Positions 1-64,000 of a stretch of DNA of 64,000 nt are shown in pieces (within the stretch, counting starts at the first letter, position 1; each line of letters starts with the position of its first letter). The DNA comes from Nitrospira moscoviensis (GTDB taxonomy: Bacteria; Nitrospirota; Nitrospiria; Nitrospirales; Nitrospiraceae), in the NCBI RefSeq assembly GCF_001273775.1, contig NZ_CP011801.1, forward strand, positions 992,001 to 1,056,000, written 5' to 3'. A model generated the notes under the pieces. The model worked only from the letters and a program-made list of their open reading frames with translations, searched no databases and was not told where the DNA came from. The position numbers and the translations under genes are program-made.

Positions 1-1
1 G

Positions 2-436
2 ACGACGGTGGTCCTCGACGCCAGCGTCGTCGTGAAATGGATCTTTGCAGACCGGGCCGAAGAATCCCATTCCCTTCAGGCGCTCCACATTCTCCGCGAC
101 ATCCAGGAGTCTCGCGTCTCAGTGTTGCAACCGCCTCACTGGCTGGCCGAGGCGGCGGCGGTTATTGTGCGGCTGGACGATGAACGGGCTCGCCAAGCCG
201 TCTTGCTCCTTCATGCCTTGGAGCTTCCCGTCGTCACCGGACCGGAGGTCTATCAAAAAGCGTGCGAACTGGCCGCGTCACACAACCAGCACCTATTCGA
301 CACGCTGTATCACGCGGTGGCCTTGACCGAACCGGGAGCCACGCTTGTGACGGCTGATGAGCAATATTATCGGAGGGTCTATAAGGCCGGCGGCATGATG
401 CGGCTGAAAGACTATAGCTCGATCGACCTCGATTGA
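2..436 (+). CDS. PIN-domain toxin, VapC family (5' end outside window)
   Basis: Probable VapC-type ribonuclease toxin of a type II toxin-antitoxin pair. The reading frame is open to the left edge: Thr-Thr precedes the first possible GTG at position 8, so the true start probably lies a few codons upstream. The PIN acidic residues are visible: Asp in the opening VVLDAS, Glu in HWLAEAA, Asp in LFDTLYHA and Asp in VTADEQYY. Length is about 142 residues, normal for the family. The partner antitoxin, normally upstream, is not in the window. The family is clear; the RNA target cannot be read from sequence. Confidence 0.85.
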   Translation, partial: TTVVLDASVVVKWIFADRAEESHSLQALHILRDIQESRVSVLQPPHWLAEAAAVIVRLDDERARQAVLLLHALELPVVTGPEVYQKACELAASHNQHLFDTLYHAVALTEPGATLVTADEQYYRRVYKAGGMMRLKDYSSIDLD

Positions 437-586
437 GGCGTTCTGCCGTTCGCGGTTCGAGGGCGCTTGTTCCCCTAGCAGTTGGTCATAGCCGTGCGCG
501 AAGCCGAGAATCTTCTGTTGTCTTGCCAGTCTGTGCCGAGCGTGCAATCCTCAGTCATCTCAGCCCGTCCCATTTCTCGAACAGAC

Positions 587-955
587 ATGAGCGACCGCAG
601 TCCCGATTACGTGCCGGTTGTGGCATCCGCTCTGGGCGGATTCTTGGTATGCCTCGCCATTTCCATCGTTACGGGGCGCAAGGAAGCGTGGGATGCCGTC
701 GCGTACTTTTCCATCGGCATCCCCATCATGTGCCTGCTCATCTTTGTCGTCGCCTTTCGCTATCCTCATCGGGCGTGGCGGTGGACGCTCTGGATGGCCG
801 TCGGCCAGGCGGGCGCTATTTCGACGTCGGGCAACTCGTTATCGCTATGGCCCCTCGCCATCGTGGCGATGACGTTGGTGTCGATGCCACAGTTTGTGGC
901 CGGGACGATTGCCAGTAAGCTGGCCCGAAAGCGCGCGGCGTTAGCGGTGAAGTAA
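587..955 (+). CDS. small membrane protein, unknown function
   Basis: A 122-residue protein starting MSDRSPDYV. An ATG 105 bases upstream in frame gives a poorly hydrophobic extension and is less likely. It has about three hydrophobic segments: residues 10-27, 40-57 and a longer one near 65-105. They are separated by short basic loops, and the tail is basic (KLARKRAA). This is an inner-membrane topology. No family is recognised. It lies 34 bp upstream of another small membrane protein on the same strand, so the two may be co-transcribed. Confidence 0.55.
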   Translation: MSDRSPDYVPVVASALGGFLVCLAISIVTGRKEAWDAVAYFSIGIPIMCLLIFVVAFRYPHRAWRWTLWMAVGQAGAISTSGNSLSLWPLAIVAMTLVSMPQFVAGTIASKLARKRAALAVK

Positions 956-989
956 GCCGGCGGGTCGATCTCGTGGATGGAAGTCACGC

Positions 990-1301
990 ATGAATTTTGT
1001 GCTTGCCCTTCTGTTCTCTCCGCTACCACTGTTGATCGTGGGTTGGATCGTTTGCCGTCACGGTCCCATCCGGAATCGCTGGTGGCGCGGCGAGAACCCC
1101 ATTGGGTTCGCGTTCTTTGTCGGCGCGATCACGTTTCTCCTCGGCTTCGTCGGTCCCATGATTGTGGTCCCCCAAGCCAATCAAGGTCCGTTGCTGGGCA
1201 TCTTGTATACGGGTCCGATTGGGCTCGCTTTGGGGTTGCTGTGGGGACTTGCTCGCGCTCTGCGCCGGGGACAATGGCGTTCTACTTCGGCGGCTCAGTG
1301 A
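990..1301 (+). CDS. small membrane protein, unknown function
   Basis: A 103-residue protein with an N-terminal hydrophobic segment (residues 2-22), a central one (40-62) and a glycine-rich one (70-92), then a basic tail. No catalytic motif or known family is seen. Its last 20 bases overlap, on the opposite strand, the end of the decayed HEPN gene. The local DNA has therefore been rearranged, and the natural C-terminus of this protein could have been altered too. Confidence 0.5.
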   Translation: MNFVLALLFSPLPLLIVGWIVCRHGPIRNRWWRGENPIGFAFFVGAITFLLGFVGPMIVVPQANQGPLLGILYTGPIGLALGLLWGLARALRRGQWRSTSAAQ

Positions 1302-1552
1302 CTACCAATGCCGACGTGATGATGGACAGGTCCTTTAAGAGAACGAAATTCTCAGCCATGGTGGTGGGAGGCTGAACTTCGGTGTCAGCGATGAGATGGG
1401 CGGCGAGATCGACAGAGAGTTGGACCGCACGTTGGAGGTTCAATGCAATGATGTCTTGCAAGTCCGGATCGCGTTGCAGCTGCTCGCTGGAGGCGGGCGT
1501 TTTGGCGGCGATGCGCTCGACGCATCGCCGGAGTGATTAGGTCCCGATCCAT
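1282..1552 (-). pseudogene. decayed HEPN (HepT/DUF86) toxin, frameshifted and truncated
   Basis: Read on the minus strand, the start MDRDLI is typical of HepT/DUF86 toxins. It overlaps the end of the MNT gene by 16 bases. After seven codons the homology jumps to another frame, SLRRCVERI, and continues through PDLQDIIALNLQRAV, VDLAAHLI and PPTTMAENF to a stop at 1282-1284. Compared with the usual start, a few codons plus a frame change are missing near 1533. The frame ends before the catalytic Arg-x(4-6)-His segment that HEPN RNases carry further on. The gene is thus broken twice and cannot encode an active toxin. This rests on my memory of the family consensus. Confidence 0.7.
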
Positions 1553-1971
1553 GCTTTTCTTCTGGCGGCGAGGATTCGTCGGTAGTATGGCATGAAATCC
1601 GCCTCTTCGTAGATCATTCGGCGGATGAGCTCGGCATAGTGAACCCGGTCCCTGCACAGGATCTTACGACCCTGCGTCAGGATTTGCTGGAGAAGAGGGC
1701 CATGCGTCAGATCCAGATCGATCAAATCGACCGGGCGACCCACGGCTACGGCCAGGTCGCCGATAAGATCCATCCGACCTTGCGAAGTGAGTGGAGTCGT
1801 GGCGGCGAACGCCACGTCGAGGTCGCTGTCTGTTCGACCGCGTCCTGCCGCGAGCGAGCCAAACAGGAAGGCCATCACGATGGACGGATGGCGGTTCAAC
1901 ACGCGTAAGATCTCTTGGTCGATATCGCTGCTGTGCGGGGATGCTGATCGAACCATGTCCCTGAGTATCAC
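1537..1971 (-). CDS. MNT-family nucleotidyltransferase, antitoxin type
   Basis: A 144-residue minimal nucleotidyltransferase. The signature is FLFGSLAAGRG followed by SDLDVAF: the Gly-Ser helix and the paired metal-binding Asp residues of the polymerase-beta fold. A third acidic position is in PVDLIDLD. MntA/MNT proteins are antitoxins that inactivate HEPN toxins, by covalent nucleotide transfer in characterised cases. Here the HEPN partner directly downstream is broken, so this looks like an orphaned antitoxin. A second in-frame ATG (MVRSASPH) five codons in is an equally good start. Confidence 0.8.
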   Translation of the reverse strand: MILRDMVRSASPHSSDIDQEILRVLNRHPSIVMAFLFGSLAAGRGRTDSDLDVAFAATTPLTSQGRMDLIGDLAVAVGRPVDLIDLDLTHGPLLQQILTQGRKILCRDRVHYAELIRRMIYEEADFMPYYRRILAARRKAWIGT

Positions 1972-2059
1972 GAATGGCGTAAAGCTGCAAGAACGCGCCT
2001 GAGCATGCGGCGTGACCAGGGCGGCGCAGAGGCTTCTTCGGACAATCAGCGCCGGACCG

Positions 2060-2086
2060 GTCCTCTCCTGAGGACAACTTGTCCTC
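2060..2086. promoter_or_regulatory. three-part repeat able to form alternative hairpins
   Basis: The gap 1972-2222 between the MNT gene and the hibernation factor has no gene. It contains GTCCTC at 2060, GAGGAC at 2070 and GTCCTC again at 2081. The middle copy can pair with either flanking copy, giving two mutually exclusive hairpins. This lies about 140 bases before the downstream start and could be leader RNA or a protein site. I see no strong promoter. Confidence 0.25.
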
Positions 2087-2222
2087 GACGTTGACGATCA
2101 ATCCCTCCCACGTCATTCATGCGATACGTTCCCATGCAAAAGTCCGCAACAGCAAAGGATGCGGAGCGGCCGTCAGAGGCACGTGGCTTGCGTCGGTAGT
2201 TTCCGGTGGGGAGGAAACGGCC

Positions 2223-2567
2223 ATGCAAATCTTGGTGAATACGGACAATCACATCGAAGGCTCCGAGGAGCTGACACGGCAGACGGAAGCGGTCGTGCGC
2301 CATGCGCTCGAACGGTTCAGCAGGCAGATCACGCGGGTGGAAGTGTTCTATACCGATGAAGACAGCGGGGCGCGCTCGACCGAACGGGACAAGCGGTGTC
2401 TGATCGAGGTCCACGCCGCCGGGCTCAAGCCGATCGCGGCCGGCGAGCGCGGCGCCACCGTGGAGCAGGCGCTGAATGCCGCGGCGGACACGGTCGAAGA
2501 AACGTTGGACCGAACGCTCGGCCGCTTGCACGATACCAAGCAGCGCCGTCCCGGCAAGGCGGCGTAG
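2223..2567 (+). CDS. HPF/RaiA-family ribosome hibernation protein
   Basis: A 114-residue protein of the short HPF/RaiA family, which binds the 30S decoding region and silences or protects ribosomes in resting cells. It shows the beta-alpha-beta-beta-beta-alpha pattern: MQILVNTDNHI, a first helix with EAVVRHALERF, then RVEVFYTDE, CLIEVHAAG, and a last helix with ALNAAADTVEETLDRTLGR. There is no long-form C-terminal domain. The start is fixed by GGGGAGGAA, 4 bases upstream of the ATG; in-frame upstream sequence lacks family character. The gene ends 16 bp from the convergent pyk stop. Confidence 0.85.
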   Translation: MQILVNTDNHIEGSEELTRQTEAVVRHALERFSRQITRVEVFYTDEDSGARSTERDKRCLIEVHAAGLKPIAAGERGATVEQALNAAADTVEETLDRTLGRLHDTKQRRPGKAA

Positions 2568-2583
2568 TGGGCGGCGGGATTGC

Positions 2584-4032
2584 TCACCCCACTTCCTGCA
2601 GCTTCACGAGATTCGTACCCCCCGGTTGTCCGATTCTCGTTCCGGAGAGGATGACGATCCGCTCACCGGGTTTGACCAGCCCTTCGCTTTTCAAGCGGCG
2701 TTCCGCTTCATCGATGCGCTCGTCGGTCTGGGCGATTTGTTGCATGGTCTGGGGGCGCACGCCCCAGTAGAGCGCCATGCGGCGCCGGACCGATTCGAAC
2801 GGGGTGAACGCGATGATCGGCGCGGCCGGGCGCTGCTTGGAGATGAGCCGCGCGGTGCGGCCCAGCTCGCTGAACGCCACGATCGCGCTGGCGCTGATGG
2901 CTCCCGCGGCCGACGAGGCGGCGGTGCAGATCGCTTCCGGCAGCGACATGTCGCCTGCATCAACCTGACGGCGATGCACGACGCCGCGTTCGGAGCCTTC
3001 TTCCGCCGCGCGGATGATCCGATCCATCACCTGGACCGTCTCGACCGGATACCGGCCGACGGCGGTTTCCGCCGACAGCATCACGGCATCGGTGCCGTCG
3101 AAAATGGCGTTGGCCACGTCGGACGCTTCGGCCCGTGTCGGGCGCGGATGGTGCGTCATCGATTCCAACATCTGCGTGGCGGTGATCACGAGCCGGCGCC
3201 GGCGATTCGCTTCGGCGATGATGCGCTTCTGCAACAGCGGCACCGCTTCCGGCCCCATTTCGACGCCGAGATCGCCGCGGGCGATCATGACGCCGTCCGC
3301 CTCTTCCAGAATCTCATCCAGACCAGCGACGGCTTCGGCCCGTTCTATTTTGGCGATGATCGGCACCTCGGCGCCGCAATCGGCGATGAGTCGCTTGGCC
3401 GCCACGACGTCTGCGCCGTCTCCGACGAACGACAGCGCCACATAATCCACGCCCTGCGCGATCCCGAATTGGATGTCGGCGCGATCCTTGTCGGTCAACG
3501 CCGGTGCACGGAGCCGGGTGCCGGGCAGGTTGATGCCCTTATGCGAGGTGATCGTTCCTCCGGTGAGGACGATACATTCCACGCAGCCGCTTGCGATGCG
3601 GGTCGCCTGGAGCTCGATGAGCCCGTCGTCGATCAGAATACGAGCGCCGGATTCCAGGTCACGCGCCAGATGCGGATAGGTGATGGGAATGTCGATGCCG
3701 CCGCACCCACGATCGGGCGGGGCGGCCGCTCTGTCGGACGTGGCGGGCTCCGGCGTCAACCGGACGGATCGGCCGGTCTCAAGCGCCATCGTCCGGGCGG
3801 GCAGCTCGCCTACGCGAATGCGCGGGCCTTGGAGGTCTTGGATGATGGCCACCGCTGCGGCGCGGCGGTCCGCCGCCCGGCGGACCGCCTTGATCGCCGC
3901 GGCATGGGAGCCGTGCGTGCCGTGTGAGAAATTGAGTCGCGCGGCGTCCATGCCGCTGTCGATCAGACGGTCCAGTTGACCGAGCGACTCACTGGCAGGG
4001 CCGATGGTGCAGACGATCTTCACTTTGCGCAT
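2584..4032 (-). CDS. pyk: pyruvate kinase
   Basis: Converts phosphoenolpyruvate and ADP to pyruvate and ATP in the cytoplasm. At 482 residues it has standard length. Family motifs in order: CTIGPAS near the N-terminus, NFSHG (catalytic-site Arg/Asn loop), the B-domain, the active-site block AKIERAEAV, then GVMIARGDLGVE with the metal-binding acidic residues, TATQMLESM, and FDGTDAVMLSAETA. The C-terminal allosteric domain is complete. The start MRKVKIVCT was chosen because the 15 codons before it are basic and low-complexity. The gene is divergent from the phosphatase/phosphofructokinase fusion across a 190-211 bp gap, so the two glycolytic genes may share a regulatory region. Confidence 0.96.
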   Translation of the reverse strand: MRKVKIVCTIGPASESLGQLDRLIDSGMDAARLNFSHGTHGSHAAAIKAVRRAADRRAAAVAIIQDLQGPRIRVGELPARTMALETGRSVRLTPEPATSDRAAAPPDRGCGGIDIPITYPHLARDLESGARILIDDGLIELQATRIASGCVECIVLTGGTITSHKGINLPGTRLRAPALTDKDRADIQFGIAQGVDYVALSFVGDGADVVAAKRLIADCGAEVPIIAKIERAEAVAGLDEILEEADGVMIARGDLGVEMGPEAVPLLQKRIIAEANRRRRLVITATQMLESMTHHPRPTRAEASDVANAIFDGTDAVMLSAETAVGRYPVETVQVMDRIIRAAEEGSERGVVHRRQVDAGDMSLPEAICTAASSAAGAISASAIVAFSELGRTARLISKQRPAAPIIAFTPFESVRRRMALYWGVRPQTMQQIAQTDERIDEAERRLKSEGLVKPGERIVILSGTRIGQPGGTNLVKLQEVG

Positions 4033-4243
4033 GCGAGGTTCCGAACATGGGGCGGCTCGTCGTCGCCGCGGGCGCACGTGAGCGCATGACGTATATCACA
4101 GCGAACGGAATTTGTATTGCGGCACCGTCTTCCGCACCGAGATTTTACACAGATTTTTCCCGGCGGCTCTGGACAAGCGGCGGCGGACGTCGCAATGATG
4201 CGAGGGCCGCCCCGCTGTTACAATGGCTCAGCACGAGGTGCCT

Positions 4244-6574
4244 ATGCCGAATGCTCCACAGCTACTCGATTTCGTGACCCTCGAAGGTCTGCTCGCCTAT
4301 GGGAACCGGCTGGCGCAACGCGCACCGGACGAGCGCGTGGACTGGCCGGCCGTGCGGGCCTGCTCTCTGCCATCACAACTCAGCCGCGTGAAGGCGGCCA
4401 CGGACGCGATTGCCGCCTTGGTGCAACAGGCGCCGAAGGGATTTCCCGATGCCGAGGCCTACCGGTCGGCGAGGCAGACAGTGGTCGACACAGCGTGCGG
4501 GGGCGATCCGGTCGTCTTCTTCGCCGCGTGGAATCGCCTGCTGGCGGAAGGGGCCCTGCAACCCTTGCTCCGCGCGCCGATCGGGTCCGTGCTGAAGCCG
4601 ACTCACCGCCGCCCGGTGGCCATCGTGCCGCGCGCGCAGTTGACGCCGCAATTGGCCGAGGGGCGCATCGTGCTGGACCTGGGCGACGACCGGTTCTGGC
4701 TCTTGCCGCGCGATCTGGCGGACCGCACCTTGCTCTTCACCATGCGCCACGGCGTTTCGCGCGTCGAAAGCAAGACGCACCGCGTGGGCCGCCGCCTGGC
4801 CAACGAACTGGACCCGGAACGGGGCGTGCCGCGGGCCGAGGCCGTGGGCGCGGCCCTCGCGCGCATGGTGGGCGTCGTGGGCCGGCAGCTCGACTTTTTG
4901 AATCTGTCGAACTACCTCGATCCAGGGAAATTCCTCCACTTCATCAGCCGCAGTCCGAATACCCGGCAGCTCTTCGAACGGGTGGCGGCCGGGTTGGCCG
5001 GCGGCGAACGTGTCGTCCCCGAGCCGGCTTATGCGCATCCGCTGGAATCGTCGGACTTCGGGTGGGTGACGGGCATGGAAAAAACCGCGGAAGCGCAAGA
5101 GCTCGCCGCTGCGTTAGGGGTCGAGGTGCCGGCGGCGAAGCGTCTCATCAAAGATCCGCTGTACTGCTATCCCGGCGGCCATTCGTTTTTCGATCTCTAT
5201 GTCGACGTGATCGACGGACTGCACCGGCTCGGTCAGGCCCATCCGGGCACGGTCGCCTGCCTGTACACGCATAGCTCCACGTTGCGCGCGCTCATGATCT
5301 ATCTGGACCCGCGCCCGTTTCACGAAGCCTTCACGGAGTTCAGCGACTATAAAGAAAGCCAGGACAACGTGGTGCTGCTCACGTTCGAAAAGGGGCGGCT
5401 GTCCGGCTACTCCACGGCCGTGGGGTTGTCACAGCGGGAGAAGGCCGCGCGGGAGACGTGGATCACCGTCGAACGGGTGCGCAAGGATCGGGTGACGCTG
5501 AAGCCGAGACAGATCAAGCGGATCGTCGCCCTGGTCTCCGGAGGGGATTTCGCCGGTGCCGGGGCGGCGTTGAAAGAGCTGCGCGTGACGGGCAACCGGC
5601 TCGGATTGAAAGTGCATTTCGTCCGCCACGGCTTTCTGGGGCTGGCGAATAATTGGATCGCGACCGTCACCGAAGACGATACGCGGGGAATGAGCAGCGT
5701 CGCGAGCAGCCCCATCGGCAGCAGTCGGTTCGAGGACTTCAAGGATGAAACGGTGCAGCAGGCGGCGATGCGGAATTTGGAGCCCTATCTTGAAGACGGG
5801 GCGTTGGTCGTCCTGGGCGGCGACGGCAGCCTGCGCGGCGCGCGGGCGATCTTTGAAGGCTTCGGCGTCCAAGTCGTCGGCCTCCCCGGCACCATCGACA
5901 ACAACATCGAAGGGACGACATCGCTCGGCTATCATTCCGCCGTCGCGTTGGCCGATCAGTCCATCGAATCGCTCAAGGCGACGAGCGCCGCGATGGGTAC
6001 GGTGTTCTTCGTCGAAGTGATGGGAGCCGGCTCCGGACACCTGGCGCTGGCCTGTGCCTATCAGGCGAGAGCCGAGGGCCTGCTGGTGAACGAGCATCCG
6101 GACCCCGACGCCTATATCGACGACGTGATTCTCGGGACGCTGAAGCAGACCCTCGGGGTGCCCAATAAAAGTCATCTCTTTGTCGTGGCCGAACGCACTC
6201 CGCACCGCCACCACAGCGACGGCGGCGTGCATGGGTTGGTGCCCTACGTGGCGGGCGCGATGGCGCAATGGCCGCCCCGCCAAGGCCGCTCAGGCTGCTA
6301 TGCACCGACCCAGGCGACCAAGGCCACCATTTTGGGCCATACCTTGCGGGGAGCGCCGCCGACTCCCGAGGACAAGGCCATAGCGCAACACGTGGCGTAT
6401 GAGGCCGTTCATCGGTTGGTGGAACGGCCGGATGAAGTCGTCGGCTGCATGCTGGCCTACCGGGAGCGGGCGGTGATCGAAGCCATCCCGCTCCATGCGG
6501 TGGCGCCGAAACAGTTCGATTGGGAGTTGTTCGCCAGAATGCACGGCAGCGAGCCCTCTGGGAATCTTCGGTAA
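4244..6574 (+). CDS. histidine phosphatase / 6-phosphofructokinase fusion protein
   Basis: A 776-residue two-domain protein. Residues 1 to about 420 contain a histidine-phosphatase (phosphoglycerate-mutase superfamily) domain: the RHG motif is at 168-170 (His169 the expected phospho-acceptor) and the second catalytic-type His is at 343 in YTHSSTLRA. From about 425 a PFK-1 fold follows: SGGD (432-435), GGDGS (525-529, the ATP-type Gly), PGTIDNN (548-554) and GHTLRG. Asp552 matches the catalytic base of bacterial PFK, but the next conserved Asp is Asn554, and the Arg of the MGR motif is Ala595. Start 4244 has GAGGTG upstream; an ATG at 4223 is the alternative. The architecture resembles a swapped analogue of PFKFB enzymes. 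Activity of either half is inferred. Confidence 0.85.
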   Translation: MPNAPQLLDFVTLEGLLAYGNRLAQRAPDERVDWPAVRACSLPSQLSRVKAATDAIAALVQQAPKGFPDAEAYRSARQTVVDTACGGDPVVFFAAWNRLLAEGALQPLLRAPIGSVLKPTHRRPVAIVPRAQLTPQLAEGRIVLDLGDDRFWLLPRDLADRTLLFTMRHGVSRVESKTHRVGRRLANELDPERGVPRAEAVGAALARMVGVVGRQLDFLNLSNYLDPGKFLHFISRSPNTRQLFERVAAGLAGGERVVPEPAYAHPLESSDFGWVTGMEKTAEAQELAAALGVEVPAAKRLIKDPLYCYPGGHSFFDLYVDVIDGLHRLGQAHPGTVACLYTHSSTLRALMIYLDPRPFHEAFTEFSDYKESQDNVVLLTFEKGRLSGYSTAVGLSQREKAARETWITVERVRKDRVTLKPRQIKRIVALVSGGDFAGAGAALKELRVTGNRLGLKVHFVRHGFLGLANNWIATVTEDDTRGMSSVASSPIGSSRFEDFKDETVQQAAMRNLEPYLEDGALVVLGGDGSLRGARAIFEGFGVQVVGLPGTIDNNIEGTTSLGYHSAVALADQSIESLKATSAAMGTVFFVEVMGAGSGHLALACAYQARAEGLLVNEHPDPDAYIDDVILGTLKQTLGVPNKSHLFVVAERTPHRHHSDGGVHGLVPYVAGAMAQWPPRQGRSGCYAPTQATKATILGHTLRGAPPTPEDKAIAQHVAYEAVHRLVERPDEVVGCMLAYRERAVIEAIPLHAVAPKQFDWELFARMHGSEPSGNLR

Positions 6575-6580
6575 TCCCCG

Positions 6581-8020
6581 CTACGGGTGGACCGACAGGT
6601 TCACTTCGATGGAAAGGTGGTCGGTCCGGCCGGGGCCCGGAGCGACGACGTACATCGCATGTTCGGGCGGCACGTCGGGTCGGCCCGGCTCTACGCGTTC
6701 CGTCAGCAGCGCGGGCGACGACTGAGTCGGCGGCGGCGCATGTGGATCGCGAGGGCTGCGGGAGAAGACAATGAGGATCCGCGCCGGCTTGGCTTCTGTC
6801 TGCCGTTCAAAGAGCGCCGCTAAGGAAATGACGAGGGTCTTCCTGCCGGTCACCCCCCCATCGCCTTCCAGGGGGAACAGCCGTACCGGTGTCTCGCCTG
6901 CCGATCCCGGGCTATAGACAGCCAGGTAGCCGTCCTGGTTCGTTTGAACGGTCAGCCTCGGAGCATCGTCTTTTCCGATCGCCGTGGATGGATCGACTTC
7001 CAGATCAATCCCGCCCGGACCGGCCATGAGCAAACTATAGCGCAGGCCCAGCGGAGCCTGGACCGGTTGCGTGTCGGTCGATAGTTGACCGAGCAGCCCG
7101 ATGCTCCGCTCCGCCCGTTTCTTTTCCCTTGTGGCGGCCTCTGCCGTCCTCCGGTCTTCGCTCTTCTGCTTGGCTGCTTCCCGTGAAGCGGCCGGCTCTT
7201 GCTGGGTGACAGAGAGTGGCTCGGCGACCGCCGGTGAGGCCGCGTAAAACAACGCGCGCGCGCTCGCGGCCGGAGGGCCGGCGCTTGCGGCGGCGGGCGC
7301 AGCCGGCGTTTGCGGTGAGAGAGGCGATTGAACCGGCCGCTGTGCCGGCGCTTCTGCGTCCGTCGCAGCGCGAGCGTCTTCGGCCGCTTTGCCGGAGGTG
7401 GCCACCTCGTCACGCGTCTTGTCCTGCTTCACGAGTGCTTCTTTGCGATCATGTCCGGCGTCGAGTCGGGACGGTTCCTGCGGTTTGGCCGGGACCGCGC
7501 GCCCGCGCCGGGCAAGCGGCGGTTCTGCCTCTCGCTGCCCGGACGGAGGAGCCTTTGCGCTCGTGTCTGTCAACTCGCGCTCCGGTTGGACACGTTGAGG
7601 CGGAGGAGTGGAAGCCGGCGGTGGGGCGGGCATGGGGGAGGCCGGAGCCTTCGTGTCTTCGGTGGCGACCGCCGGCGCGCGCTGCCGCAGACTGTCCTGA
7701 TAGATCTTGGCGCCCAGCACGACGGCAAGGGCGGCCGCGGCCAGGCCGCCGGCAAAGGCCAATCCCGCCGGCCGTCGCAGCCAATCGAGCCACGAGCAGG
7801 CCTCGCCGGGCTCGGACGTCTTGCCTTGATTCAAGGCGTGAAGCAGACGGCGGCGCACGGCGGGATCGGCCAGCAGCTCTTTCAACGCCTGCTCATCAGC
7901 CAGCGAGTTGAATAGCTGTTGGTCTTCGAGCGCGGCACGGTACAGCAGCCGGCGTTCCTCAGACGTCAACGTATCCGCTGCGAAGCCGCCGAGGAGTTTC
8001 TCTAAGTCGTGCTCGGGCAT
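6581..8020 (-). CDS. membrane anti-sigma-like protein with DUF4384-like C-terminus
   Basis: A 479-residue single-span membrane protein encoded directly after an ECF sigma gene. Residues 1-75 are helical and acidic, with LLGGFAADTLTSEERRLLYRA and a second helix around FNSLADEQALKELL. This resembles an anti-sigma N-terminus but lacks the His/Cys zinc motif. A transmembrane segment lies near 88-105. Residues 110-310 are Pro/Ala/Glu-rich and disordered. The C-terminus (about 340-470) is a beta-rich domain with TNQDGYLAVYSPG and VRLFPLEGDGG, resembling DUF4384. Regulation of the neighbouring sigma factor is inferred from gene order, not from a conserved zinc-binding domain. Confidence 0.6.
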   Translation of the reverse strand: MPEHDLEKLLGGFAADTLTSEERRLLYRAALEDQQLFNSLADEQALKELLADPAVRRRLLHALNQGKTSEPGEACSWLDWLRRPAGLAFAGGLAAAALAVVLGAKIYQDSLRQRAPAVATEDTKAPASPMPAPPPASTPPPQRVQPERELTDTSAKAPPSGQREAEPPLARRGRAVPAKPQEPSRLDAGHDRKEALVKQDKTRDEVATSGKAAEDARAATDAEAPAQRPVQSPLSPQTPAAPAAASAGPPAASARALFYAASPAVAEPLSVTQQEPAASREAAKQKSEDRRTAEAATREKKRAERSIGLLGQLSTDTQPVQAPLGLRYSLLMAGPGGIDLEVDPSTAIGKDDAPRLTVQTNQDGYLAVYSPGSAGETPVRLFPLEGDGGVTGRKTLVISLAALFERQTEAKPARILIVFSRSPRDPHAPPPTQSSPALLTERVEPGRPDVPPEHAMYVVAPGPGRTDHLSIEVNLSVHP

Positions 8021-8067
8021 GGCGAGATTACAAATGCAAAATTAAACATTCAAAATTATAAATTGCA
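8021..8067. repeat. AT-rich palindromic spacer between sigma and anti-sigma-like genes
   Basis: A 47-bp AT-rich spacer made of repeated words: ATGCAAAATT, ATTCAAAATT, then AAATTGCAT. The outer ATGCAA and TTGCAT are inverted. Its composition contrasts with the GC-rich flanking genes. It may form an RNA hairpin that tunes expression of the downstream gene. It belongs to the same kind of short-period spacer seen elsewhere in this window. Confidence 0.35.
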
Positions 8068-8565
8068 TCATTCCCAGCTCCCGCCCATTAGACTCAACAA
8101 CTGTTTTCGGCAACGGAGGTCCCAGGTGTAGATCGTGTTGATCGACGCCTGGCCCATCAGTTTTTGAATCTCCGGGAAAGACTTGCCTTCCAGTTTCCAC
8201 TTGAACAGCTCCCGACAGCGCTCGCCGAGTTGCGCAAGGGCGGCGAGCAGCCGGTCGACACGCTGCTTCTGGTCCAACTGTGTCGCCGGGTCGTCGGCCG
8301 GATCGGCGAGCGGGAGGTCGTCGAGCGATGCCTGATTATACTCACCGCGCCGGAGCGCTTTCCGATGGGCGTCCGACATCTTGAAGCGCAGGACCTGAAA
8401 GGCGAGGGGCACCAGCTCCGTCAACTCGGTCACGTGCGGGTACTTGTCATGCAGGACGGCCAGCACGTCCTGGGTCAGGTCCTCCGCCTGGTCCCTCGCT
8501 ACTCGTGATGTCGCGAAGGCGAGAATCCTTTCGCGAAGCGAGGCGAGGATGTGATCGCGATCCAT
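8068..8565 (-). CDS. RNA polymerase ECF-type sigma factor
   Basis: A 165-residue extracytoplasmic-function sigma factor. Region 2 is visible as AEDLTQDVLAVLHDKY (core-binding helix) followed by the DNA-melting segment FQVLRFKMSDAHRKA. Region 4 is near residues 105-160, with LGERCRELFKWKLEGKSFPEIQKLM as the start of the helix-turn-helix and INTIYTWDLRCRKQL as the recognition helix. It should direct polymerase to a small regulon, possibly including its own operon. The anti-sigma-like gene follows 47 bp downstream. The stimulus cannot be deduced. Confidence 0.85.
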   Translation of the reverse strand: MDRDHILASLRERILAFATSRVARDQAEDLTQDVLAVLHDKYPHVTELTELVPLAFQVLRFKMSDAHRKALRRGEYNQASLDDLPLADPADDPATQLDQKQRVDRLLAALAQLGERCRELFKWKLEGKSFPEIQKLMGQASINTIYTWDLRCRKQLLSLMGGSWE

Positions 8566-8605
8566 GAGAAGTCAAAATCTGTCGCGAGAGACAGACAAGA
8601 GGCTT

Positions 8606-9004
8606 CTATAACCAGTTCTCCACGTTCAATCGTGGCACGCGCTTAAACTCGGCGATGTTGTTGGTGATGAGAGTCACATCCAGGCTTACTGCATGAGCTG
8701 CGATCAGGAGATCCATGGCTCCGATGAGGCGACCCTGTTTTTCCAAGACGGTTCTGACACGGCCGTATTCGGCAGCCGCGTCGGTATCGAACGGCGCGAC
8801 CTCAAGAGGCGCGGTAAACTCGCTGAGCGCTTCTCGGTTGCGTGCAGGATCACGGCTCTTTGCCACGCCGTACAAGAGTTCCGCCAGCGTGATGATGGAG
8901 ATGCCGATTGTTCCGACCTGAAACGAGCGAAAGCGATCGAGAACGGAGACCGGGTGTTTTTTAATGAGGTAAATGCAGATGTTGGTATCGAGCATGAGCT
9001 TCAT
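8606..9004 (-). CDS. vapC: PIN-domain toxin VapC
   Basis: A 132-residue PIN-domain ribonuclease toxin. Conserved acidic residues are present: Asp in the opening [10 protein letters not shown], Glu in ITLAELLYG, Asp in [12 protein letters not shown], and Asn where a fourth acidic residue often sits (LITNNIAEF). The start MKLMLDT is fixed by a four-base ATGA overlap with the antitoxin stop, indicating translational coupling. The reading frame extends further upstream only as out-of-frame antitoxin sequence. It most resembles VapC toxins that cut tRNA(fMet); that target is inferred from general similarity only. Confidence 0.92.
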
Positions 9005-9237
9005 GAAAAGGCGCGTCCGCGCTTCTGGACGCGAGGCTGTTTTCGCCCCCTTTTCATGAAGTCGCTCGTGAATTTCGAGAAGCTGCTCATCATCACGTTC
9101 CAAGACGGTTTCTTGGGGCGTAAGACGAGCACATCGCCTTGCCGCCGTATCTCCACTTCGGTGCCCTCAAGATGAAACTCTCGCGGAATGCGCACCGCCT
9201 GACTGTTGCCGCTGCGGAAAATTTTCGCAGTCTTCAT
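9001..9237 (-). CDS. vapB: antitoxin VapB (SpoVT/AbrB-type DNA binding)
   Basis: A 78-residue antitoxin. The N-terminal swapped-hairpin DNA-binding domain is clear in [18 protein letters not shown] and [16 protein letters not shown]. The C-terminal tail ([20 protein letters not shown]) is the expected toxin-binding region. The start was chosen at MKTAKIF, preceded by GGAGG about 7 bases upstream; the longer frame adds non-homologous residues. It overlaps vapC by four bases. VapBC complexes usually repress their own promoter, and a palindrome lies just upstream of this start. Confidence 0.92.
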
Positions 9238-9245
9238 GACGGTCC

Positions 9246-9270
9246 TCCGTGTATACGAAGGATATACGGA
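9246..9270. promoter_or_regulatory. candidate vapBC operator palindrome
   Basis: An imperfect inverted repeat, with half-sites TCCGTGTATA and TATACGGA around a short centre, lies immediately before the vapB ribosome-binding site and partly overlaps it. Its position and symmetry fit an autoregulatory VapBC operator. GTATAC-type half-sites are common for VapB proteins with AbrB-like domains. The TATAC elements may also serve as the -10 box of the same promoter. Confidence 0.45.
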
Positions 9271-9363
9271 GCCCATTGTACCGTCAAGGCGATCGATAGG
9301 ACATGGCCGGGCAGCATTTGGAGAATCGCATCTCGATCCACGGCCGTCAAAATACGCTTCGGC

Positions 9364-9912
9364 TTAGGTGTGCCACAATCCCCATCCGATCCGGCCCAGT
9401 GCATAGAGCAGGGCTCCGCCGAGCAGGACTTTGACCCAGCCCGGTCCCAGCACGATGAATGATCCGAGAAGCCCGATCATAAACATGAGCGCGCCGAGGG
9501 CGGTGACGAACCGTCTGGCCCACACGCGGTCGCGCCGGACGGCGCCGGATCGCCAGGCCGCCTTGAGCTGGCCGAGCGTAAACTGCTCGGAGCCCTGCCG
9601 GCCTCCGGTCCGCCCCCACACGCGATAGGACGAGGCGCGCCAGGCCACCGGCCTCGCCGCCAGGCGGACGCTGCGCTCGACATCTTCCACCCCGGCATGC
9701 TCCAGAGGTTGATCCTGGTCCATCAAGAGTTTCAGGATGCCCCCCATCATCAGGGTGAATCCGATGACGCCGAGGCCGCCGGTTGTCCAGAGTAACGGCC
9801 GCTCACGGTGTTGAATCCAGGCGACGGCGGCGCGGCTGGGCGGCAACTCGGCGACGACCGCGCAGACGAAGACCAGCGCCAGGCCGCCCGCGATATGGAC
9901 CAGCGTCTTCAT
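9364..9912 (-). CDS. membrane protein of DUF3592 cluster, unknown function
   Basis: A 182-residue protein with hydrophobic segments at about 5-25, 43-65 and a pair at 140-178. The middle is cytoplasmic-looking and basic (RPVAWRASSYRVWG). It starts MKTLVHIAGG, and its ATG overlaps the stop of the upstream DUF3592 gene by four bases, so it is translationally coupled. I do not recognise the family. Its place as last gene of the cluster suggests a shared membrane role. Confidence 0.6.
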   Translation of the reverse strand: MKTLVHIAGGLALVFVCAVVAELPPSRAAVAWIQHRERPLLWTTGGLGVIGFTLMMGGILKLLMDQDQPLEHAGVEDVERSVRLAARPVAWRASSYRVWGRTGGRQGSEQFTLGQLKAAWRSGAVRRDRVWARRFVTALGALMFMIGLLGSFIVLGPGWVKVLLGGALLYALGRIGWGLWHT

Positions 9913-10637
9913 GTCCCGGCTCGTCCGATCCAGATGTTTCGCTGCGGGCGCTCGCGATCGAACCGCACGGCGCCCGTGTCGCCGGCGCGCCATTCGGCGG
10001 CTTCATCGGGTGACAACAAGCCGCTCTCTCCTTGCCGGGTCCGTCCCATGTGATCGCGAAACGCGTAGCTCAGCCGCCATTGCGTGACGCGGTTGATTCG
10101 CGTGCTCGTCGGCCAGACCTTCTGGACCGTTCCTTCGGCGGGCAATCCTCCCCGGGACAATCGGATGACGAGGAGCACATGGCGGAGATCTGAGGAGGCG
10201 ACCAAGGCTCCGATGAGCGCGAACAGCATCCCCCCGCCGGCGAAGATCAACGGCAGCCACCAGGCGTCACGATAATCCAGGTGAGTGGTCGTGGGATCAG
10301 ACGGGAGGTAGCGCACGGGAAACGAGCTGCCTTCATCCAACCCCTCCCACTCGTCCACCGAAACCTCACCGACCTGCTCGACGGTGCCGCCGCCGGGAAC
10401 CGCGAAGCGGTACGTCACCTGGTATTTCGTGCGGGGGTTGCCATCCCGGGTGGCCTTTTCAATCGACTTGTTCAGGATCGTCGCGTCTGTCCGGACCGAT
10501 TCCCGCTCGAAGTGCTGGCGTGTCCGCCATTCCTGAAGGGCAATGAAGGTTCCTACGGTTCCGGCGGTGAGGAACAGCGCGCCGACCCACAGCAGGACCG
10601 AGCGGCGGAGCGTCTTGAACAGGGATACACCGGCCAT
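9909..10637 (-). CDS. DUF3592-family membrane protein
   Basis: A 242-residue protein. A transmembrane segment near 11-33 is followed by a beta-rich extracytoplasmic domain with YQVTYRFAVPGGG and FPVRYLPSDP, then a second transmembrane pair near 125-150. The C-terminus repeats the same beta pattern in WRLSYAFRDHMG and GAVRFDRERP. This double arrangement is typical of DUF3592. It is a diverged tandem copy of the gene upstream: both share the YLP.(D/S)P and 'SPDEA/SPEEAGEW' landmarks. The start MAGVSLFK is preceded by GAGGAG and sits 4 bp after the upstream stop; an overlapping ATG 27 bases earlier lacks a ribosome-binding site. Confidence 0.65.
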   Translation of the reverse strand: MAGVSLFKTLRRSVLLWVGALFLTAGTVGTFIALQEWRTRQHFERESVRTDATILNKSIEKATRDGNPRTKYQVTYRFAVPGGGTVEQVGEVSVDEWEGLDEGSSFPVRYLPSDPTTTHLDYRDAWWLPLIFAGGGMLFALIGALVASSDLRHVLLVIRLSRGGLPAEGTVQKVWPTSTRINRVTQWRLSYAFRDHMGRTRQGESGLLSPDEAAEWRAGDTGAVRFDRERPQRNIWIGRAGT

Positions 10638-10641
10638 GAGA

Positions 10642-11361
10642 TCAGTCGGCTCCTCTCCAGACATTAACGTTCGGTTTGCGCGGGTCATACCGGACGCGGC
10701 CCATCCGTCCGGGCGGCCACTCGCCCGCCTCTTCCGGCGACAGGGTGCACGAGCCCTTGCGCGTCTTGCCTTGTGCGTCCTGAAACTCGTAATGGAGCGT
10801 CACCTGATTCACGCCGTTGATGCGGAGATAGGAGGGGCCGACGTCGGTGATCGTCGCCTCGGCCGTCATGCCGCTGCGCGCCAGGTCCCTCTCGCGTCTT
10901 CTGGCGCCGACGGCATTGAAAACGACGAACCCGCCGAGCGAGCCGATGACGCCGCCTACGACGCCGAAGACGATCGGTAAAGCAGTGTCGTCGCTCTGCC
11001 CGTGAATGCGATGGGACTGGGGCTCGTCCGGCAGGTACATCACTCGAACCGAGCCTCGTTCTTCCAACGCATCCCAATCTTCAGGGGCGACATCGGCAGT
11101 GCCCTGCACCATCTCGCCTTCACGAGGCACAAACCGGAAGGTGACCCGATAGGACGGGCTGGATTGCTTCCCGCTCTTGTTCGACTTCCGATAGACCTCC
11201 TTGGTCAATACGGTGCCGTCCACCGTCCGGCCTTCCCGCTCCAGCCGCTCGTCGACCGACATGCGGTGGATCCCGACGGACACGCCGACCACGAGAAATA
11301 CCGCGCCGACGGACAGCCAGATGCCGCCGAACCAGAGCCAGAAGTTCTTTTGCGTGATCAC
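10642..11361 (-). CDS. DUF3592-family membrane protein
   Basis: A 239-residue paralogue of the next gene downstream. It has a first membrane helix near 8-30, a domain containing YRVTFRFVPREGE and VRVMYLPDEP, a second hydrophobic region near 125-150, and a final domain with LHYEFQDAQGK, SPEEAGEWP and GRVRYDPRKP. DUF3592 proteins have no established activity. The tandem duplication suggests hetero-oligomers or subfunctionalised copies. The stop lies 4 bp before the next start and the start 12 bp after the upstream gene, so a single operon is very likely. Confidence 0.7.
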   Translation of the reverse strand: MITQKNFWLWFGGIWLSVGAVFLVVGVSVGIHRMSVDERLEREGRTVDGTVLTKEVYRKSNKSGKQSSPSYRVTFRFVPREGEMVQGTADVAPEDWDALEERGSVRVMYLPDEPQSHRIHGQSDDTALPIVFGVVGGVIGSLGGFVVFNAVGARRRERDLARSGMTAEATITDVGPSYLRINGVNQVTLHYEFQDAQGKTRKGSCTLSPEEAGEWPPGRMGRVRYDPRKPNVNVWRGAD

Positions 11362-11373
11362 TTTTTGCCAGCC

Positions 11374-11625
11374 TTAGAGATTTCTCTCTGCCCACTGTCG
11401 CATGAACTCTTTGAGTTCCCGAGCGTCTCGCATGGAAAGGATCGCTTCGACATCGGCTTGGGTGATGCGCTCATACCCGGACATACTGCTCGCTGTGCAG
11501 TAGACGCTCATCCACGGTGTTCCGCAGCGTCGACATTTCCCCAGTGTGTATTCGAAGCCGCCGGCGTGGTGGAGGTCGCGCTCGGGGTTCCATGATGGTT
11601 CATTGCAGCAGGTTAGGCAGTCCAT
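11374..11625 (-). CDS. small Cys-rich protein, zinc-ribbon-like
   Basis: An 83-residue protein. Cysteines occur as CLTCC near the start and CRRCG about 30 residues later, with one more Cys in VYCTAS. Two CxxC knuckles at this spacing suggest a zinc ribbon. The C-terminal third is helical and acidic (ITQADVEAIL, ELKEFMRQWAERN). The start MDCLTCC was chosen because upstream codons look non-coding. It is the first gene of the DUF3592 operon, 12 bp ahead of the next. Function unknown. Confidence 0.55.
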   Translation of the reverse strand: MDCLTCCNEPSWNPERDLHHAGGFEYTLGKCRRCGTPWMSVYCTASSMSGYERITQADVEAILSMRDARELKEFMRQWAERNL

Positions 11626-11771
11626 GGATGAGGCGCGACAAGAGGTGGGGGGTAGACGAGATCTCACCGGAAGCACCGTCGATAATTTGTAACCTCGTCA
11701 CATCCGCAGGGGCTAAAATAGCGTTCGCCTCTTTGATCGCGATGATTGTTAACGTGCTCTATTCTGAGATG

Positions 11772-12935
11772 CTAGAGATTGAGCTGTTTTTGGATCTCTT
11801 GACCGGCTAACGCCGTTTCCTCAATTTCTTTTGACCATATTTTCAGATCAACGAAAGCTTGCTGGGAAATAGCAAATAACAAAGGTGGGGACAGTCCTTT
11901 CCTAACCGATTCAATCATAAAAGGTGAGAGTGGGACGAACAGCCGTTCGCGAAAGCGGGCCTCCACCGTGTCAAGTTTTGACCTAAAACTGAACAGCTTT
12001 TGAAGGACCGCCTCGTCGGGTCCACCCTCGTCGCTGGTAAGCGCTTGTGTCGAAGAATCACTCAGGTTTTTGGTGCCCTGCTTATCGGTGCTGAATGTGC
12101 TTGCGGAACCCCCGCCTGCATCATTACTAGAGCCGCATTTCTTTCTTAGTTCTTCAAGTTCCTTAAGAATGGCTTCGATTTGATCGTCTATCTGATCGAG
12201 TTGCTTCTTTAGCTGCTTGGCTTCACGCTTTTGTTCGTAATAGTTAGAAAGGTCGTTAACCGCATCATCGGTGGCTTTTATACAACCGTAGACGTTGTTT
12301 GCGGCACTCACGACCTTGATGGCAGTCTGTGCCTGACCGACGGTGATAGGGGTGTCTGGGATTCGCATGTGTTTACCGTAGGACTGTACGGCCATTTCAA
12401 GTGATGCTTGGTCGACATAGACATCGCCTGCCTTTCTGGCGGCGTCCTTGATCAGCTCTTCTATGCCTTTGTTTAGGAATGCGTCGTCGCCGACCACTTG
12501 AGTTCCAGTGTTTACCCAGGTGTCCCATTCTATGGAGCCCTGATGAATGCTCTGTCCCATTCCAATACCCGCGTTAGCCCAACCGGCCCAATAGCTGCCT
12601 GCTCCGCTCGAAATGCTCAGCATTCCAAGAACTGAGTTGACATATCTTGCGCCGGACCCGCTGAACGGGTGAGCGAAGTTCCGCCAGGCATCGTCGCGCG
12701 CCTTAACGGCAGCACTGTACTCCTTTCGGATCATATCGGACACTTCCTTGAGTGCTCGCAGGCGTCCGATAAGGCCCTTGATCTTCTCCTCGTCCTCTTT
12801 ACTGCACGGGCAGGTGGCTTCGCGGCAAGTGCCTGAGGGAGGTATGTGGCCGGGCTTATGAAATGCCAGAGCAAGTTTCACGCAGAAACTAAGTGCGACA
12901 CATAAGGAAAGGAAGATCCCCATGAACTTTTTCAA
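11772..12935 (-). CDS. secreted coiled-coil protein, unknown function
   Basis: A 387-residue protein with a clear signal peptide (MKKFMGIFLSLCVALSF then ALAF). The mature N-terminus has a Cys-rich patch (CREATCPCSKE). A helical region near 50-80 is followed by a Gly/Ser/Ala-rich stretch with SGSGARYVNSVLG and NAGIGMGQSI. A strong coiled coil spans about 230-265 (KREAKQLKKQLDQIDDQIEAILKELEELRKK), and the tail is Ser/Asp-rich. Base composition is clearly more AT-rich than the flanking genes, which hints at acquisition. No family is recognised. It follows the WD40 gene by 23 bp and may be co-expressed with it. Confidence 0.6.
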   Translation of the reverse strand: MKKFMGIFLSLCVALSFCVKLALAFHKPGHIPPSGTCREATCPCSKEDEEKIKGLIGRLRALKEVSDMIRKEYSAAVKARDDAWRNFAHPFSGSGARYVNSVLGMLSISSGAGSYWAGWANAGIGMGQSIHQGSIEWDTWVNTGTQVVGDDAFLNKGIEELIKDAARKAGDVYVDQASLEMAVQSYGKHMRIPDTPITVGQAQTAIKVVSAANNVYGCIKATDDAVNDLSNYYEQKREAKQLKKQLDQIDDQIEAILKELEELRKKCGSSNDAGGGSASTFSTDKQGTKNLSDSSTQALTSDEGGPDEAVLQKLFSFRSKLDTVEARFRERLFVPLSPFMIESVRKGLSPPLLFAISQQAFVDLKIWSKEIEETALAGQEIQKQLNL

Positions 12936-12958
12936 GGCGCACCTGCCCGCATATAGGT

Positions 12959-14293
12959 TTAGGGAACTTTAGCGTTGACGCCAAACACAAACACTTTTCC
13001 GTTGCTGTGGTACGTCACTATTTTCGACCCGCGGATGGCGGACTGTTCTAAAAAGGATGGCAGTTCAGCCTCAGCGATGCTGCGACCGGAAACCCTATCA
13101 AACAGAGAAACGTGGTTTTGACTATGAACCGCCAACAAGGCGGATTCGTAAGGGAAGGCCAAGGCACTCACTGTTACACCAGGTAGGTCAGGCAACGACT
13201 TCTCTAAAGGCTGTTCTCCTGCCAAATCCCACCCGCGAATGGATCGATCCCTACTCCCGGACACTGCCATCTTTCCGTCCGGAGAAATCGCCAGTGCCAC
13301 CACATTTAAAAAATGGCCCCTAAGGAGTACATGGTTTTGTGCTTTACTAGGGCTCCATATCCGCACAGTACCATCCGCACTTCCTGAGAACAGCTTGTGG
13401 CCGTCGGGGCTAAACAAAAGGCAGCTCACGGTCCGCTCATGGCCAACAAGAGGACTAGTCTTATGTTGGCGGTCCGAGCCGATAGTCCAAAGATGGATTA
13501 CGCGGTCGCCACCTCCAGAAGCCACAATTCGTCCATCTGGCGAGAGCGCCAGTGCGGTCACGCGTAGTCCGTGTTTCCCGAGTAACGCGTTATCCTCCCG
13601 CGTACCATCCATATGCCATAACCGGACGGTCCTATCCTCGCCCCCCGAGACCAGAAGCTTTCCATCGTCACTGAGCGCCAGGGAATAGACCGGTCCGCGA
13701 TGGCCTTGCAGGACTCGCGATTGAGACAGTTTAGATCTCGTATTACGCCAGACTTCGATGGTTCCATTTTCAAACCCGAAAGCAATAGCGTTCCCGTCCG
13801 CTGACAAAGTAAGTGCCGATAGCCTTTTCATATCCGTGGAACCGATAGCGGAGAGAGTGAGCCAGCCATGACCCGGGTAGAATACGTCGGTTTCGGTGTG
13901 CGCCACGTTCCCCGCGCGATCGGCAATCTCCACGGTCAGCTTGTGTTCACCTATGGGCAGTGACTTGGGCAGGGTGAGCTGCCCGCTCGCGCCCCGGCTA
14001 TGTTGATCGAACTGACCGGCATAGTCGGTGCCGTTCAGGAGCACGTGGAGGGTGCGGACGGCGATGCCGCTGCCGGCATCCCGGTATTCGATTTCCACCG
14101 TGAGCGTGTCTCCGCCGATTTCCGTGCCGGCAGCCGGTTCGACGATGCGAACGCTGGGCGGGGTCCGATCCGGGTCGGCCGAGCCGGCGTTGGAGGAGAA
14201 GAGAAGTGGAGCGAAACCGGATAGAACAAAAACCACCCGGCAGAGCCGGAACCCTAAGCAGGCGGCCGGGCAGAAGCCGGCAGTCCGTCTCAT
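12959..14293 (-). CDS. exported WD40 beta-propeller protein
   Basis: A 444-residue protein starting MRRTAGFCP, chosen for GAGGG upstream. It has an export signal near 10-40, then an Ig-like domain (PPSVRIVEPAAGTEI to ADRAGNVAHTETDV) and a WD40 propeller from about 140. Successive blades show LTLSADGNAIAFGF, LALSDDGKLLVSGG, LALSPDGRIVASGG, LLFSPDGHKLFSGS and LAISPDGKMAVSGS, each with a following WD-like dipeptide. Such propellers are protein-protein scaffolds. It is probably periplasmic or surface-located. It sits in a minus-strand run with the M48 lipoprotein; no direct functional link is shown. Confidence 0.85.
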   Translation of the reverse strand: MRRTAGFCPAACLGFRLCRVVFVLSGFAPLLFSSNAGSADPDRTPPSVRIVEPAAGTEIGGDTLTVEIEYRDAGSGIAVRTLHVLLNGTDYAGQFDQHSRGASGQLTLPKSLPIGEHKLTVEIADRAGNVAHTETDVFYPGHGWLTLSAIGSTDMKRLSALTLSADGNAIAFGFENGTIEVWRNTRSKLSQSRVLQGHRGPVYSLALSDDGKLLVSGGEDRTVRLWHMDGTREDNALLGKHGLRVTALALSPDGRIVASGGGDRVIHLWTIGSDRQHKTSPLVGHERTVSCLLFSPDGHKLFSGSADGTVRIWSPSKAQNHVLLRGHFLNVVALAISPDGKMAVSGSRDRSIRGWDLAGEQPLEKSLPDLPGVTVSALAFPYESALLAVHSQNHVSLFDRVSGRSIAEAELPSFLEQSAIRGSKIVTYHSNGKVFVFGVNAKVP

Positions 14294-14329
14294 CGCACCC
14301 TCACAGTTGAAGACAGACACCAGCGACAA

Positions 14330-14554
14330 TTACTTTTTCGGCGCCGGCGGCGGAGCCGTCGGCTTCGTGTTCGCGTTCCTGCCCGCGTTGTTCCCTTTCT
14401 GCTCGGTTCCCGACATGGTGCTGGTGGCGGGTTTCGTCTCCTTGGTCAGCGGGGGTGTGCCGGCGGCATGGACGTCACGGGTGCTGATCCCGCTTCCCAA
14501 CAGCTGCGCGACAACGCCTGATACGAGCAACATCCACAACGCATGTTTTCGCAT
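14330..14554 (-). CDS. small exported proline-rich protein
   Basis: A 74-residue protein beginning MRKHALWMLL, preceded by a strong AGGAGG-like site (CAGGAGGACACC). Residues 5-28 form a signal peptide ending near DVHAAG. The mature part is only about 45 residues, rich in Thr, Pro, Asn and Lys (ETKPATSTMSG, TAPPPAPKK) and probably disordered. It lies between the M48 protease and the WD40 gene with gaps of 59 and 36 bp. No function can be assigned. Confidence 0.5.
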   Translation of the reverse strand: MRKHALWMLLVSGVVAQLLGSGISTRDVHAAGTPPLTKETKPATSTMSGTEQKGNNAGRNANTKPTAPPPAPKK

Positions 14555-14613
14555 GGTGTCCTCCTGGTTGCAGGGGCGTTTTCTGTGGCTCCCCTCAGCT
14601 TGGTGAGTCGGCA

Positions 14614-15876
14614 TTAGGACTGCTTCAGTTCATTCACATACCGTTTGATGGGTTCCGCATCCTTGGCTCCCCCGTTCAGGGACAGATAACGTTCGAAGGC
14701 TTCAATCGCTTTGGGCTTGTTCCGCTGCTTGTAGTAGGCGAGTCCCAGTTCGCGATAGGCGTCGGCAAAGTTCTCGTTGAGTTGGACGGCCGTGGTCAAG
14801 TGGGTGACGGCCTGCTGCAGGCCGGCGGACCCGCCGGTTTCCGAGGCGATCTTGCCCATGTAGTAATGGGAGAGATGGTCTTTGTTGTTGGCGAGCAGGG
14901 CTTTCTCGAACATGGCAGCCGCCGTCTTGAATTTCTTCCGCTCATAGTCAAGGCGGCCGACTTCGACGACCAGATCGCGCGTGCGCTGCTTGAACTCGGC
15001 GGTGTTCGTGATCAACTTGCGCCTCTCGAGATCAGCGGCGTATTTCGATTGGACGAGGCTTGTGAGCTTCTCGATCCGCGCTTTGTTCGTGGGATGGTCC
15101 CCGTAGAAGAAGTTCTGCACGGCGCCCTGGTCGCCGTACTCTTTCATGAGCTGCTCGAAGGTGCCCGCCGCTTCCCGCGGGTCGTATCCGGCTTTGACCA
15201 TGTAGTCCAGACCCACGACATCCGCTTCGCTTTCATTGGCGCGCCCGTGCCCGCTGACGGAGGCCTTCATCGAATATTCGTATGTCTTGTCGAGGAGCGC
15301 CGGGGGGATCTGGGTTTTTGCCGCGGCACCGGTGGAGACGGCGGTGACGCGCGCGATCTCGCCGAGCAGCTGGATGCCGTATGTGCCTTCAATCCCCTTC
15401 GTCACATGGCTTTCGGTGACATGCGCAATCTCGTGGGCGAGCACCATGGCGAGTTGCGCCTCGTTCTCCATGCGGGCGATCAAGCCGGCGTTCACGTAGA
15501 GCAATCCGCCGCCGAAGGTGAAGGCATTGATGCTGCCGTCATTCACGACACGGATGCTATAGGTAAACGGGCGTGGGTGGGCTTGAGCGACCAGCCGCTG
15601 GACGATGTCGCTCAGGTAGGCATCCAGCAGCGGGTCTTCCCACATCTTATGGCCGGCGTCGAACTTCCGCGCATTCTCCTGCGCCATGCGCTCTTCGTCG
15701 GCCTCTGTAAACTTCGGCCGATTCAGGATGGCGCCGCCGACCGACATGCCGGTGTTGAGGTACTGATCAGTCCCCGCCGGCAGTTGCCGCATGACGTCCT
15801 CGCAGCCGGTAAGCCAGACGGAAAAGAGGAGGAGTATCAGAGGAAGTACCGTGAAGGCCAAGCGACGAGTAGGCAT
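14614..15876 (-). CDS. M48-family lipoprotein metalloprotease with TPR domain (BepA-like)
   Basis: A 420-residue periplasmic protease. The signal ends in a lipobox, WLTGC, with lipid-modified Cys25. The zinc site is HEIAH at 148-152 (inside MVLAHEIAHVTESH), with the third ligand Glu in NESEADVVG near 217. After the protease domain a Lys/Glu-rich linker leads to TPR repeats from about 310 (AAAMFEKALL, VTHLTTAVQLN, AYRELGLAYYKQ). This matches BepA/YfgC-type proteins, which check outer-membrane assembly and degrade misfolded beta-barrels. The length is slightly shorter than E. coli BepA. Substrate and regulation are inferred. Confidence 0.9.
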   Translation of the reverse strand: MPTRRLAFTVLPLILLLFSVWLTGCEDVMRQLPAGTDQYLNTGMSVGGAILNRPKFTEADEERMAQENARKFDAGHKMWEDPLLDAYLSDIVQRLVAQAHPRPFTYSIRVVNDGSINAFTFGGGLLYVNAGLIARMENEAQLAMVLAHEIAHVTESHVTKGIEGTYGIQLLGEIARVTAVSTGAAAKTQIPPALLDKTYEYSMKASVSGHGRANESEADVVGLDYMVKAGYDPREAAGTFEQLMKEYGDQGAVQNFFYGDHPTNKARIEKLTSLVQSKYAADLERRKLITNTAEFKQRTRDLVVEVGRLDYERKKFKTAAAMFEKALLANNKDHLSHYYMGKIASETGGSAGLQQAVTHLTTAVQLNENFADAYRELGLAYYKQRNKPKAIEAFERYLSLNGGAKDAEPIKRYVNELKQS

Positions 15877-15980
15877 GGCGAGCCTCCGTTATGTGGCAGG
15901 TCAGTGAGGATTCAAGGGATGAGCATTACAGCGTACAAAGGATGCCATGGTCAATAGTACGGAGGTATGCCCGATCAAAG

Positions 15981-17444
15981 TCAGAAGTCAGTGACTTGTC
16001 CCGCTCGAACCGTCACCTGTTCCTTCTGCCCCGCAACTTCAACATCGAACGTGCCGGCCGGCAGGCCGATGAGTTCCCCGCCGTAGCCGCCGGCGATCTC
16101 TTGGCCTCCCTCGAGGACCGCCGCTCGGACGTTCTTCGGGCGCGAGATACGCAGCACGCCCACCTTGATGGTGGTGTCATGGCCGGCTTTGACCGTGACG
16201 CTGGGAACCGTCTTGCCGGCTATCTTCACGTCGTAGGTGCCGGATAGCAGGTCAAATTCATGGTTCCCATAATCCGCCTGCACTTCTTGTCCGCCTTTGA
16301 GCACCGCGATCCTCGTGCCCGTCGGCACGGCGGCGGGCGGATACGCGACGACCAACCGCCCAAATCGACCCTTCAGCGATGAGTTTGCTAGGATCATGCA
16401 GCAGTCCTGGCCTTGCGTCTTTGCAGAAGCCGGTTCATCTGGGCAGGCGGCTCCGGCGCGATACCAAACATGAAACGCGCCATAGCTGGCGAATGCGATT
16501 GTGTCCCAGCTAAATGGGGCTGGCGTTCGGCCCGGCCCAGGATCCCAGGCCCACCGGATAATACTGTCCTCACGCACATGCTTTCGCACTTCCTCCAGGG
16601 TGCGTCCGCCATTGTGAGCCGGATCTTTGATCTGCCGGCAAATCTGTGCCGCGCTTTTCCCAGCGAACGCTAAGGCCGGCGGCGGCATTCTCCAGTGACC
16701 TGGAGCGCCGGGCGGGGTCCCGGGAGATGGTCCGTTTGTTTCGCCGTGACATTGCCGGCAGTCGGTCGTCTGGCGGTTCACGGGCGGTACATGAATGTGG
16801 CGGTCGTCGCCCTGCGTCGGACTATCTCCTGGATTGTGGCAGTTGACGCAGCGATGAAATGTGATCACCGGGCCTATGTAATTAGACCAAAGGTATCGGG
16901 CGCGTTCGTCGTCAACAAACAAGTACGGTCCCACTTCGGCCGTCTTTATCACTGTCCCCTCAGGCAATGTCAGCTGCACTGTCACAATGAACTTCGCGTC
17001 CCAACCGGGTAATGAGCTCGGGTATGGATCGGGAGTCCAACTCCATTGCGGATTGGAGGTCGGCTCTCCTGAAGCTGCTACGGGCTCGTTTCCGTGGTAA
17101 CTATCAGTCTCGGCATTCCATCCCCGGATTGCGAATTGATACAGTGGCGGCGGACTGTTCGCCGGGAGACCGCTTACCGAGGCAGACATGCGTATCTCAC
17201 CCCACTGAAGCCGTGGAACAAGAGGTTTGGAACTGCTCAGCTTTGGAGTTGCGCCGGTTTTGTCTGTGACTCTCAGAATGACCTGAATCGAAGATTGTTT
17301 TCCCTGCGAAGGCAGTGGCTTGCCGGTTTGACAGCCGGGTCCGACGCAGGGCTGTTTCTCCTTCGATAGCGACGGCCCGACCAGAACCATCAACAATACC
17401 GCGAGGATTGAAACCGAGAGCAGCTGCGGCGTGAGGATCAGCAT
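15981..17444 (-). CDS. diheme c-type cytochrome with two PEGA-like repeats
   Basis: A 487-residue exported protein: signal peptide at 5-27, then two heme-attachment motifs, CVNCH at 199-203 and CRQCH at 229-233. His residues between and near them (HIHVPP, HGE, HWRMPPP) are possible distal ligands. The region before the hemes (50-180) looks beta-rich. At the C-terminus two repeats share G-T-Y/F-D-V-x-(I/V)-A-G-(K/Q) and V-T-V-(K/R)-A-G, about 45 residues apart, resembling PEGA domains. It may be a periplasmic electron carrier or oxidase anchored to the cell wall or a complex. Redox partner unknown. An extra Cys pair lies near residues 33-38 in PCVGPGC. Confidence 0.75.
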   Translation of the reverse strand: MLILTPQLLSVSILAVLLMVLVGPSLSKEKQPCVGPGCQTGKPLPSQGKQSSIQVILRVTDKTGATPKLSSSKPLVPRLQWGEIRMSASVSGLPANSPPPLYQFAIRGWNAETDSYHGNEPVAASGEPTSNPQWSWTPDPYPSSLPGWDAKFIVTVQLTLPEGTVIKTAEVGPYLFVDDERARYLWSNYIGPVITFHRCVNCHNPGDSPTQGDDRHIHVPPVNRQTTDCRQCHGETNGPSPGTPPGAPGHWRMPPPALAFAGKSAAQICRQIKDPAHNGGRTLEEVRKHVREDSIIRWAWDPGPGRTPAPFSWDTIAFASYGAFHVWYRAGAACPDEPASAKTQGQDCCMILANSSLKGRFGRLVVAYPPAAVPTGTRIAVLKGGQEVQADYGNHEFDLLSGTYDVKIAGKTVPSVTVKAGHDTTIKVGVLRISRPKNVRAAVLEGGQEIAGGYGGELIGLPAGTFDVEVAGQKEQVTVRAGQVTDF

Positions 17445-17514
17445 AAGCGTCCTACTTCATCACCAACTGAGGGTCGTGAGTGCAACGTCCGGTCACTAAG
17501 AGAACGGGGCAGAC

Positions 17515-17533
17515 GGCGGAACATTCGTCCGCC
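17515..17533. terminator. GC-rich hairpin in 217-bp spacer
   Basis: GGCGGA and TCCGCC flank a 7-base loop in the gap 17445-17661 between the amidohydrolase stop and the cytochrome start, both on the minus strand. It may end the lipid operon or sit in the cytochrome leader. No U-tract follows on either strand, so intrinsic termination is not assured. Otherwise I see nothing in this gap. Confidence 0.3.
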
Positions 17534-17661
17534 GGTGAGAAGAACGACCGATGCCGCATTGCTCCCTCCGTCAAGGAAGCCGGGTATCGCGGATGGAAGG
17601 TGCGCAAGCCTACAGCGAGGTATGGCGGGGCGTCAACCTGCAGAGGAGGGGAGGCTGAGCA

Positions 17662-18633
17662 TTAGGGGGATGAAAATAGTTCGCCGAACGACCGGAATTT
17701 GACGTTCAGTCTCTCGCAGACTTCCACCTGGCGGTCAAACCGGTTCTTCGTGCGGATGATGTCGCGCAAGGTGCCGAAGGCGACGCGTCCCCAGGCCGCG
17801 ACGTGGAAGACGGACAAGGGATAGTCGGTGCCGAACAGCAGGCGCTCGTGGATTTCGGGATGTTTCCGCAAATGCAGCAGCATGCGAAAGCGATTGGGCA
17901 ACGTCAGAGCCGAGATGTCGGCGTAGAAATGCGGGTAGCGTGCGACGAAATCGTGAAGGGTGGGAATGAATTTCTCATAGAGGATCAAGCCGTAGCTGCA
18001 GGCGTGTGCGGCGATCACCGTCGTGCCTTCATCAAGCGCCAACTTCAGGCGATCCGGGTCTCCGACGGACTGATCCTTGCCGATCAAACTGAATTCGTAG
18101 CCGACGTGGCTCAGAAACGGCAGCTTGTGTTCGGCCAGCGCGCGATAGAACGGTTTGTACTTCGGATCGGCCGGGTTGAACTGTTGCGCATTGGGTAAGA
18201 CTTTGACCAGTGTGGCTCCCGCCTCGGCGCACCGGTGAACTTCCTCGACCGCGTCCCGCCGCTGCGGGTTGATCGAGACGCCGGCAAGAAATTCGTTGGG
18301 ATAGGTCTTGGCCGTCTGCAAGACATAGTCGTTGCTGATGAGGAAATCCGTGTGCTCCCGGACGAGCCGGCCGGACGTGTCGTAGACGCCGTCCATCCCG
18401 AGCAACACCGCTTGCCGCACATGGCGGGATGCCCGAAGCTCTTGCAGCAGGTCGTCGAGGTACTTGCGATTCGCGTCACCCGGCTTCTGGGGATCGAGGC
18501 CGTGTTTCCACAGCAGAAAGCGAAAGAGCGGGCTCTTCAGCATCTTCGCTGAAATGTAACAGCCGTTCCCGCCGTCCGGCAGCGCGGCGAGATGGACGTG
18601 GCAGTCGATCAGCCGCTTCGTCGTCTCAGACAT
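17662..18633 (-). CDS. amidohydrolase-2 family metal-dependent hydrolase
   Basis: A 323-residue TIM-barrel hydrolase. Metal-site landmarks in order: DCHVH near residue 10, Lys in TLVKVLPN, SHVG, AHAC near 215, and the closing GTDYPLS near 270. These match the ACMSD/amidohydrolase-2 group (decarboxylases and lactone hydrolases acting on carboxylated rings). There is no signal peptide, so it is cytoplasmic. It is the last gene of the lipid-synthesis run, 20 bp after the acyltransferase, but the substrate cannot be told and a link to lipids is only positional. Confidence 0.8.
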   Translation of the reverse strand: MSETTKRLIDCHVHLAALPDGGNGCYISAKMLKSPLFRFLLWKHGLDPQKPGDANRKYLDDLLQELRASRHVRQAVLLGMDGVYDTSGRLVREHTDFLISNDYVLQTAKTYPNEFLAGVSINPQRRDAVEEVHRCAEAGATLVKVLPNAQQFNPADPKYKPFYRALAEHKLPFLSHVGYEFSLIGKDQSVGDPDRLKLALDEGTTVIAAHACSYGLILYEKFIPTLHDFVARYPHFYADISALTLPNRFRMLLHLRKHPEIHERLLFGTDYPLSVFHVAAWGRVAFGTLRDIIRTKNRFDRQVEVCERLNVKFRSFGELFSSP

Positions 18634-18653
18634 CGTGTCCCCTTCTGCTCAGT

Positions 18654-19286
18654 CTACTCCCAGGCCGGTCTGTACCCTTCTTCCGACAGCGCCTTGACGG
18701 CCTGCTCCAGCGAGGTCATGAAGCCGGCCTTCTCTCCGGTCCACTTCAGCGGCTCGCCGACAAACACATCGCAAAAGAACGGCACCAACAAGGCCTCTCC
18801 TCGCGGCAGGGCTTTGCCCAAGCCGTGCAGAAACACCGGCACGATCGGGACATCCGGGTGGCGCTTCGCCAAGTGCGCAATCCCCGTCTTGAACGTCCCC
18901 ATGTGCTCCGGGTCGCCGCGCGAGCCTTCCGGAAACAGGATCAGGATCTCCTTGCATTCCAGCGCGGCGCTGCATTCCGCCAGCGGGTCTTCCCGCGTCG
19001 TCACCTGCCGTGCCAACGGAATGATATGCATGATGCGCTTCGAAAACCAGGCCAGTAGAGGGTGCGAGAAGAAATAATCGCTCGCTCCGACCGGACGCAG
19101 CGCCGGCAGCAACCGCCAGGGCAGTAACGTCATCAGCACCAACGTGTCCAGATGGCTATTGTGATTGGAGACCACGATGGCGGGCCCGGCTGCCGGTAAG
19201 CGCTCGCGGTGGCGGACATTCATGCCAAGCACGATGAGTACCAAGGGGCGCACGATGAGAAGAAAGAATAGATGCTGCAGCGCCAT
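18654..19286 (-). CDS. 1-acyl-sn-glycerol-3-phosphate acyltransferase-like protein (PlsC family)
   Basis: A 210-residue membrane-associated acyltransferase. A hydrophobic anchor at residues 2-22 precedes the HX4D motif in SNHNSHLDT (motif I) and the FPEGSRG block (motif III). PIVPVFLHGLG corresponds to motif IV. These residues bind and acylate a glycerophosphate-type acceptor. The start MALQHLF was chosen because it lies 5 bp after the cdsA stop and begins the anchor; the long upstream frame is cdsA sequence read out of frame. A role in phosphatidic-acid or lysophospholipid acylation fits the neighbours; the acceptor is inferred. Confidence 0.85.
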   Translation of the reverse strand: MALQHLFFLLIVRPLVLIVLGMNVRHRERLPAAGPAIVVSNHNSHLDTLVLMTLLPWRLLPALRPVGASDYFFSHPLLAWFSKRIMHIIPLARQVTTREDPLAECSAALECKEILILFPEGSRGDPEHMGTFKTGIAHLAKRHPDVPIVPVFLHGLGKALPRGEALLVPFFCDVFVGEPLKWTGEKAGFMTSLEQAVKALSEEGYRPAWE

Positions 19287-19291
19287 GCGCC

Positions 19292-20233
19292 TCAGTAGTG
19301 CAGATAGTAGAGGAAATGGAAAAACAGCGGCGACGTATAGGTCAAACTGTCGATCCGGTCCAGGATGCCGCCGTGGCCGGGCAGCAGATTGCCGCTGTCT
19401 TTCACCCCGATGTCGCGCTTCAGAGCGGAGATGGTGACGTCCCCAATGAACCCGGCGATCCCGATGAGCAGGCCGGCGGCGACGGATTCCCTCTGTGTCA
19501 ACGGCGTCAGATGGGGCGCGAGCAGCGCGGCGAGGGTGACGGTCGTCGCCAGTCCGCCGACAAACCCTTCCCACGTCTTGTTGGGGCTGACCGTGGGAAT
19601 GATCTTATGCCGTCCGGTGCACTTACCCCAGACGTACTGCGCCACGTCGTTGAACTGCGTCAGAAACACGAGGTAGAGCACGAGCCCGGCGCCCGCCGCG
19701 ATCGGATTGCGTTCCGCCGGCAGCACCAACAGGAACGCGGCATGGCTGATGCTGAAGACCATCATCATTAAGCCCCAATGCAGCGTGCCGGCGGCGCGCA
19801 AAAAGTCTTTGGTCTCGCCGATCGTGACCATGCGCATCGGCAGCAGGAGAAAGAGATAGACCGGGATGAAGATGATGAACATGCCGTACCATTCGAGATG
19901 GACCCAATAATACTGCATCGGAATCGCCGCGTAGGCCCACGCGAGCACGCGCCGGTCGGCCCGGCGCGTCGGAATGAGCGACAGGTATTCCTTCAGCGCG
20001 AAAAAGCTCACGAAGGCAAAGAAGACGATCGAGGACGTCCGGCTGAGCAGGATGGCGCCGGCGAACACGCCGGTCATGATCCACCAGGACTGAATCCGCT
20101 GCGTCAGCTCGGCATAGGACCGGTCGGGATGCAGCCGCTTCAGCAGGGTCACGATGGCCGAGGCCAGGACCAGGATGCCGACAATGCTGCCCAGCATCCA
20201 CAGGACAGGGGAGCGGAGATGGGCCGGGATCAC
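19292..20233 (-). CDS. cdsA: phosphatidate cytidylyltransferase
   Basis: Makes CDP-diacylglycerol from phosphatidic acid and CTP in the inner membrane, the branch point for phospholipid head groups. The 313-residue protein has about eight transmembrane segments. The CDS signature sits near the C-terminus: SALKRDIGVKDSGNLLPG then HGGILDRIDS, with the conserved Lys/Asp and the GHGG..DR..S pattern. The start is a GTG at 20233 that overlaps the upstream TGA as GTGA, giving translational coupling with the CDP-alcohol phosphatidyltransferase. An additional block, SPNKTWEGFVGG, is also typical. Confidence 0.93.
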   Translation of the reverse strand: MIPAHLRSPVLWMLGSIVGILVLASAIVTLLKRLHPDRSYAELTQRIQSWWIMTGVFAGAILLSRTSSIVFFAFVSFFALKEYLSLIPTRRADRRVLAWAYAAIPMQYYWVHLEWYGMFIIFIPVYLFLLLPMRMVTIGETKDFLRAAGTLHWGLMMMVFSISHAAFLLVLPAERNPIAAGAGLVLYLVFLTQFNDVAQYVWGKCTGRHKIIPTVSPNKTWEGFVGGLATTVTLAALLAPHLTPLTQRESVAAGLLIGIAGFIGDVTISALKRDIGVKDSGNLLPGHGGILDRIDSLTYTSPLFFHFLYYLHY

Positions 20234-20835
20234 GCGGCCTCCCGCAAGGCCTGTCTGGCGCGATTGATGATCGTGAGGATGGAGAGCACCGACCCGAGCC
20301 CGAAGAGGGCCGCGCACCAGAGACCGGCCGGCACCCCTAGTGACAGCAGCAGCGTCGCCAGGCCGACGAGGACGGCCCGGTCGCTTTTCCCCATGGGACC
20401 GGCGTAATTTCGGGTGGCGCCGATCTGCACGGCGATCACGCCCGTCATCTCTACGATGGCTCCGAGGAGCACGAAGGTCACCACGATGGCCGGATCGAGG
20501 CCCGGCACCAGAGCGAGAGGGAGATACAAGACCGCGTCAGCCAGGACATCGCCGAGCTCGTTCAGGACGGCCCCCAGCCGGCTCTTCATGTGATGTTCGC
20601 GTGCCAGCATGCCGTCGATCGCGTTGAGCGCCATGCGAAAGAGCAGCACGACAGGAATGAGACCCAACATCGGCAGGTGCGCCGGCCGGCTTGCGATGAG
20701 CAGCCCGGTCACGGCCGCGAGCAGGAACGCCGCGACGGTGATCTGATTGGCCGTGACGCCCCGGGCGGCCAGTGAGACCGTCAGGGGCCGCAGGAGCCCT
20801 TGAAACGCCGGTTTAAGATCGTAGACGCTCGGCAT
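20230..20835 (-). CDS. CDP-alcohol phosphatidyltransferase family protein
   Basis: A 201-residue polytopic membrane enzyme that would transfer a phosphatidyl or related group from a CDP-alcohol. The motif D-G-x2-A-R-x8-G-x3-x-x3-D is present as DGMLAR...RLG...NELGD: the usual third Asp is Asn here, in the form LNELGD. The CDP-binding residues DG and AR are intact. About six hydrophobic segments follow. The start MPSVYDLK was chosen; a GTG 39 bases upstream is possible. It is coupled to cdsA by a GTGA overlap, so it probably uses CDP-diacylglycerol made by that enzyme. The acceptor alcohol is unknown. Confidence 0.85.
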   Translation of the reverse strand: MPSVYDLKPAFQGLLRPLTVSLAARGVTANQITVAAFLLAAVTGLLIASRPAHLPMLGLIPVVLLFRMALNAIDGMLAREHHMKSRLGAVLNELGDVLADAVLYLPLALVPGLDPAIVVTFVLLGAIVEMTGVIAVQIGATRNYAGPMGKSDRAVLVGLATLLLSLGVPAGLWCAALFGLGSVLSILTIINRARQALREAA

Positions 20836-20920
20836 CGACCTACGTATTCCTACAGTCAGCAGGGAGCGTATCACATGGCAGTCGGAGCGCGAGGGAATTG
20901 TGAGTTCTGGAAGGGAACGA

Positions 20921-23900
20921 TTAGGCGGAGGTGCCCGACGCCAGCCGTTCCATTGCCATGCGCTTGAGCCCGCGGAGATCGAGCTTGCCGGTTCCGAGCA
21001 CCGGCAGGGCGTCGACCTTCACGAAGTGATTCCGGGCGGGAATGAACAAATTGGGGAGACCCTGGGCCGCCAGCTTGTCGAGGATGTCCGGAATGCGTGC
21101 CTCGTCGAGCGTATGGAGGACGGCCAGGCGCTCGCCCTTTTTCTCGTCCGGAAGGCCGGTGACGGCAAACACCTGCATGTCGGCTCCGGCCGCCTGTTGC
21201 AAGGCCTCTTCCACCTTGCCGTGGGGGACCATCTCGCCGCCGATCTTCGAGAAGCGCGACAGCCGGTCGGTGATGGTGAGAAAGCCGTCTTCGTCCAACG
21301 CCGCGATGTCGCCGGTGATATACCAGCCGTCGCGCATGGCCTTGCTCGTCAAGTCTTCGCGGCCGAGATAGCCGTTCATGACGTTCGCCCCTTTGACGAG
21401 CAGCATCCCGGCTTGAGCGGGAGGAAGGATCTGCCAGGTGTCGGGATCCACGACGCGGACCGAGACGCCGGGCAGCGGCTGTCCGACGGTCCCGCGCCGG
21501 GAGGCGACTTGATAGAAGCCCGCCGCGCGGTAGTCCGGGCAATTGGCGGCGATCACCGGCGCGCATTCCGTGACCCCGTAGCCTTCGACGGGCGCGATCC
21601 CGAACTTCTGTTGGAACGCCTCGACCAGGCGGAGCGGCAGCTTCTCGGCTCCCGTCAGGACCACCCGCAAGGAACTGAACTGCTCCGGTGTGCAGCGGCG
21701 CAAATAGAGTTGGAGGAACGTGGGGGTGACGACCAACAGCGTGATGCGATACCGCGCGCACAGCTCCCCGATGGCCGCCACATCGAGCGGCGAGGGATGA
21801 AACACGATGCCGGCGTTGTGCCTGGTGTAGAACCAGAGCAGCATGTAACCGAAGGAATGGAAGAACGGCAGGATGCCGAGCGCCCGATCCTGCTTGTCGA
21901 TGGGGATGACCTGCGCCGCCCCTTCGACGTTCGAATTGATGCTGAAGTGGGACAGCATCACGCCTTTCGGTTCGCCGGTGCTGCCGCTGCTGAAAATGAT
22001 GGTGGCGAGGTCGTCCATCGTCGTCGGCCGTGTCTGGCCGCAGGCTCGCTCCAGCAGGGACAGCGGCGCAAGCAGGGCGAGGAGAAGGGCTGCGACTTTG
22101 TCGCGGCGACGGATCGTCTTGGCGATGTCTTCGAGCCACAGCACGGCGGCCCCTGCCGGGACCTCGAGCTTTGCCTTGTCGATGAACTGCCGGCTGGTGA
22201 GCACGGTCTTCAGCGAGGCTTGCATGACGGCCGACTCCAAGCCGGCCCGGCCCACAGTGTAGTTCAGGTTGACGCTGGTCTTCCCGGCCAGCGAGGCGGC
22301 GATGTTGACCAATGCGCCGGCCACGCTCGGCGGCAGCAGCAGGCCGACATGCTGTTGGCCGTGCCAATGCATTCGCAGCGCCCGAGCCAAGGCGATCGTG
22401 CCGATGAGAGCCTGAAAACCTGTTACCCGAGGTCGTGACCCGTCCGCCATGGCGAACGTGAAGGGCCGCCGCCGCCACGTCCGCACCACCGGCCGGTGCA
22501 ACGGCTCTTGATCCGCCTTCCGCAGATGCCACGCCGCTTCACCCAACTCGCGGACCAGACGGCGCAGCTCATACGCCGGCGTCGCCGACGGCTGGGGCGC
22601 CCCGAAGGAAACCGTGACGGGATAGGGAATGCGGTCCGGCCATTTGCTCACGAAGCGGCCGTCTCTGAAGCTGAAGATGCTGCCCCACACGCGATCCAGA
22701 TGGACCGGGATGATCGGCGCGGCGCGGCCTTTGACGATCCGCTCGAATCCGCGCCGGAAGGGCAGCAGCGTGCCGGTTCTGGTGATCTGGCCCTCGGGAA
22801 AGATGCAGACGACTTCGCCGTCGTCCAGCGCCTGTCCCGCCTGCCGCAGCGCCCGGAGGATCATGCGCGGGCCGCCGGAGGACGAAATGGGAATGACGCG
22901 CATCATCCGCATCAGCCAGTGCAAGAGCGGATGCGTGGCATAGCCTGCATCCACCACGAACCGGATCCGCCGGTCGATCGAGGCCATGAGCAGGAAGCCG
23001 TCCACGAAGGACATATGATTGGGGACCAGCAGGGCGCCGCCGGTCGCCGGCACATGCTCCGCTCCGACAACGCGCACGCGGTAGAGCGTATTCGTCAGGA
23101 TCACCAGGACCAGGCGAATGAAGGCGTCGGGTAGCAGCCAGAGGGCCCACAGGGTGCCGCCGAGGGTCGCGAAGGCGGTGGCCACAAAAATACTGCTGGT
23201 CGAGAGGCCGCCGTTGGCGAGTGTCCCGCCGGCGAGCGAGCCGAACAGGATGCCCGTGAAGACACAGGTGTTCGAAAACGAGATGACGGAGCCGCGCCGG
23301 TCCGCCGGCGACTTCCATTGGAGGACGGCGTTCAACGGCACGAAGATGAAGGCGCTGGCGACGCCGAGCAGGCCCATCAGGGCGAAGGTGCCGGGCATCT
23401 GCGGCGCCAACAGCCCGACGAGGCCCAACGTGGCGAACACGCCCACGGCGCCCAGGGGGATCAACCCGTATTCCACCCGGTGTTGTGAGAGCCGGCCGAC
23501 CAACATGGCGCCCAGCCCGATGCCGACCGATAGTACGGTCAGCGGCAGACCCGACAAGGCATCGGAGAGATTCAACACCGCCTTCGCATAGACCAGCACG
23601 TTTTGGGCGAAGAGACTCGCGATCGTCCAAAAGAAGATTTCTCCCGCGATCGCCAGGCGCAGCAACCGTTCTTCGCGAATGGCCGCCCAGGCCCCCTGGA
23701 CGGTGGCGACGACGCCGCCGGACGCTCGCGCCGGCGTCACCGGCGGAACGGTCGATGCCGCTGCCAGTCCCACGATCGACAGGACCACCAGCGCGAGCGG
23801 CGCTATCCATAACGTCTCCCCGGCGCTTTGGAGGAGAAAGCCTCCGGCGGCGGTGCCGGTGAGGATGGCCGCGAAGGTCCACATTTCAAGGAGGCCGTTC

Positions 23901-24028
23901 GCGCCGGCCAACCCTTCGTGCGGGACCAATTCGGGAAGAATGCCGTACTTCGAGGGACTGAAGAGCGCGCTATGCACCCCCATGCCGAACAGCACGATCA
24001 ACGGCAGCACGCCTCCCGCCGGATTCAA
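20921..24028 (-). CDS. LplT-Aas-like fusion: transporter, acyltransferase and acyl-ACP synthetase (5' end lost by frameshift)
   Basis: A 1035-residue open frame with three joined parts. Residues 1 to about 310 are the remaining helices of an MFS transporter of the LplT type (SPSKYGILPELV, NGLLEMWTF). About 330-500 is a PlsC-like acyltransferase (PNHMSFVDG, FPEGQITRTG). About 510-1035 is an AMP-dependent acyl-ligase (IIFSSGSTGEPKGV, EGYGVTECAP, YITGDIA, TGKLDLRG). In E. coli LplT flips lysophospholipids and Aas re-acylates them, so this protein would combine import and repair. The first visible codon, TTG, is not a true start: the first transporter helices lie in another frame immediately upstream. 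As sequenced, only a fragment could be translated. Confidence 0.85.
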   Translation of the reverse strand: MNPAGGVLPLIVLFGMGVHSALFSPSKYGILPELVPHEGLAGANGLLEMWTFAAILTGTAAGGFLLQSAGETLWIAPLALVVLSIVGLAAASTVPPVTPARASGGVVATVQGAWAAIREERLLRLAIAGEIFFWTIASLFAQNVLVYAKAVLNLSDALSGLPLTVLSVGIGLGAMLVGRLSQHRVEYGLIPLGAVGVFATLGLVGLLAPQMPGTFALMGLLGVASAFIFVPLNAVLQWKSPADRRGSVISFSNTCVFTGILFGSLAGGTLANGGLSTSSIFVATAFATLGGTLWALWLLPDAFIRLVLVILTNTLYRVRVVGAEHVPATGGALLVPNHMSFVDGFLLMASIDRRIRFVVDAGYATHPLLHWLMRMMRVIPISSSGGPRMILRALRQAGQALDDGEVVCIFPEGQITRTGTLLPFRRGFERIVKGRAAPIIPVHLDRVWGSIFSFRDGRFVSKWPDRIPYPVTVSFGAPQPSATPAYELRRLVRELGEAAWHLRKADQEPLHRPVVRTWRRRPFTFAMADGSRPRVTGFQALIGTIALARALRMHWHGQQHVGLLLPPSVAGALVNIAASLAGKTSVNLNYTVGRAGLESAVMQASLKTVLTSRQFIDKAKLEVPAGAAVLWLEDIAKTIRRRDKVAALLLALLAPLSLLERACGQTRPTTMDDLATIIFSSGSTGEPKGVMLSHFSINSNVEGAAQVIPIDKQDRALGILPFFHSFGYMLLWFYTRHNAGIVFHPSPLDVAAIGELCARYRITLLVVTPTFLQLYLRRCTPEQFSSLRVVLTGAEKLPLRLVEAFQQKFGIAPVEGYGVTECAPVIAANCPDYRAAGFYQVASRRGTVGQPLPGVSVRVVDPDTWQILPPAQAGMLLVKGANVMNGYLGREDLTSKAMRDGWYITGDIAALDEDGFLTITDRLSRFSKIGGEMVPHGKVEEALQQAAGADMQVFAVTGLPDEKKGERLAVLHTLDEARIPDILDKLAAQGLPNLFIPARNHFVKVDALPVLGTGKLDLRGLKRMAMERLASGTSA

Positions 24029-24323
24029 CCACGAGCAGCACTTCCACGATTTTGATCGAAATGATGACGGTACGTTTGCTGAGGCGATCCGCCAACGTGC
24101 CGCCGACGAGCGAGAGCAGGACCAGCGGGAGGGTGAAGATCATGAACGTGATGGCCGTCTGCGTTTGCGCCACGGTCTCCGCGTCCGAGCCGGGCGCCAT
24201 GTGCGCCGTGGCTTGCCGGATGGCGAGGAGGGCCACCATCAGCTTCCAGGCGTTGTCGTTAAAGGCCCCGCAGAACTGGGCGATGAGCAGGCCGCGAAGC
24301 GGATGTCGAGATGTCGGCGTCAT
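23970..24323 (-). pseudogene. 5' fragment of the LplT-Aas-like gene, out of frame
   Basis: This frame starts MTPTSRHPLRG and encodes the first transporter helices (LLIAQFCGAFNDNAWKL, TFMIFTLPLVLLSLVGG, ADRLSKRTV, IVEVLLVV). After LLVV it runs into non-homologous residues and stops at 23970. Homology resumes in the neighbouring frame at LNPAGGV near 24028. Compared with LplT proteins about five residues and the frame are missing at the junction, so a small deletion near 24029 broke the gene. A sequencing or assembly error is the alternative. Full original gene: 20921-24323. Confidence 0.7.
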
Positions 24324-24847
24324 CAACGATGCGACGAGATGAGAAGGCGTCTGCCGGCACAAATATGGAGGAAGATGAAGAAAAGGTCAAAGAAAAGTAC
24401 AGCTGCAGGCCGAGCCAATTTCTGAGAATCAGATCGGGTCCGGCGAAATCGTGAGGGGTTAAGCGCCCAAGCCATCTTGGAGAACAACGTCGCCGCGGTC
24501 GAAGGTTGTCATAAACGGCTCGCCGAGATTGTCCCAGACCTTCTTCAGAGACGGCGTACTGGCTAAATGTGGACGAGCGAACCGCCGCAGCGGTGCTCGT
24601 TCTCCAGCAAGGTGGTCGCCCCAATGGTGCCTCTGAATCTCTCCTGCCCAACTGTGGTGTCTGCTCTATGAGCAAACGCCTCTACCCGGCATTGTGTTCG
24701 CCGGTGCATCGCCGCTATGTGGATACCGCGAAACTACGCCTGGCCCAGCGGGAGGCATCATTGAGGTTTGCCACGGTGAGACGATTCTTTGACAGCTCCT
24801 GGGCCTATGCCACTATATAGGTCCATCTATAGGTAGGCGGGGGTGTC
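24324..24847. other. 524-bp stretch without a recognisable gene
   Basis: No convincing coding sequence is visible on either strand between the transporter start and the small antitoxin-like fragment. Open frames here are short and lack family character or ribosome-binding sites. Composition is somewhat lower in GC than the flanks. The remnant of an antitoxin at its end and the decay of the neighbouring gene suggest that this is degraded DNA left by gene loss. Confidence 0.4.
24789..24817 (+). promoter_or_regulatory. candidate sigma-70 promoter for the antitoxin remnant
   Basis: TTGACA at 24789-24794 is followed 17 bases later by ACTATA (24812-24817), with TATATA also available at 24814. A direct repeat, CTATATAGGT and CTATAGGT, sits over the likely start site and could be an operator. 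The ATG of the antitoxin fragment lies about 30 bases further on. Confidence 0.4.
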
Positions 24848-24931
24848 ATGGGCGCTACAAAACAAGCAAACTTCACGTTGCCTGAAGATCTGCCTGTGCC
24901 GAAAGGTGTTCAGTCCCGGCTGTTCTCCTGA
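24848..24931 (+). pseudogene. truncated antitoxin-like remnant
   Basis: A 27-codon frame begins MGATKQANFTLPEDL, strongly resembling the start of ribbon-helix-helix-type antitoxins. It continues PVPKGVQSRLFS and stops. In intact relatives a longer spacer and about 40 more residues follow the 'PKGxQSR' block, so the middle and the C-terminus appear deleted. It has a plausible promoter and a GGCGGGGG ribosome-binding stretch. The end overlaps the convergent MutS-like gene by 22 bases, so the deletion reached up to that gene. Identification rests on a short match. Confidence 0.45.
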
Positions 24932-26748
24932 ACCGGCAGCCCCTCCAGTTCCATGATCCGCAGCGCATTCGTCGTCGGGCACGGACCTGAGCGCAATTTG
25001 TAGTCGAACTGCAGCGCGCCTGCCGAGACCGTTTCTTGAAAGTGGGCGTTGGTCAGCCCCGGCACGACCTTCTCCAGGTCGGCCAATTCCAAATCGTGCG
25101 TGCTCACCAGGCCGAACCCGTTGCCTTTCGACAGCTCGGCGATGTAGGCCCGGCTCCCGATGAGCCGTTCGCGGTTGTTGGTGCCCTTGAAAATTTCGTC
25201 GATCAGGAAGAGCACCGGCGGCGTCTGCCGCTCACGGGTGGCGTCGAGAATCGTTTTAAGCCGTTTCACCTCGGCGTAGAAAAACGACAGCCCGGCATCC
25301 AGCGAATCGTCGATCCGGATGCAGCAGGCCAACCGGCTCCACGTCCACTCAAGTCGATCCGCGCAGACCGGCGCGCCGGCTTGCGCGAGGCAGACGTTCA
25401 CGCCGACCGTGCGCAGGAAAGTGCTCTTGCCCGACATGTTCGACCCCGTGACGAGCGTGATGGCCCCGGCGCCGTTGAGCGCGTAATCGTTGGTCACGCG
25501 CGACTGCTCGGGAATGAGCGGGTGTCCCAGTCGAGCAGCCCGCAACGCCGCTGTTGTGCCGTTGTGTTCGCTCGCCGCTGAGAGCGGCGCCGGCCACACA
25601 TAGGCCGGATGAAGATAGGCGAAGGTAGCCAGGGCCGACGCGGCTTCCACTTCAGCCAGACAATCCAGCCACCGGGGAAGCTGGTGGCGGATCTCTTGCT
25701 GGACCTGTTGAAGCCGCTTGGTGAACCACAGATCCCAAGGGACGAGCGCATTGACGGCCAAGTGGACCAGGGGATGAGCCTTGATACTGATCGCGGACAG
25801 CGTCCGTGCGGCTCGCTTCAAATGCCGTGAGGGGCTGGCCCCCCCCATCAGCGCAGCGCAGGCCGACGCCAGACAAGAGCCGCGCCGTGTCGCCTGGCGC
25901 TCGAGATGGTTCAGAACGGTGCCCAGTCGCTCCGTTTCATGATGGAGGCCCACCGCATGTTCGAGCAGCTCTTCTCCCTGATCCGTCATGAAATAGATCA
26001 AGGCATAGGCGGCGAACGAGAACATCCAATAGCCGGGGAGCCAATCGAGCAGCGCGGCCAGGGCGAGGCTGATCGTCGTCAGCGCCAGCAGACTTTGGAT
26101 GATCAGGACGGTGGTCAGGCTTGGCCAGCCGATCGGATGCTCCAGCACGGCGGCGAGGCGCCGGCCGTTGATTTCCTGCTCTCCGGTGAGCCGCGCTTCG
26201 AGCGCCAAGCGGTCGCGGAACAGCGGGCGGGGCGCCAGTTCCTTCACAAGATTTTGCCGGCTCTGCCACTGTGCGGGCGCGGGCGGCTGGGTGAGCAACC
26301 ACGCATGCAGCCGTTCACGGCCACGATCCGAGACCGTGGTGTCGATCAGCCGGGTAAGGGAATGGGCGCCGAAGAGGTCGAGATCCGCCGCATACGGATG
26401 AGCCGCCGGGCCCTCGCCGGGCCGTGGCGGAATGGCGGCCCAATCCAGCGCCATGCGCGCGCGATGCACCAGCTTGATGTGCTTCCAGAGCCGCAGCCGG
26501 TGAATCCGGCTTTCCACCCTGTTATGATACGCCGCGATTCCGATAAACACGCCGACGAAGGCGGTGAGCGCCAGGTTGCCGCCGTGGTACCAACCGGCTT
26601 TGTAGAGGGCGACGGTGCTGACGGCGCCGATGAGAAAGACGGCCAGCCGCCATCGGGTGAGCGTGGAACTGGCCTTGGTGCCCTCCGCGATCCGGCGGTC
26701 GAGACGCCGGACGATCGTTTCTAATTGTGCCGTTCGGGAACGTGCCAT
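24910..26748 (-). CDS. membrane-anchored MutS-family ATPase
   Basis: A 612-residue MutS-related protein. The C-terminal ATPase has the Walker A block TGSNMSGKST, the N-2/DSLD region RIDDSLDAGLSFF, Walker B LFLIDEIFKGTN and the signature STHDLEL. Unlike MutS1 or MutS2 it lacks the mismatch-recognition domain. It carries two hydrophobic pairs: near residues 25-70 and near 235-285 (LTTVLIIQSLLALT, GYWMFSFAAYALIYF). It is therefore probably an inner-membrane protein. A role in mismatch repair is doubtful. The start MARSRTAQL was chosen because the frame upstream is antisense to prmA. It is divergent from prmA with a 48-bp gap. Confidence 0.85.
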   Translation of the reverse strand: MARSRTAQLETIVRRLDRRIAEGTKASSTLTRWRLAVFLIGAVSTVALYKAGWYHGGNLALTAFVGVFIGIAAYHNRVESRIHRLRLWKHIKLVHRARMALDWAAIPPRPGEGPAAHPYAADLDLFGAHSLTRLIDTTVSDRGRERLHAWLLTQPPAPAQWQSRQNLVKELAPRPLFRDRLALEARLTGEQEINGRRLAAVLEHPIGWPSLTTVLIIQSLLALTTISLALAALLDWLPGYWMFSFAAYALIYFMTDQGEELLEHAVGLHHETERLGTVLNHLERQATRRGSCLASACAALMGGASPSRHLKRAARTLSAISIKAHPLVHLAVNALVPWDLWFTKRLQQVQQEIRHQLPRWLDCLAEVEAASALATFAYLHPAYVWPAPLSAASEHNGTTAALRAARLGHPLIPEQSRVTNDYALNGAGAITLVTGSNMSGKSTFLRTVGVNVCLAQAGAPVCADRLEWTWSRLACCIRIDDSLDAGLSFFYAEVKRLKTILDATRERQTPPVLFLIDEIFKGTNNRERLIGSRAYIAELSKGNGFGLVSTHDLELADLEKVVPGLTNAHFQETVSAGALQFDYKLRSGPCPTTNALRIMELEGLPVQENSRD

Positions 26749-26796
26749 GAAAGCGACCTTACTGATATGTCGTGCACCCGTCAACTTCGAGAGACC

Positions 26797-27666
26797 ATGA
26801 CACCGCACGGGTGGGTCGACGTATCGATCAAGACGGAAGTCGATGCGGGTGAGTTGTTGAACTTGCTGGACGATCCTACCGTTCAAGGAGCGTGGGAAGA
26901 GGCCGGCTTGGTCCACCTCTATTGGCCGAGCGACGCGTGGTCTCCGGAGTGCTCGGTCAGGCTGAGAGAGATCCTCCATCGGTTGGATGTGGCGGAACCG
27001 GCCATTGTCGTCCAGCCCATGGCTGGACAGGATTGGAACGAACAATGGGCTCGTTCCGTGAAGCCGCTTCGCATCGGACGCTTGGTCATCCGCCCCAGCT
27101 GGGAGCCGGTTCAGCTTGCGCCCCATGAAATTGAACTGGTGCTCGATCCCAAGCAAGCCTTCGGGACGGGGCATCATGCCACCACGCGCATGCTGCTGGA
27201 ATGGCTGCAAGACGGCATCCGCGGTGGTGAAACGGTGCTCGACGTGGGCGCCGGCAGCGCCATTCTGGCGATGGCGGCGGTCAAGCTCGGCGCGGCGTCC
27301 GCCGTCGGCGTGGAGTGCGATTCGGTCGCCGTCGACTGCGCCCGAGAATATGTGGCGCTGAACGGGCTGAACGATCGCATCGAGCTGGTCTGCGGGACAT
27401 TGGATGGGGCGGCTCGCACGCTGAACGTGCATATCGTGCTGGCGAATCTCGACCGACAAACGCTCCTGCTGCTGGCCGACGACTTGGCCGGATATGCCTC
27501 GGCCGGAGCGCGGCTGATGGTCTCCGGCGTCCTCCTCGACCAGCAGGCTGACATCATCGGCCGGTTTACCGATCTGGGATTGGCCTGCTCCCGGCGCCGG
27601 GAATGCGAGGAGTGGGCCGCGCTGGAGTTCATCGTTCCGGAATCTTGTGACGGGGCAGAGGCATGA
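26797..27666 (+). CDS. prmA: ribosomal protein L11 methyltransferase
   Basis: A 289-residue S-adenosylmethionine enzyme expected to methylate ribosomal protein L11. The N-terminal substrate-recognition domain is followed by DPKQAFGTGHHATT (the PrmA hallmark loop), motif I VLDVGAGSAILAMAA, the acidic VECDSVAVD, and LANLDRQTLL, which takes the place of the usual LANI.. motif IV. The start MTPHGWVDVS matches the family; an ATG 30 bases upstream is possible. It overlaps the MOSC gene by the four bases ATGA, so the two are translationally coupled. Confidence 0.9.
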   Translation: MTPHGWVDVSIKTEVDAGELLNLLDDPTVQGAWEEAGLVHLYWPSDAWSPECSVRLREILHRLDVAEPAIVVQPMAGQDWNEQWARSVKPLRIGRLVIRPSWEPVQLAPHEIELVLDPKQAFGTGHHATTRMLLEWLQDGIRGGETVLDVGAGSAILAMAAVKLGAASAVGVECDSVAVDCAREYVALNGLNDRIELVCGTLDGAARTLNVHIVLANLDRQTLLLLADDLAGYASAGARLMVSGVLLDQQADIIGRFTDLGLACSRRRECEEWAALEFIVPESCDGAEA

Positions 27667-28148
27667 TCCATCATCGGCCGCCCTATCCGCATGTGCATCA
27701 AATCAACATATCCGACGGAGGCGTCCCGAAGTTTCCGGTGCTGGAAGCGAAGATCACGCAGCACGGACTGGACGGAGACCGGCAGCGGAACCTGAAAGTG
27801 CACGGCGGCCTCGAGCGTGCCGTCTGTTTGTTTTCGCTCGAGTTGATCGAACACCTTCAAGACGAAGGCCATTCCATCGATGCCGGCTCGTCCGGGGAGA
27901 ATCTGACCTTGGCGGGATTGGACTGGGGGCTGATGCGGCCCGGTGTCCGGTTGACCGTCGGCCCGGACATCGAGTTGGAGGTGACGAGCTACACGGCGCC
28001 GTGCAGTCATAACGCGCGCTGGTTTCGGGATGAGGACTATTCGCGGATCTCGCAGAAGAAGAATCCCGGTTGGAGCCGCGTCTACGCCAAAGTCCTGCGC
28101 GGCGGCCTCGTGCGGCCGGGAGATGAAGTCAGTATCGTGAAGGCTTAG
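27663..28148 (+). CDS. MOSC-domain protein
   Basis: A 161-residue MOSC (molybdenum cofactor sulfurase C-terminal) protein. It shows the family pattern INISDGGVPKFPV, GLDGDRQRN, HGGLERAVCLFS, GSSGENLTLAGLDW and the cysteine-containing YTAPCSHNARWF. MOSC proteins of this YiiM-like size handle molybdenum-cofactor-dependent reduction of hydroxylated compounds or sulfur transfer. The conserved Cys in TAPC is the likely cofactor or sulfur site. Coupled to prmA by overlap; the functional link is not obvious. Confidence 0.88.
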   Translation: MIHHRPPYPHVHQINISDGGVPKFPVLEAKITQHGLDGDRQRNLKVHGGLERAVCLFSLELIEHLQDEGHSIDAGSSGENLTLAGLDWGLMRPGVRLTVGPDIELEVTSYTAPCSHNARWFRDEDYSRISQKKNPGWSRVYAKVLRGGLVRPGDEVSIVKA

Positions 28149-28196
28149 GTTGAGGTTAAGGTTGAGCATCTTACTCAGCCTTATGAGGGTTGTCAG
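28149..28196. repeat. short-period degenerate repeat spacer
   Basis: Directly after the MOSC stop the spacer reads as repeated words of the type GGTTGA/GGTTAA (TTAGGTTGAGGTTAAGGTTGAG), followed by a partly inverted ACTCAGCCTTATGAG. It resembles in style the longer inverted arrays at 39.7, 47.1, 47.4 and 58.7 kb. It contains no gene. Confidence 0.35.
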
Positions 28197-28856
28197 ATGA
28201 ATCGTGTTCTCGAACCTGAGCTGATGGACGACGAGGCCCAGGTCATCGCGTATGCGAAGGCGGACTTCGCCGAGGAGAACCAAGGCTTCGTCGATCGATT
28301 TCGTGATTGCTTTCCCGGCTTCTCCGAAGGCGCCATCTTCGATCTGGGCTGCGGGCCCGGCGACATCCCTATCCGGTTCGCCAGGGCGCTGCCGAAGTGC
28401 CGGGTCGTCGGCATCGATGCCTCGGCGCCCATGATTCGGTGGGCCGAGCAGGCCGTGTCGGCGGCCGGTTTCACCGATCGCATCACGGTTCGCTGCGAGC
28501 GCATCCAAGATGTGCCCGGCGCGAACCAAGCCGACGCCATCGTCTCCAACAGCCTGCTGCACCACCTGCCCAATCCGCTGCTGTTTTGGAATCGAATCAG
28601 GCAGCTCGTCAAGCCGGGCTCGCCCGTGCTGGTGATGGATCTGCTGCGGCCCGACTCTCCGGAGGCCGCACAGGCGATCGTCGACCGGTACGCGGCCAAT
28701 GAGCCGGAGATCCTCCGCCGCGACTTCTACAACTCTCTGCTCGCCGCCTTCACCGAAGACGAAGTGAGCGCCCAGCTGGCCCGTATGAACTTGACGCGCC
28801 TGCTGATCGACGTCATCGACGATCGGCATTGGGTGGTCGGCGGCATGGTCCATTAG
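28197..28856 (+). CDS. class I SAM-dependent methyltransferase
   Basis: A 219-residue methyltransferase. Motif I is IFDLGCGPGDIPIRFA, motif II acidic VVGIDASAPMIRWA, then AIVSNSLLHHLPNP (motif IV region) and VLVMDLLRPDSPE (motif VI). The pattern resembles UbiE/ubiquinone-type or other small-molecule methyltransferases. There is no signal peptide. The substrate is not evident. The stop is immediately followed by the palindromic repeat at 28857. Confidence 0.85.
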   Translation: MNRVLEPELMDDEAQVIAYAKADFAEENQGFVDRFRDCFPGFSEGAIFDLGCGPGDIPIRFARALPKCRVVGIDASAPMIRWAEQAVSAAGFTDRITVRCERIQDVPGANQADAIVSNSLLHHLPNPLLFWNRIRQLVKPGSPVLVMDLLRPDSPEAAQAIVDRYAANEPEILRRDFYNSLLAAFTEDEVSAQLARMNLTRLLIDVIDDRHWVVGGMVH

Positions 28857-28982
28857 TCAGGATGGTGAAAACGGTCCCCAACGTCGTTCTCAGTCGTGTG
28901 AACCCCTCAACGTACCGCAAGGGTACGCCTCGGGGTCCCAACTCCCTGCGGCCTCGTTGGATGACCGTTTTGACCATCCTGA
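28857..28982. repeat. 126-bp palindromic repeat element with 20-bp inverted ends
   Basis: The left end TCAGGATGGTGAAAACGGTC (28857-28876) is inverted with one mismatch at 28963-28982. The arms extend further inward through CCAACG/CGTTGG. Inside lies a second nested hairpin: ACCCC...CGTACC-GCAAG-GGTACG...GGGGT. The element starts one base after the methyltransferase stop and its right end encodes the N-terminus of the next protein. Size, terminal inverted repeats and internal structure fit a MITE or REP-like mobile repeat. No clear target-site duplication is seen, and no second copy is noticed in this window. Confidence 0.6.
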
Positions 28983-29761
28983 TCACAGTCAATACGGCAA
29001 TCTGTATTTCGTCTACCTTTGGCCAACTCGACCGGCTCAGAAAGTACAAGACGTTGGAACCAGCGAGTGTTGCTGACGCGCCGATGATCGAGATTCCGGC
29101 CGGCGAGTTCACGATGGGCTTCGACGGCACGCAGGCGTTGGAGGATGAGCGGCCGGCGCATCGGGTGTGGCTGGATGCCTATTCGATGGATCAATACGAA
29201 GTGACGACGGCGCACTATGCGGCATTCCTTGCGTCGGAGAAGCGGAGTCCGCCGTGGCAATGGGAGCAAGTGGAGTTGTCCAAGCATGGCGAACGGCCGG
29301 TGATCGGGGTGGACTGGCCCGACGCCGAGGCCTATTGCCGCTGGAAAGGCAAGCGGCTGCCGACGGAGGCGGAATGGGAAAAGGCGGCGCGCGGGACCGA
29401 CGGGCGGTTGTATCCATGGGGGAATCAAACCCCGACAGACAAGCACGCCAACTTCGCATTAGGCGCGCGGTTCAGCTATAGCCAGGTGCTGATGCCGGTG
29501 CAGTCGTATGATTCCGGAAAGAGTCCGTATGGGCTCTATCACATGGCGGGCAATGTCTGGGAATGGACGGCCGACTGGTATGGGGCCAATTATTACGAAC
29601 GCAGTCCGGAGAAAAATCCCTCCGGCCCGGAGCAGGGCCAATTCAAAGTCCTCCGCGGCGGGTCCTGGTCGGATCTGCCCAAGTATCTCCTCACCTACGG
29701 ACGTTTCAAGCTGCCGCCGGAGACACGCAATAGCTATACGGGATTTCGCTGCGCGAGATAG
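28961..29761 (+). CDS. SUMF1/FGE-fold protein (formylglycine-generating-enzyme-like)
   Basis: A 266-residue protein with an N-terminal membrane anchor (MTVLTILITVNTAICI). A sulfatase-modifying-factor fold follows: MIEIPAGEFTMG, DERPAHRVWLDAY, YEVTTAHYAAFL, GKRLPTEAEWEKAARG, GNVWEWTADWY, VLRGGSW and the closing GFRCAR. It keeps the fold landmarks but I see no paired active-site cysteines of true formylglycine-generating enzymes (Cys only in YCRWKG and FRCAR), so a structural, ligand-binding or other role is likely. The start lies inside the palindromic repeat; an ATG at 28862 gives a longer N-terminus made entirely of repeat. The native start may have been replaced. Confidence 0.8.
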   Translation: MTVLTILITVNTAICISSTFGQLDRLRKYKTLEPASVADAPMIEIPAGEFTMGFDGTQALEDERPAHRVWLDAYSMDQYEVTTAHYAAFLASEKRSPPWQWEQVELSKHGERPVIGVDWPDAEAYCRWKGKRLPTEAEWEKAARGTDGRLYPWGNQTPTDKHANFALGARFSYSQVLMPVQSYDSGKSPYGLYHMAGNVWEWTADWYGANYYERSPEKNPSGPEQGQFKVLRGGSWSDLPKYLLTYGRFKLPPETRNSYTGFRCAR

Positions 29762-29833
29762 AGCGGTGAGGGGCGAGGGAAGAGGAAGGGCTTGATCAGA
29801 AGACGCTCTTAGAAACTTCGGCGGACGGGCCCG

Positions 29834-30598
29834 TCATGAGAGATGCACGGTGAGCCAATCGGCGATCAGATTCGTCATGCGGCTGAAGTCCGGGCCTTTC
29901 GTAAATTGATGATCGGCGCCGGGAATCATCTCCAGTCGTTTGTCTACGCGCAGCGCCTCGAACAGACGACGGCTTTGATGTAGCGGGACATGCTCGTCGG
30001 CGTCGCCCTGCACGATGAGCGTCGGCGCGGTGATCGATCGCGCCGGCTCATACGCGACCTGCCTCAGGCTGTCTTCATAAAATGCGTAGCGCAGCCGGAT
30101 GCGGCCGGCCCCGCCCATGATGTTCGGGATCGTGTCCGTGGCTTTCCAGCGGGCCATCTCCTCCTCCCCGAATTCCAATCGTAATTCCTCGGCAAAATCG
30201 ACGACGGGGCATTTCAGGGCCAGGCAGGCGAGATCCGTTCGTCCGGCGGCGGTGAGGAGCGACACGAGTCCCCCGAAACTGGAACCCATCAAGCCGACGC
30301 GGCGGTAGCCCTTCCCGTGTAGCAGCTTGATCGCGGCGTTCGCCTGCCCGACCGCCAGCGTGTTCGTAATGGCTTCGAACGGGCCCTGGCTCTCGCCCTG
30401 GCCGAAAAAATCGAAGCGAAAGGTGGCGATCCCGCGCCCTGTCAGGATGCGGGTGAGGGTCTTGTTGGTCGTGCTGTTCTTGCTGGAGAGAAAGCCGTGA
30501 CACAAAACGGCGACGCGATCCGTGTCGTTGTCCGGCGTTGCGAGGAGCGCGGAAACGTGATGGCCCTCGGGGTCCTTGAACACCAGCGGCTCGTCCAC
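29834..30598 (-). CDS. alpha/beta hydrolase
   Basis: A 254-residue alpha/beta-hydrolase. The nucleophile elbow is GSSFGG with the catalytic Ser. The acid is Asp in QGDADEHVP and the base is His in GADHQFTKG. The oxyanion region is LCHGFLSSKNS near residue 33. The family (BAAT/dienelactone-like) includes esterases and acyl-transfer enzymes. No signal peptide is seen, so it should act in the cytoplasm. Its neighbours give no substrate clue. Confidence 0.85.
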   Translation of the reverse strand: MDEPLVFKDPEGHHVSALLATPDNDTDRVAVLCHGFLSSKNSTTNKTLTRILTGRGIATFRFDFFGQGESQGPFEAITNTLAVGQANAAIKLLHGKGYRRVGLMGSSFGGLVSLLTAAGRTDLACLALKCPVVDFAEELRLEFGEEEMARWKATDTIPNIMGGAGRIRLRYAFYEDSLRQVAYEPARSITAPTLIVQGDADEHVPLHQSRRLFEALRVDKRLEMIPGADHQFTKGPDFSRMTNLIADWLTVHLS

Positions 30599-30663
30599 GG
30601 CCGGATTGTAACAGAGCCAGACGGAGAGGTGAAAAGTGAACTTCGAACCTCGAACCGGACCCG

Positions 30664-31446
30664 TTACACTTTATTGGCTCGGATGCGGAAGTCGACGTTG
30701 TCGCGCAGCCAGCGCCAGAATTTCTCCTGCTCCTGGAGATCGATCCCGGGCTGCAGCTGAGCTCTCCAGCTTTTCATCACGTCCGCGTCGACGGTCCAGA
30801 GCCGCACCCGATGCCGCGGCACGTGGGCGCGCCACTGTTCGCCGACCTTGGGACTGACGTAGGCCAGCCGTAGCGTCACGTTGCGCGAGAGGTATTCCAG
30901 CGGTTTCAGGTCGATCTTCTCGTAGAGCTCCTGCGCGCCGGCTTTGGCGCCGCTGACCGACGAATCGGGTACGCCGTCCGTGATGAGCACGACGTTGACC
31001 GGCGCCAGGACGAGATTGCGCTCTTTGGTGATGCGCGCGACTTCATGAAAGAACGGATTGAAGTCCGTCACGACGTCGGTGGGAGGAAACCACTTTTTCA
31101 GGTCCGCTTCGATGGCGGCGGCCTCCTTGCCCTCGAATTCATGAATCGGATGGAAGCTCTTCGGCTCATGCAGGTTCTTGCCGCCGACCCCCGCGACGAA
31201 CAGGGCCTGCGGCTTCTCCAGCCCGCCCAGCTCGTTGATGTGCCCGTAGATGTAATGGGCCAGGAACGAGAGTGCGTTGTCGTAATGCCCGGAGCCGCGG
31301 AAGGAGCCGCTCGCGTCCACGCCGATGAACAAGGTGGTTTTCGGTTTGCGCGGCTCGGCGGTGTCCCCGGCGCATCCGGCGAAGGAGCCAACGAGAATGG
31401 CCGCCGCCAGGGCGCAGGCCATGATGGCGGCCGGGCTGCGGTTCAT
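30664..31446 (-). CDS. von Willebrand factor A-type lipoprotein
   Basis: A 260-residue exported protein: MNRSPAAIMACALAA signal, lipobox VGSFAGC, then a VWA-like domain. The metal-ion-dependent adhesion site begins IGVDASGSF (the DxSGS form), with Thr/Asp contacts probably in DVVTDFNPF and VVLITDGVPDSS. The N-terminal Cys would be lipidated and the domain held in the periplasm or at the outer membrane. Its start overlaps the stop of the upstream polytopic membrane gene by four bases, so the two are coupled and likely work together. Confidence 0.85.
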   Translation of the reverse strand: MNRSPAAIMACALAAAILVGSFAGCAGDTAEPRKPKTTLFIGVDASGSFRGSGHYDNALSFLAHYIYGHINELGGLEKPQALFVAGVGGKNLHEPKSFHPIHEFEGKEAAAIEADLKKWFPPTDVVTDFNPFFHEVARITKERNLVLAPVNVVLITDGVPDSSVSGAKAGAQELYEKIDLKPLEYLSRNVTLRLAYVSPKVGEQWRAHVPRHRVRLWTVDADVMKSWRAQLQPGIDLQEQEKFWRWLRDNVDFRIRANKV

Positions 31447-32681
31447 GACGGCACCTTCTTGGTTTCCCACCGGACGGCCGGCAGGAGCTCGCGCGCTTCG
31501 ACGACTTCTTGCAGGCTCTTGAACGGAATCGAAAAGACCGGCTTTCCCGTGACGAGGATCATGGCGAAGTTCAACAGCGCCGCCGCCACGTGCAGGACGG
31601 GCAGCATCAGATACTCCATCAATTCGTACGCCTTGTCGTGCAGCCAGCCGACTTCCCGCTTGAAATCGTCGAGTGGCGCGCGCCACCACACCGGCGCGGG
31701 CGCCGGAAGCGGCTCAGTGCCTTCGGCCGCCGCCGTCTGGTACATCGGCCGCCGCGAAATGAACGAGAGCAGCGGGGGCGTGCCGTATTGTCCGAAGAGG
31801 AACCAGGTCATGCCGCGGACGCCGACCCAACCGAAGGTGGCGAGGGACAGCGTGAATCCGATCCCCAGCCGGAACTGCTCGCCCGTCTGCTGTGCGATCC
31901 ACGGCGTGATCGCATCTACGAGCTCGCGGTAGAGGAACATCACCTCGAAGATCATGACGAAGATTTCGACCAGCAGCATCTGCACGAGATAGCGGTACTC
32001 GTGGTTCTTCATGGCATCGGCCAACACTTGAATGCAGGCGAAGCTGCCCATGATCAGGAGGAACAGGAAAAAGTAGAGGATCGTGCCCGTCATGACGGAG
32101 GCGTCCGCTCCGGTGATGCCCGCCAGCACTTCCGTGACCGTCGGCATCAGAGTATAGGTGAAGATCGTGGCTTCGAGCAGGCACCAGAAGATCAGCAATA
32201 AGAAGGCGATCCAGGGCACGCCCGGCTGGAAGTAGCTCTGTGCTATCTGGCCCGTCATCTTGAAGGGCAGTATCACGAGCTGTTTCATTGCCTCGGCGCC
32301 GAGCTTCAGCGCCAAGCGGCCGAGCGTGAAGAGCCAGCCGGCGACGACCATGGCGAAGCGGGCGAGCCCGACCCAGTACATCCAAATCGCAAAGGCCGTA
32401 TCCCACCAGGCGAGGAGAATCATTTTCAGCAGCTCGATGCGGCCGGAACGGAACGGCAAAGTATACAGCGTCAAGTGGGTGCACCAGACGGCGCCGATCC
32501 ACAGCAGCACCGGAAACAGGAGCAGGAGGTAATAGAGGCCCGCGAGCCACCCGCCGGCCGACGACAACACGAAGCCGATGAGCGTGTGCTGCATATCGGG
32601 AATCCAAGACAGCGGCATCGTCAGGAAGTGGAAAAGGCTCCGCCAGGGATCGGGAACCATCTGGGAAAGCTGTTCGTTCAT
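31443..32681 (-). CDS. polytopic membrane protein coupled to VWA lipoprotein
   Basis: A 412-residue protein with roughly six to eight hydrophobic segments, for example FVLSSAGGWLAGLYYLLLLFPVLL, WIAFLLLIFWCLLEA and ILYFFLFLLIMGSFA. The N-terminus is short and cytoplasmic-looking. The start MNEQLSQMV was chosen over a longer basic frame; a GGGAGGGAC site is 4 bases upstream. I do not recognise the family. The four-base overlap with the VWA gene suggests a complex of a membrane partner and a periplasmic VWA subunit, as in other VWA gene pairs. Confidence 0.7.
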   Translation of the reverse strand: MNEQLSQMVPDPWRSLFHFLTMPLSWIPDMQHTLIGFVLSSAGGWLAGLYYLLLLFPVLLWIGAVWCTHLTLYTLPFRSGRIELLKMILLAWWDTAFAIWMYWVGLARFAMVVAGWLFTLGRLALKLGAEAMKQLVILPFKMTGQIAQSYFQPGVPWIAFLLLIFWCLLEATIFTYTLMPTVTEVLAGITGADASVMTGTILYFFLFLLIMGSFACIQVLADAMKNHEYRYLVQMLLVEIFVMIFEVMFLYRELVDAITPWIAQQTGEQFRLGIGFTLSLATFGWVGVRGMTWFLFGQYGTPPLLSFISRRPMYQTAAAEGTEPLPAPAPVWWRAPLDDFKREVGWLHDKAYELMEYLMLPVLHVAAALLNFAMILVTGKPVFSIPFKSLQEVVEARELLPAVRWETKKVPS

Positions 32682-32862
32682 GGACGTCCCTCCCGTCGAG
32701 ACCGAAATCGCGCCCCGGTGCATAAATAGCAAGAACCGCGCACATCGGCAGGAGCGACCGTTCCCTGAAATGACCACGACTTAGGGATTCTCGGTAGAAC
32801 CGGAAGTGTTCACAGAAGGAAGCAGAGAGGCGACAGGGCTGTACAGAACAGCGCGGACGGAC

Positions 32863-34161
32863 CTACACCGCCAGAGCGGGCGCTTCTTCGGGTCTTGTAC
32901 TGAGCAGCAGCGCGAGTTTCATACTGAAGAGCACGAGGCTGCCGAGCAGGAGCGCGAAGCAGATCCACAAGGTCAGGTGAATAGACGGCGAGGAGAGCGG
33001 GACGTTCCAAGTGAGAGACGCGAGGAGCCCCAGCCCCATGGTGCCGAGGCTCAGCCCGCCGATTTGCACGGTGCGCCAGCGGTCCATCATGGCCGTGAGC
33101 CGGTCGAGATAAGGGCCGCGCTTCTTCGCATTCGCCACGCGGCGAACCGCCAGCGTCATCGGGATGAGATGGGACAGAGCCCCCATGATCGTGTTCAGCA
33201 CGAATCCGAGCAGCGCCATATGGGTATAAGCGACGAGATGCAGCGTGCCGTAGGGCAGAAGCGGTGGAGAGGTGAGGCTGTTCGCGGCGACCAGCATGCC
33301 CAGGATAATCGTGAAGATGAGGAAAAAGGTTCCGAGCATGAGGTGATCCGAGGCGGCGTTGCCGGCATGGGAAGACGCCATCCACGTTCTGAACAGGTTC
33401 ACGGCGTAGAGCGAAGCCGCTGCCAGTAAAAGCACCCCCCCGGCCAGCTCGATGGGCACAGAGGAATTCAGAAACCCGCCGATCAGGACCGCGACGCCCA
33501 GCGGCATCAGGATGACGACGATGCGCGCCAGTCGCGGGCTGAAGAGCGGCTGGTTCAAGACGGTCGGCAGCAAATTGTGCATCGTCCCGACGATCGCCAG
33601 CGTGACGAAGCCGAGGAGGTTCAAGTGGATATGTGCGAGCCGCACATAGCCGTATGACTGCTGGGCCCATCCGAGCGCCATGCTTTCCCCGGCCGTCAGG
33701 CCGGCAAACAGCGAGAGCAAAGCCGCGGCGTAGTACCAGAGATTGAGCGGCGGCGAGTTGAGGCTTTGACGGGCCTGCGCCCAGGCGTCCCGGGCGATCC
33801 AGAGAAAGACCCCGACGACGAACGAGCCGGCGATCCCGACGACGATAGAGTGGCGCAGCCAAAACCCGACCAGCATGCCGACGGCGGCGCCGTTGATCGT
33901 GGCGAACAGTACGGGATGAGAATCGCGTTGCTTGTGCCCCGTCATGAGCAGCGGCGGAATAAAGGCCAGGAAGCCGCCCAGAATCATTTGCGCGACGCCG
34001 CCCACCAAGGCCGCATGCACGTGGACCAGCCGGACCCAAGACGGCAGCGGCGTCCCGCGGACCAGCCCGATCAAAATCGCGAGCCCCAGAATCGACGAAA
34101 CGACCAGCCATGTGAAGCCCGTGAGGAGAAAGGCGGTCGGAGGGTAGTGTTTGGGCAGCAT
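32863..34161 (-). CDS. heme-copper-oxidase subunit I-like membrane protein with three-fold His motif
   Basis: A 432-residue, about 12-helix membrane protein. Three similar units appear: LVHVHAALVGG (His47, His49), LAHIHLNLLGF (His177, His179) and VAYTHMALLGF (His314, with His308 nearby). Each is followed by a hydrophobic helix and a second histidine-containing or proline segment (FIPPLL, MHNLLPTVL at His195, SHLIPMTL at His331). The arrangement resembles the catalytic subunit of heme-copper oxidases, notably the cbb3 or NorB type. Known conserved motifs are not identical, so a heme-binding role is inferred. It starts 3 bp after thiD. Confidence 0.65.
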   Translation of the reverse strand: MLPKHYPPTAFLLTGFTWLVVSSILGLAILIGLVRGTPLPSWVRLVHVHAALVGGVAQMILGGFLAFIPPLLMTGHKQRDSHPVLFATINGAAVGMLVGFWLRHSIVVGIAGSFVVGVFLWIARDAWAQARQSLNSPPLNLWYYAAALLSLFAGLTAGESMALGWAQQSYGYVRLAHIHLNLLGFVTLAIVGTMHNLLPTVLNQPLFSPRLARIVVILMPLGVAVLIGGFLNSSVPIELAGGVLLLAAASLYAVNLFRTWMASSHAGNAASDHLMLGTFFLIFTIILGMLVAANSLTSPPLLPYGTLHLVAYTHMALLGFVLNTIMGALSHLIPMTLAVRRVANAKKRGPYLDRLTAMMDRWRTVQIGGLSLGTMGLGLLASLTWNVPLSSPSIHLTLWICFALLLGSLVLFSMKLALLLSTRPEEAPALAV

Positions 34162-34164
34162 CGG

Positions 34165-34965
34165 TCACCGTTCCAGAAAATAAAAATGATCCGTCGGGCC
34201 GTGGCCGTGGCCGATCGCCAGACCATGGCGGATCGCTTCGGTGACGTAAGCCTTGGCGGCCTGCACCGCGTCCAGCACCGGCCGCTCTCTCGCCAAGTGG
34301 GCGGCGACCGCCGAGGCGAAGGTGCAGCCGGTGCCGTGGGTGTGCGGGCTGTCGATGAACTCGCCTTTCAGCACGTTGAAAAACCGCCCGTCGTACAGCA
34401 GATCGGTCGCGCGGTCGGACGCCAGGTGACCGCCCTTGATCACCACGTGCCGACATCCCAGCGCATGGATGGCCTTGGCGGCGCGCCGCGCATCGGGGAG
34501 CGAATGGATCTCGACGCCGGAGAGTTGCTGCGCCTCGTGCACGTTCGGCGTGACGAGCAGCGCCAGCGGGATCAGGTGCATTTTCACGGCTTCAACGGCG
34601 TCCGGCTGCAAGAGCGCATGGCCCGACTTGGAAATCATCACGGGGTCCACCACGAGTTTCGTCACGTGTTGCGACCCGAGCCGCTTCGCCACCAGCTCCA
34701 CGACGGCGGCGGAGGACAGCATGCCGGTTTTCACGGCGGCCACGTCGAAGTCGTCGAAGATCGCGTCGATCTGCGCGGCGACGATTCGCAGCGGCAGCTC
34801 GAAGACCTCCGTGACCTCCTCGGTGTTCTGCGCCGTAATCGCGGTGATCGCCGACATGGCGAACACGCCGTTGGCCGACAAGGCTTTGATGTCGGCTTGA
34901 ATGCCGGCGCCGCCCCCGGAATCGGACCCTGCGATGGTCAAGACTTGCTTGAGTTGGTGGGCCAT
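34165..34965 (-). CDS. thiD: hydroxymethylpyrimidine/phosphomethylpyrimidine kinase
   Basis: A 266-residue ribokinase-fold enzyme that phosphorylates HMP and HMP-phosphate to HMP-PP for thiamine synthesis. Landmarks: LTIAGSDSGGGAGIQADIK (substrate site), TAITAQNT, VKTGMLSS, VVDPVMISKSGHALL, TPNVHEAQQLSG, VVIKGGHL and the anion-hole and catalytic-Asp block HTHGTGCTFASA. The start MAHQLKQV was chosen; the longer frame adds a low-complexity basic head. It lies 13 bp after the FlgO-like gene and 3 bp before the oxidase-like gene. TenA is 2.6 kb upstream in the same direction. Confidence 0.95.
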   Translation of the reverse strand: MAHQLKQVLTIAGSDSGGGAGIQADIKALSANGVFAMSAITAITAQNTEEVTEVFELPLRIVAAQIDAIFDDFDVAAVKTGMLSSAAVVELVAKRLGSQHVTKLVVDPVMISKSGHALLQPDAVEAVKMHLIPLALLVTPNVHEAQQLSGVEIHSLPDARRAAKAIHALGCRHVVIKGGHLASDRATDLLYDGRFFNVLKGEFIDSPHTHGTGCTFASAVAAHLARERPVLDAVQAAKAYVTEAIRHGLAIGHGHGPTDHFYFLER

Positions 34966-34978
34966 AGATGCTGAACGG

Positions 34979-35962
34979 TTACGGAGTCGCCGCCCCGGCG
35001 GCGGGGCCGGGATCAAGTCTCAATCGGTCGATGGCAAACGTGGCGTCCCGCCGGGGTGATTTCTCACGGTAGTGCAGCGTCCATTCGAAGGCTGAAGACT
35101 CGGCCGGCGCCGTGAACGTCAACACCGCGCGCGCCTTCTCGCGCGGCGCCAACTCCAGTCCGCGGGTGCACAGCCCGTCGCGGTTCTCCTCGATCCCTTG
35201 GACCCACGCGGCCCCATGATCGTCTTTTAACAGCGTCTCTTGCAAGAGGCACAGGATCTTGAGGTCTCGAGGCGACCGATTTTCGATCGTCACGTCCAGC
35301 TTCACGTGCCGATCCGTGCGCTGAAGCGACTGCACGATCAGCTCATAGGACTCGTTGCGATGGAAGCCGAGCCCGGTCGGTGTCGGTGCTTCCTTTGGAC
35401 CTTCGAGCGCCGCCGGCGCCGGCTTGCCCGGCTCTTTGAGCATCTCGGCCAGCGGGCCGGCTTTCGGCAGCGTTCCACGCGCGGCGCCGACCACGTGCAC
35501 ATTGGAAGGGCTGACGAGCTTGATCGTCACCAGCAGGCCGTCCGACGTTTCGAGATAGGACCCGCTCAAGAAGACGTCCGCCCGCATGGCCTTGGCGGCG
35601 CGCCGCACGGCCTTGGCATGGGCCGAATCGACCTGCGCGACGTGGAACTTCTTGAGTGTGGATTGGACGAGCCGGCGCTCCACGACGTTCAACTCGCCCG
35701 CGACGAGCACCTGGGTGCCCACTTCTTCCGCAAGGAACTCGCCGATCGGCGTGGCCTGCCCTTTCGCGTCGGTGAAGCCGAGAAAGGCCAACCGCTGTTT
35801 TTTCGCTTTGAGCGCTTCCGCCGTCACACTCTCGGCGAGTTGTTTCAAGCTTTCTTCGTACTTGTCCGCGGCGCGGGTGACACCGGGAAGGCCAAGAGAG
35901 AGCAGGAGGGTGAACGCGAGAACCGATGTGCCGACGGAGATGCCCATGCGAATGGCCCTCAT
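34979..35962 (-). CDS. FlgO/CsgG-like domain exported protein
   Basis: A 327-residue protein with a signal peptide (residues 8-32, ending VTRAAD). The next domain carries LAFLGFTDAKGQ, ATPIGEFLAEEVGTQVL, ELNVVERRLVQSTLKKF and ADVFLSGSYLETSDGLLVTIKLV, the pattern of FlgO/CsgG-like lipoprotein-fold domains that make outer-membrane rings or assemblies. A linker rich in Pro/Glu follows, then a beta-sandwich-like C-terminus (YELIVQSLQRTDRHVKLDVTIENRS). No lipobox is seen. No flagellar or curli genes are near, so the role is open. A second start, MGISVGTS, five codons in has GAGGG upstream. Confidence 0.7.
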   Translation of the reverse strand: MRAIRMGISVGTSVLAFTLLLSLGLPGVTRAADKYEESLKQLAESVTAEALKAKKQRLAFLGFTDAKGQATPIGEFLAEEVGTQVLVAGELNVVERRLVQSTLKKFHVAQVDSAHAKAVRRAAKAMRADVFLSGSYLETSDGLLVTIKLVSPSNVHVVGAARGTLPKAGPLAEMLKEPGKPAPAALEGPKEAPTPTGLGFHRNESYELIVQSLQRTDRHVKLDVTIENRSPRDLKILCLLQETLLKDDHGAAWVQGIEENRDGLCTRGLELAPREKARAVLTFTAPAESSAFEWTLHYREKSPRRDATFAIDRLRLDPGPAAGAATP

Positions 35963-35985
35963 TATACTCAGGTCTTCCGAGGAGT

Positions 35986-36498
35986 CTAGCCTTCGACCGC
36001 GTCCGTCTCAGAGGGGCGGACGATTCGGATGAAGGCGATGATGAGCCGGCCGATGCCGTAGCCGAGCGGAATGAGGACGAGCAGGATATAGGGCAGGAAC
36101 AAATAAACCAGCGCGCCTTGGGCATCGGGATACATCAGCGCGCTCAAGTGCGTCCAGAAACTGATGCCCAGCATGAGGAGGAGACTCCCCGAAACGCCGG
36201 CCAGCCGGCGCACGAAGCGCGGGCGGTCGAGCGGGCGCCATCCGAGGTGAAACAGCAGAAAGACGGCGCAGACGGCGAACGGCGCGGCGCTGAGCAGGCC
36301 CACGAGAAAATACTGATAGCCGGGGGCGAAAAAATGGAGGTGGACATGCTTCAGCGCCTCCGTCATCGTCCGGCGGTGCGCCGAGACTTCAAACAGAGTC
36401 AGCAATCCCCACGGAAGCGTTAAGCTCAGCAGGAGGCTGCCCCAAAACAGCGTGAGGATCAGCGTGGCCGGACGTGATGGGGCGTCGGCATCCCTCAT
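35986..36498 (-). CDS. membrane protein, unknown function
   Basis: A 170-residue protein with four hydrophobic segments: about 12-35 (ILTLFWGSLLLSLTLPWG), 62-85, 98-118 and 130-158. Basic residues between them place the loops inside. His-rich loop HVHLHFFAPGYQYF near 50-63 stands out. It overlaps the HEAT-repeat gene by the four bases ATGA, so translation is coupled. The family is not recognised. It is followed 23 bp later by the FlgO-like gene. Confidence 0.6.
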   Translation of the reverse strand: MRDADAPSRPATLILTLFWGSLLLSLTLPWGLLTLFEVSAHRRTMTEALKHVHLHFFAPGYQYFLVGLLSAAPFAVCAVFLLFHLGWRPLDRPRFVRRLAGVSGSLLLMLGISFWTHLSALMYPDAQGALVYLFLPYILLVLIPLGYGIGRLIIAFIRIVRPSETDAVEG

Positions 36499-37517
36499 GA
36501 GGTTTTCTCCCGACGCAGGGGCTCCAGCGCCTTCAGCGCATCCGGCGTGCCGATGGCTTCGAGCGCCTCCGCGGCGCTTTCCGTCACAATCGGGTCGGGA
36601 TCATGGAGCGCGACGATCAATTCCGGGACCGCCTCCTCCGCGGCGGGGCCGATGGCGCGCAGCGCCTCGGCGGCCAGGTACCGATTCAGCGCCAATGAAT
36701 CCTTCAACACGGAGATCAAGACCGGCGCGGCGTCGGCCGCTTTCGGTCCCAACTGCGCCAGTTGCTGGAGGGCATAGTCCTTTTCACCGGGACGCTCGAG
36801 CAAGGCCACGAGATGACTCACATCCTGTCGCTCGTTGCGGCCGGCATGTTCCAACGCCACTTCGGCCAGCGACGCGATGGACTTCTCCTTGTCGTCGCGC
36901 AATTCCAGCAGCGCCGGAACCGACATCGCGCTGACGGGAATATGAAAGGCGAACTGAGCCGCAGCCCGATAGCGGACGATGGCGGCGGGATCGTGCAGCG
37001 CGTGTGTCACCGCCGCGACGATCTCCGCCTGAGGAATGCCGATCGATCCCAACGCTCCGACCGCCCGCTCCCGGACCAGGTCGTCCGTGTCGTCCAACAT
37101 CGTGATCAACGACGGCACCGCCGGCTTGGCGACCGGCCCCAGGCTGCCGAGCACGACGCAGGCTTTTCGCCTGATCTCGGGAGCGGGGTCCCACAGCGCC
37201 GGCAAGTAGCCGCTCACCACATCCCGTGCGGCGGTGAGGTCGAGGGTGTGGATGGCTGCGCCGGCCGCCGCACTCACATCTTGATTGGAATCGCGCAGCG
37301 CCGCCTCGACCAGCTTCGGTAACGCGTCCTTGGCGTCCGATCCCAGCTTCGCCAGCCACTGTGCAGCCAGAATCCGCGCGGTCGCATCTTCGTCTTCGAG
37401 CTGATCGATCAATCCAGGCACGGCACGAGGGCCGGTGTGGAGCCAAAAGATAAGAGCGAGGAAGATAGCGAACGCTCCGAGAGCTGCCACATTCAGGTAG
37501 ATGGCTTGACGTGTCAA
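36495..37517 (-). CDS. HEAT-repeat protein with N-terminal membrane anchor
   Basis: A 340-residue protein. Residues 6-27 form a membrane anchor (YLNVAALGAFAIFLALIFWL). From about 35 to the end it consists of HEAT/PBS-lyase-like repeats, recognisable as VPGLIDQLEDEDATARILAAQWLAKLG, LPALWDPAPEIRRKACVVLGSLG, LITMLDDTDDLVRERAVGALGSIG and VPELIVALHDPDPIVTESAAEALEAIG. About eight repeats are present. Such scaffolds mediate protein-protein contacts, probably at the membrane surface. It is coupled to the next membrane gene by a four-base overlap. Confidence 0.85.
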   Translation of the reverse strand: MTRQAIYLNVAALGAFAIFLALIFWLHTGPRAVPGLIDQLEDEDATARILAAQWLAKLGSDAKDALPKLVEAALRDSNQDVSAAAGAAIHTLDLTAARDVVSGYLPALWDPAPEIRRKACVVLGSLGPVAKPAVPSLITMLDDTDDLVRERAVGALGSIGIPQAEIVAAVTHALHDPAAIVRYRAAAQFAFHIPVSAMSVPALLELRDDKEKSIASLAEVALEHAGRNERQDVSHLVALLERPGEKDYALQQLAQLGPKAADAAPVLISVLKDSLALNRYLAAEALRAIGPAAEEAVPELIVALHDPDPIVTESAAEALEAIGTPDALKALEPLRREKTS

Positions 37518-37597
37518 TCTGCTTGCGCCTTGTCAGTGGGAAAATCGCATAGAAATTATTCAGATGGCGGGTTGACGCATGAGAAAAACTGTCTTAG

Positions 37598-38266
37598 TCA
37601 CACCGGCCACGATTCTTCGTTCCACGCCATCTCCCAGAACATCCATTCGTAGCGGGAGCTGATCACGAACGACTCTTCCATCCGTCGCTTCTCTTCGGTG
37701 CCGGCCGTTTTGGCCCAGCGATCGACTTTCTGGCGCATCCACTCTTGCACCTCGGCGAATTCGGGCGAGGCGTAGAGCAGGAGCCAGTCGCGGTAGGGAT
37801 GGTGTTTCGGCGGCGGGCCCTTTTTCAACAGGTGCCGGCCGACGACGCAATAGATCCACGCGCAGGGCAAGGCCACAACGGTCATTTCCGCCGCCGAGCC
37901 GGCCTGCGCCACGGACAGCATATGGCGGGTGTACGCATAATTGGTCGGCGCCATCGGGACGGCGGTCATCTGCTCGGCGCTCATCTTCCAGCGTGTGCCG
38001 TAGCTTTCGTGCAGGCTGCGTTCGACCGTGATGGTTTCTTCGGCCAGCTTGGCGAAGCGCAGCGCGCTGTCCGAATCGGGGGCCTTCACCGCGCCGGCCG
38101 CGAAGACGCGCGACAGGTCGGCCAGAAACCGGGCGTCCTGCAGGATATAGAATTTGAACTTCCGCTCCGGCAGCGTGCCGTCGCCCAGCGCGATGACGAA
38201 TGGATGTTTCAACTGCGCGTCCCAGATGGGCTGGGCCAATTTTCGAAGATGGTTTGAAAAGGACAT
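37598..38266 (-). CDS. tenA: TenA-family thiaminase II
   Basis: A 222-residue TenA protein, which salvages thiamine by hydrolysing amino-HMP or degraded thiamine products to HMP. Catalytic Cys135 lies in VALPCAWIY, the same number as in characterised B. subtilis TenA. Other conserved blocks are HPFVIALGDGTLP, FKFYILQDARFLADL and the C-terminal EYWMFWEMAW-like SRYEWMFWEMAW. The start MSFSNHLR is preceded by GAGGGGAC; a longer ATG overlaps the sthA stop and lacks family homology. ThiD in the same run uses HMP, linking the two in thiamine recycling. Confidence 0.9.
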   Translation of the reverse strand: MSFSNHLRKLAQPIWDAQLKHPFVIALGDGTLPERKFKFYILQDARFLADLSRVFAAGAVKAPDSDSALRFAKLAEETITVERSLHESYGTRWKMSAEQMTAVPMAPTNYAYTRHMLSVAQAGSAAEMTVVALPCAWIYCVVGRHLLKKGPPPKHHPYRDWLLLYASPEFAEVQEWMRQKVDRWAKTAGTEEKRRMEESFVISSRYEWMFWEMAWNEESWPV

Positions 38267-38300
38267 GTCCCCTCGCTTCACGGAGAACGCTTCACGAAGC

Positions 38301-39704
38301 TTACTCATGCGGCGGCCACGGCCGCGGCAGGCGGTTGATCCCGTCCAGCGCGGCGACTTTATAACATTCCGCGAGCGTCGGATAGTTGAAGACCGTGTCG
38401 ATGAAGTAATCGATCTTGCCGCGGTAGGCCATGACGGCCTGGCCGATGTGGATCAATTCCGTCGCCCCTTCGCCGATCGCGTGGACGCCCAGCACTTCGA
38501 GCGTCTGCCGGTGGAAGAGCAGCTTCAGCATGCCGGTGTCGTCGCCGATGAGCTGGCCTCGGGCGATCTCGCGGTAGCGGGCGATCCCGACGCCGAAGGG
38601 CACGTTCGCGAGAGTGAGCTCTTCTTCCGTACGCCCGACCATCGAGATTTCCGGGATGGAATAAATGCCATAGGGCAGCAACGCGGTATCGGTCCGGTCG
38701 GGCTGGCCGAAGGCGTGGCAGGCGGCGTGCCGGCCCTGCTGCATCGACGTGGAGGCCAGCGCGGGAAAGCCGATGATGTCGCCGGCCGCATAGATGTGCG
38801 GGACGGCGGTTTGGAAATGCTCGTTGACGGCGAGCCGCCCGCGCGCGTCGGCCGTGAGGCCGACGCGTTCGAGGCCCAACCCGTCACTGGCGCCGACCCG
38901 GCCGACGGCGTACATGAGCGTGGTGGCGGTGATCGCCTTCGCCTCTTGCAGTGACACGTGCACCAGCCCGTCCGCTTGCGTCTTGATCCCCGACACTTCT
39001 TCGTTGTGATACAGGGTGACGCCGATCTCCTGCATCTGCCGCTGCAGCGCGTCGATGATCTCCGCATCGACGAATTCCAGCAGGCGCGGGCGCTTGTCGA
39101 TCAAGACCACCGGCACGCCGAGCGCCGCCAGGATCGACGCGTATTCCGTGCCGATCACCCCGCCGCCGACGATGACGATCGATTCGGGAATGCGTTGGAG
39201 GCGCAAGAGGCCGTCGGTGTCGATCACCCGATCGTCGTCGAACGGCACATCGGCCGGCCGGGCCGGCTCGGTGCCGACGGCGATGACGATGAAGTCGGCC
39301 GTATGTTCGGCGGTCCCGCTGCTGTGGCGGATCTCCAGGCGATGCGGATCGACGAAGCTGGCCGAGCCGTACAGCATGTCGACGTGGTTGCGCGCCATCT
39401 GATTTTCGACGATCTGGATTTCGTTCTTGATGACGTGGTTGGCCCGGAAGGCGAGGTCTTCGATGGTGATGGTGTGTTTCAGACGGTAGCCGGCCCCATA
39501 GAGGCTGCGCTGGCGAAAGCCCGAAAGATAGAGGACCGCTTCGCGGAGGGATTTGCTGGGGATCGTGCCGGTGTTGATGCAGACGCCGCCGACGACTTCC
39601 TTGCGCTCGATGATGCCGACTTTCTTGCCGAGCTTGGCCGCTTGGACCGCCGCTTTTTGGCCGGCCGGCCCGGTGCCGATGGCAAGAAGATCGTAGTGAG
39701 CCAT
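38301..39704 (-). CDS. sthA: soluble pyridine nucleotide transhydrogenase (SthA/UdhA)
   Basis: A 467-residue flavoprotein of the pyridine nucleotide-disulfide oxidoreductase family that exchanges hydride between NADPH and NAD. FAD site: DLLAIGTGPAGQKAA. The active-disulfide position reads GGVCINTGTIPSKS: the second Cys is Thr, which distinguishes SthA from lipoamide dehydrogenase. NAD site: SIVIVGGGVIGTEYASILAALG. The C-terminal dimer domain contains GVHAIGEGATELIHIG with the interface His. The gene ends 34 bp before tenA. The activity is inferred from the missing Cys and overall pattern. Confidence 0.92.
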   Translation of the reverse strand: MAHYDLLAIGTGPAGQKAAVQAAKLGKKVGIIERKEVVGGVCINTGTIPSKSLREAVLYLSGFRQRSLYGAGYRLKHTITIEDLAFRANHVIKNEIQIVENQMARNHVDMLYGSASFVDPHRLEIRHSSGTAEHTADFIVIAVGTEPARPADVPFDDDRVIDTDGLLRLQRIPESIVIVGGGVIGTEYASILAALGVPVVLIDKRPRLLEFVDAEIIDALQRQMQEIGVTLYHNEEVSGIKTQADGLVHVSLQEAKAITATTLMYAVGRVGASDGLGLERVGLTADARGRLAVNEHFQTAVPHIYAAGDIIGFPALASTSMQQGRHAACHAFGQPDRTDTALLPYGIYSIPEISMVGRTEEELTLANVPFGVGIARYREIARGQLIGDDTGMLKLLFHRQTLEVLGVHAIGEGATELIHIGQAVMAYRGKIDYFIDTVFNYPTLAECYKVAALDGINRLPRPWPPHE

Positions 39705-39719
39705 TACTGTGAGGCCAGG

Positions 39720-39793
39720 TTCAGGCTTAGGTTCAGGTTAGGACCATGACGCTTCGCTCGCTTTGCCTCAACCTCGCCCTCAATCTTGATCTT
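39720..39793. repeat. inverted degenerate short-period array
   Basis: Upstream of sthA and downstream of the peroxidase stop, the gap 39705-39799 contains the left array GGTTCAGGCTTAGGTTCAGG and, after about 30 bases, a right array CTCAACCTCGCCCTCAATCTT whose reverse complement has the same GGTTGAG/GATTGAG words. No coding sequence is seen. The style matches the arrays at 47.1, 47.4 and 58.7 kb but with different words. Confidence 0.45.
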
Positions 39794-39799
39794 CCCATG

Positions 39800-40462
39800 C
39801 TAGCTCGCCGTGATCAGCGACCGGGCGAACTGGAAGGCTTCTTCCATGTCCGGCAGCTGCGCCAGCTCGGGGGTGATCTGCAGATATCGGATGACGTTGT
39901 GCTTGTCCACGACCATCACGGCCCGGGCGAGCAGATGGGGGTCCTTGAGGAAGAGTCCATGCGTCTTGCCGAAGTCCGCGCCGCGATAGTCGGAGAGAAA
40001 CGTGACGTTGTTGATCCTGGCTTCTTCCGCGAACCGTTTCTGCGCGAAGGGCGTGTCGACGCTCACCGTGATCAACTCGACCATCTTGTCGAGCCCCTTG
40101 TTCTTCTCGCTCAGGTGATGGGTCTGTTGCTCGCAGACCTTCGTGTCGAGCGACGGCACGACGCTGATGATCCGCACCTTTCCTTGCCCTTTGGTGTGCG
40201 TGATATTCACGAGCGACAAGTCCGTCTGCGCCACTTTGACGTCGCGCAGGGTGTCGCCGACTTTGACGCCGTTGCCGGACAGCATGAGCGGGCTGCCTTT
40301 GAACAGCACGCTGTGGCCTTCGCCGGCCGCGGCGCTGCCCTCGGCCACGGCCAAATTCTTGTACATGAACCCGCTCTCGGCCGACTGACCCATGCCGGCG
40401 CAGGCCGCCGCGGCGAGGCAGAGGACGATGATTCCCAAACCGGACCAGGAGTGCGTCATCAT
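39800..40462 (-). CDS. lipoprotein thiol peroxidase (Tpx-like), one-cysteine
   Basis: A 220-residue peroxiredoxin of the Tpx type with an unusual N-terminal signal and lipobox (LAAAACAG), so it is likely a lipoprotein acting outside the cytoplasm. The peroxidatic Cys is in VPSLDTKVCEQQT. The segment where Tpx resolving Cys normally lies reads PFAQKRFAEEARINNV, with Ala in place of Cys, and no other Cys follows. It should therefore reduce peroxides with an external thiol or other donor. The region KGSPLMLSGNGVKVGD is the Tpx N-terminal block. It precedes the hydrolase lipoprotein upstream by 73 bp. Confidence 0.88.
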   Translation of the reverse strand: MMTHSWSGLGIIVLCLAAAACAGMGQSAESGFMYKNLAVAEGSAAAGEGHSVLFKGSPLMLSGNGVKVGDTLRDVKVAQTDLSLVNITHTKGQGKVRIISVVPSLDTKVCEQQTHHLSEKNKGLDKMVELITVSVDTPFAQKRFAEEARINNVTFLSDYRGADFGKTHGLFLKDPHLLARAVMVVDKHNVIRYLQITPELAQLPDMEEAFQFARSLITAS

Positions 40463-40535
40463 AATGGCTCCATAGATCTCTGTAGTGAGTGGCGAGATGG
40501 CGTTGTGAAAAGTATATCTCCCGTTCGGCGCCGGC

Positions 40536-41459
40536 TCAAGGTTGAAGAAAGCGCAGGAGGTGCCGGTTCACCCGGTCCGGCTGCTCCCACTGAGGCACAT
40601 GACCGGCCCGGGGGATTGACACGAAGGTCGAGTGCGGAATGCGGCGATGCAGGGCCTGTCCTACGGGCAGCCGGAAGACCTCGTCCGCCTCGCCCCAGAT
40701 CACCAGGGTGTCGTGGCGGATCGCGCCGATGCGCGGTGCATAGCGGCTTTCCCACACCGGGAGATTCTTGCCGGCGGCCAAGAGCGGACCGAAGAGGCCG
40801 GGCCGTTTTCGGTTCCGATGGGAACGATCGAGGACGGCCGGAGTCAGCATGGTGGGATCGTAGACCAGCTCTTTCAGCACCCCTTCGGTGAACCAGCCGC
40901 CGAACAGCCAGTTGCCGAACGACACCAGCCAAGCCGGGGCGCTGGTGTCGAGAGCCCGTTTGAGCGTCGGATTGGTCAGGTTCTCCCTGACGTGCGGCGG
41001 CAGGCCGCTGATCAGAATCAATCTGGAGACGCGATCCGGTCGGTCCAACGCCATACCGATCGCCAGTCCGGCTCCCATGGAATGCCCGGCGACGGTCGCT
41101 TCCTGGATGCCCAACGCGTCCATGAAACCGGTCACGAAGTCGAGCATCTGGTCCGGGCGATACTCGATGTCCGGTTTGTCGGACAGGCCGGCACCCAGCA
41201 CATCCGGCGTGATCACGCGCACGTGCGCGGCGAGGGCGGCCTGTTGGTACTCCCATTGCCACATGGAGCCGCCGAACCCGTGCAGGAGAATGACCGGCGC
41301 GCCCCGGCCCACATCGAGATAGGCGATCCGATGACCATGGACCTCGATGGACTGAAGGGGAATGCGTTCGATGGAATCGAACCAGGGGGGAAGCGGCTCG
41401 CGCGCCGCACAAGCGGTCATAAGGCAGAGGACACAAACGGTGAAGAAACGGCCTCTCAC
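40536..41459 (-). CDS. alpha/beta hydrolase lipoprotein
   Basis: A 307-residue alpha/beta-hydrolase with an N-terminal signal and lipobox (CLMTACAA; Cys17). The catalytic Ser is in VAGHSMGAG, the acid in WGEADEVF and the His in RAGHVPQWEQPDRVN. The oxyanion segment is LLHGFGGSMWQWEYQ. This resembles esterases or epoxide hydrolase-like enzymes acting in the periplasm. A gap of 34 bp separates it from the pycB stop, so it may be transcribed with pycAB. Confidence 0.85.
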   Translation of the reverse strand: MRGRFFTVCVLCLMTACAAREPLPPWFDSIERIPLQSIEVHGHRIAYLDVGRGAPVILLHGFGGSMWQWEYQQAALAAHVRVITPDVLGAGLSDKPDIEYRPDQMLDFVTGFMDALGIQEATVAGHSMGAGLAIGMALDRPDRVSRLILISGLPPHVRENLTNPTLKRALDTSAPAWLVSFGNWLFGGWFTEGVLKELVYDPTMLTPAVLDRSHRNRKRPGLFGPLLAAGKNLPVWESRYAPRIGAIRHDTLVIWGEADEVFRLPVGQALHRRIPHSTFVSIPRAGHVPQWEQPDRVNRHLLRFLQP

Positions 41460-41493
41460 TCCACACCGGTGGGCGGCGGATGCATGACGGGAG

Positions 41494-43449
41494 CTATTCG
41501 AGCTGGATCAGCGTCTCGTCCGTTTTGACGTTGTCGCCCTCGGCGGCGAGGATGGCGACGACGGTGCCGTCGATGGGCGCGGGGACCCGGCTTTCCATCT
41601 TCATCGCTTCGATGATCAGCAAGGGGTCGCCGGTTTTCACCCGGGCGTCTTTGGCCACCAGAATTTTGACGACCCGACCCGGCATCGGCGGCGCCACGTC
41701 TCCGGGCTTGGACGGCTTCGGCCGCTTGGGCTTCCCGCCGGTTCCGCTCTCTTTCGCTTCCGGTACGCCGGCCAGCACTTCCTGAATCGGTTCGAGGGAG
41801 ACCTCTTCCAGCTTGTCGTTGACCCGGATGTAGTACGGCTTCCGCCCGTCGGTCTTGCGACCCGAGCCGGACACTTTCACATGGTACGTCTCGCCGTGCA
41901 CGGTGACGTTGAACTCGACCGGCGCGAGGTGCAGCTCGTGCGCGACGGCCGGCCCTCTGGCGGCCGAGGGCGCGAGCGGTTCCGGCATGAGATCGCCTTT
42001 CTCGCGCGCCTCGAAGAAGTCCCGCGCGATGGCCGGGAACAGGGCAAACGAGAGCTGGTCTTCCAGCGTCGTGGCGGACGGCGGCAGGTCTTTCTTGATG
42101 GTGTCGAGCTCGGGCTCCAGGCGATCCGCCGGCCTGGTCTTGATCGGCTCTTCGCTCCCGATGGCGCGGCTCATCACGTCGTTGTCCACCGGACCGGGGG
42201 CGCGGCCGTAGAGGCCGAGGAAGTAGTTCTTGGTTTCCGTCGTGATGACCTTGTAGCGCTCGCCGGTGAGCACGTTGAGCGTCGCCTGCGTCCCGACGAT
42301 CTGGCTGGTCGGCGTGACGAGCGGCGGGTACCCCATCTCTTTCCGGACGCGCGGCACTTCGTCCAGCACTTCCTTCATGCGGTCGAGGGCGTTCTGTTCC
42401 GTCAGCTGCGCGGCCAGGTTCGACAGCATGCCGCCCGGGATCTGGCTGGTCAGAATCTCGGCGTCCACGCCGGTGAAGTCGCTTTCGAACTGCCGATATT
42501 TCCGCCGCACGTCGCGGAAATGCTCGGTGATGGGCTGAAACGCGCGGAGATCGAGCCCCGTGTCGTACGGCGTCTCGCGGAGCGAGGCCACCAGCGTTTC
42601 GGTCGGCGGATGGGAGGTGCCGCCGGCGAGCGGTGAGATCGACGTGTCGAGCATATCGAGCCCGCCCAAGATCGCCATCAGCGACGCCATGGAGGCCATG
42701 CCGGAGGTGTAGTGGGTGTGCAGGTGAATCGGCACTTTCACGGCGGCCTTGAGCCGGCGGATCAGATGGTAGGCGTCCAGCGGAGCCAAGAGGCCGGCCA
42801 TGTCCTTGACGCACAGCGTGTCGGTGCCGAGGTCCTCCAACTGCTTGGCCATGTCCACGAAGCGGTCGATGCTGTGGACCGGGCTCACCGTGTAGCTGAT
42901 GGCCGCCTCGACGTGTTTCCCGCAGGCCTTCACTTCCCGCACCGCCCGATCGAGATTGCGGACGTCGTTCAAGGCGTCGAAGATCCGGAAGACGTCGATG
43001 CCGTTGGCCGCCGATCGCTCGATGAACTTTTCCAGCACGTCGTCGGCGTAATGGCGGTAGCCGACGAGGTTCTGCCCGCGCAGGAGCATCTGCAGCCTGG
43101 TGTTCGGCATGGCGGCGCGCAGCGCGCGCAACCGCTCCCAGGGGTCTTCTTTCAAGAAACGCAGGCAGGTGTCGAACGTCGCGCCGCCCCAGACTTCGAG
43201 CGACCAGTAGCCGACCGCGTCCAGCTTTTGGGCGATCGGCAGCATGTCCTCCGTGCGCATGCGGGTCGCGAGGAGCGACTGGTGCCCGTCGCGCAACGCC
43301 ACGTCGGTGATGAGGATGCGCTTTCCAGCGGCCGGCTCGATCGCCAATTCAGGCGGTCCCGGCTGCTTCGTCTTCGACGTCTTGACGAGGGGTGCCGCCG
43401 CGCGCTTCTTGGAGGTCGTTTTCTTCGCTGCCGGTCGTTTGTTCGCCAT
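41494..43449 (-). CDS. pycB: pyruvate carboxylase subunit B (carboxyltransferase plus biotin domain)
   Basis: A 651-residue carboxyltransferase/biotin subunit. The TIM-barrel active site shows TDVALRDGHQSLLATRM, GATFDTCLRFL, LLRGQNLVGY, FRIFDALND and the His pair LHTHYTSGMA. After a Pro/Lys-rich linker the biotinyl domain ends in IIEAMKMES with Lys617 the biotinylated residue. The first 45 residues are basic and low-complexity. With pycA it would form a two-subunit pyruvate carboxylase (2-oxoglutarate carboxylase and oxaloacetate decarboxylase alpha are close relatives). It feeds oxaloacetate to anaplerosis or a reductive TCA cycle. Confidence 0.9.
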   Translation of the reverse strand: MANKRPAAKKTTSKKRAAAPLVKTSKTKQPGPPELAIEPAAGKRILITDVALRDGHQSLLATRMRTEDMLPIAQKLDAVGYWSLEVWGGATFDTCLRFLKEDPWERLRALRAAMPNTRLQMLLRGQNLVGYRHYADDVLEKFIERSAANGIDVFRIFDALNDVRNLDRAVREVKACGKHVEAAISYTVSPVHSIDRFVDMAKQLEDLGTDTLCVKDMAGLLAPLDAYHLIRRLKAAVKVPIHLHTHYTSGMASMASLMAILGGLDMLDTSISPLAGGTSHPPTETLVASLRETPYDTGLDLRAFQPITEHFRDVRRKYRQFESDFTGVDAEILTSQIPGGMLSNLAAQLTEQNALDRMKEVLDEVPRVRKEMGYPPLVTPTSQIVGTQATLNVLTGERYKVITTETKNYFLGLYGRAPGPVDNDVMSRAIGSEEPIKTRPADRLEPELDTIKKDLPPSATTLEDQLSFALFPAIARDFFEAREKGDLMPEPLAPSAARGPAVAHELHLAPVEFNVTVHGETYHVKVSGSGRKTDGRKPYYIRVNDKLEEVSLEPIQEVLAGVPEAKESGTGGKPKRPKPSKPGDVAPPMPGRVVKILVAKDARVKTGDPLLIIEAMKMESRVPAPIDGTVVAILAAEGDNVKTDETLIQLE

Positions 43450-43492
43450 GGTGTCCGGTTATCTCATCGGAATTGAATCGGTGGCGGCCTCG

Positions 43493-44911
43493 TTACAGGC
43501 CTTCGTAGGCCGCAATGGCGGCGGCGAGCGCCAGCACCAAGTCCTCCGGCTGCTCGATTTCGTCGTAGTGGTAGAGGTCCGGGTGCGTGTCCAGGTAGGA
43601 GGTGTCGAAGCGGCCGGCCAGGAAATCCGGGTCCTGCATGATGGCTTTCATGAAGGGAATCGTCGTCTTCACGCCGCGCAGCACGTATTCTTCCAGCGAG
43701 CGCCGCATACGGCTCACCGTTTCTTCCCACGTCCGGCCGCGGACGGTGAGCTTCGCCAGCAGCGCGTCGTAGTAGGGCGGCACCGTATAGTCCTTGTACA
43801 CCGCCCCGTCGATGCGCACGCCGATGCCGCCCGGCGACAGATAGGCCGTGACGGTGCCCGTGCAGGGCATGAAGTTGTTCTTGGGATCCTCCGCGTTGAT
43901 GCGGCACTGGATCGCATGGCCTTGCAGCGTCACGTCGTGCTGCCGGATGTCGAGGGGCTTCCCGGCGGCGATGGAGATCTGGTGGCGGACGATGTCGATC
44001 GCCGTGATCTGTTCCGTGACCGTGTGCTCGACCTGCAGCCGCGGATTCATCTCGATGAAATAGAACCGCCCGTCCTGGTCCAGCAAGAACTCGACGGTGC
44101 CGGCGTTGTCGTACTGCACCGCGCGGGCGATGGTGATGGCAGCTTCGCCCATCGTGTCGCGCAGCTTCGGCGTGAGGATGAGCGACGGCGCGATCTCGAT
44201 GAGCTTTTGGTGCCGCCGTTGGATGGAGCAGTCCCGCTCGCCCAGGTGGATGATATGGCCGTGGCGGTCGGCCAGGATCTGGAATTCGATGTGATGGGGC
44301 CGCTCGATATATTTTTCGATGAACACGCTGCCGTCGCCGAACGAGGCCTGGGCTTCGCGCGCCGCCGCTTCCATGTTTTCGCGCAGTTCCGCGTCGGACC
44401 GGACGACCCGCAGCCCGCGTCCCCCGCCCCCCGCGCTGGCCTTGATGATGACCGGGTAGCCCGCCTGCCGGGCGAACGCGAGGCCGTCCTTCACGTCGGC
44501 CACGCCGCCTTCCGTCCCGGGCACGATCGGCACGCCGACCTGCTTGGCCAGCTCGCGCGCCTTGACCTTGCTGCCCATCAACGTGATGGCATGCGGCGAG
44601 GGGCCGATGAAGGTGATGCCGGCCGTCTGGCAGAGCTCGGCGAACTCGGCGTTTTCCGACAGGAACCCGTAGCCGGGATGGATCGCATCCGCGCCGATCC
44701 GGACCGCGAGGTCCACGATCTGGCGGCTGTCGAGAAACCCTTTGACCGGCCCGGGCCCGACTTGATAGGCCTCGTCGGCCTTTTTGACGTAGATGCCCGT
44801 GGAGTCGGCTTCCGAATAGATGGCGGCGGTGGCGATGTTCAGCTCGCGGCAGGCGCGGATGATCCGCATGGCGATCTCACCGCGATTGGCTACGAGGATC
44901 TTCTTAAACAT
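43493..44911 (-). CDS. pycA: pyruvate carboxylase subunit A (biotin carboxylase)
   Basis: A 472-residue ATP-grasp biotin carboxylase. It starts MFKKILVANRGEIAMRII and shows IHPGYGFLSENAEFAE, the ATP loop KASAGGGGRGLRVV, ERDCSIQRRHQKLIE, FIEMNPRLQVEHTVTE and RINAEDPKNNF. It carboxylates biotin on PycB using ATP and bicarbonate. The start fits the family and lies 59 codons into a longer frame that lacks homology. Gap to pycB is 43 bp. The pair could act on acetyl-CoA, pyruvate or 2-oxoglutarate; partner pycB points to pyruvate or 2-oxoglutarate. Confidence 0.92.
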   Translation of the reverse strand: MFKKILVANRGEIAMRIIRACRELNIATAAIYSEADSTGIYVKKADEAYQVGPGPVKGFLDSRQIVDLAVRIGADAIHPGYGFLSENAEFAELCQTAGITFIGPSPHAITLMGSKVKARELAKQVGVPIVPGTEGGVADVKDGLAFARQAGYPVIIKASAGGGGRGLRVVRSDAELRENMEAAAREAQASFGDGSVFIEKYIERPHHIEFQILADRHGHIIHLGERDCSIQRRHQKLIEIAPSLILTPKLRDTMGEAAITIARAVQYDNAGTVEFLLDQDGRFYFIEMNPRLQVEHTVTEQITAIDIVRHQISIAAGKPLDIRQHDVTLQGHAIQCRINAEDPKNNFMPCTGTVTAYLSPGGIGVRIDGAVYKDYTVPPYYDALLAKLTVRGRTWEETVSRMRRSLEEYVLRGVKTTIPFMKAIMQDPDFLAGRFDTSYLDTHPDLYHYDEIEQPEDLVLALAAAIAAYEGL

Positions 44912-45111
44912 GTCTCGCCGGCTTTCGACAGTCCTCACCCGTCCCTCCGGAGCGGGCCGGTGAAAAAGGAGCGCGTAAGCTAGCATAGGATCAAGAGGTC
45001 TGTCGAGATAGCGATGGCCCGGGGCGCGCCGACGCAGGGCAGCGGACGCGGTGATGGGGGGCGGGGACAGGCGGGACGGGACGCCCAAAGGTCCCGCCCC
45101 GGCGACGCCTT

Positions 45112-45585
45112 TTACTTCGCCTGGACTAAAAAACCCTTGGATCGGGCGTTGCCGCCCCCGGCCACGACATCGATGAAGGACATGCCGGGCCGGACGTCGG
45201 GGACCGTCGCCTCGATCGTGGTGTCATTGACGAAGTTGTAGTCGATCTTCGCCGGACCGGCGGCGCTGAAGGCCACGCCGTGGAAACATTCCTTGGTCCC
45301 GAAGTTCTCGCCTTTGATCGTCACCTTTTGTCCGGGCTTGGCTTCGTCCGGTTCGACTTTGTGGATTTTCGGCCGCTTGCTGCGGTCGCAGACCGGGTCG
45401 CGTTCGACCTTCTCCGCATCGAAGCCTTTGATCGATTCCATGTCGAACAGGCTGAAGCCGGTGCCTTCGACGACGGCGCCGGGAGCGGGGGACTCCTCGG
45501 CATGCAGCGGAGCGAGGGAGGGGAGGGCCAGGGGCGTGAGTCCTACGAAAAAGAAAATCAATGAAAACCACCGCGACGTGCGCAT
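45112..45585 (-). CDS. exported IPT/TIG-domain protein
   Basis: A 157-residue protein with a signal peptide (MRTSRWFSLIFFFVGLTPLA). The mature part is a single IPT/TIG immunoglobulin-like fold near 75-155: IHKVEPDEAKPGQKVTIKGENFG, IEATVPDVRPGMSFIDVVAGGG. One disulfide may join Cys in RDPVCDR and TKECFHG. The function is probably binding or structural. The start MRTSRWF was chosen over an ATG 27 bases earlier that overlaps the upstream gene. It follows the binding-protein gene by 23 bp. Confidence 0.7.
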   Translation of the reverse strand: MRTSRWFSLIFFFVGLTPLALPSLAPLHAEESPAPGAVVEGTGFSLFDMESIKGFDAEKVERDPVCDRSKRPKIHKVEPDEAKPGQKVTIKGENFGTKECFHGVAFSAAGPAKIDYNFVNDTTIEATVPDVRPGMSFIDVVAGGGNARSKGFLVQAK

Positions 45586-45608
45586 GATGACCTCCTCATC
45601 ACGAAGAA

Positions 45609-46430
45609 TCATTTGTTCGTCATCGGGATATACGTGTCGGCGATAATGGCCTGTCCGGGGGGAGACAGCGCGAAACGGGCGAAGGCCTCCGCCACGGGAT
45701 TCGGCTCTTTCTTCGACAAGAGCAGCAGCGGCCGCCGCAAGCTGTACCGGCCGTCTTTGACGGTCGGAACTTCGGGCTCGACCTTGTCGACCGGCAGCAG
45801 ACGGACGGCGACGCCGCTGGAGACGACCGCGAGCCCGGTGCTCAGCGAGATGTAGGCGACCGCCGATTGCGGCGGCAGCGTCCCGACCACGGCTTTGACC
45901 ACCTTGTCATCCTTGCCGATCACCTTGGCGGTCTCCGGGATTTTGCCGGCGATTCCGAGCTGCGCTTCAAAGGCGTCCCGTATATTTTGGTTGCGCGGGC
46001 GATCGATGAGCAAGACCTTGGTTTCCGGCCCGCCCAGCTCCGACCACTCTTTCACTTTGCCCGAATAAAGATCGGCGATCTGCTGCTTGGTGACTTCTTT
46101 GGTGAAATTGGACAGATGGACGAGGATGCCGATGCCGTCCCAGCCGATCTGCGTGGCGGCGAGCCCGGAATCTTCCGCGCCGGTGACGGCGATCTGCGCT
46201 TGGCCGGATTTCACCAGCTCCAACGGTTTGGAATTGTCGTCCCACAGGACATCGACATAGGCGCGGGGATGGGCCTTTTCGAACGCGCGGGCCAGCGCTT
46301 CCATCGTCGGAAGCTCCGGGCCGTTCCCCGCGATGGCCAGACTGCCCGATACTTCCGTCCTCCCCACAGTCGGCCATGCGGCCGCGCACAAGCCGATCAT
46401 CACGCAGGCGAGCAGCGTTCGCGCACTCAT
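45609..46430 (-). CDS. PstS-like periplasmic substrate-binding protein
   Basis: A 273-residue exported protein: signal at 4-25, then a phosphate-ABC-type binding-protein fold with GSLAIAGNGPELPTMEALARAFEKAHP, AQIAVTGAED, EVTKQQIADLYSGKVKEWSELGG and AYISLSTGLAVVSSGVAVRLLP. PstS-like proteins bind phosphate or related oxyanions. No transporter permease genes are adjacent, so it may be an orphan binding or sensing protein. Its conserved ligand loop (GNGPELP) differs from the classical TGAGASFP/GSGS loops, so the ligand is uncertain. Confidence 0.8.
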   Translation of the reverse strand: MSARTLLACVMIGLCAAAWPTVGRTEVSGSLAIAGNGPELPTMEALARAFEKAHPRAYVDVLWDDNSKPLELVKSGQAQIAVTGAEDSGLAATQIGWDGIGILVHLSNFTKEVTKQQIADLYSGKVKEWSELGGPETKVLLIDRPRNQNIRDAFEAQLGIAGKIPETAKVIGKDDKVVKAVVGTLPPQSAVAYISLSTGLAVVSSGVAVRLLPVDKVEPEVPTVKDGRYSLRRPLLLLSKKEPNPVAEAFARFALSPPGQAIIADTYIPMTNK

Positions 46431-46492
46431 GCGACCTCCGGGAAACTGGGTGAGAGGGGTCGGCCGCAGCGGGACGGAAGGCGGTTCATCGT

Positions 46493-46798
46493 TTACGATC
46501 CGGAACCGGCAGGGTCCGAGGCCGACGTGGTGTTGGGCGGCGGGACGTTGCGCTTGGCGTTCAGCGGCGGCAGCTTGGCGAACTTCTGCATGCGCTCATT
46601 GTTCATGGCGTTCGCCTTCATCTCTGTAAACGTCGGTTTATGGTCGCCCACGACCTTCGAGGAGAAGGAGGAGAGCAGGCGGGTCGCTTGCTGCGCATGG
46701 CAGAAGGGACATTCCGTGTCCTCCACCCGCGCATGCACCGATTGGGTGGCTTCGAATTGTTTCTGACACTGCTCGCATCGATATTCGTAGAGCGGCAT
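46493..46798 (-). CDS. FmdB-type zinc-ribbon protein
   Basis: A 101-residue protein. The N-terminus MPLYEYRCEQCQKQFE plus TECPFCHAQ gives two CxxC knuckles, the FmdB/CxxC_CxxC_SSSS zinc-ribbon pattern. The rest is Lys/Asn/Pro-rich and probably flexible. FmdB-type proteins are regulators or small zinc proteins of uncertain role. It is divergent from the 58-residue protein at 46937, sharing a 138-bp gap. Confidence 0.8.
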   Translation of the reverse strand: MPLYEYRCEQCQKQFEATQSVHARVEDTECPFCHAQQATRLLSSFSSKVVGDHKPTFTEMKANAMNNERMQKFAKLPPLNAKRNVPPPNTTSASDPAGSGS

Positions 46799-46936
46799 GG
46801 CAACAGTCCTTTATGGTCTGGCAATACTCGAAGAACCCGCAAAATTTGCTCGCCGTACCCTTGACCGGTCCGCGAAGTTTCGCTTATTGTAGCACACTTG
46901 CTGAGTGAAACTGCCAGTGCTACAGGAGGATGAGCG

Positions 46937-47113
46937 ATGTCGGTGCTGATTCGGCGGTATAAGGGAAACAACGGAGTGATGCAGGAAGAACGGATCGACG
47001 ACGAAGACCGGATTGAACGGTACATGCGGCTGTTCGAGAAAGACGACGTCAAGAAGTTGGAGACCGGCGTCAAAGTCTTTATTGAAAAGGACGAGTGGCA
47101 ACTCCTGCCCTAA
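46937..47113 (+). CDS. small 58-residue hypothetical protein
   Basis: An open frame of 58 codons starting MSVLIRRYKGNN and ending KDEWQLLP. It has a strong AGGAGG (CAGGAGGATGAGCG) ribosome-binding site 7 bases upstream. It is rich in charged residues (DDEDRIER, EKDDVKK, VKVFIEKDEW), with a predicted beta-helix pattern. Codon use matches neighbours. It is convergent with nothing and is followed by the inverted array. No family is recognised. Confidence 0.55.
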   Translation: MSVLIRRYKGNNGVMQEERIDDEDRIERYMRLFEKDDVKKLETGVKVFIEKDEWQLLP

Positions 47114-47115
47114 CC

Positions 47116-47193
47116 CGGTAAGGGGTCAGGGGTAAGGCGATCGCGAGGAGCGGCTCCTTACCCCTCACGCCTCACCCCTTACTCCGTACTTCT
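47116..47193. repeat. inverted degenerate short-period array
   Basis: Left words GGTAAGGGGTCAGGGGTAAGG are followed by a short centre and a right array TTACCCCTCACGCCTCACCCC, which reverse-complements to the same GTRAGGGGT-type words. It would fold into a long imperfect hairpin between the 58-residue protein and the 67-residue protein. No gene is present. Confidence 0.5.
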
Positions 47194-47205
47194 CGCTGGT
47201 CCCAC

Positions 47206-47409
47206 ATGATTTACTGGATTCACATCGCGCGCTCGATCGATCGGGTGACCCTGCATCGCGACCGCTGCTCGGAAGTGCCGTCCAACGCGACCTCCAGCGA
47301 CTTTTGGGAGGGCGGGTGGTTCGACTATCCCGACAAGGAGCGGGCCCTGCGCGCGATGGAACAGGCCGGCACCAACGAACAGCGCCGCTGCCCGCTGTGC
47401 AAGCCGTAA
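47206..47409 (+). CDS. small Cys-containing hypothetical protein
   Basis: A 67-residue protein beginning MIYWIHIARS. Aromatic and acidic residues (DFWEGGWFDYPDKE) are followed by a C-terminal CPLCKP knuckle and an earlier Cys in HRDRCSEV, which together could bind zinc. The codon pattern is typical of the genome. No family is recognised. It is flanked by two inverted arrays (47116-47193 and 47413-47500). Confidence 0.55.
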   Translation: MIYWIHIARSIDRVTLHRDRCSEVPSNATSSDFWEGGWFDYPDKERALRAMEQAGTNEQRRCPLCKP

Positions 47410-47412
47410 GAG

Positions 47413-47500
47413 AAGTGACGCGTGACGTGTGATGAGTGACGAGCAAATATGAAGAAAGCAAGATTCTGATACCCGTCACCCGTCACTAGTCACTCGTCAC
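47413..47500. repeat. inverted degenerate short-period array
   Basis: Left array of GTGAC/GTGAT words (GTGACGCGTGACGTGTGATG), an AT-rich centre, and a right array CGTCACCCGTCACTAGTCAC, which reverse-complements to the same words. The period is 7-8 bases. It would form a long imperfect hairpin between the 67-residue protein and the DMT transporter. It has no CRISPR spacing or spacers. Confidence 0.5.
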
Positions 47501-47508
47501 TTATTCCC

Positions 47509-48372
47509 ATGCCTCGCCTCGCCCTCCTATTGACGACCTTGATCTGGGGCGCCACGTTTCCTGCGACCAAGGCTGCGCTGGACCAAATCCCCCCCTTGTC
47601 CTTTCTGTTTCTTCGATTCCTGTTGGGCGCCGCGCTGGTCTGGGCATGGTTTGCCGTGGCCCGGCATCGCGTTCACCGGTCGCGCGCGGTCTTGGTTGCC
47701 GGCGCCATCGCGACGGTCTTCCTCTTTCTGGGCTATGTGCTGCAAACCGTCGGGTTGCGCTACACCAGCGCGTCGAATTCGGCCTTCATCACCGCCCTCT
47801 ACGTCATCTTCGTACCGCTCATCTTGCGCCGGTTCGATGCCCGCGTGTTGACGGCGACGGCGATTGCGATGGTCGGGTTGTGGTTGCTGGTGAAGCCGAG
47901 CGCCGTCGTCAACGTGGGCGACCTCATGACGCTGGGCTGCGCCGCGGCCTTCGCCGGCCATATCGTCTGTCTCGAGCGGTTCACCCGCGAGTTCGACGCC
48001 CCGTCTCTGCTCGCGTGGCAGATGACGGCGATGACGCTGCTCTTCGCGCCCACGCTGCCTTGGGAGCAAGCGCCGGCCGCCGCTTTCGCCCCGACCGGCG
48101 TGCTGCTGACGGGACTGATCGTCACCGGAGGGTTGGCGACCGGCGCCTTCGCGGTGCAGATGTGGGCCCAGCAGATCGTGCCGGCGCAGCAGGTCGCCCT
48201 GGTCTTCGCGTCCGAGCCGGCCTATGCCGCCTGGCTCTCCTGGTATTTTTTGGGAGAAATGCTCGATCTCCAAGGATGGCTCGGCAGCGGACTTATTTTC
48301 ATCGCCGTGGTGATCGGAGCCTTTGGGGCGGCCCCCGGGCCGGCGGAAATCAAAACCGTCCAGCCCGCCTAG
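47509..48372 (+). CDS. EamA/DMT-family transporter
   Basis: A 287-residue inner-membrane protein with ten hydrophobic segments arranged as two EamA repeats. The first begins LLLTTLIWGATFPATKAALD and contains SFLFLRFLLGAALVW; the second has LAWQMTAMTLLFAPTLPW and ends with LQGWLGSGLIFIAVVIGAFG. DMT carriers export amino acids, nucleotide sugars or metabolites. The substrate is unknown. The gene starts 9 bases after the inverted array. Confidence 0.88.
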   Translation: MPRLALLLTTLIWGATFPATKAALDQIPPLSFLFLRFLLGAALVWAWFAVARHRVHRSRAVLVAGAIATVFLFLGYVLQTVGLRYTSASNSAFITALYVIFVPLILRRFDARVLTATAIAMVGLWLLVKPSAVVNVGDLMTLGCAAAFAGHIVCLERFTREFDAPSLLAWQMTAMTLLFAPTLPWEQAPAAAFAPTGVLLTGLIVTGGLATGAFAVQMWAQQIVPAQQVALVFASEPAYAAWLSWYFLGEMLDLQGWLGSGLIFIAVVIGAFGAAPGPAEIKTVQPA

Positions 48373-48388
48373 GGCGAGAGGTTCTCCG

Positions 48389-48859
48389 ATGGCGCAGAAA
48401 TTCGGCAACAGCCGGTGGGTGCAGGAAGGATTTTTGGACAATCGCGTTCCCGGAACGGTCGTGGGCAGGATCGTCTTTGCCGCGGTCGGACCGGTGGAGT
48501 TCTGCCTGCGCGGGGACTTCCGGGGCGAGATCGCGGGCCAAGCCATCCGATTCCGCAACAGCCGGTACGAGGATGACGACTTGGCCGGGCAGGCCATCGG
48601 CGACCTGGAAAACCCGCAGGTCGGCACGGTGAATCTGATTGCGTTCGATCCGCACCCGAATCTGGCGCCGCATCCCTACATCGAATGGTTCTCTCTGCGG
48701 AAGAACCATTATCGCATCGAGCTGGCGCCGGGCGACGCATGGATCGCGTCGGCGGACGAGGTGAGCCTGATCGAGGGGGATTGCCGGAGGATCCGCGCCG
48801 CCCTGGCGGATCGACTGCACGATCAGCCGGGGCGGCGGGACGAGTCGGATTGGGTCTAA
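48389..48859 (+). CDS. hypothetical cytosolic protein
   Basis: A 156-residue protein starting MAQKFGNSRWVQ, chosen because the frame before it is the end of the transporter gene. It is mostly beta-rich: VGRIVFAAVGPVEFCLRGDF, GEIAGQAIRF, VGTVNLIAFDPHPNLAP, followed by a helical acidic tail ADRLHDQPGRRDE. No signal peptide or membrane segment. It follows the transporter by 16 bp and may be co-transcribed. The family is not recognised. Confidence 0.6.
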   Translation: MAQKFGNSRWVQEGFLDNRVPGTVVGRIVFAAVGPVEFCLRGDFRGEIAGQAIRFRNSRYEDDDLAGQAIGDLENPQVGTVNLIAFDPHPNLAPHPYIEWFSLRKNHYRIELAPGDAWIASADEVSLIEGDCRRIRAALADRLHDQPGRRDESDWV

Positions 48860-48881
48860 CCGCCGAGTGCTCTGCCGCGCC

Positions 48882-49901
48882 TCACGAAGCGTCGTTCGCG
48901 AGGCTGGACCCGGTCAGCGAAACGGATGGCGCCGCGCCGGTTTCGTGCTTGCTCTTGCCTTCCCGCACGTAAATCGGCACGCCCTTGACGTCCCAGACCA
49001 GCCCCAGCCGCTCCATCGCCTTCAGGCAGTAGTAGGTCATGTCGATCTCCCACCAATAGAATCCCTGCCGGGTCGACGCGGGATAGTAATGGTGGTTGTT
49101 GTGCCAGCCTTCCCCCATGGTGATGAGGGCCAGGATGAAATTGTTGCGGCTGTCGTCGCCGGTCTCGTACCGCTGCGAGCCGTACACGTGCGAGAGCGAG
49201 TTGATCGTGCAGGTGCCGTGGATCAGCGCGACCGTCGAGATGAAGAAGCCCCAAATCAACATCTGCGGACCGTTCGTGCCGAGCTGCGGCGCATAGGCTT
49301 CCAGCAGCTCCCCGAGCCCGAACATGCCGAAGCCGGCCACGGTCGGCACGAGGATGTCGAACCGATCGAGGAAGCGCAGCTCCGGGTACTTGGCGAAGTC
49401 GGCGATGGCCTTCAGGCGCGGCGCAAAATGCGTTTGCGACGTGAACCAGCCGATGTGCGACCAGAGGAATCCGCCCTGGCGCGGCGAATGGACGTCGTCG
49501 GGTGTATCCGATGCGATGTGGTGATGGCGATGATGCCCGGCCCACCAGAGCGGACCGCGCTGCGCGCAGGAGCCGCCGAGCACGGCGAACGCGAACTGCA
49601 CCGCCCGCGAGGTTTTGAACGTCCGGTGCGAAAAGTAGCGGTGATACCAGCCGGTGATGGCGAACATGCGTACGAAGTAGAAGGCCACGGCGACGGCGAT
49701 CGCGGTCCAACTCCAGCCCACCCAGATGACGCCGAGACACATGAGATGCACCGCGATGATCGGCACGCAGCGGAGCCAGTCCATCTTCGGCGGCCCCTCC
49801 ACCTTCATGTATTCAAGGCCGGCCCAGGAATCGAACCAGCGGAGAACCGTAAACCACAGCTCCCGAGCTTTCGTCGGCTGAAGTGCGCGCACGTCGGACA
49901 T
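48882..49901 (-). CDS. acyl-CoA/acyl-lipid fatty acid desaturase
   Basis: A 339-residue membrane desaturase that inserts a cis double bond in acyl chains using a di-iron centre. The three His boxes are clear: HRYFSHR near residue 88, HHRHHH (WAGHHRHHHIASD) near 123 and HNNHHYYP near 270. Four transmembrane segments surround them. This is the delta-9-type soluble-electron-donor-using class; whether it uses acyl-CoA or acyl-ACP is unclear. The ATG is preceded by CTGGAGGTAACTGG. It is divergent from hemE across 361 bp. Confidence 0.9.
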   Translation of the reverse strand: MSDVRALQPTKARELWFTVLRWFDSWAGLEYMKVEGPPKMDWLRCVPIIAVHLMCLGVIWVGWSWTAIAVAVAFYFVRMFAITGWYHRYFSHRTFKTSRAVQFAFAVLGGSCAQRGPLWWAGHHRHHHIASDTPDDVHSPRQGGFLWSHIGWFTSQTHFAPRLKAIADFAKYPELRFLDRFDILVPTVAGFGMFGLGELLEAYAPQLGTNGPQMLIWGFFISTVALIHGTCTINSLSHVYGSQRYETGDDSRNNFILALITMGEGWHNNHHYYPASTRQGFYWWEIDMTYYCLKAMERLGLVWDVKGVPIYVREGKSKHETGAAPSVSLTGSSLANDAS

Positions 49902-50223
49902 TCCAGTTACCTCCAGGTCAGGGGATCGGCGAGAGTGATTATGATGCAGAGAACGCCGGGGTCCCGATTCGTCTCAATGATCCCGCGGCGTATTGAAGAG
50001 TGGAGCAGGCCGCAGAGACTGAATCACATGTGCTGGGATGCAATCCAGCCATATAACGGGACCACATTATACACACATTGCCGCACAAAGTGGAATCCGA
50101 CCGTTGTTGACGGCTGAGCCGCGGTCCGATCGCCTGCCACGATTGTACCGGAACGCCTCGCCCTGTCTACCTTTTGCCGGAGTTGCGCCGGCGCGGCGGA
50201 CCGCTCTCCCGCAGCGGCTCAAT
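49902..50223. other. 322-bp divergent gap before the hemE promoter
   Basis: No gene is seen. On the minus strand TATAAT occurs at 50066-50071 (extended TGTG context) and may promote the desaturase, with a long leader; a -35 box is not convincing. The region is lower in GC than its flanks, as expected for a promoter gap. Confidence 0.35.
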
Positions 50224-50253
50224 TTGACACCCCCGCGCCGGCGTCTCTACAAT
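50224..50253 (+). promoter_or_regulatory. sigma-70 promoter of hemE
   Basis: TTGACA (50224-50229), an 18-base spacer and TACAAT (50248-50253). The start codon of hemE begins only 9 bases after the -10 box, so the transcript should start within about 0-3 bases of the ATG. No ribosome-binding sequence is seen between -10 and ATG. This predicts a leaderless mRNA. Confidence 0.7.
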
Positions 50254-50262
50254 GCGCGCACC

Positions 50263-51288
50263 ATGAACGATCGTTTTTTGAAGGCCTGCCGGCGTGAGCC
50301 GGTCGATTGTACGCCCGTGTGGTTCATGCGCCAGGCGGGACGGTACATGGCCGAATACCGCCGACTGCGCGCCAAGCACGCGATTCTCGAGATGTGCAAG
50401 ACACCGGCGCTCGCCGCCGAAGTCACGCTCCAGCCGATCGAACGGTTTCCCCTCGACGCCGCGATCATCTTCGCCGATATCCTGCTTCCGTTGGAGCCGA
50501 TGGGTATCAGCCTGGAGTTTGCCGAAGGCGAAGGGCCGGTGATCCACAATCCCGTCCGCGACCGGGCGGCGGTGGACCGGCTGAACGTCGTCGACGGCGA
50601 CGAATTGGACTATGTCGCCGAGGCGATCCGGCAGACGCGCCGGGCGTTGAACGGCCGTGCGCCGCTCATCGGCTTCGCCGGCGCGCCCTTTACGCTCGCC
50701 AGTTATGCGATCGAAGGCGGCGGGTCACGCAACTATCTCCACACCAAGCAGATGATGTATGCCGATCCCACGGCCTGGCACAAGCTGATGGATAAGTTCG
50801 CGCGCGTCATCACCGGCTATCTCCGGCGCCAGATTCATGCGGGCGCGCAGGCGATTCAACTGTTCGACAGCTGGGTCGGGTGCCTGTCGGCCGGCGACTA
50901 TGCGGAATATGTCATGCCGCACGTGCAACTGATCTTCGACGGATTGAAGCGCGAGGGCGTGCCGCTGATTCATTTCGGCACCGGCACGACGGCGATTCTG
51001 CGTCAGATGCGCGAAGCGGGCGGCGACGTGATCGGCATCGACTGGCGGGTGCCTCTGGACGAGGCGTGGGCCACCGTCGGGCACGACCGCGCCGTACAGG
51101 GCAATCTCGACCCCGTGGCGCTGTTCGCGCCGCTCCACGAAATCGAGCGGCGGGTGGAGGATATTCTCCGGCGCGCCGCCGGCCGGCCCGGCCACATCTT
51201 CAACCTCGGGCACGGCATTCTTCCGTCCACGCCCGTCGACCACGTCGCCGCCACAATCGAGATGGTGCATAAATTAAGTACAAAGTAA
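50263..51288 (+). CDS. hemE: uroporphyrinogen decarboxylase
   Basis: A 341-residue enzyme that decarboxylates uroporphyrinogen III to coproporphyrinogen III. N-terminal signature PVWFMRQAGRYMAEYR with Arg/Asp substrate contacts, followed by FADILLPLEPMG, PLIGFAGAPFTLASYAIEGG, FDSWVGCLS, LIHFGTGT, and the C-terminal NLGHGILPSTPVDHVA. The start MNDRFLKAC fits the family and sits directly after a strong promoter. It begins the hemE-hemH-hemY cluster; the gap to hemH contains a short AT-rich spacer. Confidence 0.95.
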   Translation: MNDRFLKACRREPVDCTPVWFMRQAGRYMAEYRRLRAKHAILEMCKTPALAAEVTLQPIERFPLDAAIIFADILLPLEPMGISLEFAEGEGPVIHNPVRDRAAVDRLNVVDGDELDYVAEAIRQTRRALNGRAPLIGFAGAPFTLASYAIEGGGSRNYLHTKQMMYADPTAWHKLMDKFARVITGYLRRQIHAGAQAIQLFDSWVGCLSAGDYAEYVMPHVQLIFDGLKREGVPLIHFGTGTTAILRQMREAGGDVIGIDWRVPLDEAWATVGHDRAVQGNLDPVALFAPLHEIERRVEDILRRAAGRPGHIFNLGHGILPSTPVDHVAATIEMVHKLSTK

Positions 51289-51362
51289 GAAGGTAAAAGG
51301 AAAAAGTTCGGTGCGGGTTAAACTGTGAGCGTTCTGCTTCGCCTTTTTACTCGGGTGACTTG
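51289..51362. repeat. AT-rich spacer with short-period words
   Basis: The 74-bp gap between hemE and hemH starts with AAGTAAGAAGGTAAAAGG-type words and ends with GCCTTTTTACTCG, partly inverted. It is markedly AT-rich compared with both genes. It may be a weak attenuator or a member of the same spacer family. No gene is present. Confidence 0.3.
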
Positions 51363-52307
51363 ATGTCAGAAGGTCCCACGGCGATTCTCTTGATGATCAT
51401 GGGCGGGCCGGATTGCCTGGAGAACGTCGAGCCGTTTCTGCTCGATGTGCGGGGCGGCCGTCCCACTCCGCCCGAGCTGGTGGAGGAGATTCGGGCCCGG
51501 TATCGGGCGACGGGCGGCAAGTCGCCCGCGGTCGGTATTACACAGGATGTCGCCAGGAAGTTGGAGCGGCGGCTCAATCAAGAAGGGGCCGGTCGCTATC
51601 GAGTCTACGTCGGCTTGCGGCACTGGCATCCCTTCATAAAAGAAGCGTACGCCGATCTGCTGAAAGACGAGCCGGAACAGGTCATCGGCTTGTGCATGGC
51701 GCCGCAACAGTCGTCGTTGAGCACGGGCGCTTATCGGAAAAAAGTGGAGGAGGCGCGGGCTGCGCTTCAAGACACCACTCCCGTCAGCTATGTCGGGAGC
51801 TGGAACCGGCATCCCCAATTAGTCGCCGCGATCGTCGGCCACATCCGGCAGGCCCTGCTCAAGTTTCCCGCCGAGGTCCGGGCCACGGTGCCGGTGCTGT
51901 TTACGGCCCACAGCCTGCCGGAGCGCATCGTCGCGATGAAGGACCCTTATCCCGGTGAGGTGAGGGGCACGGTGGAGGCGGTCACGGAAGGGCTCGGCGG
52001 CCAACCGACGCGCTTTGCGTATCAAAGCCAGGGACGCTCCAGCGAGCCCTGGTTGGGACCCACGGTCGAATCAGCCCTCGACGCCCTGTATCTAGAGGGG
52101 AACCGGCAGGTGCTTGTCGCGCCGATCGGCTTCATCTGCGACCATGTCGAGACACTCTTCGATATCGATATCGAGCTGAAACAGCGCGCGGCTGCCATGG
52201 GGATGCAACTGGAGCGGATGGCGATGTTGAACGGCAGTCCCGTCTTGATCGAGACCCTGGCCGACATTCTGGCGGCGCATGAATCGGCCCTGTGCCAGCC
52301 CTCGTGA
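51363..52307 (+). CDS. hemH: ferrochelatase
   Basis: A 314-residue ferrochelatase that inserts iron into a porphyrin. The conserved His is in VLFTAHSLPERI; the metal-inlet Glu is near FICDHVETLFDIDIEL; the substrate-pocket block is SYVGSWNRHPQLVA. The start is ATG at 51363, preceded by a weak GGGTGA-like site. The last 16 bases overlap hemY. Whether it acts on protoporphyrin IX or coproporphyrin III cannot be fixed from the sequence. Confidence 0.92.
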   Translation: MSEGPTAILLMIMGGPDCLENVEPFLLDVRGGRPTPPELVEEIRARYRATGGKSPAVGITQDVARKLERRLNQEGAGRYRVYVGLRHWHPFIKEAYADLLKDEPEQVIGLCMAPQQSSLSTGAYRKKVEEARAALQDTTPVSYVGSWNRHPQLVAAIVGHIRQALLKFPAEVRATVPVLFTAHSLPERIVAMKDPYPGEVRGTVEAVTEGLGGQPTRFAYQSQGRSSEPWLGPTVESALDALYLEGNRQVLVAPIGFICDHVETLFDIDIELKQRAAAMGMQLERMAMLNGSPVLIETLADILAAHESALCQPS

Positions 52308-53755
52308 GCCCGCCCCGTACAGTCGTCATCGTCGGTGGAGGCATCTCGGGCCTCGCCACGGCGTTTGCCCTCCGGGAGCAGGCGGCTGCCGCCGGCCTGT
52401 CCGTTCGCTGCATCGTGCTGGAAGCCGGCTCGTCGTGGGGCGGCAAGATCGTGACCCACCGCATCGGCGAGCTCACCACCGAAGCGGGACCCGATTCGTT
52501 TCTCTCTCAGAAGCCGGCTGGGCTCGAACTGATCACCAAGCTCGGCCTCACCGATCAACTCATCAATACCAATGAAACCGGCAAGAAGGCCTTCGTGCTG
52601 TCCGGCGGACGGCTGCACGAGCTGCCCGAAGGCCTGGTGACGTTCGTGCCGAAGGACCTCGGTCCCTTTCTTCGCAGCGGTCTCTTGAGCTGGCCGGCGT
52701 TGCTTCGAATGGGATTGGATGTCGTGATTCCGCGGGGCGGTTCGCAGGGCGATGAATCGGTGGCCTCATTTTTTCGCCGCCGGTTCGGGACCCAGGCGTT
52801 CGATCGCGTGCTCGAGCCGTTGATGGCCGGGATCTACGCCGGCGACGCGGAGCAGATGAGCCTCAAGGCGACGTTCCCGCGTTTCTTGGAACTGGAGCGG
52901 CAGTACGGCAGCGTCATCCGCGGCATGATGGCGGTCAAAAAGCAAGCGGCACCCAGGGCGCCCGGCGGTCTGAAACGCACTATGTTCGTCAGCCTGAAGA
53001 ATGGCTTGAGCGATCTCGTGACGGCGCTCACAGCCCGGCTCACACAGCAGGGCGTGGAATTGCGGCTCGGGTGCCAGGTAGCCGCGCTCCGGGTGCGGTC
53101 CCATCGGCTGGGCCGCTGGATGTACGATCTGATCCTGAACGACGGCTCGGCCCTGTCCTGCGAGAGTCTCGTGCTCGCGACGCCCGCCTATGTCTCCGCC
53201 GAATTGCTGCGCCCGCTGACGCCGATCGCCGGCGGCTTATTGGAGATGATCCCCTACGCCTCCACCGCCACGATCGCCATGGCCTACCCGGCGGCGGACG
53301 TCGCCGGAGCGGTGGAGGGCTTCGGCTTCATCGTGCCGCGCAAAGAAGGGCGGGATCTGATCGCGGCGACGTGGACCTCGCTCAAATGGCCGCACCGCGC
53401 TCCAAGCGATCAGGTGCTCATTCGTTGTTACGCCGGCGGCGTCGGCCGGGAGGCGATCCTCCAACTCGATGATCAGTCGCTTATCGCGCGCGTTCGCGCT
53501 GAGCTCTCCACTGTCTGCGGGATCACGGCGGAGCCGAAGTACGTCGAAGTCAACCGCTGGTGGAAGGCGATGCCCCAGTATACGATCGGCCATCTCGACC
53601 GGCTTGCCCAGCTCGACGCGGCCTTGAGCCGCTACGGCGGCCTCGTGTTGACGGGGGCCGGCTATCGCGGAGTCGGCATCCCCGATTGCATCCGCGACGG
53701 GGCGCTCGCCGCCGGGCGCGTGGTTCGGTATCTCGCCGGGCCGCGAGAGGCGTGA
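52292..53755 (+). CDS. hemY: oxygen-dependent protoporphyrinogen/coproporphyrinogen oxidase
   Basis: A 487-residue FAD enzyme of the HemY/HemG-type. N-terminal FAD site VVIVGGGISGLATAFALRE, TEAGPDSFLSQKP, then SGGRLHELPEG, RVLEPLMAGIYAGD and the C-terminal VLTGAGYRGVGIPDCIRDG. It oxidises the six-electron porphyrinogen. The start is GTG at 52292, overlapping hemH by 16 bases; no ATG is nearer. This gives the coupled hemH-hemY pair also found in Gram-positives and Nitrospirota. Confidence 0.92.
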   Translation: MPALVSPPRTVVIVGGGISGLATAFALREQAAAAGLSVRCIVLEAGSSWGGKIVTHRIGELTTEAGPDSFLSQKPAGLELITKLGLTDQLINTNETGKKAFVLSGGRLHELPEGLVTFVPKDLGPFLRSGLLSWPALLRMGLDVVIPRGGSQGDESVASFFRRRFGTQAFDRVLEPLMAGIYAGDAEQMSLKATFPRFLELERQYGSVIRGMMAVKKQAAPRAPGGLKRTMFVSLKNGLSDLVTALTARLTQQGVELRLGCQVAALRVRSHRLGRWMYDLILNDGSALSCESLVLATPAYVSAELLRPLTPIAGGLLEMIPYASTATIAMAYPAADVAGAVEGFGFIVPRKEGRDLIAATWTSLKWPHRAPSDQVLIRCYAGGVGREAILQLDDQSLIARVRAELSTVCGITAEPKYVEVNRWWKAMPQYTIGHLDRLAQLDAALSRYGGLVLTGAGYRGVGIPDCIRDGALAAGRVVRYLAGPREA

Positions 53756-53822
53756 CCCCCCTCTTGTCTTCGCAAAAATTTCACCCGTATAGTAGCGCCT
53801 GATTCCACGGGGGCGGAGCGGC

Positions 53823-54239
53823 ATGCAATCGACCGAAAGTAAGCTGACGATTTCCGACGTGAGCGGCCCCTTCAGGGAGCCGCGCGAACCGGTGTTTTCG
53901 TACGACTATTCCATTCAGCGTCCCACCTGGGCGACGCCGCACGGGTTGCGGGTGAAGGTCTCCATCGCGGACGAGCTCGATCCGTTCAAGATTCAACTCT
54001 TGGGTTCGGTGACCGGCACGGCGGGCCAGCAGTTGGTCATCACGAAAATTTTGTCCCGCACGATCGCCGACTGGAAGCTGCGCATCGCCGATGAAGAAGG
54101 CATGTTGTCGGAGCGGCGCGACGTCATGGTGGGGCCCTTCACCGGGCCGCTCGCGCATCTGTTTCCGAAACTGCAGGCGCTGTTCGAAAAAGAGCAAGCG
54201 GGGGTGCGGGAGGAGATCAAGAAGCGGGTGGGGATCTAG
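53823..54239 (+). CDS. conserved hypothetical cytosolic protein
   Basis: A 138-residue protein starting MQSTESKLTISD, with GGGGCGGAG upstream. The pattern is beta-rich then helical: FSYDYSIQRPTWATPHG, VKVSIADELDPFKIQLLG, VITKILSRTIADWKLRIAD, and a C-terminal helix LAHLFPKLQALFEKEQAGVREEIKKR. No signal peptide or membrane segment. The family is not recognised. It lies between hemY and a convergent membrane protein. Confidence 0.55.
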   Translation: MQSTESKLTISDVSGPFREPREPVFSYDYSIQRPTWATPHGLRVKVSIADELDPFKIQLLGSVTGTAGQQLVITKILSRTIADWKLRIADEEGMLSERRDVMVGPFTGPLAHLFPKLQALFEKEQAGVREEIKKRVGI

Positions 54240-54279
54240 CCTGCCGAGGCGCGCTCGGGACAAGCTCGTCGAAGGGCTC

Positions 54280-54897
54280 TTAAAAAATCCGGCGAAAATG
54301 TTTGGAGTGCACGCCGGACTCGTCCGCCAATCCCAGCGAGCCCTTGTCCGGCGCGCCGGTGTCGTTCAGATCGATGCGATAGTGGCCCCGCACTTCTTCC
54401 ATCGCCACTTCGAAGGGAATCGCCGTCGGCAGCAGGGTGCCCGGCGCATGGGCGCCGCGGGCCAGTGTACGGATGGCTTCCTGGTCGGCGTACTTCGGAT
54501 CGGAAAAAATATAAATGTCCGCGACCGCATGGTCGCCGAGCTTGTGGCCGGGGGTGGTCGGAGGAACGTGGGACCCGAGCGTGCCGTCCAGCCGTTCCTG
54601 CTTCAGCCGCTTGAGCAGGCCGATGACTTGGCTGTCGGTGGCCTGCGGCGGCACGACGAGCCCGACGGCGTTCATATCGGGCACCGTGCTCTGGACCTTG
54701 AAAATCACCGGCGCCGCTTCGGGATCTTCCACCACGGGCGTCGCCAGCCCCTCGGTGCCCGCCGCCTGTTTATTCTTGGAGCTCGGGACAATCAGGGCGA
54801 CAAACAGCCAAAGGCCCAGGAGAACCCCGAACACGACCACCAACGGATGAATGCCGGCTCGCTTGCCCTCCTGATAAGGTCCCTCATTGTCGCTCAT
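54280..54897 (-). CDS. membrane-anchored hypothetical protein
   Basis: A 205-residue protein. A short cytoplasmic head (MSDNEGPYQEGKRAG) precedes one membrane segment at 18-40 (PLVVVFGVLLGLWLFVALIV). The remainder is soluble, presumably periplasmic: VIFKVQSTVPDMNAVGLVVPPQ, SQVIGLLKRLKQERLDG, VADIYIFSDPKYAD. No family is recognised. It overlaps the mazG stop by four bases (ATGA), so it is translationally coupled to mazG. Confidence 0.6.
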   Translation of the reverse strand: MSDNEGPYQEGKRAGIHPLVVVFGVLLGLWLFVALIVPSSKNKQAAGTEGLATPVVEDPEAAPVIFKVQSTVPDMNAVGLVVPPQATDSQVIGLLKRLKQERLDGTLGSHVPPTTPGHKLGDHAVADIYIFSDPKYADQEAIRTLARGAHAPGTLLPTAIPFEVAMEEVRGHYRIDLNDTGAPDKGSLGLADESGVHSKHFRRIF

Positions 54898-55790
54898 CGC
54901 GATCCGCCTCTATCGGTGGAAACACGCCTGTCCGGCCGTTCCGGAGCGCCCGTCTCGCGCAACCGCTGCTTCGCCCGTTCCCAAAGCTCGTCCATTTCCG
55001 GGAGCGTCATGTCCGTGAGGGATCGGTCCTGGTCGGCCGCCTGCGCCTCCACCAGATGAAACCGGTCGACGAAGCGGTTGGTGGAGCCGCGCAACGCTTC
55101 CTCGGGATTGACCTTGAGGAAGCGGGCCAGATTCACCAGCGAGAAGAGCAGGTCCCCCAGCTCCGCTTCGATGTTTCGCTGGGCCGTGGCGTCCCGTGCA
55201 GGCGGTTCGGTGTCCGGCCGGCTCTGGTCCACCGCGTCCCGCAACTCGCCGATCTCCTCGCCGATCTTGCCGAAGATGTGCTCCAAGCCGGCGCGATTGT
55301 GCGGCCAATCGAAGCCCACCCGCGCCGCCCGGGCCTGGGTCTGGTACGCGCGGAGCAACGCGGGCAAGGTTTTAGGGACTCCATCCAGCGCCGATTGCGA
55401 GCCGCCGGCCGCTTCCCGTTCCGCGCGCTTGATCTCTTCCCATTGGCTCAGGACCTGTTCGCTGTTCGTGGCGCTCTTCTCGCCGTTGCCGAACACGTGC
55501 GGGTGGCGGCGGATCAACTTCGTGGCCAGCAACTCCAACACGTCGTCCACGGTGAACGTGCCCGCCTCCGCGGCGATTTGGCTATGGAAGAGGACTTGGA
55601 GCAGGACGTCTCCCAATTCTTCCCGCAGCTTGGCGATATCCCCCTGATCGATGGTCTCCAGGACTTCATAGGTCTCTTCGAGCAGATAGGGCTTTAACGA
55701 CTGATGAGTCTGCTTGCGATCCCAGGGACAGCCGTTGGGAGCCCGCAGCGCGGCCATCAGCTCGACGAGCTTGGAAAATCGGTCGGACAT
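54894..55790 (-). CDS. mazG: nucleoside triphosphate pyrophosphohydrolase MazG
   Basis: A 298-residue MazG. Two all-alpha MazG domains are visible: the first with LRAPNGCPWDRKQTHQSL and EETYEVLETIDQGD..LREELGDVLLQV, the second with AELGDLLFSLVNLARFLKVNPEEALR, where the EExxE and ELGD metal motifs lie. It hydrolyses (d)NTPs to NMPs and PPi, removing damaged nucleotides. The start MSDRFSKLV was chosen; three upstream codons are possible. It is coupled to the membrane protein downstream. Confidence 0.92.
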   Translation of the reverse strand: MSDRFSKLVELMAALRAPNGCPWDRKQTHQSLKPYLLEETYEVLETIDQGDIAKLREELGDVLLQVLFHSQIAAEAGTFTVDDVLELLATKLIRRHPHVFGNGEKSATNSEQVLSQWEEIKRAEREAAGGSQSALDGVPKTLPALLRAYQTQARAARVGFDWPHNRAGLEHIFGKIGEEIGELRDAVDQSRPDTEPPARDATAQRNIEAELGDLLFSLVNLARFLKVNPEEALRGSTNRFVDRFHLVEAQAADQDRSLTDMTLPEMDELWERAKQRLRETGAPERPDRRVSTDRGGSR

Positions 55791-55893
55791 GCCGCCCACT
55801 CTATACCGAGGACCGCCACCGCTTCAATGTCGCCCGTCTTGCGATGATCCGGGTGTGAATGGTAGGGTACTCCCCACGGAGGGACGGCATCTT

Positions 55894-56289
55894 ATGGCAG
55901 AGCAGGAGCAGGGATTCGTCATCCGGGACCGGCGGGGAGGCGGGGGAAGTTCCGAGAGCCCGTCCGCTTCCGCATCGACACAGAAGCCCGCGGCGTCCGC
56001 GTCCCCATCGAGTACGGCGTCGGCTCCGCAGTCCCCCGGCCTTCCCGTCACATTTTCCTCCTTCGTTATTTCGCTCGGCTCCTCCTCCCTGATGTTGATG
56101 GGAGAACAGTTGGATCCGCAGCAGGCTCCTCTTCCGGTCAATCTGGCGCAAGCGAAGGAAATCATCGATCTCCTGTCGGTGCTGGAAGAGAAGACCAAGG
56201 GCAACCTCACGTCGGACGAACAGACGGTGCTGCGCGACATGTTGTACGCGCTCCGCATGAAATACGTCACGCTGGCCTCGCCGAAATAA
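55894..56289 (+). CDS. DUF1844 family protein
   Basis: A 131-residue protein. An N-terminal low-complexity Ser/Ala/Pro stretch follows MAEQEQGFVIRDRR. The C-terminal part is the DUF1844 domain: PVTFSSFVISLGSSSLMLMG, PVNLAQAKEIIDLLSVLEEKT, NLTSDEQTVLRDMLYALRMKY. The function of DUF1844 is unknown; it is often near nitrogen-regulation or translation genes. The start was chosen at ATG 55894 with GGAGGGACGG upstream. It precedes ntrY by 108 bp. Confidence 0.8.
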   Translation: MAEQEQGFVIRDRRGGGGSSESPSASASTQKPAASASPSSTASAPQSPGLPVTFSSFVISLGSSSLMLMGEQLDPQQAPLPVNLAQAKEIIDLLSVLEEKTKGNLTSDEQTVLRDMLYALRMKYVTLASPK

Positions 56290-56321
56290 TCTTGGCGCGG
56301 TAGCCCCGCAGCCGGCACGTT

Positions 56322-56350
56322 TTGAGACGGCCTCCTAAATCCGCTATAGT
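56322..56350 (+). promoter_or_regulatory. sigma-70 promoter of ntrY
   Basis: TTGAGA (56322-56327), a 17-base spacer and TATAGT (56345-56350), about 47 bases before the ntrY ATG. It matches the -35 and -10 consensus well. It should drive the ntrY-ntrX transcript. Confidence 0.6.
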
Positions 56351-56397
56351 GTGGCACGTATCCTCCGGCGAGACGCATCCGTCCAGAGGCCGCATCC

Positions 56398-58707
56398 ATG
56401 CCTGAGTTGAATCCGCCCAAGTCCGCGTTGGGGATGGTCGCCCCCGGATCCGCCGATCCCGCCGTCCCGCCGAATCGGCGTGACGCGCCAGAAGCGGAGC
56501 GCAAAACTCCCCATCTACGGCCCGTCTGGGTCGTGCTGATTTTGCTCGTCTCCTGTCTGGCGCTCACCGTCTATTACTCGCAAGTCGTCATGCCGGCCGG
56601 CGAAGAGACGGATTCGTTTCTCCCCACCACCAGCTACGCCTTCGTCCTGCTTCTCCTGAATCTGGACCTCATCGGCTTCGTCGTGCTCACCCTGCTGCTC
56701 TCGCGCAATCTCATCAAGGCCTATTTCGAGCGGCGGCACCGGCTCGTGGGGTCGGGTTTCCGCACGAAGCTCATCGCCGCCTTCATCGGCTTTTCGCTGA
56801 TTCCGACGGTCTTGCTGGCCCTGGTGGCGAGCGGATTGGTGAACAAGGCGGTCGACGTCTGGTTCAACGAGCAGATCGAAAAGGTGATGAAGGATTCGTA
56901 CGAGGTCGCCCGCATGCAGCATGCCGGACACATCGCGCTGGCGGTGAACAGCGCGCGCGCGATCGGACAGGAGCTGTTCCGGGAAGACTTGCTGGTCCCC
57001 GAGCAGCGGGATCTGCTCGCCGCCGCCATGGCCCGGAAGCGCACGGAGTACGGGGTGGCGGGCATCGAAGTGTTCTCCGCCAAGATGGAGACGTTGACCA
57101 AGGCCCTCGATCCCGAGGTGCCGGCCGGCGTGCTCGATTTGCCGATCAGCCAGCTCGTGCTCCAAGTCATCAACGGCAAGCAGGAATTCACGTCCGTCCA
57201 GGAAGCGCAGATGGGCCGGCTGGTGCGGGCGGGCATTCCGGTCGCGTCCAGCAGCCGGCGCGGCGAATTGGAAGGCGTCGTCGTCGTCGAGGCCTACGTG
57301 CCGGAATCGCTGCTCACCAAGATGGAGGGCATCGGCCGGCAATACGCCGAGTACAAGCAGATCAAGGCGATGAAGAATCCGATCAAGGCGGGCGCCTATC
57401 TCTTCGTGGCCGTCATCACGGTGCTGATCGTGTTCAGCGCCACCTGGTTCGGCTTCTACGTGGCGCGGAGCATCACGGTCCCCATCCAACGATTGGCGGA
57501 AGCCACGGAAGCCGTGGCGCAGGGCGATCTGTCCGTCAAGATCGAGGCGAAGGCCACGGACGAGATCGGGACGTTGATCGACTCCTTCAATCGGATGACC
57601 GAGGACCTGCAAGGGAGCAAGTCCAAGCTGGAACAGGCCAATATTTCGCTCCGCCAGACGAACGTGGAGCTCGATCGGCGGCGCGCCTACATCGAAACGG
57701 TGGTGGATACCATCGCGGCCGGCCTGATGTCCATCGACCGCAACGGGATCATCACGACCTACAATCCCTCCGCCGAACGGATTCTGGGGCTGTCCGCCGA
57801 CCGGTTCCGCGGGCGGTCGGCCAACGAGGCGTTCAAGGAATTCGGCTTGGATCTCTTCCAGACGGCGTACGACCGCATGCTGGCCGACGACCGCGACGAT
57901 GTGGCCTTGGACGGCCAGCTGGACGTGCAGGGCAAGCTCGTCACGATCGGCCTCAACGCGTCGCGCATGCGCGACGAGGCCAACAAGGATTTTGGATTCG
58001 TGCTGGTGTTCGAAGACCTGACGGAGCTCATCAAGGCGCAAAAGACCGCGGCCTGGCAGGAGGTGGCCCGCCGGGTGGCGCACGAGATCAAAAACCCGCT
58101 CACCCCGATTCAGCTGTCGGCGCAGCGGCTGCGGAAGAAGTTTCTCGAGAAGGCGCCGGACTTCGACCGGGTGTTCGACGACGCGACGAACGTCATCATC
58201 AACGAAGTGACCAGCCTCAAGCACATGGTGGACGAGTTTTCCAAGTTCGCCCGCCTGCCGGCGCCGCAGATGGTCCGGCAGTCGTTGCACGACGTGATCC
58301 AGGAAGTCGTGACCCTCTACCGTTCGGCGCACAAGGACATCGAGTTGCTGGTCGAGCTCGACGAGGACTTGCCGCCGATCAATTACGATCGCGAGCAGCT
58401 CCGGCGGGTGCTGGTCAATTTGTTCGACAACGCCATCCAGGCGATGAATCAGAAAGGCCGGCTCTGGGTGAGCACGAAATACGACACGAAGCGGAAGCGG
58501 GCGGTCGTGACGGTGGCCGACGAAGGGCCGGGCATCGCGCCGGAAGATCAAGAGCGGCTGTTCGTGCCCTATTTCACGCGGAAGAAAAGCGGGACGGGAT
58601 TGGGATTGGCCATCGTGCGCCGCATCATCACCGACCATGAAGGCCAGATTCAGGCCGGGAACAATCAGCCCAGAGGGGCGGTCTTTACGTTCGATCTGCC
58701 GGTGTAA
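56398..58707 (+). CDS. ntrY: NtrY-like membrane sensor histidine kinase
   Basis: A 769-residue sensor kinase. Four membrane segments: about 41-63, 80-103, 120-147 and 332-355, with a periplasmic region between the third and the fourth. A HAMP domain (about 355-405) leads to a PAS domain (about 430-520: GIITTYNPSAERILGLSADRF). The kinase core has the phospho-acceptor His562 in HEIKNPLTPIQLSAQRL, N box LVNLFDNAIQAM, G1 DEGPGIAPED and G2 GTGLGLAIVRRI. NtrY kinases pair with NtrX to control nitrogen, redox or envelope genes. The ligand is unknown. Confidence 0.92.
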   Translation: MPELNPPKSALGMVAPGSADPAVPPNRRDAPEAERKTPHLRPVWVVLILLVSCLALTVYYSQVVMPAGEETDSFLPTTSYAFVLLLLNLDLIGFVVLTLLLSRNLIKAYFERRHRLVGSGFRTKLIAAFIGFSLIPTVLLALVASGLVNKAVDVWFNEQIEKVMKDSYEVARMQHAGHIALAVNSARAIGQELFREDLLVPEQRDLLAAAMARKRTEYGVAGIEVFSAKMETLTKALDPEVPAGVLDLPISQLVLQVINGKQEFTSVQEAQMGRLVRAGIPVASSSRRGELEGVVVVEAYVPESLLTKMEGIGRQYAEYKQIKAMKNPIKAGAYLFVAVITVLIVFSATWFGFYVARSITVPIQRLAEATEAVAQGDLSVKIEAKATDEIGTLIDSFNRMTEDLQGSKSKLEQANISLRQTNVELDRRRAYIETVVDTIAAGLMSIDRNGIITTYNPSAERILGLSADRFRGRSANEAFKEFGLDLFQTAYDRMLADDRDDVALDGQLDVQGKLVTIGLNASRMRDEANKDFGFVLVFEDLTELIKAQKTAAWQEVARRVAHEIKNPLTPIQLSAQRLRKKFLEKAPDFDRVFDDATNVIINEVTSLKHMVDEFSKFARLPAPQMVRQSLHDVIQEVVTLYRSAHKDIELLVELDEDLPPINYDREQLRRVLVNLFDNAIQAMNQKGRLWVSTKYDTKRKRAVVTVADEGPGIAPEDQERLFVPYFTRKKSGTGLGLAIVRRIITDHEGQIQAGNNQPRGAVFTFDLPV

Positions 58708-58714
58708 TGGATGC

Positions 58715-58804
58715 AGTGATGGGTGATCGGTGATGAGTGATCAGTGGAGCCTGACGAACGGGATACATCGCTCATCACCCATCACTCATCACTGATCACT
58801 TTTC
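58715..58804. repeat. inverted degenerate short-period array between ntrY and ntrX
   Basis: Left array GTGATGGGTGATCGGTGATG... with about four GTGATNR words, an intervening 20-base centre, and a right array CATCACCCATCACTCATCAC whose reverse complement has the same words. Period is 7 bases. It folds into a long imperfect hairpin between the two genes of a single regulatory pair, so it may modulate read-through or the ratio of kinase to regulator. Confidence 0.55.
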
Positions 58805-58813
58805 AGGAGGAGC

Positions 58814-60204
<1,391 letters not shown>

Positions 60205-60208
<4 letters not shown>

Positions 60209-60334
60209 GGAGCGGAGGCGGGTCGCTCCTGTGCTCGCCCACCGCCCACATCTGATTATCGGATGATTCAATTATGGTGGACGATGTGCTCGGTGGATGC
60301 GCGCAGTTAGGAGCGACCCGCCTCCGCTCCTCAC
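60205..60334. repeat. 130-bp element with perfect 26-bp inverted ends
   Basis: The arms 60205-60230 and 60309-60334 are exact reverse complements (GTGAGGAGCGG... to ...CTCCGCTCCTCAC). Inside, CACCGCCCACATC (60240) and GATGTGCTCGGTG (60283) add another 13-bp imperfect pair. The 78-bp centre encodes nothing recognisable. The left arm contains the stop codon of ntrX. A perfect stem of this length suggests a recently inserted MITE-like repeat or a very strong bidirectional terminator between ntrX and purM. Direct flanking repeats are not obvious. Confidence 0.6.
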
Positions 60335-60395
60335 AGGAAAGTGAAAAGATGGGAAGAAGAAAGAGAAACAAGAGTGCAATGGCACATTCCTTCCG

Positions 60396-60424
60396 TTGAC
60401 CCTGTTGCAGCCCTCCTCTAAGAT
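60396..60424 (+). promoter_or_regulatory. sigma-70 promoter of purM
   Basis: TTGACC (60396-60401), a 17-base spacer and TAAGAT (60419-60424). The purM ATG begins 9 bases after the -10 box, so transcription should begin at or within a few bases of the start codon, and no Shine-Dalgarno sequence is available. This mirrors the hemE promoter arrangement and predicts another leaderless mRNA. Confidence 0.65.
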
Positions 60425-60433
60425 AGCGCCCCC

Positions 60434-61471
60434 ATGACGACGTATCGGGAATCAGGTGTCGATATCGATGCGGGCGACGAGTTTGTCGAGCGCATCAAGC
60501 CGCTGGTCCGTTCGACCTTCCGCCCGGAGGTGTTGACGGATTTGGGCGGGTTCGGCGGGTTGTTCGGGTTTCAGGCGAAGAAGTATCAGGACCCGGTGCT
60601 CGTGTCCGGCACCGATGGCGTCGGGACGAAGCTCAAGATCGCCTTCATGATGGACAAGCACGACACGGTCGGCATCGACCTGGTCGCGATGTGCGTGAAC
60701 GATATCGCGGTGAGCGGCGCGGAGCCGCTGTTTTTCTTGGACTATTTCGCCACAGGCAAGCTGTCGGTGTCGACGGCGCAGGACGTGGTCAAAGGCATCG
60801 CCGACGGCTGCCGCCAGGCCGGCTGCGCCTTGATCGGCGGCGAGACGGCCGAGATGCCCTCGTTTTATCCGGACGGGGAATATGACCTCGCCGGCTTTGC
60901 GGTCGGCGCGGTCGATCGGCCGAAGATCATCGACGGCAAGACGATCCAGCCCGGTGATGCGGTCATCGGTCTGGCCTCGTCCGGTCTCCACAGCAACGGC
61001 TATTCGCTGGTCCGCCGGGTCTTCTTCGACAAGGCCAAGCTCACCGTGCAGAGCCGATTGCCTGAGCTCGACCGGCCGCTCGGCGAAGTGCTGCTCACGC
61101 CGACGAGAATCTACGCCAAACAGATTTTAACCCTCGCGCAGGAATTTCCCATCAAGGGCCTCGCGCACATTACGGGCGGCGGCATCACCGAAAATCTGCC
61201 GCGCGTTTTTCCGGAGGGTGTCGGCGCGAGGATCTTCAGAGGACGATGGACTGTGCCGCCGATCTTCAACGCGCTGGCGCGGCTCGGCGAAGTGCCGCGC
61301 GAGGAAATGTACCGGGTCTTCAACATGGGCATCGGGTTGATCCTCGTCGTGCCGCCTGCGTCGGCTCAAGCGGTATTGGCGCGAGCCGCTTCGCTGGGCG
61401 ATCAAGGCTGGCAGATCGGCGAGATTGTGGCGGCCGGCCCTGATCAACCGCTGGTGACGTATGTCGATTGA
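60434..61471 (+). CDS. purM: phosphoribosylformylglycinamidine cyclo-ligase
   Basis: A 345-residue AIR synthetase that uses ATP to close the imidazole ring of AIR in purine synthesis. Motifs: [15 protein letters not shown] at the N-terminus, [66 protein letters not shown], and [13 protein letters not shown]. It is full-length. Its last bases overlap the purN start by 11 nucleotides, so the two are translationally coupled. Confidence 0.95.
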
Positions 61472-62840
61472 CCGGACGAGACCGCTGCGCGTGGCCGTGC
61501 TCGCGTCAGGCCGAGGATCGAACCTCCAGGCCGTCATCGATGCGATCGAAGCGGGCCATGTCCGCGCGCAGATCGTGGCGGTGATCAGCAACAAGAAAGA
61601 CGCGCCGGCGCTGGAGCGGGCGAGAAAGCACGGCATCCAGGATCTGTTCATCGATCCCAAGCCCTTCGCCGGCCGGCCGGACAGCCGCGAAGCCTACGAC
61701 AATCTGTTATTGGAGACGCTGCGCCGGCTCGACGTGGAACTCGTCCTGTTGGCCGGCTACATGAAAATCGTCACCTCGGTGCTCGTGAAGGCCTACGAGA
61801 ACCGCATGATGAACATCCATCCCTCGCTGCTGCCCTCGTTCCCCGGATTGGACGTGCAGAAAAAAGCCATCGACTGGGGCTGCAAACTGGCCGGCTGCAC
61901 GGTCCACTTCGTGACGGAAGGCGTAGACGAAGGGCCGATCATCCTCCAAGCCGCAGTCCCGATCCTCGACAACGACACCCCCGAAACCCTCGCCGCCAGA
62001 ATCCTCGTGCAAGAACACAAAATCTACCCCCGAGCGGTGCAACTGTTCGCGGAAGGACGCCTGCGCGTGGAAGGCCGAAGGGTGTTCATTGAAGACGCGA
62101 AGCCGGGCGAAGAGGCGATCGTCAGTAAAGAGCGGACGCTTAAGTTGACGGTGTTGGATTATCTCGCAGCTGAGGTTGACTACGTTTTTAGCCGTCATTT
62201 CTCGCTAATCGACGAAGTCGGTAAGCGCATTGCTATGCACCTTGCTAATCAGCACCAAACTGTCCCAGATGGGCCTGAGAAGACGATTTGTGTGCTTCTG
62301 CTAAATGCGATGTCTTCTTTGATGTCTGCACTAGAACTGGTGCGACGAGGATTTCCACTCCAGACAGGTATTGTCATAAGAAACTCAATCGAAGTAATGG
62401 CATTAGCGGCAGTAATCAATTCCGATGGCAAGGCCTATGAAAGATACAAGCATGGGAGGCTCGACTCTTCCTCTTGCATCGGCATGGTTAAAAAAGCTTG
62501 GCCAGAGGTTGGCAGTGTTCTTGCTAGGGCGTGGGGAAGCCTTTCCAGTGATTTTGCCCATGTGGGGGGACTGCTATATCGGCGATGGCAAACTGTTTCG
62601 CCAACCCCCACTTCAGGAGAGTTGTTCGCGCTAGGGACGGTCCTTCTATCGCTCAAGTTTGCCCTTCACACACTTGATCTGCTGAGCGAAGTTGTTGCTT
62701 ATCGGCATGTCAATGAGCCGAGATTTTGGAAGCGCGTGGAAGCGAACAAGTATATGTATGATCCCACTCCCGAAGCAAAAGAATGGATGGCAGCTTTTTT
62801 AACAGACCCTTGTAAAGATATCCCTGTCTCCCAGGCATGA
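61461..62840 (+). CDS. purN: phosphoribosylglycinamide formyltransferase fused to an unrelated C-terminal domain
   Basis: Residues 1 to about 218 are a complete PurN, which formylates glycinamide ribonucleotide: [76 protein letters not shown]. coli PurN ends near 212. From about residue 220 (base 62120) the composition becomes AT-richer and the frame continues for about 240 residues without a PurN relative: [58 protein letters not shown]. This C-terminus resembles small hypothetical proteins of mobile regions. The native stop seems lost by insertion. Whether the fused protein is active is unknown. Confidence 0.85.
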
Positions 62841-63000
62841 AACAAGGCTCGCCGTTAAAATCATTGGCCACCCCTACTGCATATTTAAAGAGAGATTTGG
62901 CTTCTGCGTTTCAATGATCCTGCCTATTAGTTTTCTTCCCGCCGTTTGTATGAAACTACCCTCCTAGGGCTAAGGTTTCCCGTAATCGAGGAGGTGAATC

Positions 63001-64000
63001 ATGTTCGGATCGCATTCCCAAGGAATCGAAGTATCTCGGCAGAATCTGTACGAGCAAGTCTGGTCGACGCCGATGACGAAGTTAGCCGAGAAGTATGGGA
63101 TATCGGATGTAGGGCTGGCGAAGATCTGCAAGAAGCTGAACTTGCCCTATCCTGGTCGCGGTTATTGGCGGAGAAAGGAGACTGGCAAAGCAGTCGAACA
63201 ATTACCGCTCCCGCCGAATGCGGATCCCAGCAAGGAGTCCGTAACGATTTATCCGAGTGCACAGCCTGAGGTTGCGATGGAGTTCTCTGCGGACACCATT
63301 CAGCGCGTGGAGGCAGAGCTGACAGAGAGAAAGAAGATCGTCGTGCCTGAGCGCCTGTTAAATCCACATCGCCTTTTGAAGGATCGTTTGTCAGAATGGC
63401 GAAAGCCACAGGTCGACGAATACGGTGCAATCGTATCTGGCAACATCAGGCAACTTGGCATGCGTGTGAGCCCTAAAAGCCTCGATCGCGCATTTCGGAT
63501 CATGGACACCCTTTTCAAGGCGCTCGAGTCGCGCAGCTATCAAGTCGGGATTCAGGATGGCTTTCACAAGACTCTAGGAGTTCGCATCAGTGGAGAGTGG
63601 ATCGAGTTCGGGCTCGAAGAACGATTCACACGCATCGATAACCCAGATCACAATAACGCTCGGGTCGAATACTGGATGCGCGGACGTTACCGATACATTC
63701 CTACTGGTTCGTTATTCTTAAGGATTGGCCGCTGGGGTATGGATGGGCTACAGAGAAGCTGGAATGATGGGAAAACCGTAACACTTGAATCATGCTTGAA
63801 TGATTTCGTAGTCGGGCTCCTCAAAGTTGCTGAGGCCGAAAAGGGTCGACGCGTAGAACGCGAAGAGCAACAACGACGATGGCTCGAAGCTGAACGTCGT
63901 CGCCAAGAAGAAAGTGAAAGGCGACAAGCCTTGGAGCAGGAGATTGAAAAGTGGGCTAAGGCACGACAACTAAGAGCCTACTTGGCTGCAAAGAGAAAGA
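63001..64000 (+). CDS. HTH/coiled-coil protein of mobile-region type (3' end outside window)
   Basis: An open frame from ATG 63001, preceded by a strong GAGGAGGTGAATC, runs without a stop to the edge (333 codons). The N-terminus (SRQNLYEQVWSTPMTKLAEKYG then ISDVGLAKICKKLN) looks like a helix-turn-helix, followed by YPGRGYWRRKETGK. The middle is mixed alpha/beta (VGIQDGFHKTLGVRISGEWIEFGLEERFTR). The end is a long Arg/Glu-rich coiled coil from about residue 275. GC is lower than the core genome. I recall this N-terminal pattern in proteins of phage or integrative elements, but no function is established. Confidence 0.6.
   Translation, partial: MFGSHSQGIEVSRQNLYEQVWSTPMTKLAEKYGISDVGLAKICKKLNLPYPGRGYWRRKETGKAVEQLPLPPNADPSKESVTIYPSAQPEVAMEFSADTIQRVEAELTERKKIVVPERLLNPHRLLKDRLSEWRKPQVDEYGAIVSGNIRQLGMRVSPKSLDRAFRIMDTLFKALESRSYQVGIQDGFHKTLGVRISGEWIEFGLEERFTRIDNPDHNNARVEYWMRGRYRYIPTGSLFLRIGRWGMDGLQRSWNDGKTVTLESCLNDFVVGLLKVAEAEKGRRVEREEQQRRWLEAERRRQEESERRQALEQEIEKWAKARQLRAYLAAKRK

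Follow-up and report, generated by a model that had tools for sequence, protein, structure and literature searches.

A single open reading frame in the window (the whole 64,000-nucleotide stretch of Nitrospira moscoviensis DNA analysed here) encodes a fusion of a histidine-phosphatase (HP) fold with a phosphofructokinase-1 (PFK-1) domain, and sequence comparison indicates a trait of long standing in the class Nitrospiria. The same key positions are replaced in both halves across the species compared, and the Nitrospira-type enzyme of glycolysis therefore seems to be rebuilt, in a manner undescribed so far. We tentatively propose, with somewhat less than even credence, that the protein is a PFK-1-family, ATP-dependent ketose-phosphate kinase that would act at the glycolytic gate of Nitrospiria beside pyruvate kinase and would carry a built-in regulator derived from an HP. 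The constituent folds are known; their joining and the double pattern of substitutions were absent from the literature searched, which was open-access (most subscription journals lie outside its scope) and yielded neither a paper on an HP-PFK-1 fusion nor any biochemistry of one. A 2025 review noted that bacterial PFK structures come from three phyla only and that new domain fusions are to be expected (PMC12203962).

The gene, its start region and its domains are arranged as follows.
4033..4243, no strand: intergenic region shared by the fusion and pyruvate kinase genes, with one weak sigma-70-like match
4235..4238, + strand: GAGG, putative Shine-Dalgarno-like element, 5 nucleotides 5' of the ATG at 4244
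4244..6574, + strand: HP-PFK fusion gene, 776 amino acids plus stop, a single uninterrupted open reading frame
4244..4705, + strand: N-terminal extension, residues 1-154, helical and variable at 1-110, strongly conserved at 111-154 (KP..RRPVAIVPR)
4706..5431, + strand: HP fold, residues about 155-396, from VIA, Foldseek and hhalign
5516..6508, + strand: PFK-1 domain, residues about 425-755, from Pfam PF00365 and VIA

The first in-frame ATG lies at 4223, which gives the span 4223-6574 in the list of open reading frames. The start at 4244, as chosen in the first-pass annotation, is preferable, since GAGG stands 5 nucleotides ahead of it and relatives become similar only from residue 8 of its frame onward; upstream of 4223 there is no GAGG-like element.

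The same annotation had described a PGM-superfamily domain joined to a PFK-1 fold, and the fusion proved to be real in both parts. Pfam PFK (PF00365) matches residues 426-723 with an E-value of 4e-53 and 180.9 bits against a cut-off of 30.9. By NCBIfam the domain is ATP-PFK-like, yet the equivalog TIGR02482 is missed by far, at 170 versus 371 bits. The PFK half gives a VIA Z of 22 to bacterial PFKs; the full-length model is of low confidence in this half. By sequence, His_Phos_1 is weak (E 0.0026, below the curated cut-off) and reaches up to E 2e-6 in relatives. Searched by sequence, the HP part had no meaningful match among solved structures; hhalign gave a probability of 92-95%, and Foldseek placed it in the HP fold among families including TIGAR, PFKFB and yeast YKR043C. 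A separate model of the N-terminal part (mean pLDDT 79.7, pTM 0.83; model residue n is protein residue n+6) aligned over model residues 155-387 with PhoE/YhfR (1ebb/1h2e), with a VIA Z of 16.5 and an rmsd of 2.7 over 193 residues. Phosphoserine phosphatases, dPGM, CobC and TIGAR follow just below, and no one HP subfamily is favoured, because rows within 1 Z unit are ties. At the level of the predicted model, the HP fold in the N-terminal half is confirmed; the extension that precedes it, residues 1-154, has no fold assigned.

The one-ORF fusion, with the same substitutions, recurs in 113 distinct sequences, which takes it far beyond chance; a frameshift or misassembly is thereby ruled out. There is no stop or frameshift between the domains, and no relative has them as separate genes, either of which, in the earlier account, would have spoken against a fusion. 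A Nitrospirota-wide search for the same domain order, which that account had suggested, found the fusion in several families of the class Nitrospiria. Full fusions turned up in the protein search at the levels of genus, family and order, and further families of the class, at 64-72% identity, came from the phylum sample; elsewhere in the phylum, only separate PFKs occur. A profile of the N-terminal part, run on 396 phylum genomes, matched 101 of them; among the matches listed, all are in the class and are fusion-length open frames except for fragments or broken copies in G005, G090, G096 and G331. No stand-alone copy of the N-terminal part was found among the 396 genomes. In a scan of species genomes with exact 8-residue patterns, 113 matches were confirmed, and the best 80 of them, those listed, bear nearly all Nitrospirota names (Nitrospira and Nitrospirota MAGs); this 113 equals by coincidence the 113 distinct full-length fusions from all fetched loci, to which the counts below refer. 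Some copies appear damaged, namely a stop-riddled one (G090), a broken one (G020) and one present as fragments only (G096), through either ongoing loss or assembly error.

Ten fusions were placed in a tree of 34 PFKs, where they group together with full support on a very long stem (3.45 changes per site); the midpoint root leaves them on the ATP side. The minimum pairwise identity among fusions is 66% for the PFK half and 59% for the HP half. The grouping, the long stem and the high minimum identities point to a single origin, after which the fusion first changed strongly and was then strongly conserved.

The residues of the kinase half were compared with E. coli PfkA and then over the 113 fusions; residues paired below with those of the fusion follow E. 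coli numbering.
5816..5830, + strand: GGDGS, residues 525-529, ATP-type signature (alignment to PfkA, 113 fusions)
5891..5905, + strand: TIDNN, residues 550-554, in which Asp552 is the base Asp127 of E. coli and Asn554 replaces Asp129
5999..6001, + strand: Thr586, at the position of Arg162 (Ser in 101, Thr in 11 and Asn in 1 of 113)
6020..6028, + strand: MGA, residues 593-595, aligned with MGR (Arg171), with Ala595 for the Arg
6320..6349, + strand: Lys693 (Arg243), His699 (His249) and Arg702 (Arg252), by alignment

The first description, from GGDGS, Asp552, Asn554 and Ala595, of a changed kinase pocket with ATP signature and base retained is borne out over the 113 fusions, and these residues were found at their positions in the translation. 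The ATP-type positions Gly104, Gly108 and Gly124 of PFK (PMC12203962) correspond to Gly528, Gly532 and Gly549, which are invariant, as are Asp527, Asp552, Glu650, His699 and Arg702. Equivalents of Asp103, Asp127, Arg72, Glu222, His249 and Arg252 are E. coli-like features that the fusion shares, along with the fold. A PPi-dependent kinase was ruled out on signatures, with GGDG and Gly124 here versus GGDD and Lys124. By contrast with E. coli PFK-1, the fusion has Asn at 129, Ala at 171 and Lys at 243, all three invariant, and Ser or Thr at 162, in addition to a 420-residue N-terminal addition. The effector-site residues of E. coli PFK-1, Arg21, Arg25, Arg54, Lys211 and Lys213, are replaced as well. 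The changes at Arg162, at Arg243 and in the effector site extend the original description. Among the 22 non-fused PFKs of the phylum compared, Asp129 is present in 22 and Arg171 in 21; one stand-alone PFK (L167, genome G233) has MGA for MGR and retains Asp129 and Arg162. Residues 583-621, around the sugar site, are the most conserved stretch, with 96% mean conservation, and the PFK domain is therefore under constraint rather than decaying.

Asp129 is a cofactor-binding residue (PMC10339645), and the loss of both Asp129 and Arg171 is unusual for an active PFK, which argues against an active kinase. The PFK half might instead be a kinase-dead sensor that, as in the C-terminal half of eukaryotic PFKs, does no more than bind ligands, and the protein would then serve as a regulator or phosphotransfer protein. 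The non-catalytic half of human PFK likewise has Asn at Asp129 and no MGR Arg in our alignment (TISNN, MGG). However, that half has lost the base and the ATP pocket (alignment; PMC12203962), whereas the fusion keeps Asp552, GGDGS and the three glycines, and we regard the kinase-dead reading as improbable.

A further possibility is a kinase whose substrate has changed, for instance to sedoheptulose 7-phosphate or some other phosphosugar, with a remade phosphate clamp from the neighbouring subunit. The replacements of Arg162 by Ser or Thr, Arg243 by Lys and Arg171 by Ala are fixed in the class, and Arg162 is also lost in PPi-PFKs that phosphorylate sedoheptulose 7-phosphate, an observation that its source calls inconclusive (PMC10339645). 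However, the fusion keeps the equivalents of His249 and Arg252, and the PPi-PFKs cited also change His249; moreover, the presence of transaldolase makes a sedoheptulose bisphosphate route unneeded. We consider a changed substrate, as the main point, rather unlikely. In the favoured reading, fructose 6-phosphate would be the first candidate substrate of the kinase.

Changes also affect the HP active site, a point that the first-pass annotation had not remarked.
4745..4753, + strand: RHG, Arg168-His169-Gly170, invariant in 113
4955..4966, + strand: Pro238-Asn239-Thr240-Arg241, where the second catalytic Arg is usually found (Arg241 in 75 of 113)
5045..5050, + strand: Glu268-Ser269, with Ser269 (112 of 113) where the acid Glu usually stands, and Glu or Asp at 268 beside it
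5270..5272, + strand: His343, second catalytic His, invariant in 113

In the HP superfamily, the Arg and His of RHG, a second Arg and a second His are characteristic of all members, and the proton donor varies (PMC12051542). RHG at 168-170 and His343 had been placed correctly from the start and match the branch 1 HPs (PhoE, H. thermophilus phosphoserine phosphatase and dPGM), as does the fold. Compared to these, the fusion has Ser at the Glu position, no conserved second Arg at the usual place and, in this protein, a score below the Pfam cut-off. The usual place of the second Arg is the helix after the second strand, where position 241 is Arg in 75 of 113 fusions. In three joint alignments with 27 HP sequences, the column of the second Arg differs and in none holds a conserved Arg; all three pair Ser269 with the proton-donor Glu. 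Arg246 (107 of 113) is the closest Arg of high conservation and might stand in for the second one. Because of Ser269 and the second Arg, unconserved at its place, phosphatase activity is uncertain and, with the futile cycle, cannot be assumed. The earlier designation as an active histidine phosphatase finds no support as worded, and the futile-cycle enzyme built upon it is weakened but possible.

The obvious comparison is PFKFB (6-phosphofructo-2-kinase/fructose-2,6-bisphosphatase), which also couples a sugar-phosphate kinase and an HP domain in one protein. The PFK-2 kinase of PFKFB has a P-loop fold unrelated to PFK-1 and lies N-terminal to the HP domain, whereas the kinase half of the fusion is PF00365, of PFK-1 fold, and C-terminal. 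The contrast in kinase fold and domain order drawn in the first-pass annotation therefore stands, and membership in PFKFB fails on both; a PFKFB-like way of working is possible. The fusion could be a bifunctional kinase/bisphosphatase, a convergent analogue of PFKFB that sets the net flux; a sugar bisphosphate formed by the PFK half would then be dephosphorylated by the HP half. Consistent with it are the invariant RHG and His343, a fold near those of TIGAR, PFKFB and YKR043C (solved with fructose 1,6- and sedoheptulose 1,7-bisphosphate), the acidic residue at 268 adjoining the lost acid position, and Arg246 as a possible second Arg. However, the characteristic second Arg (PMC12051542) is unconserved at its place, the Glu is Ser269, and the host genome already has a class I FBPase; we consider such bifunctionality rather unlikely. 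Somewhat less likely still is an independently evolved bacterial counterpart of PFKFB that forms a sugar bisphosphate and degrades it again, using non-canonical residues at its two active sites, and so directs carbon flow in autotrophic nitrifiers. The kinase/bisphosphatase and changed-substrate readings are not mutually exclusive.

The reading as a kinase with a built-in regulator is favoured because the effector site and Arg162 of the PFK half are replaced, and in the HP half Glu has become Ser269 and the second Arg is unconserved. In PFKs, Arg162 from the adjacent subunit touches fructose 6-phosphate in the R state only (PMC12203962). We propose that the PFK half would be active, with ATP as donor and a ketose phosphate as acceptor, and that the HP domain would bind a phosphorylated metabolite, or hold a phosphohistidine, and thereby set kinase activity. 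This sensor would replace the usual PEP/ADP effector site and the Arg162 switch. The invariance of both His169 and His343 argues against a pure binding domain, which would not obviously need both. An enzyme-derived N-terminal domain is also found on yeast PFK, which has an extra domain distantly related to glyoxalase I; that added domain differs from the one here and belongs to a duplicated eukaryotic PFK (PMC12203962). A lineage in which Arg162, Arg171, Asp129 and the effector site are all replaced would be a natural test of what a PFK requires.

The neighbourhood is consistent with a glycolytic role.
2584..4032, - strand: pyruvate kinase (Pfam), divergent neighbour, adjacent in 55 of 97 loci

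This gene faces the fusion across the 4033-4243 gap, in line with the shared promoter region originally noted. Pyruvate kinase lies near the fusion in 57 of 97 loci, 55 of them as close neighbours (some genomes are covered twice, and loci without linkage include short contigs and one sublineage). The arrangement is divergent as here in 35, same-strand downstream in 15, convergent downstream in 5 and about 2.4 kb upstream in 2. Among the neighbouring pyruvate kinases there are two deeply divided groups, one in family f1 and the other in family f3, which differ in their identity to the enzyme of the window (37-39% versus 60-70%). That pyruvate kinase is linked to the fusion in different arrangements and by different paralogues speaks for a glycolytic role, although in-place replacement is possible. 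The host genome itself carries two pyruvate kinases (L228 and that at 2584-4032). Across the order, fusion and pyruvate kinase co-occur (46/2 versus 25/26; Fisher p 9e-8, uncorrected for descent), and within the genus p is 0.07, not significant. The fusion is absent from about 39% of genus members searched, most of which keep pyruvate kinase, which argues against a glycolytic gate.

The host genome, one contig of 4,589,485 bases, has only two PFKs in our search, the fusion and a PPi-PFK that passes its NCBIfam cut-off, so the fusion is its sole ATP-type PFK-1. It also encodes a class I FBPase, dPGM, a SixA-like protein and two transaldolase-family genes; FBPase, dPGM, transaldolase and PPi-PFK being encoded elsewhere, none of those jobs needs the fusion. 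The HP domain as the host's phosphoglycerate mutase or FBPase was accordingly set aside as unneeded. Nitrospira are major nitrite oxidizers, including comammox bacteria, and their genome reports describe glycolysis as complete, or without PFK in reduced genomes (PMC8115632, PMC9239080). If a genome has no ATP-type PFK-1 other than the fusion, as is the case for the host, the annotation of a complete glycolysis rests on a putative enzyme.

Glycogen phosphorylase as a partner was uninformative, since most genus members match it with or without the fusion. At least 4 Nitrospira genomes have a second PFK-family gene about 1 kb from a full-length glycogen phosphorylase, which is of PPi type in the two that were read (L176 in G041 and L177 in G031). 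Two loci (L159 in G128 and L161 in G119) hold an adjacent PFK pair, one ATP-type with GGDG and one PPi-type with GGDD and Lys. Elsewhere in the window, 8606-9276 (- strand) encodes a PIN-domain protein with a MazE-type antitoxin, an ordinary type II pair, and 8-436 another PIN protein. A minimal nucleotidyltransferase (Polbeta) with a possible partner ORF lies at 1537-1971 (- strand). The region 6581-8565 (- strand) encodes a short sigma-70 region 4 protein and then a 479-residue protein with no Pfam match, which is possibly its anti-sigma partner.
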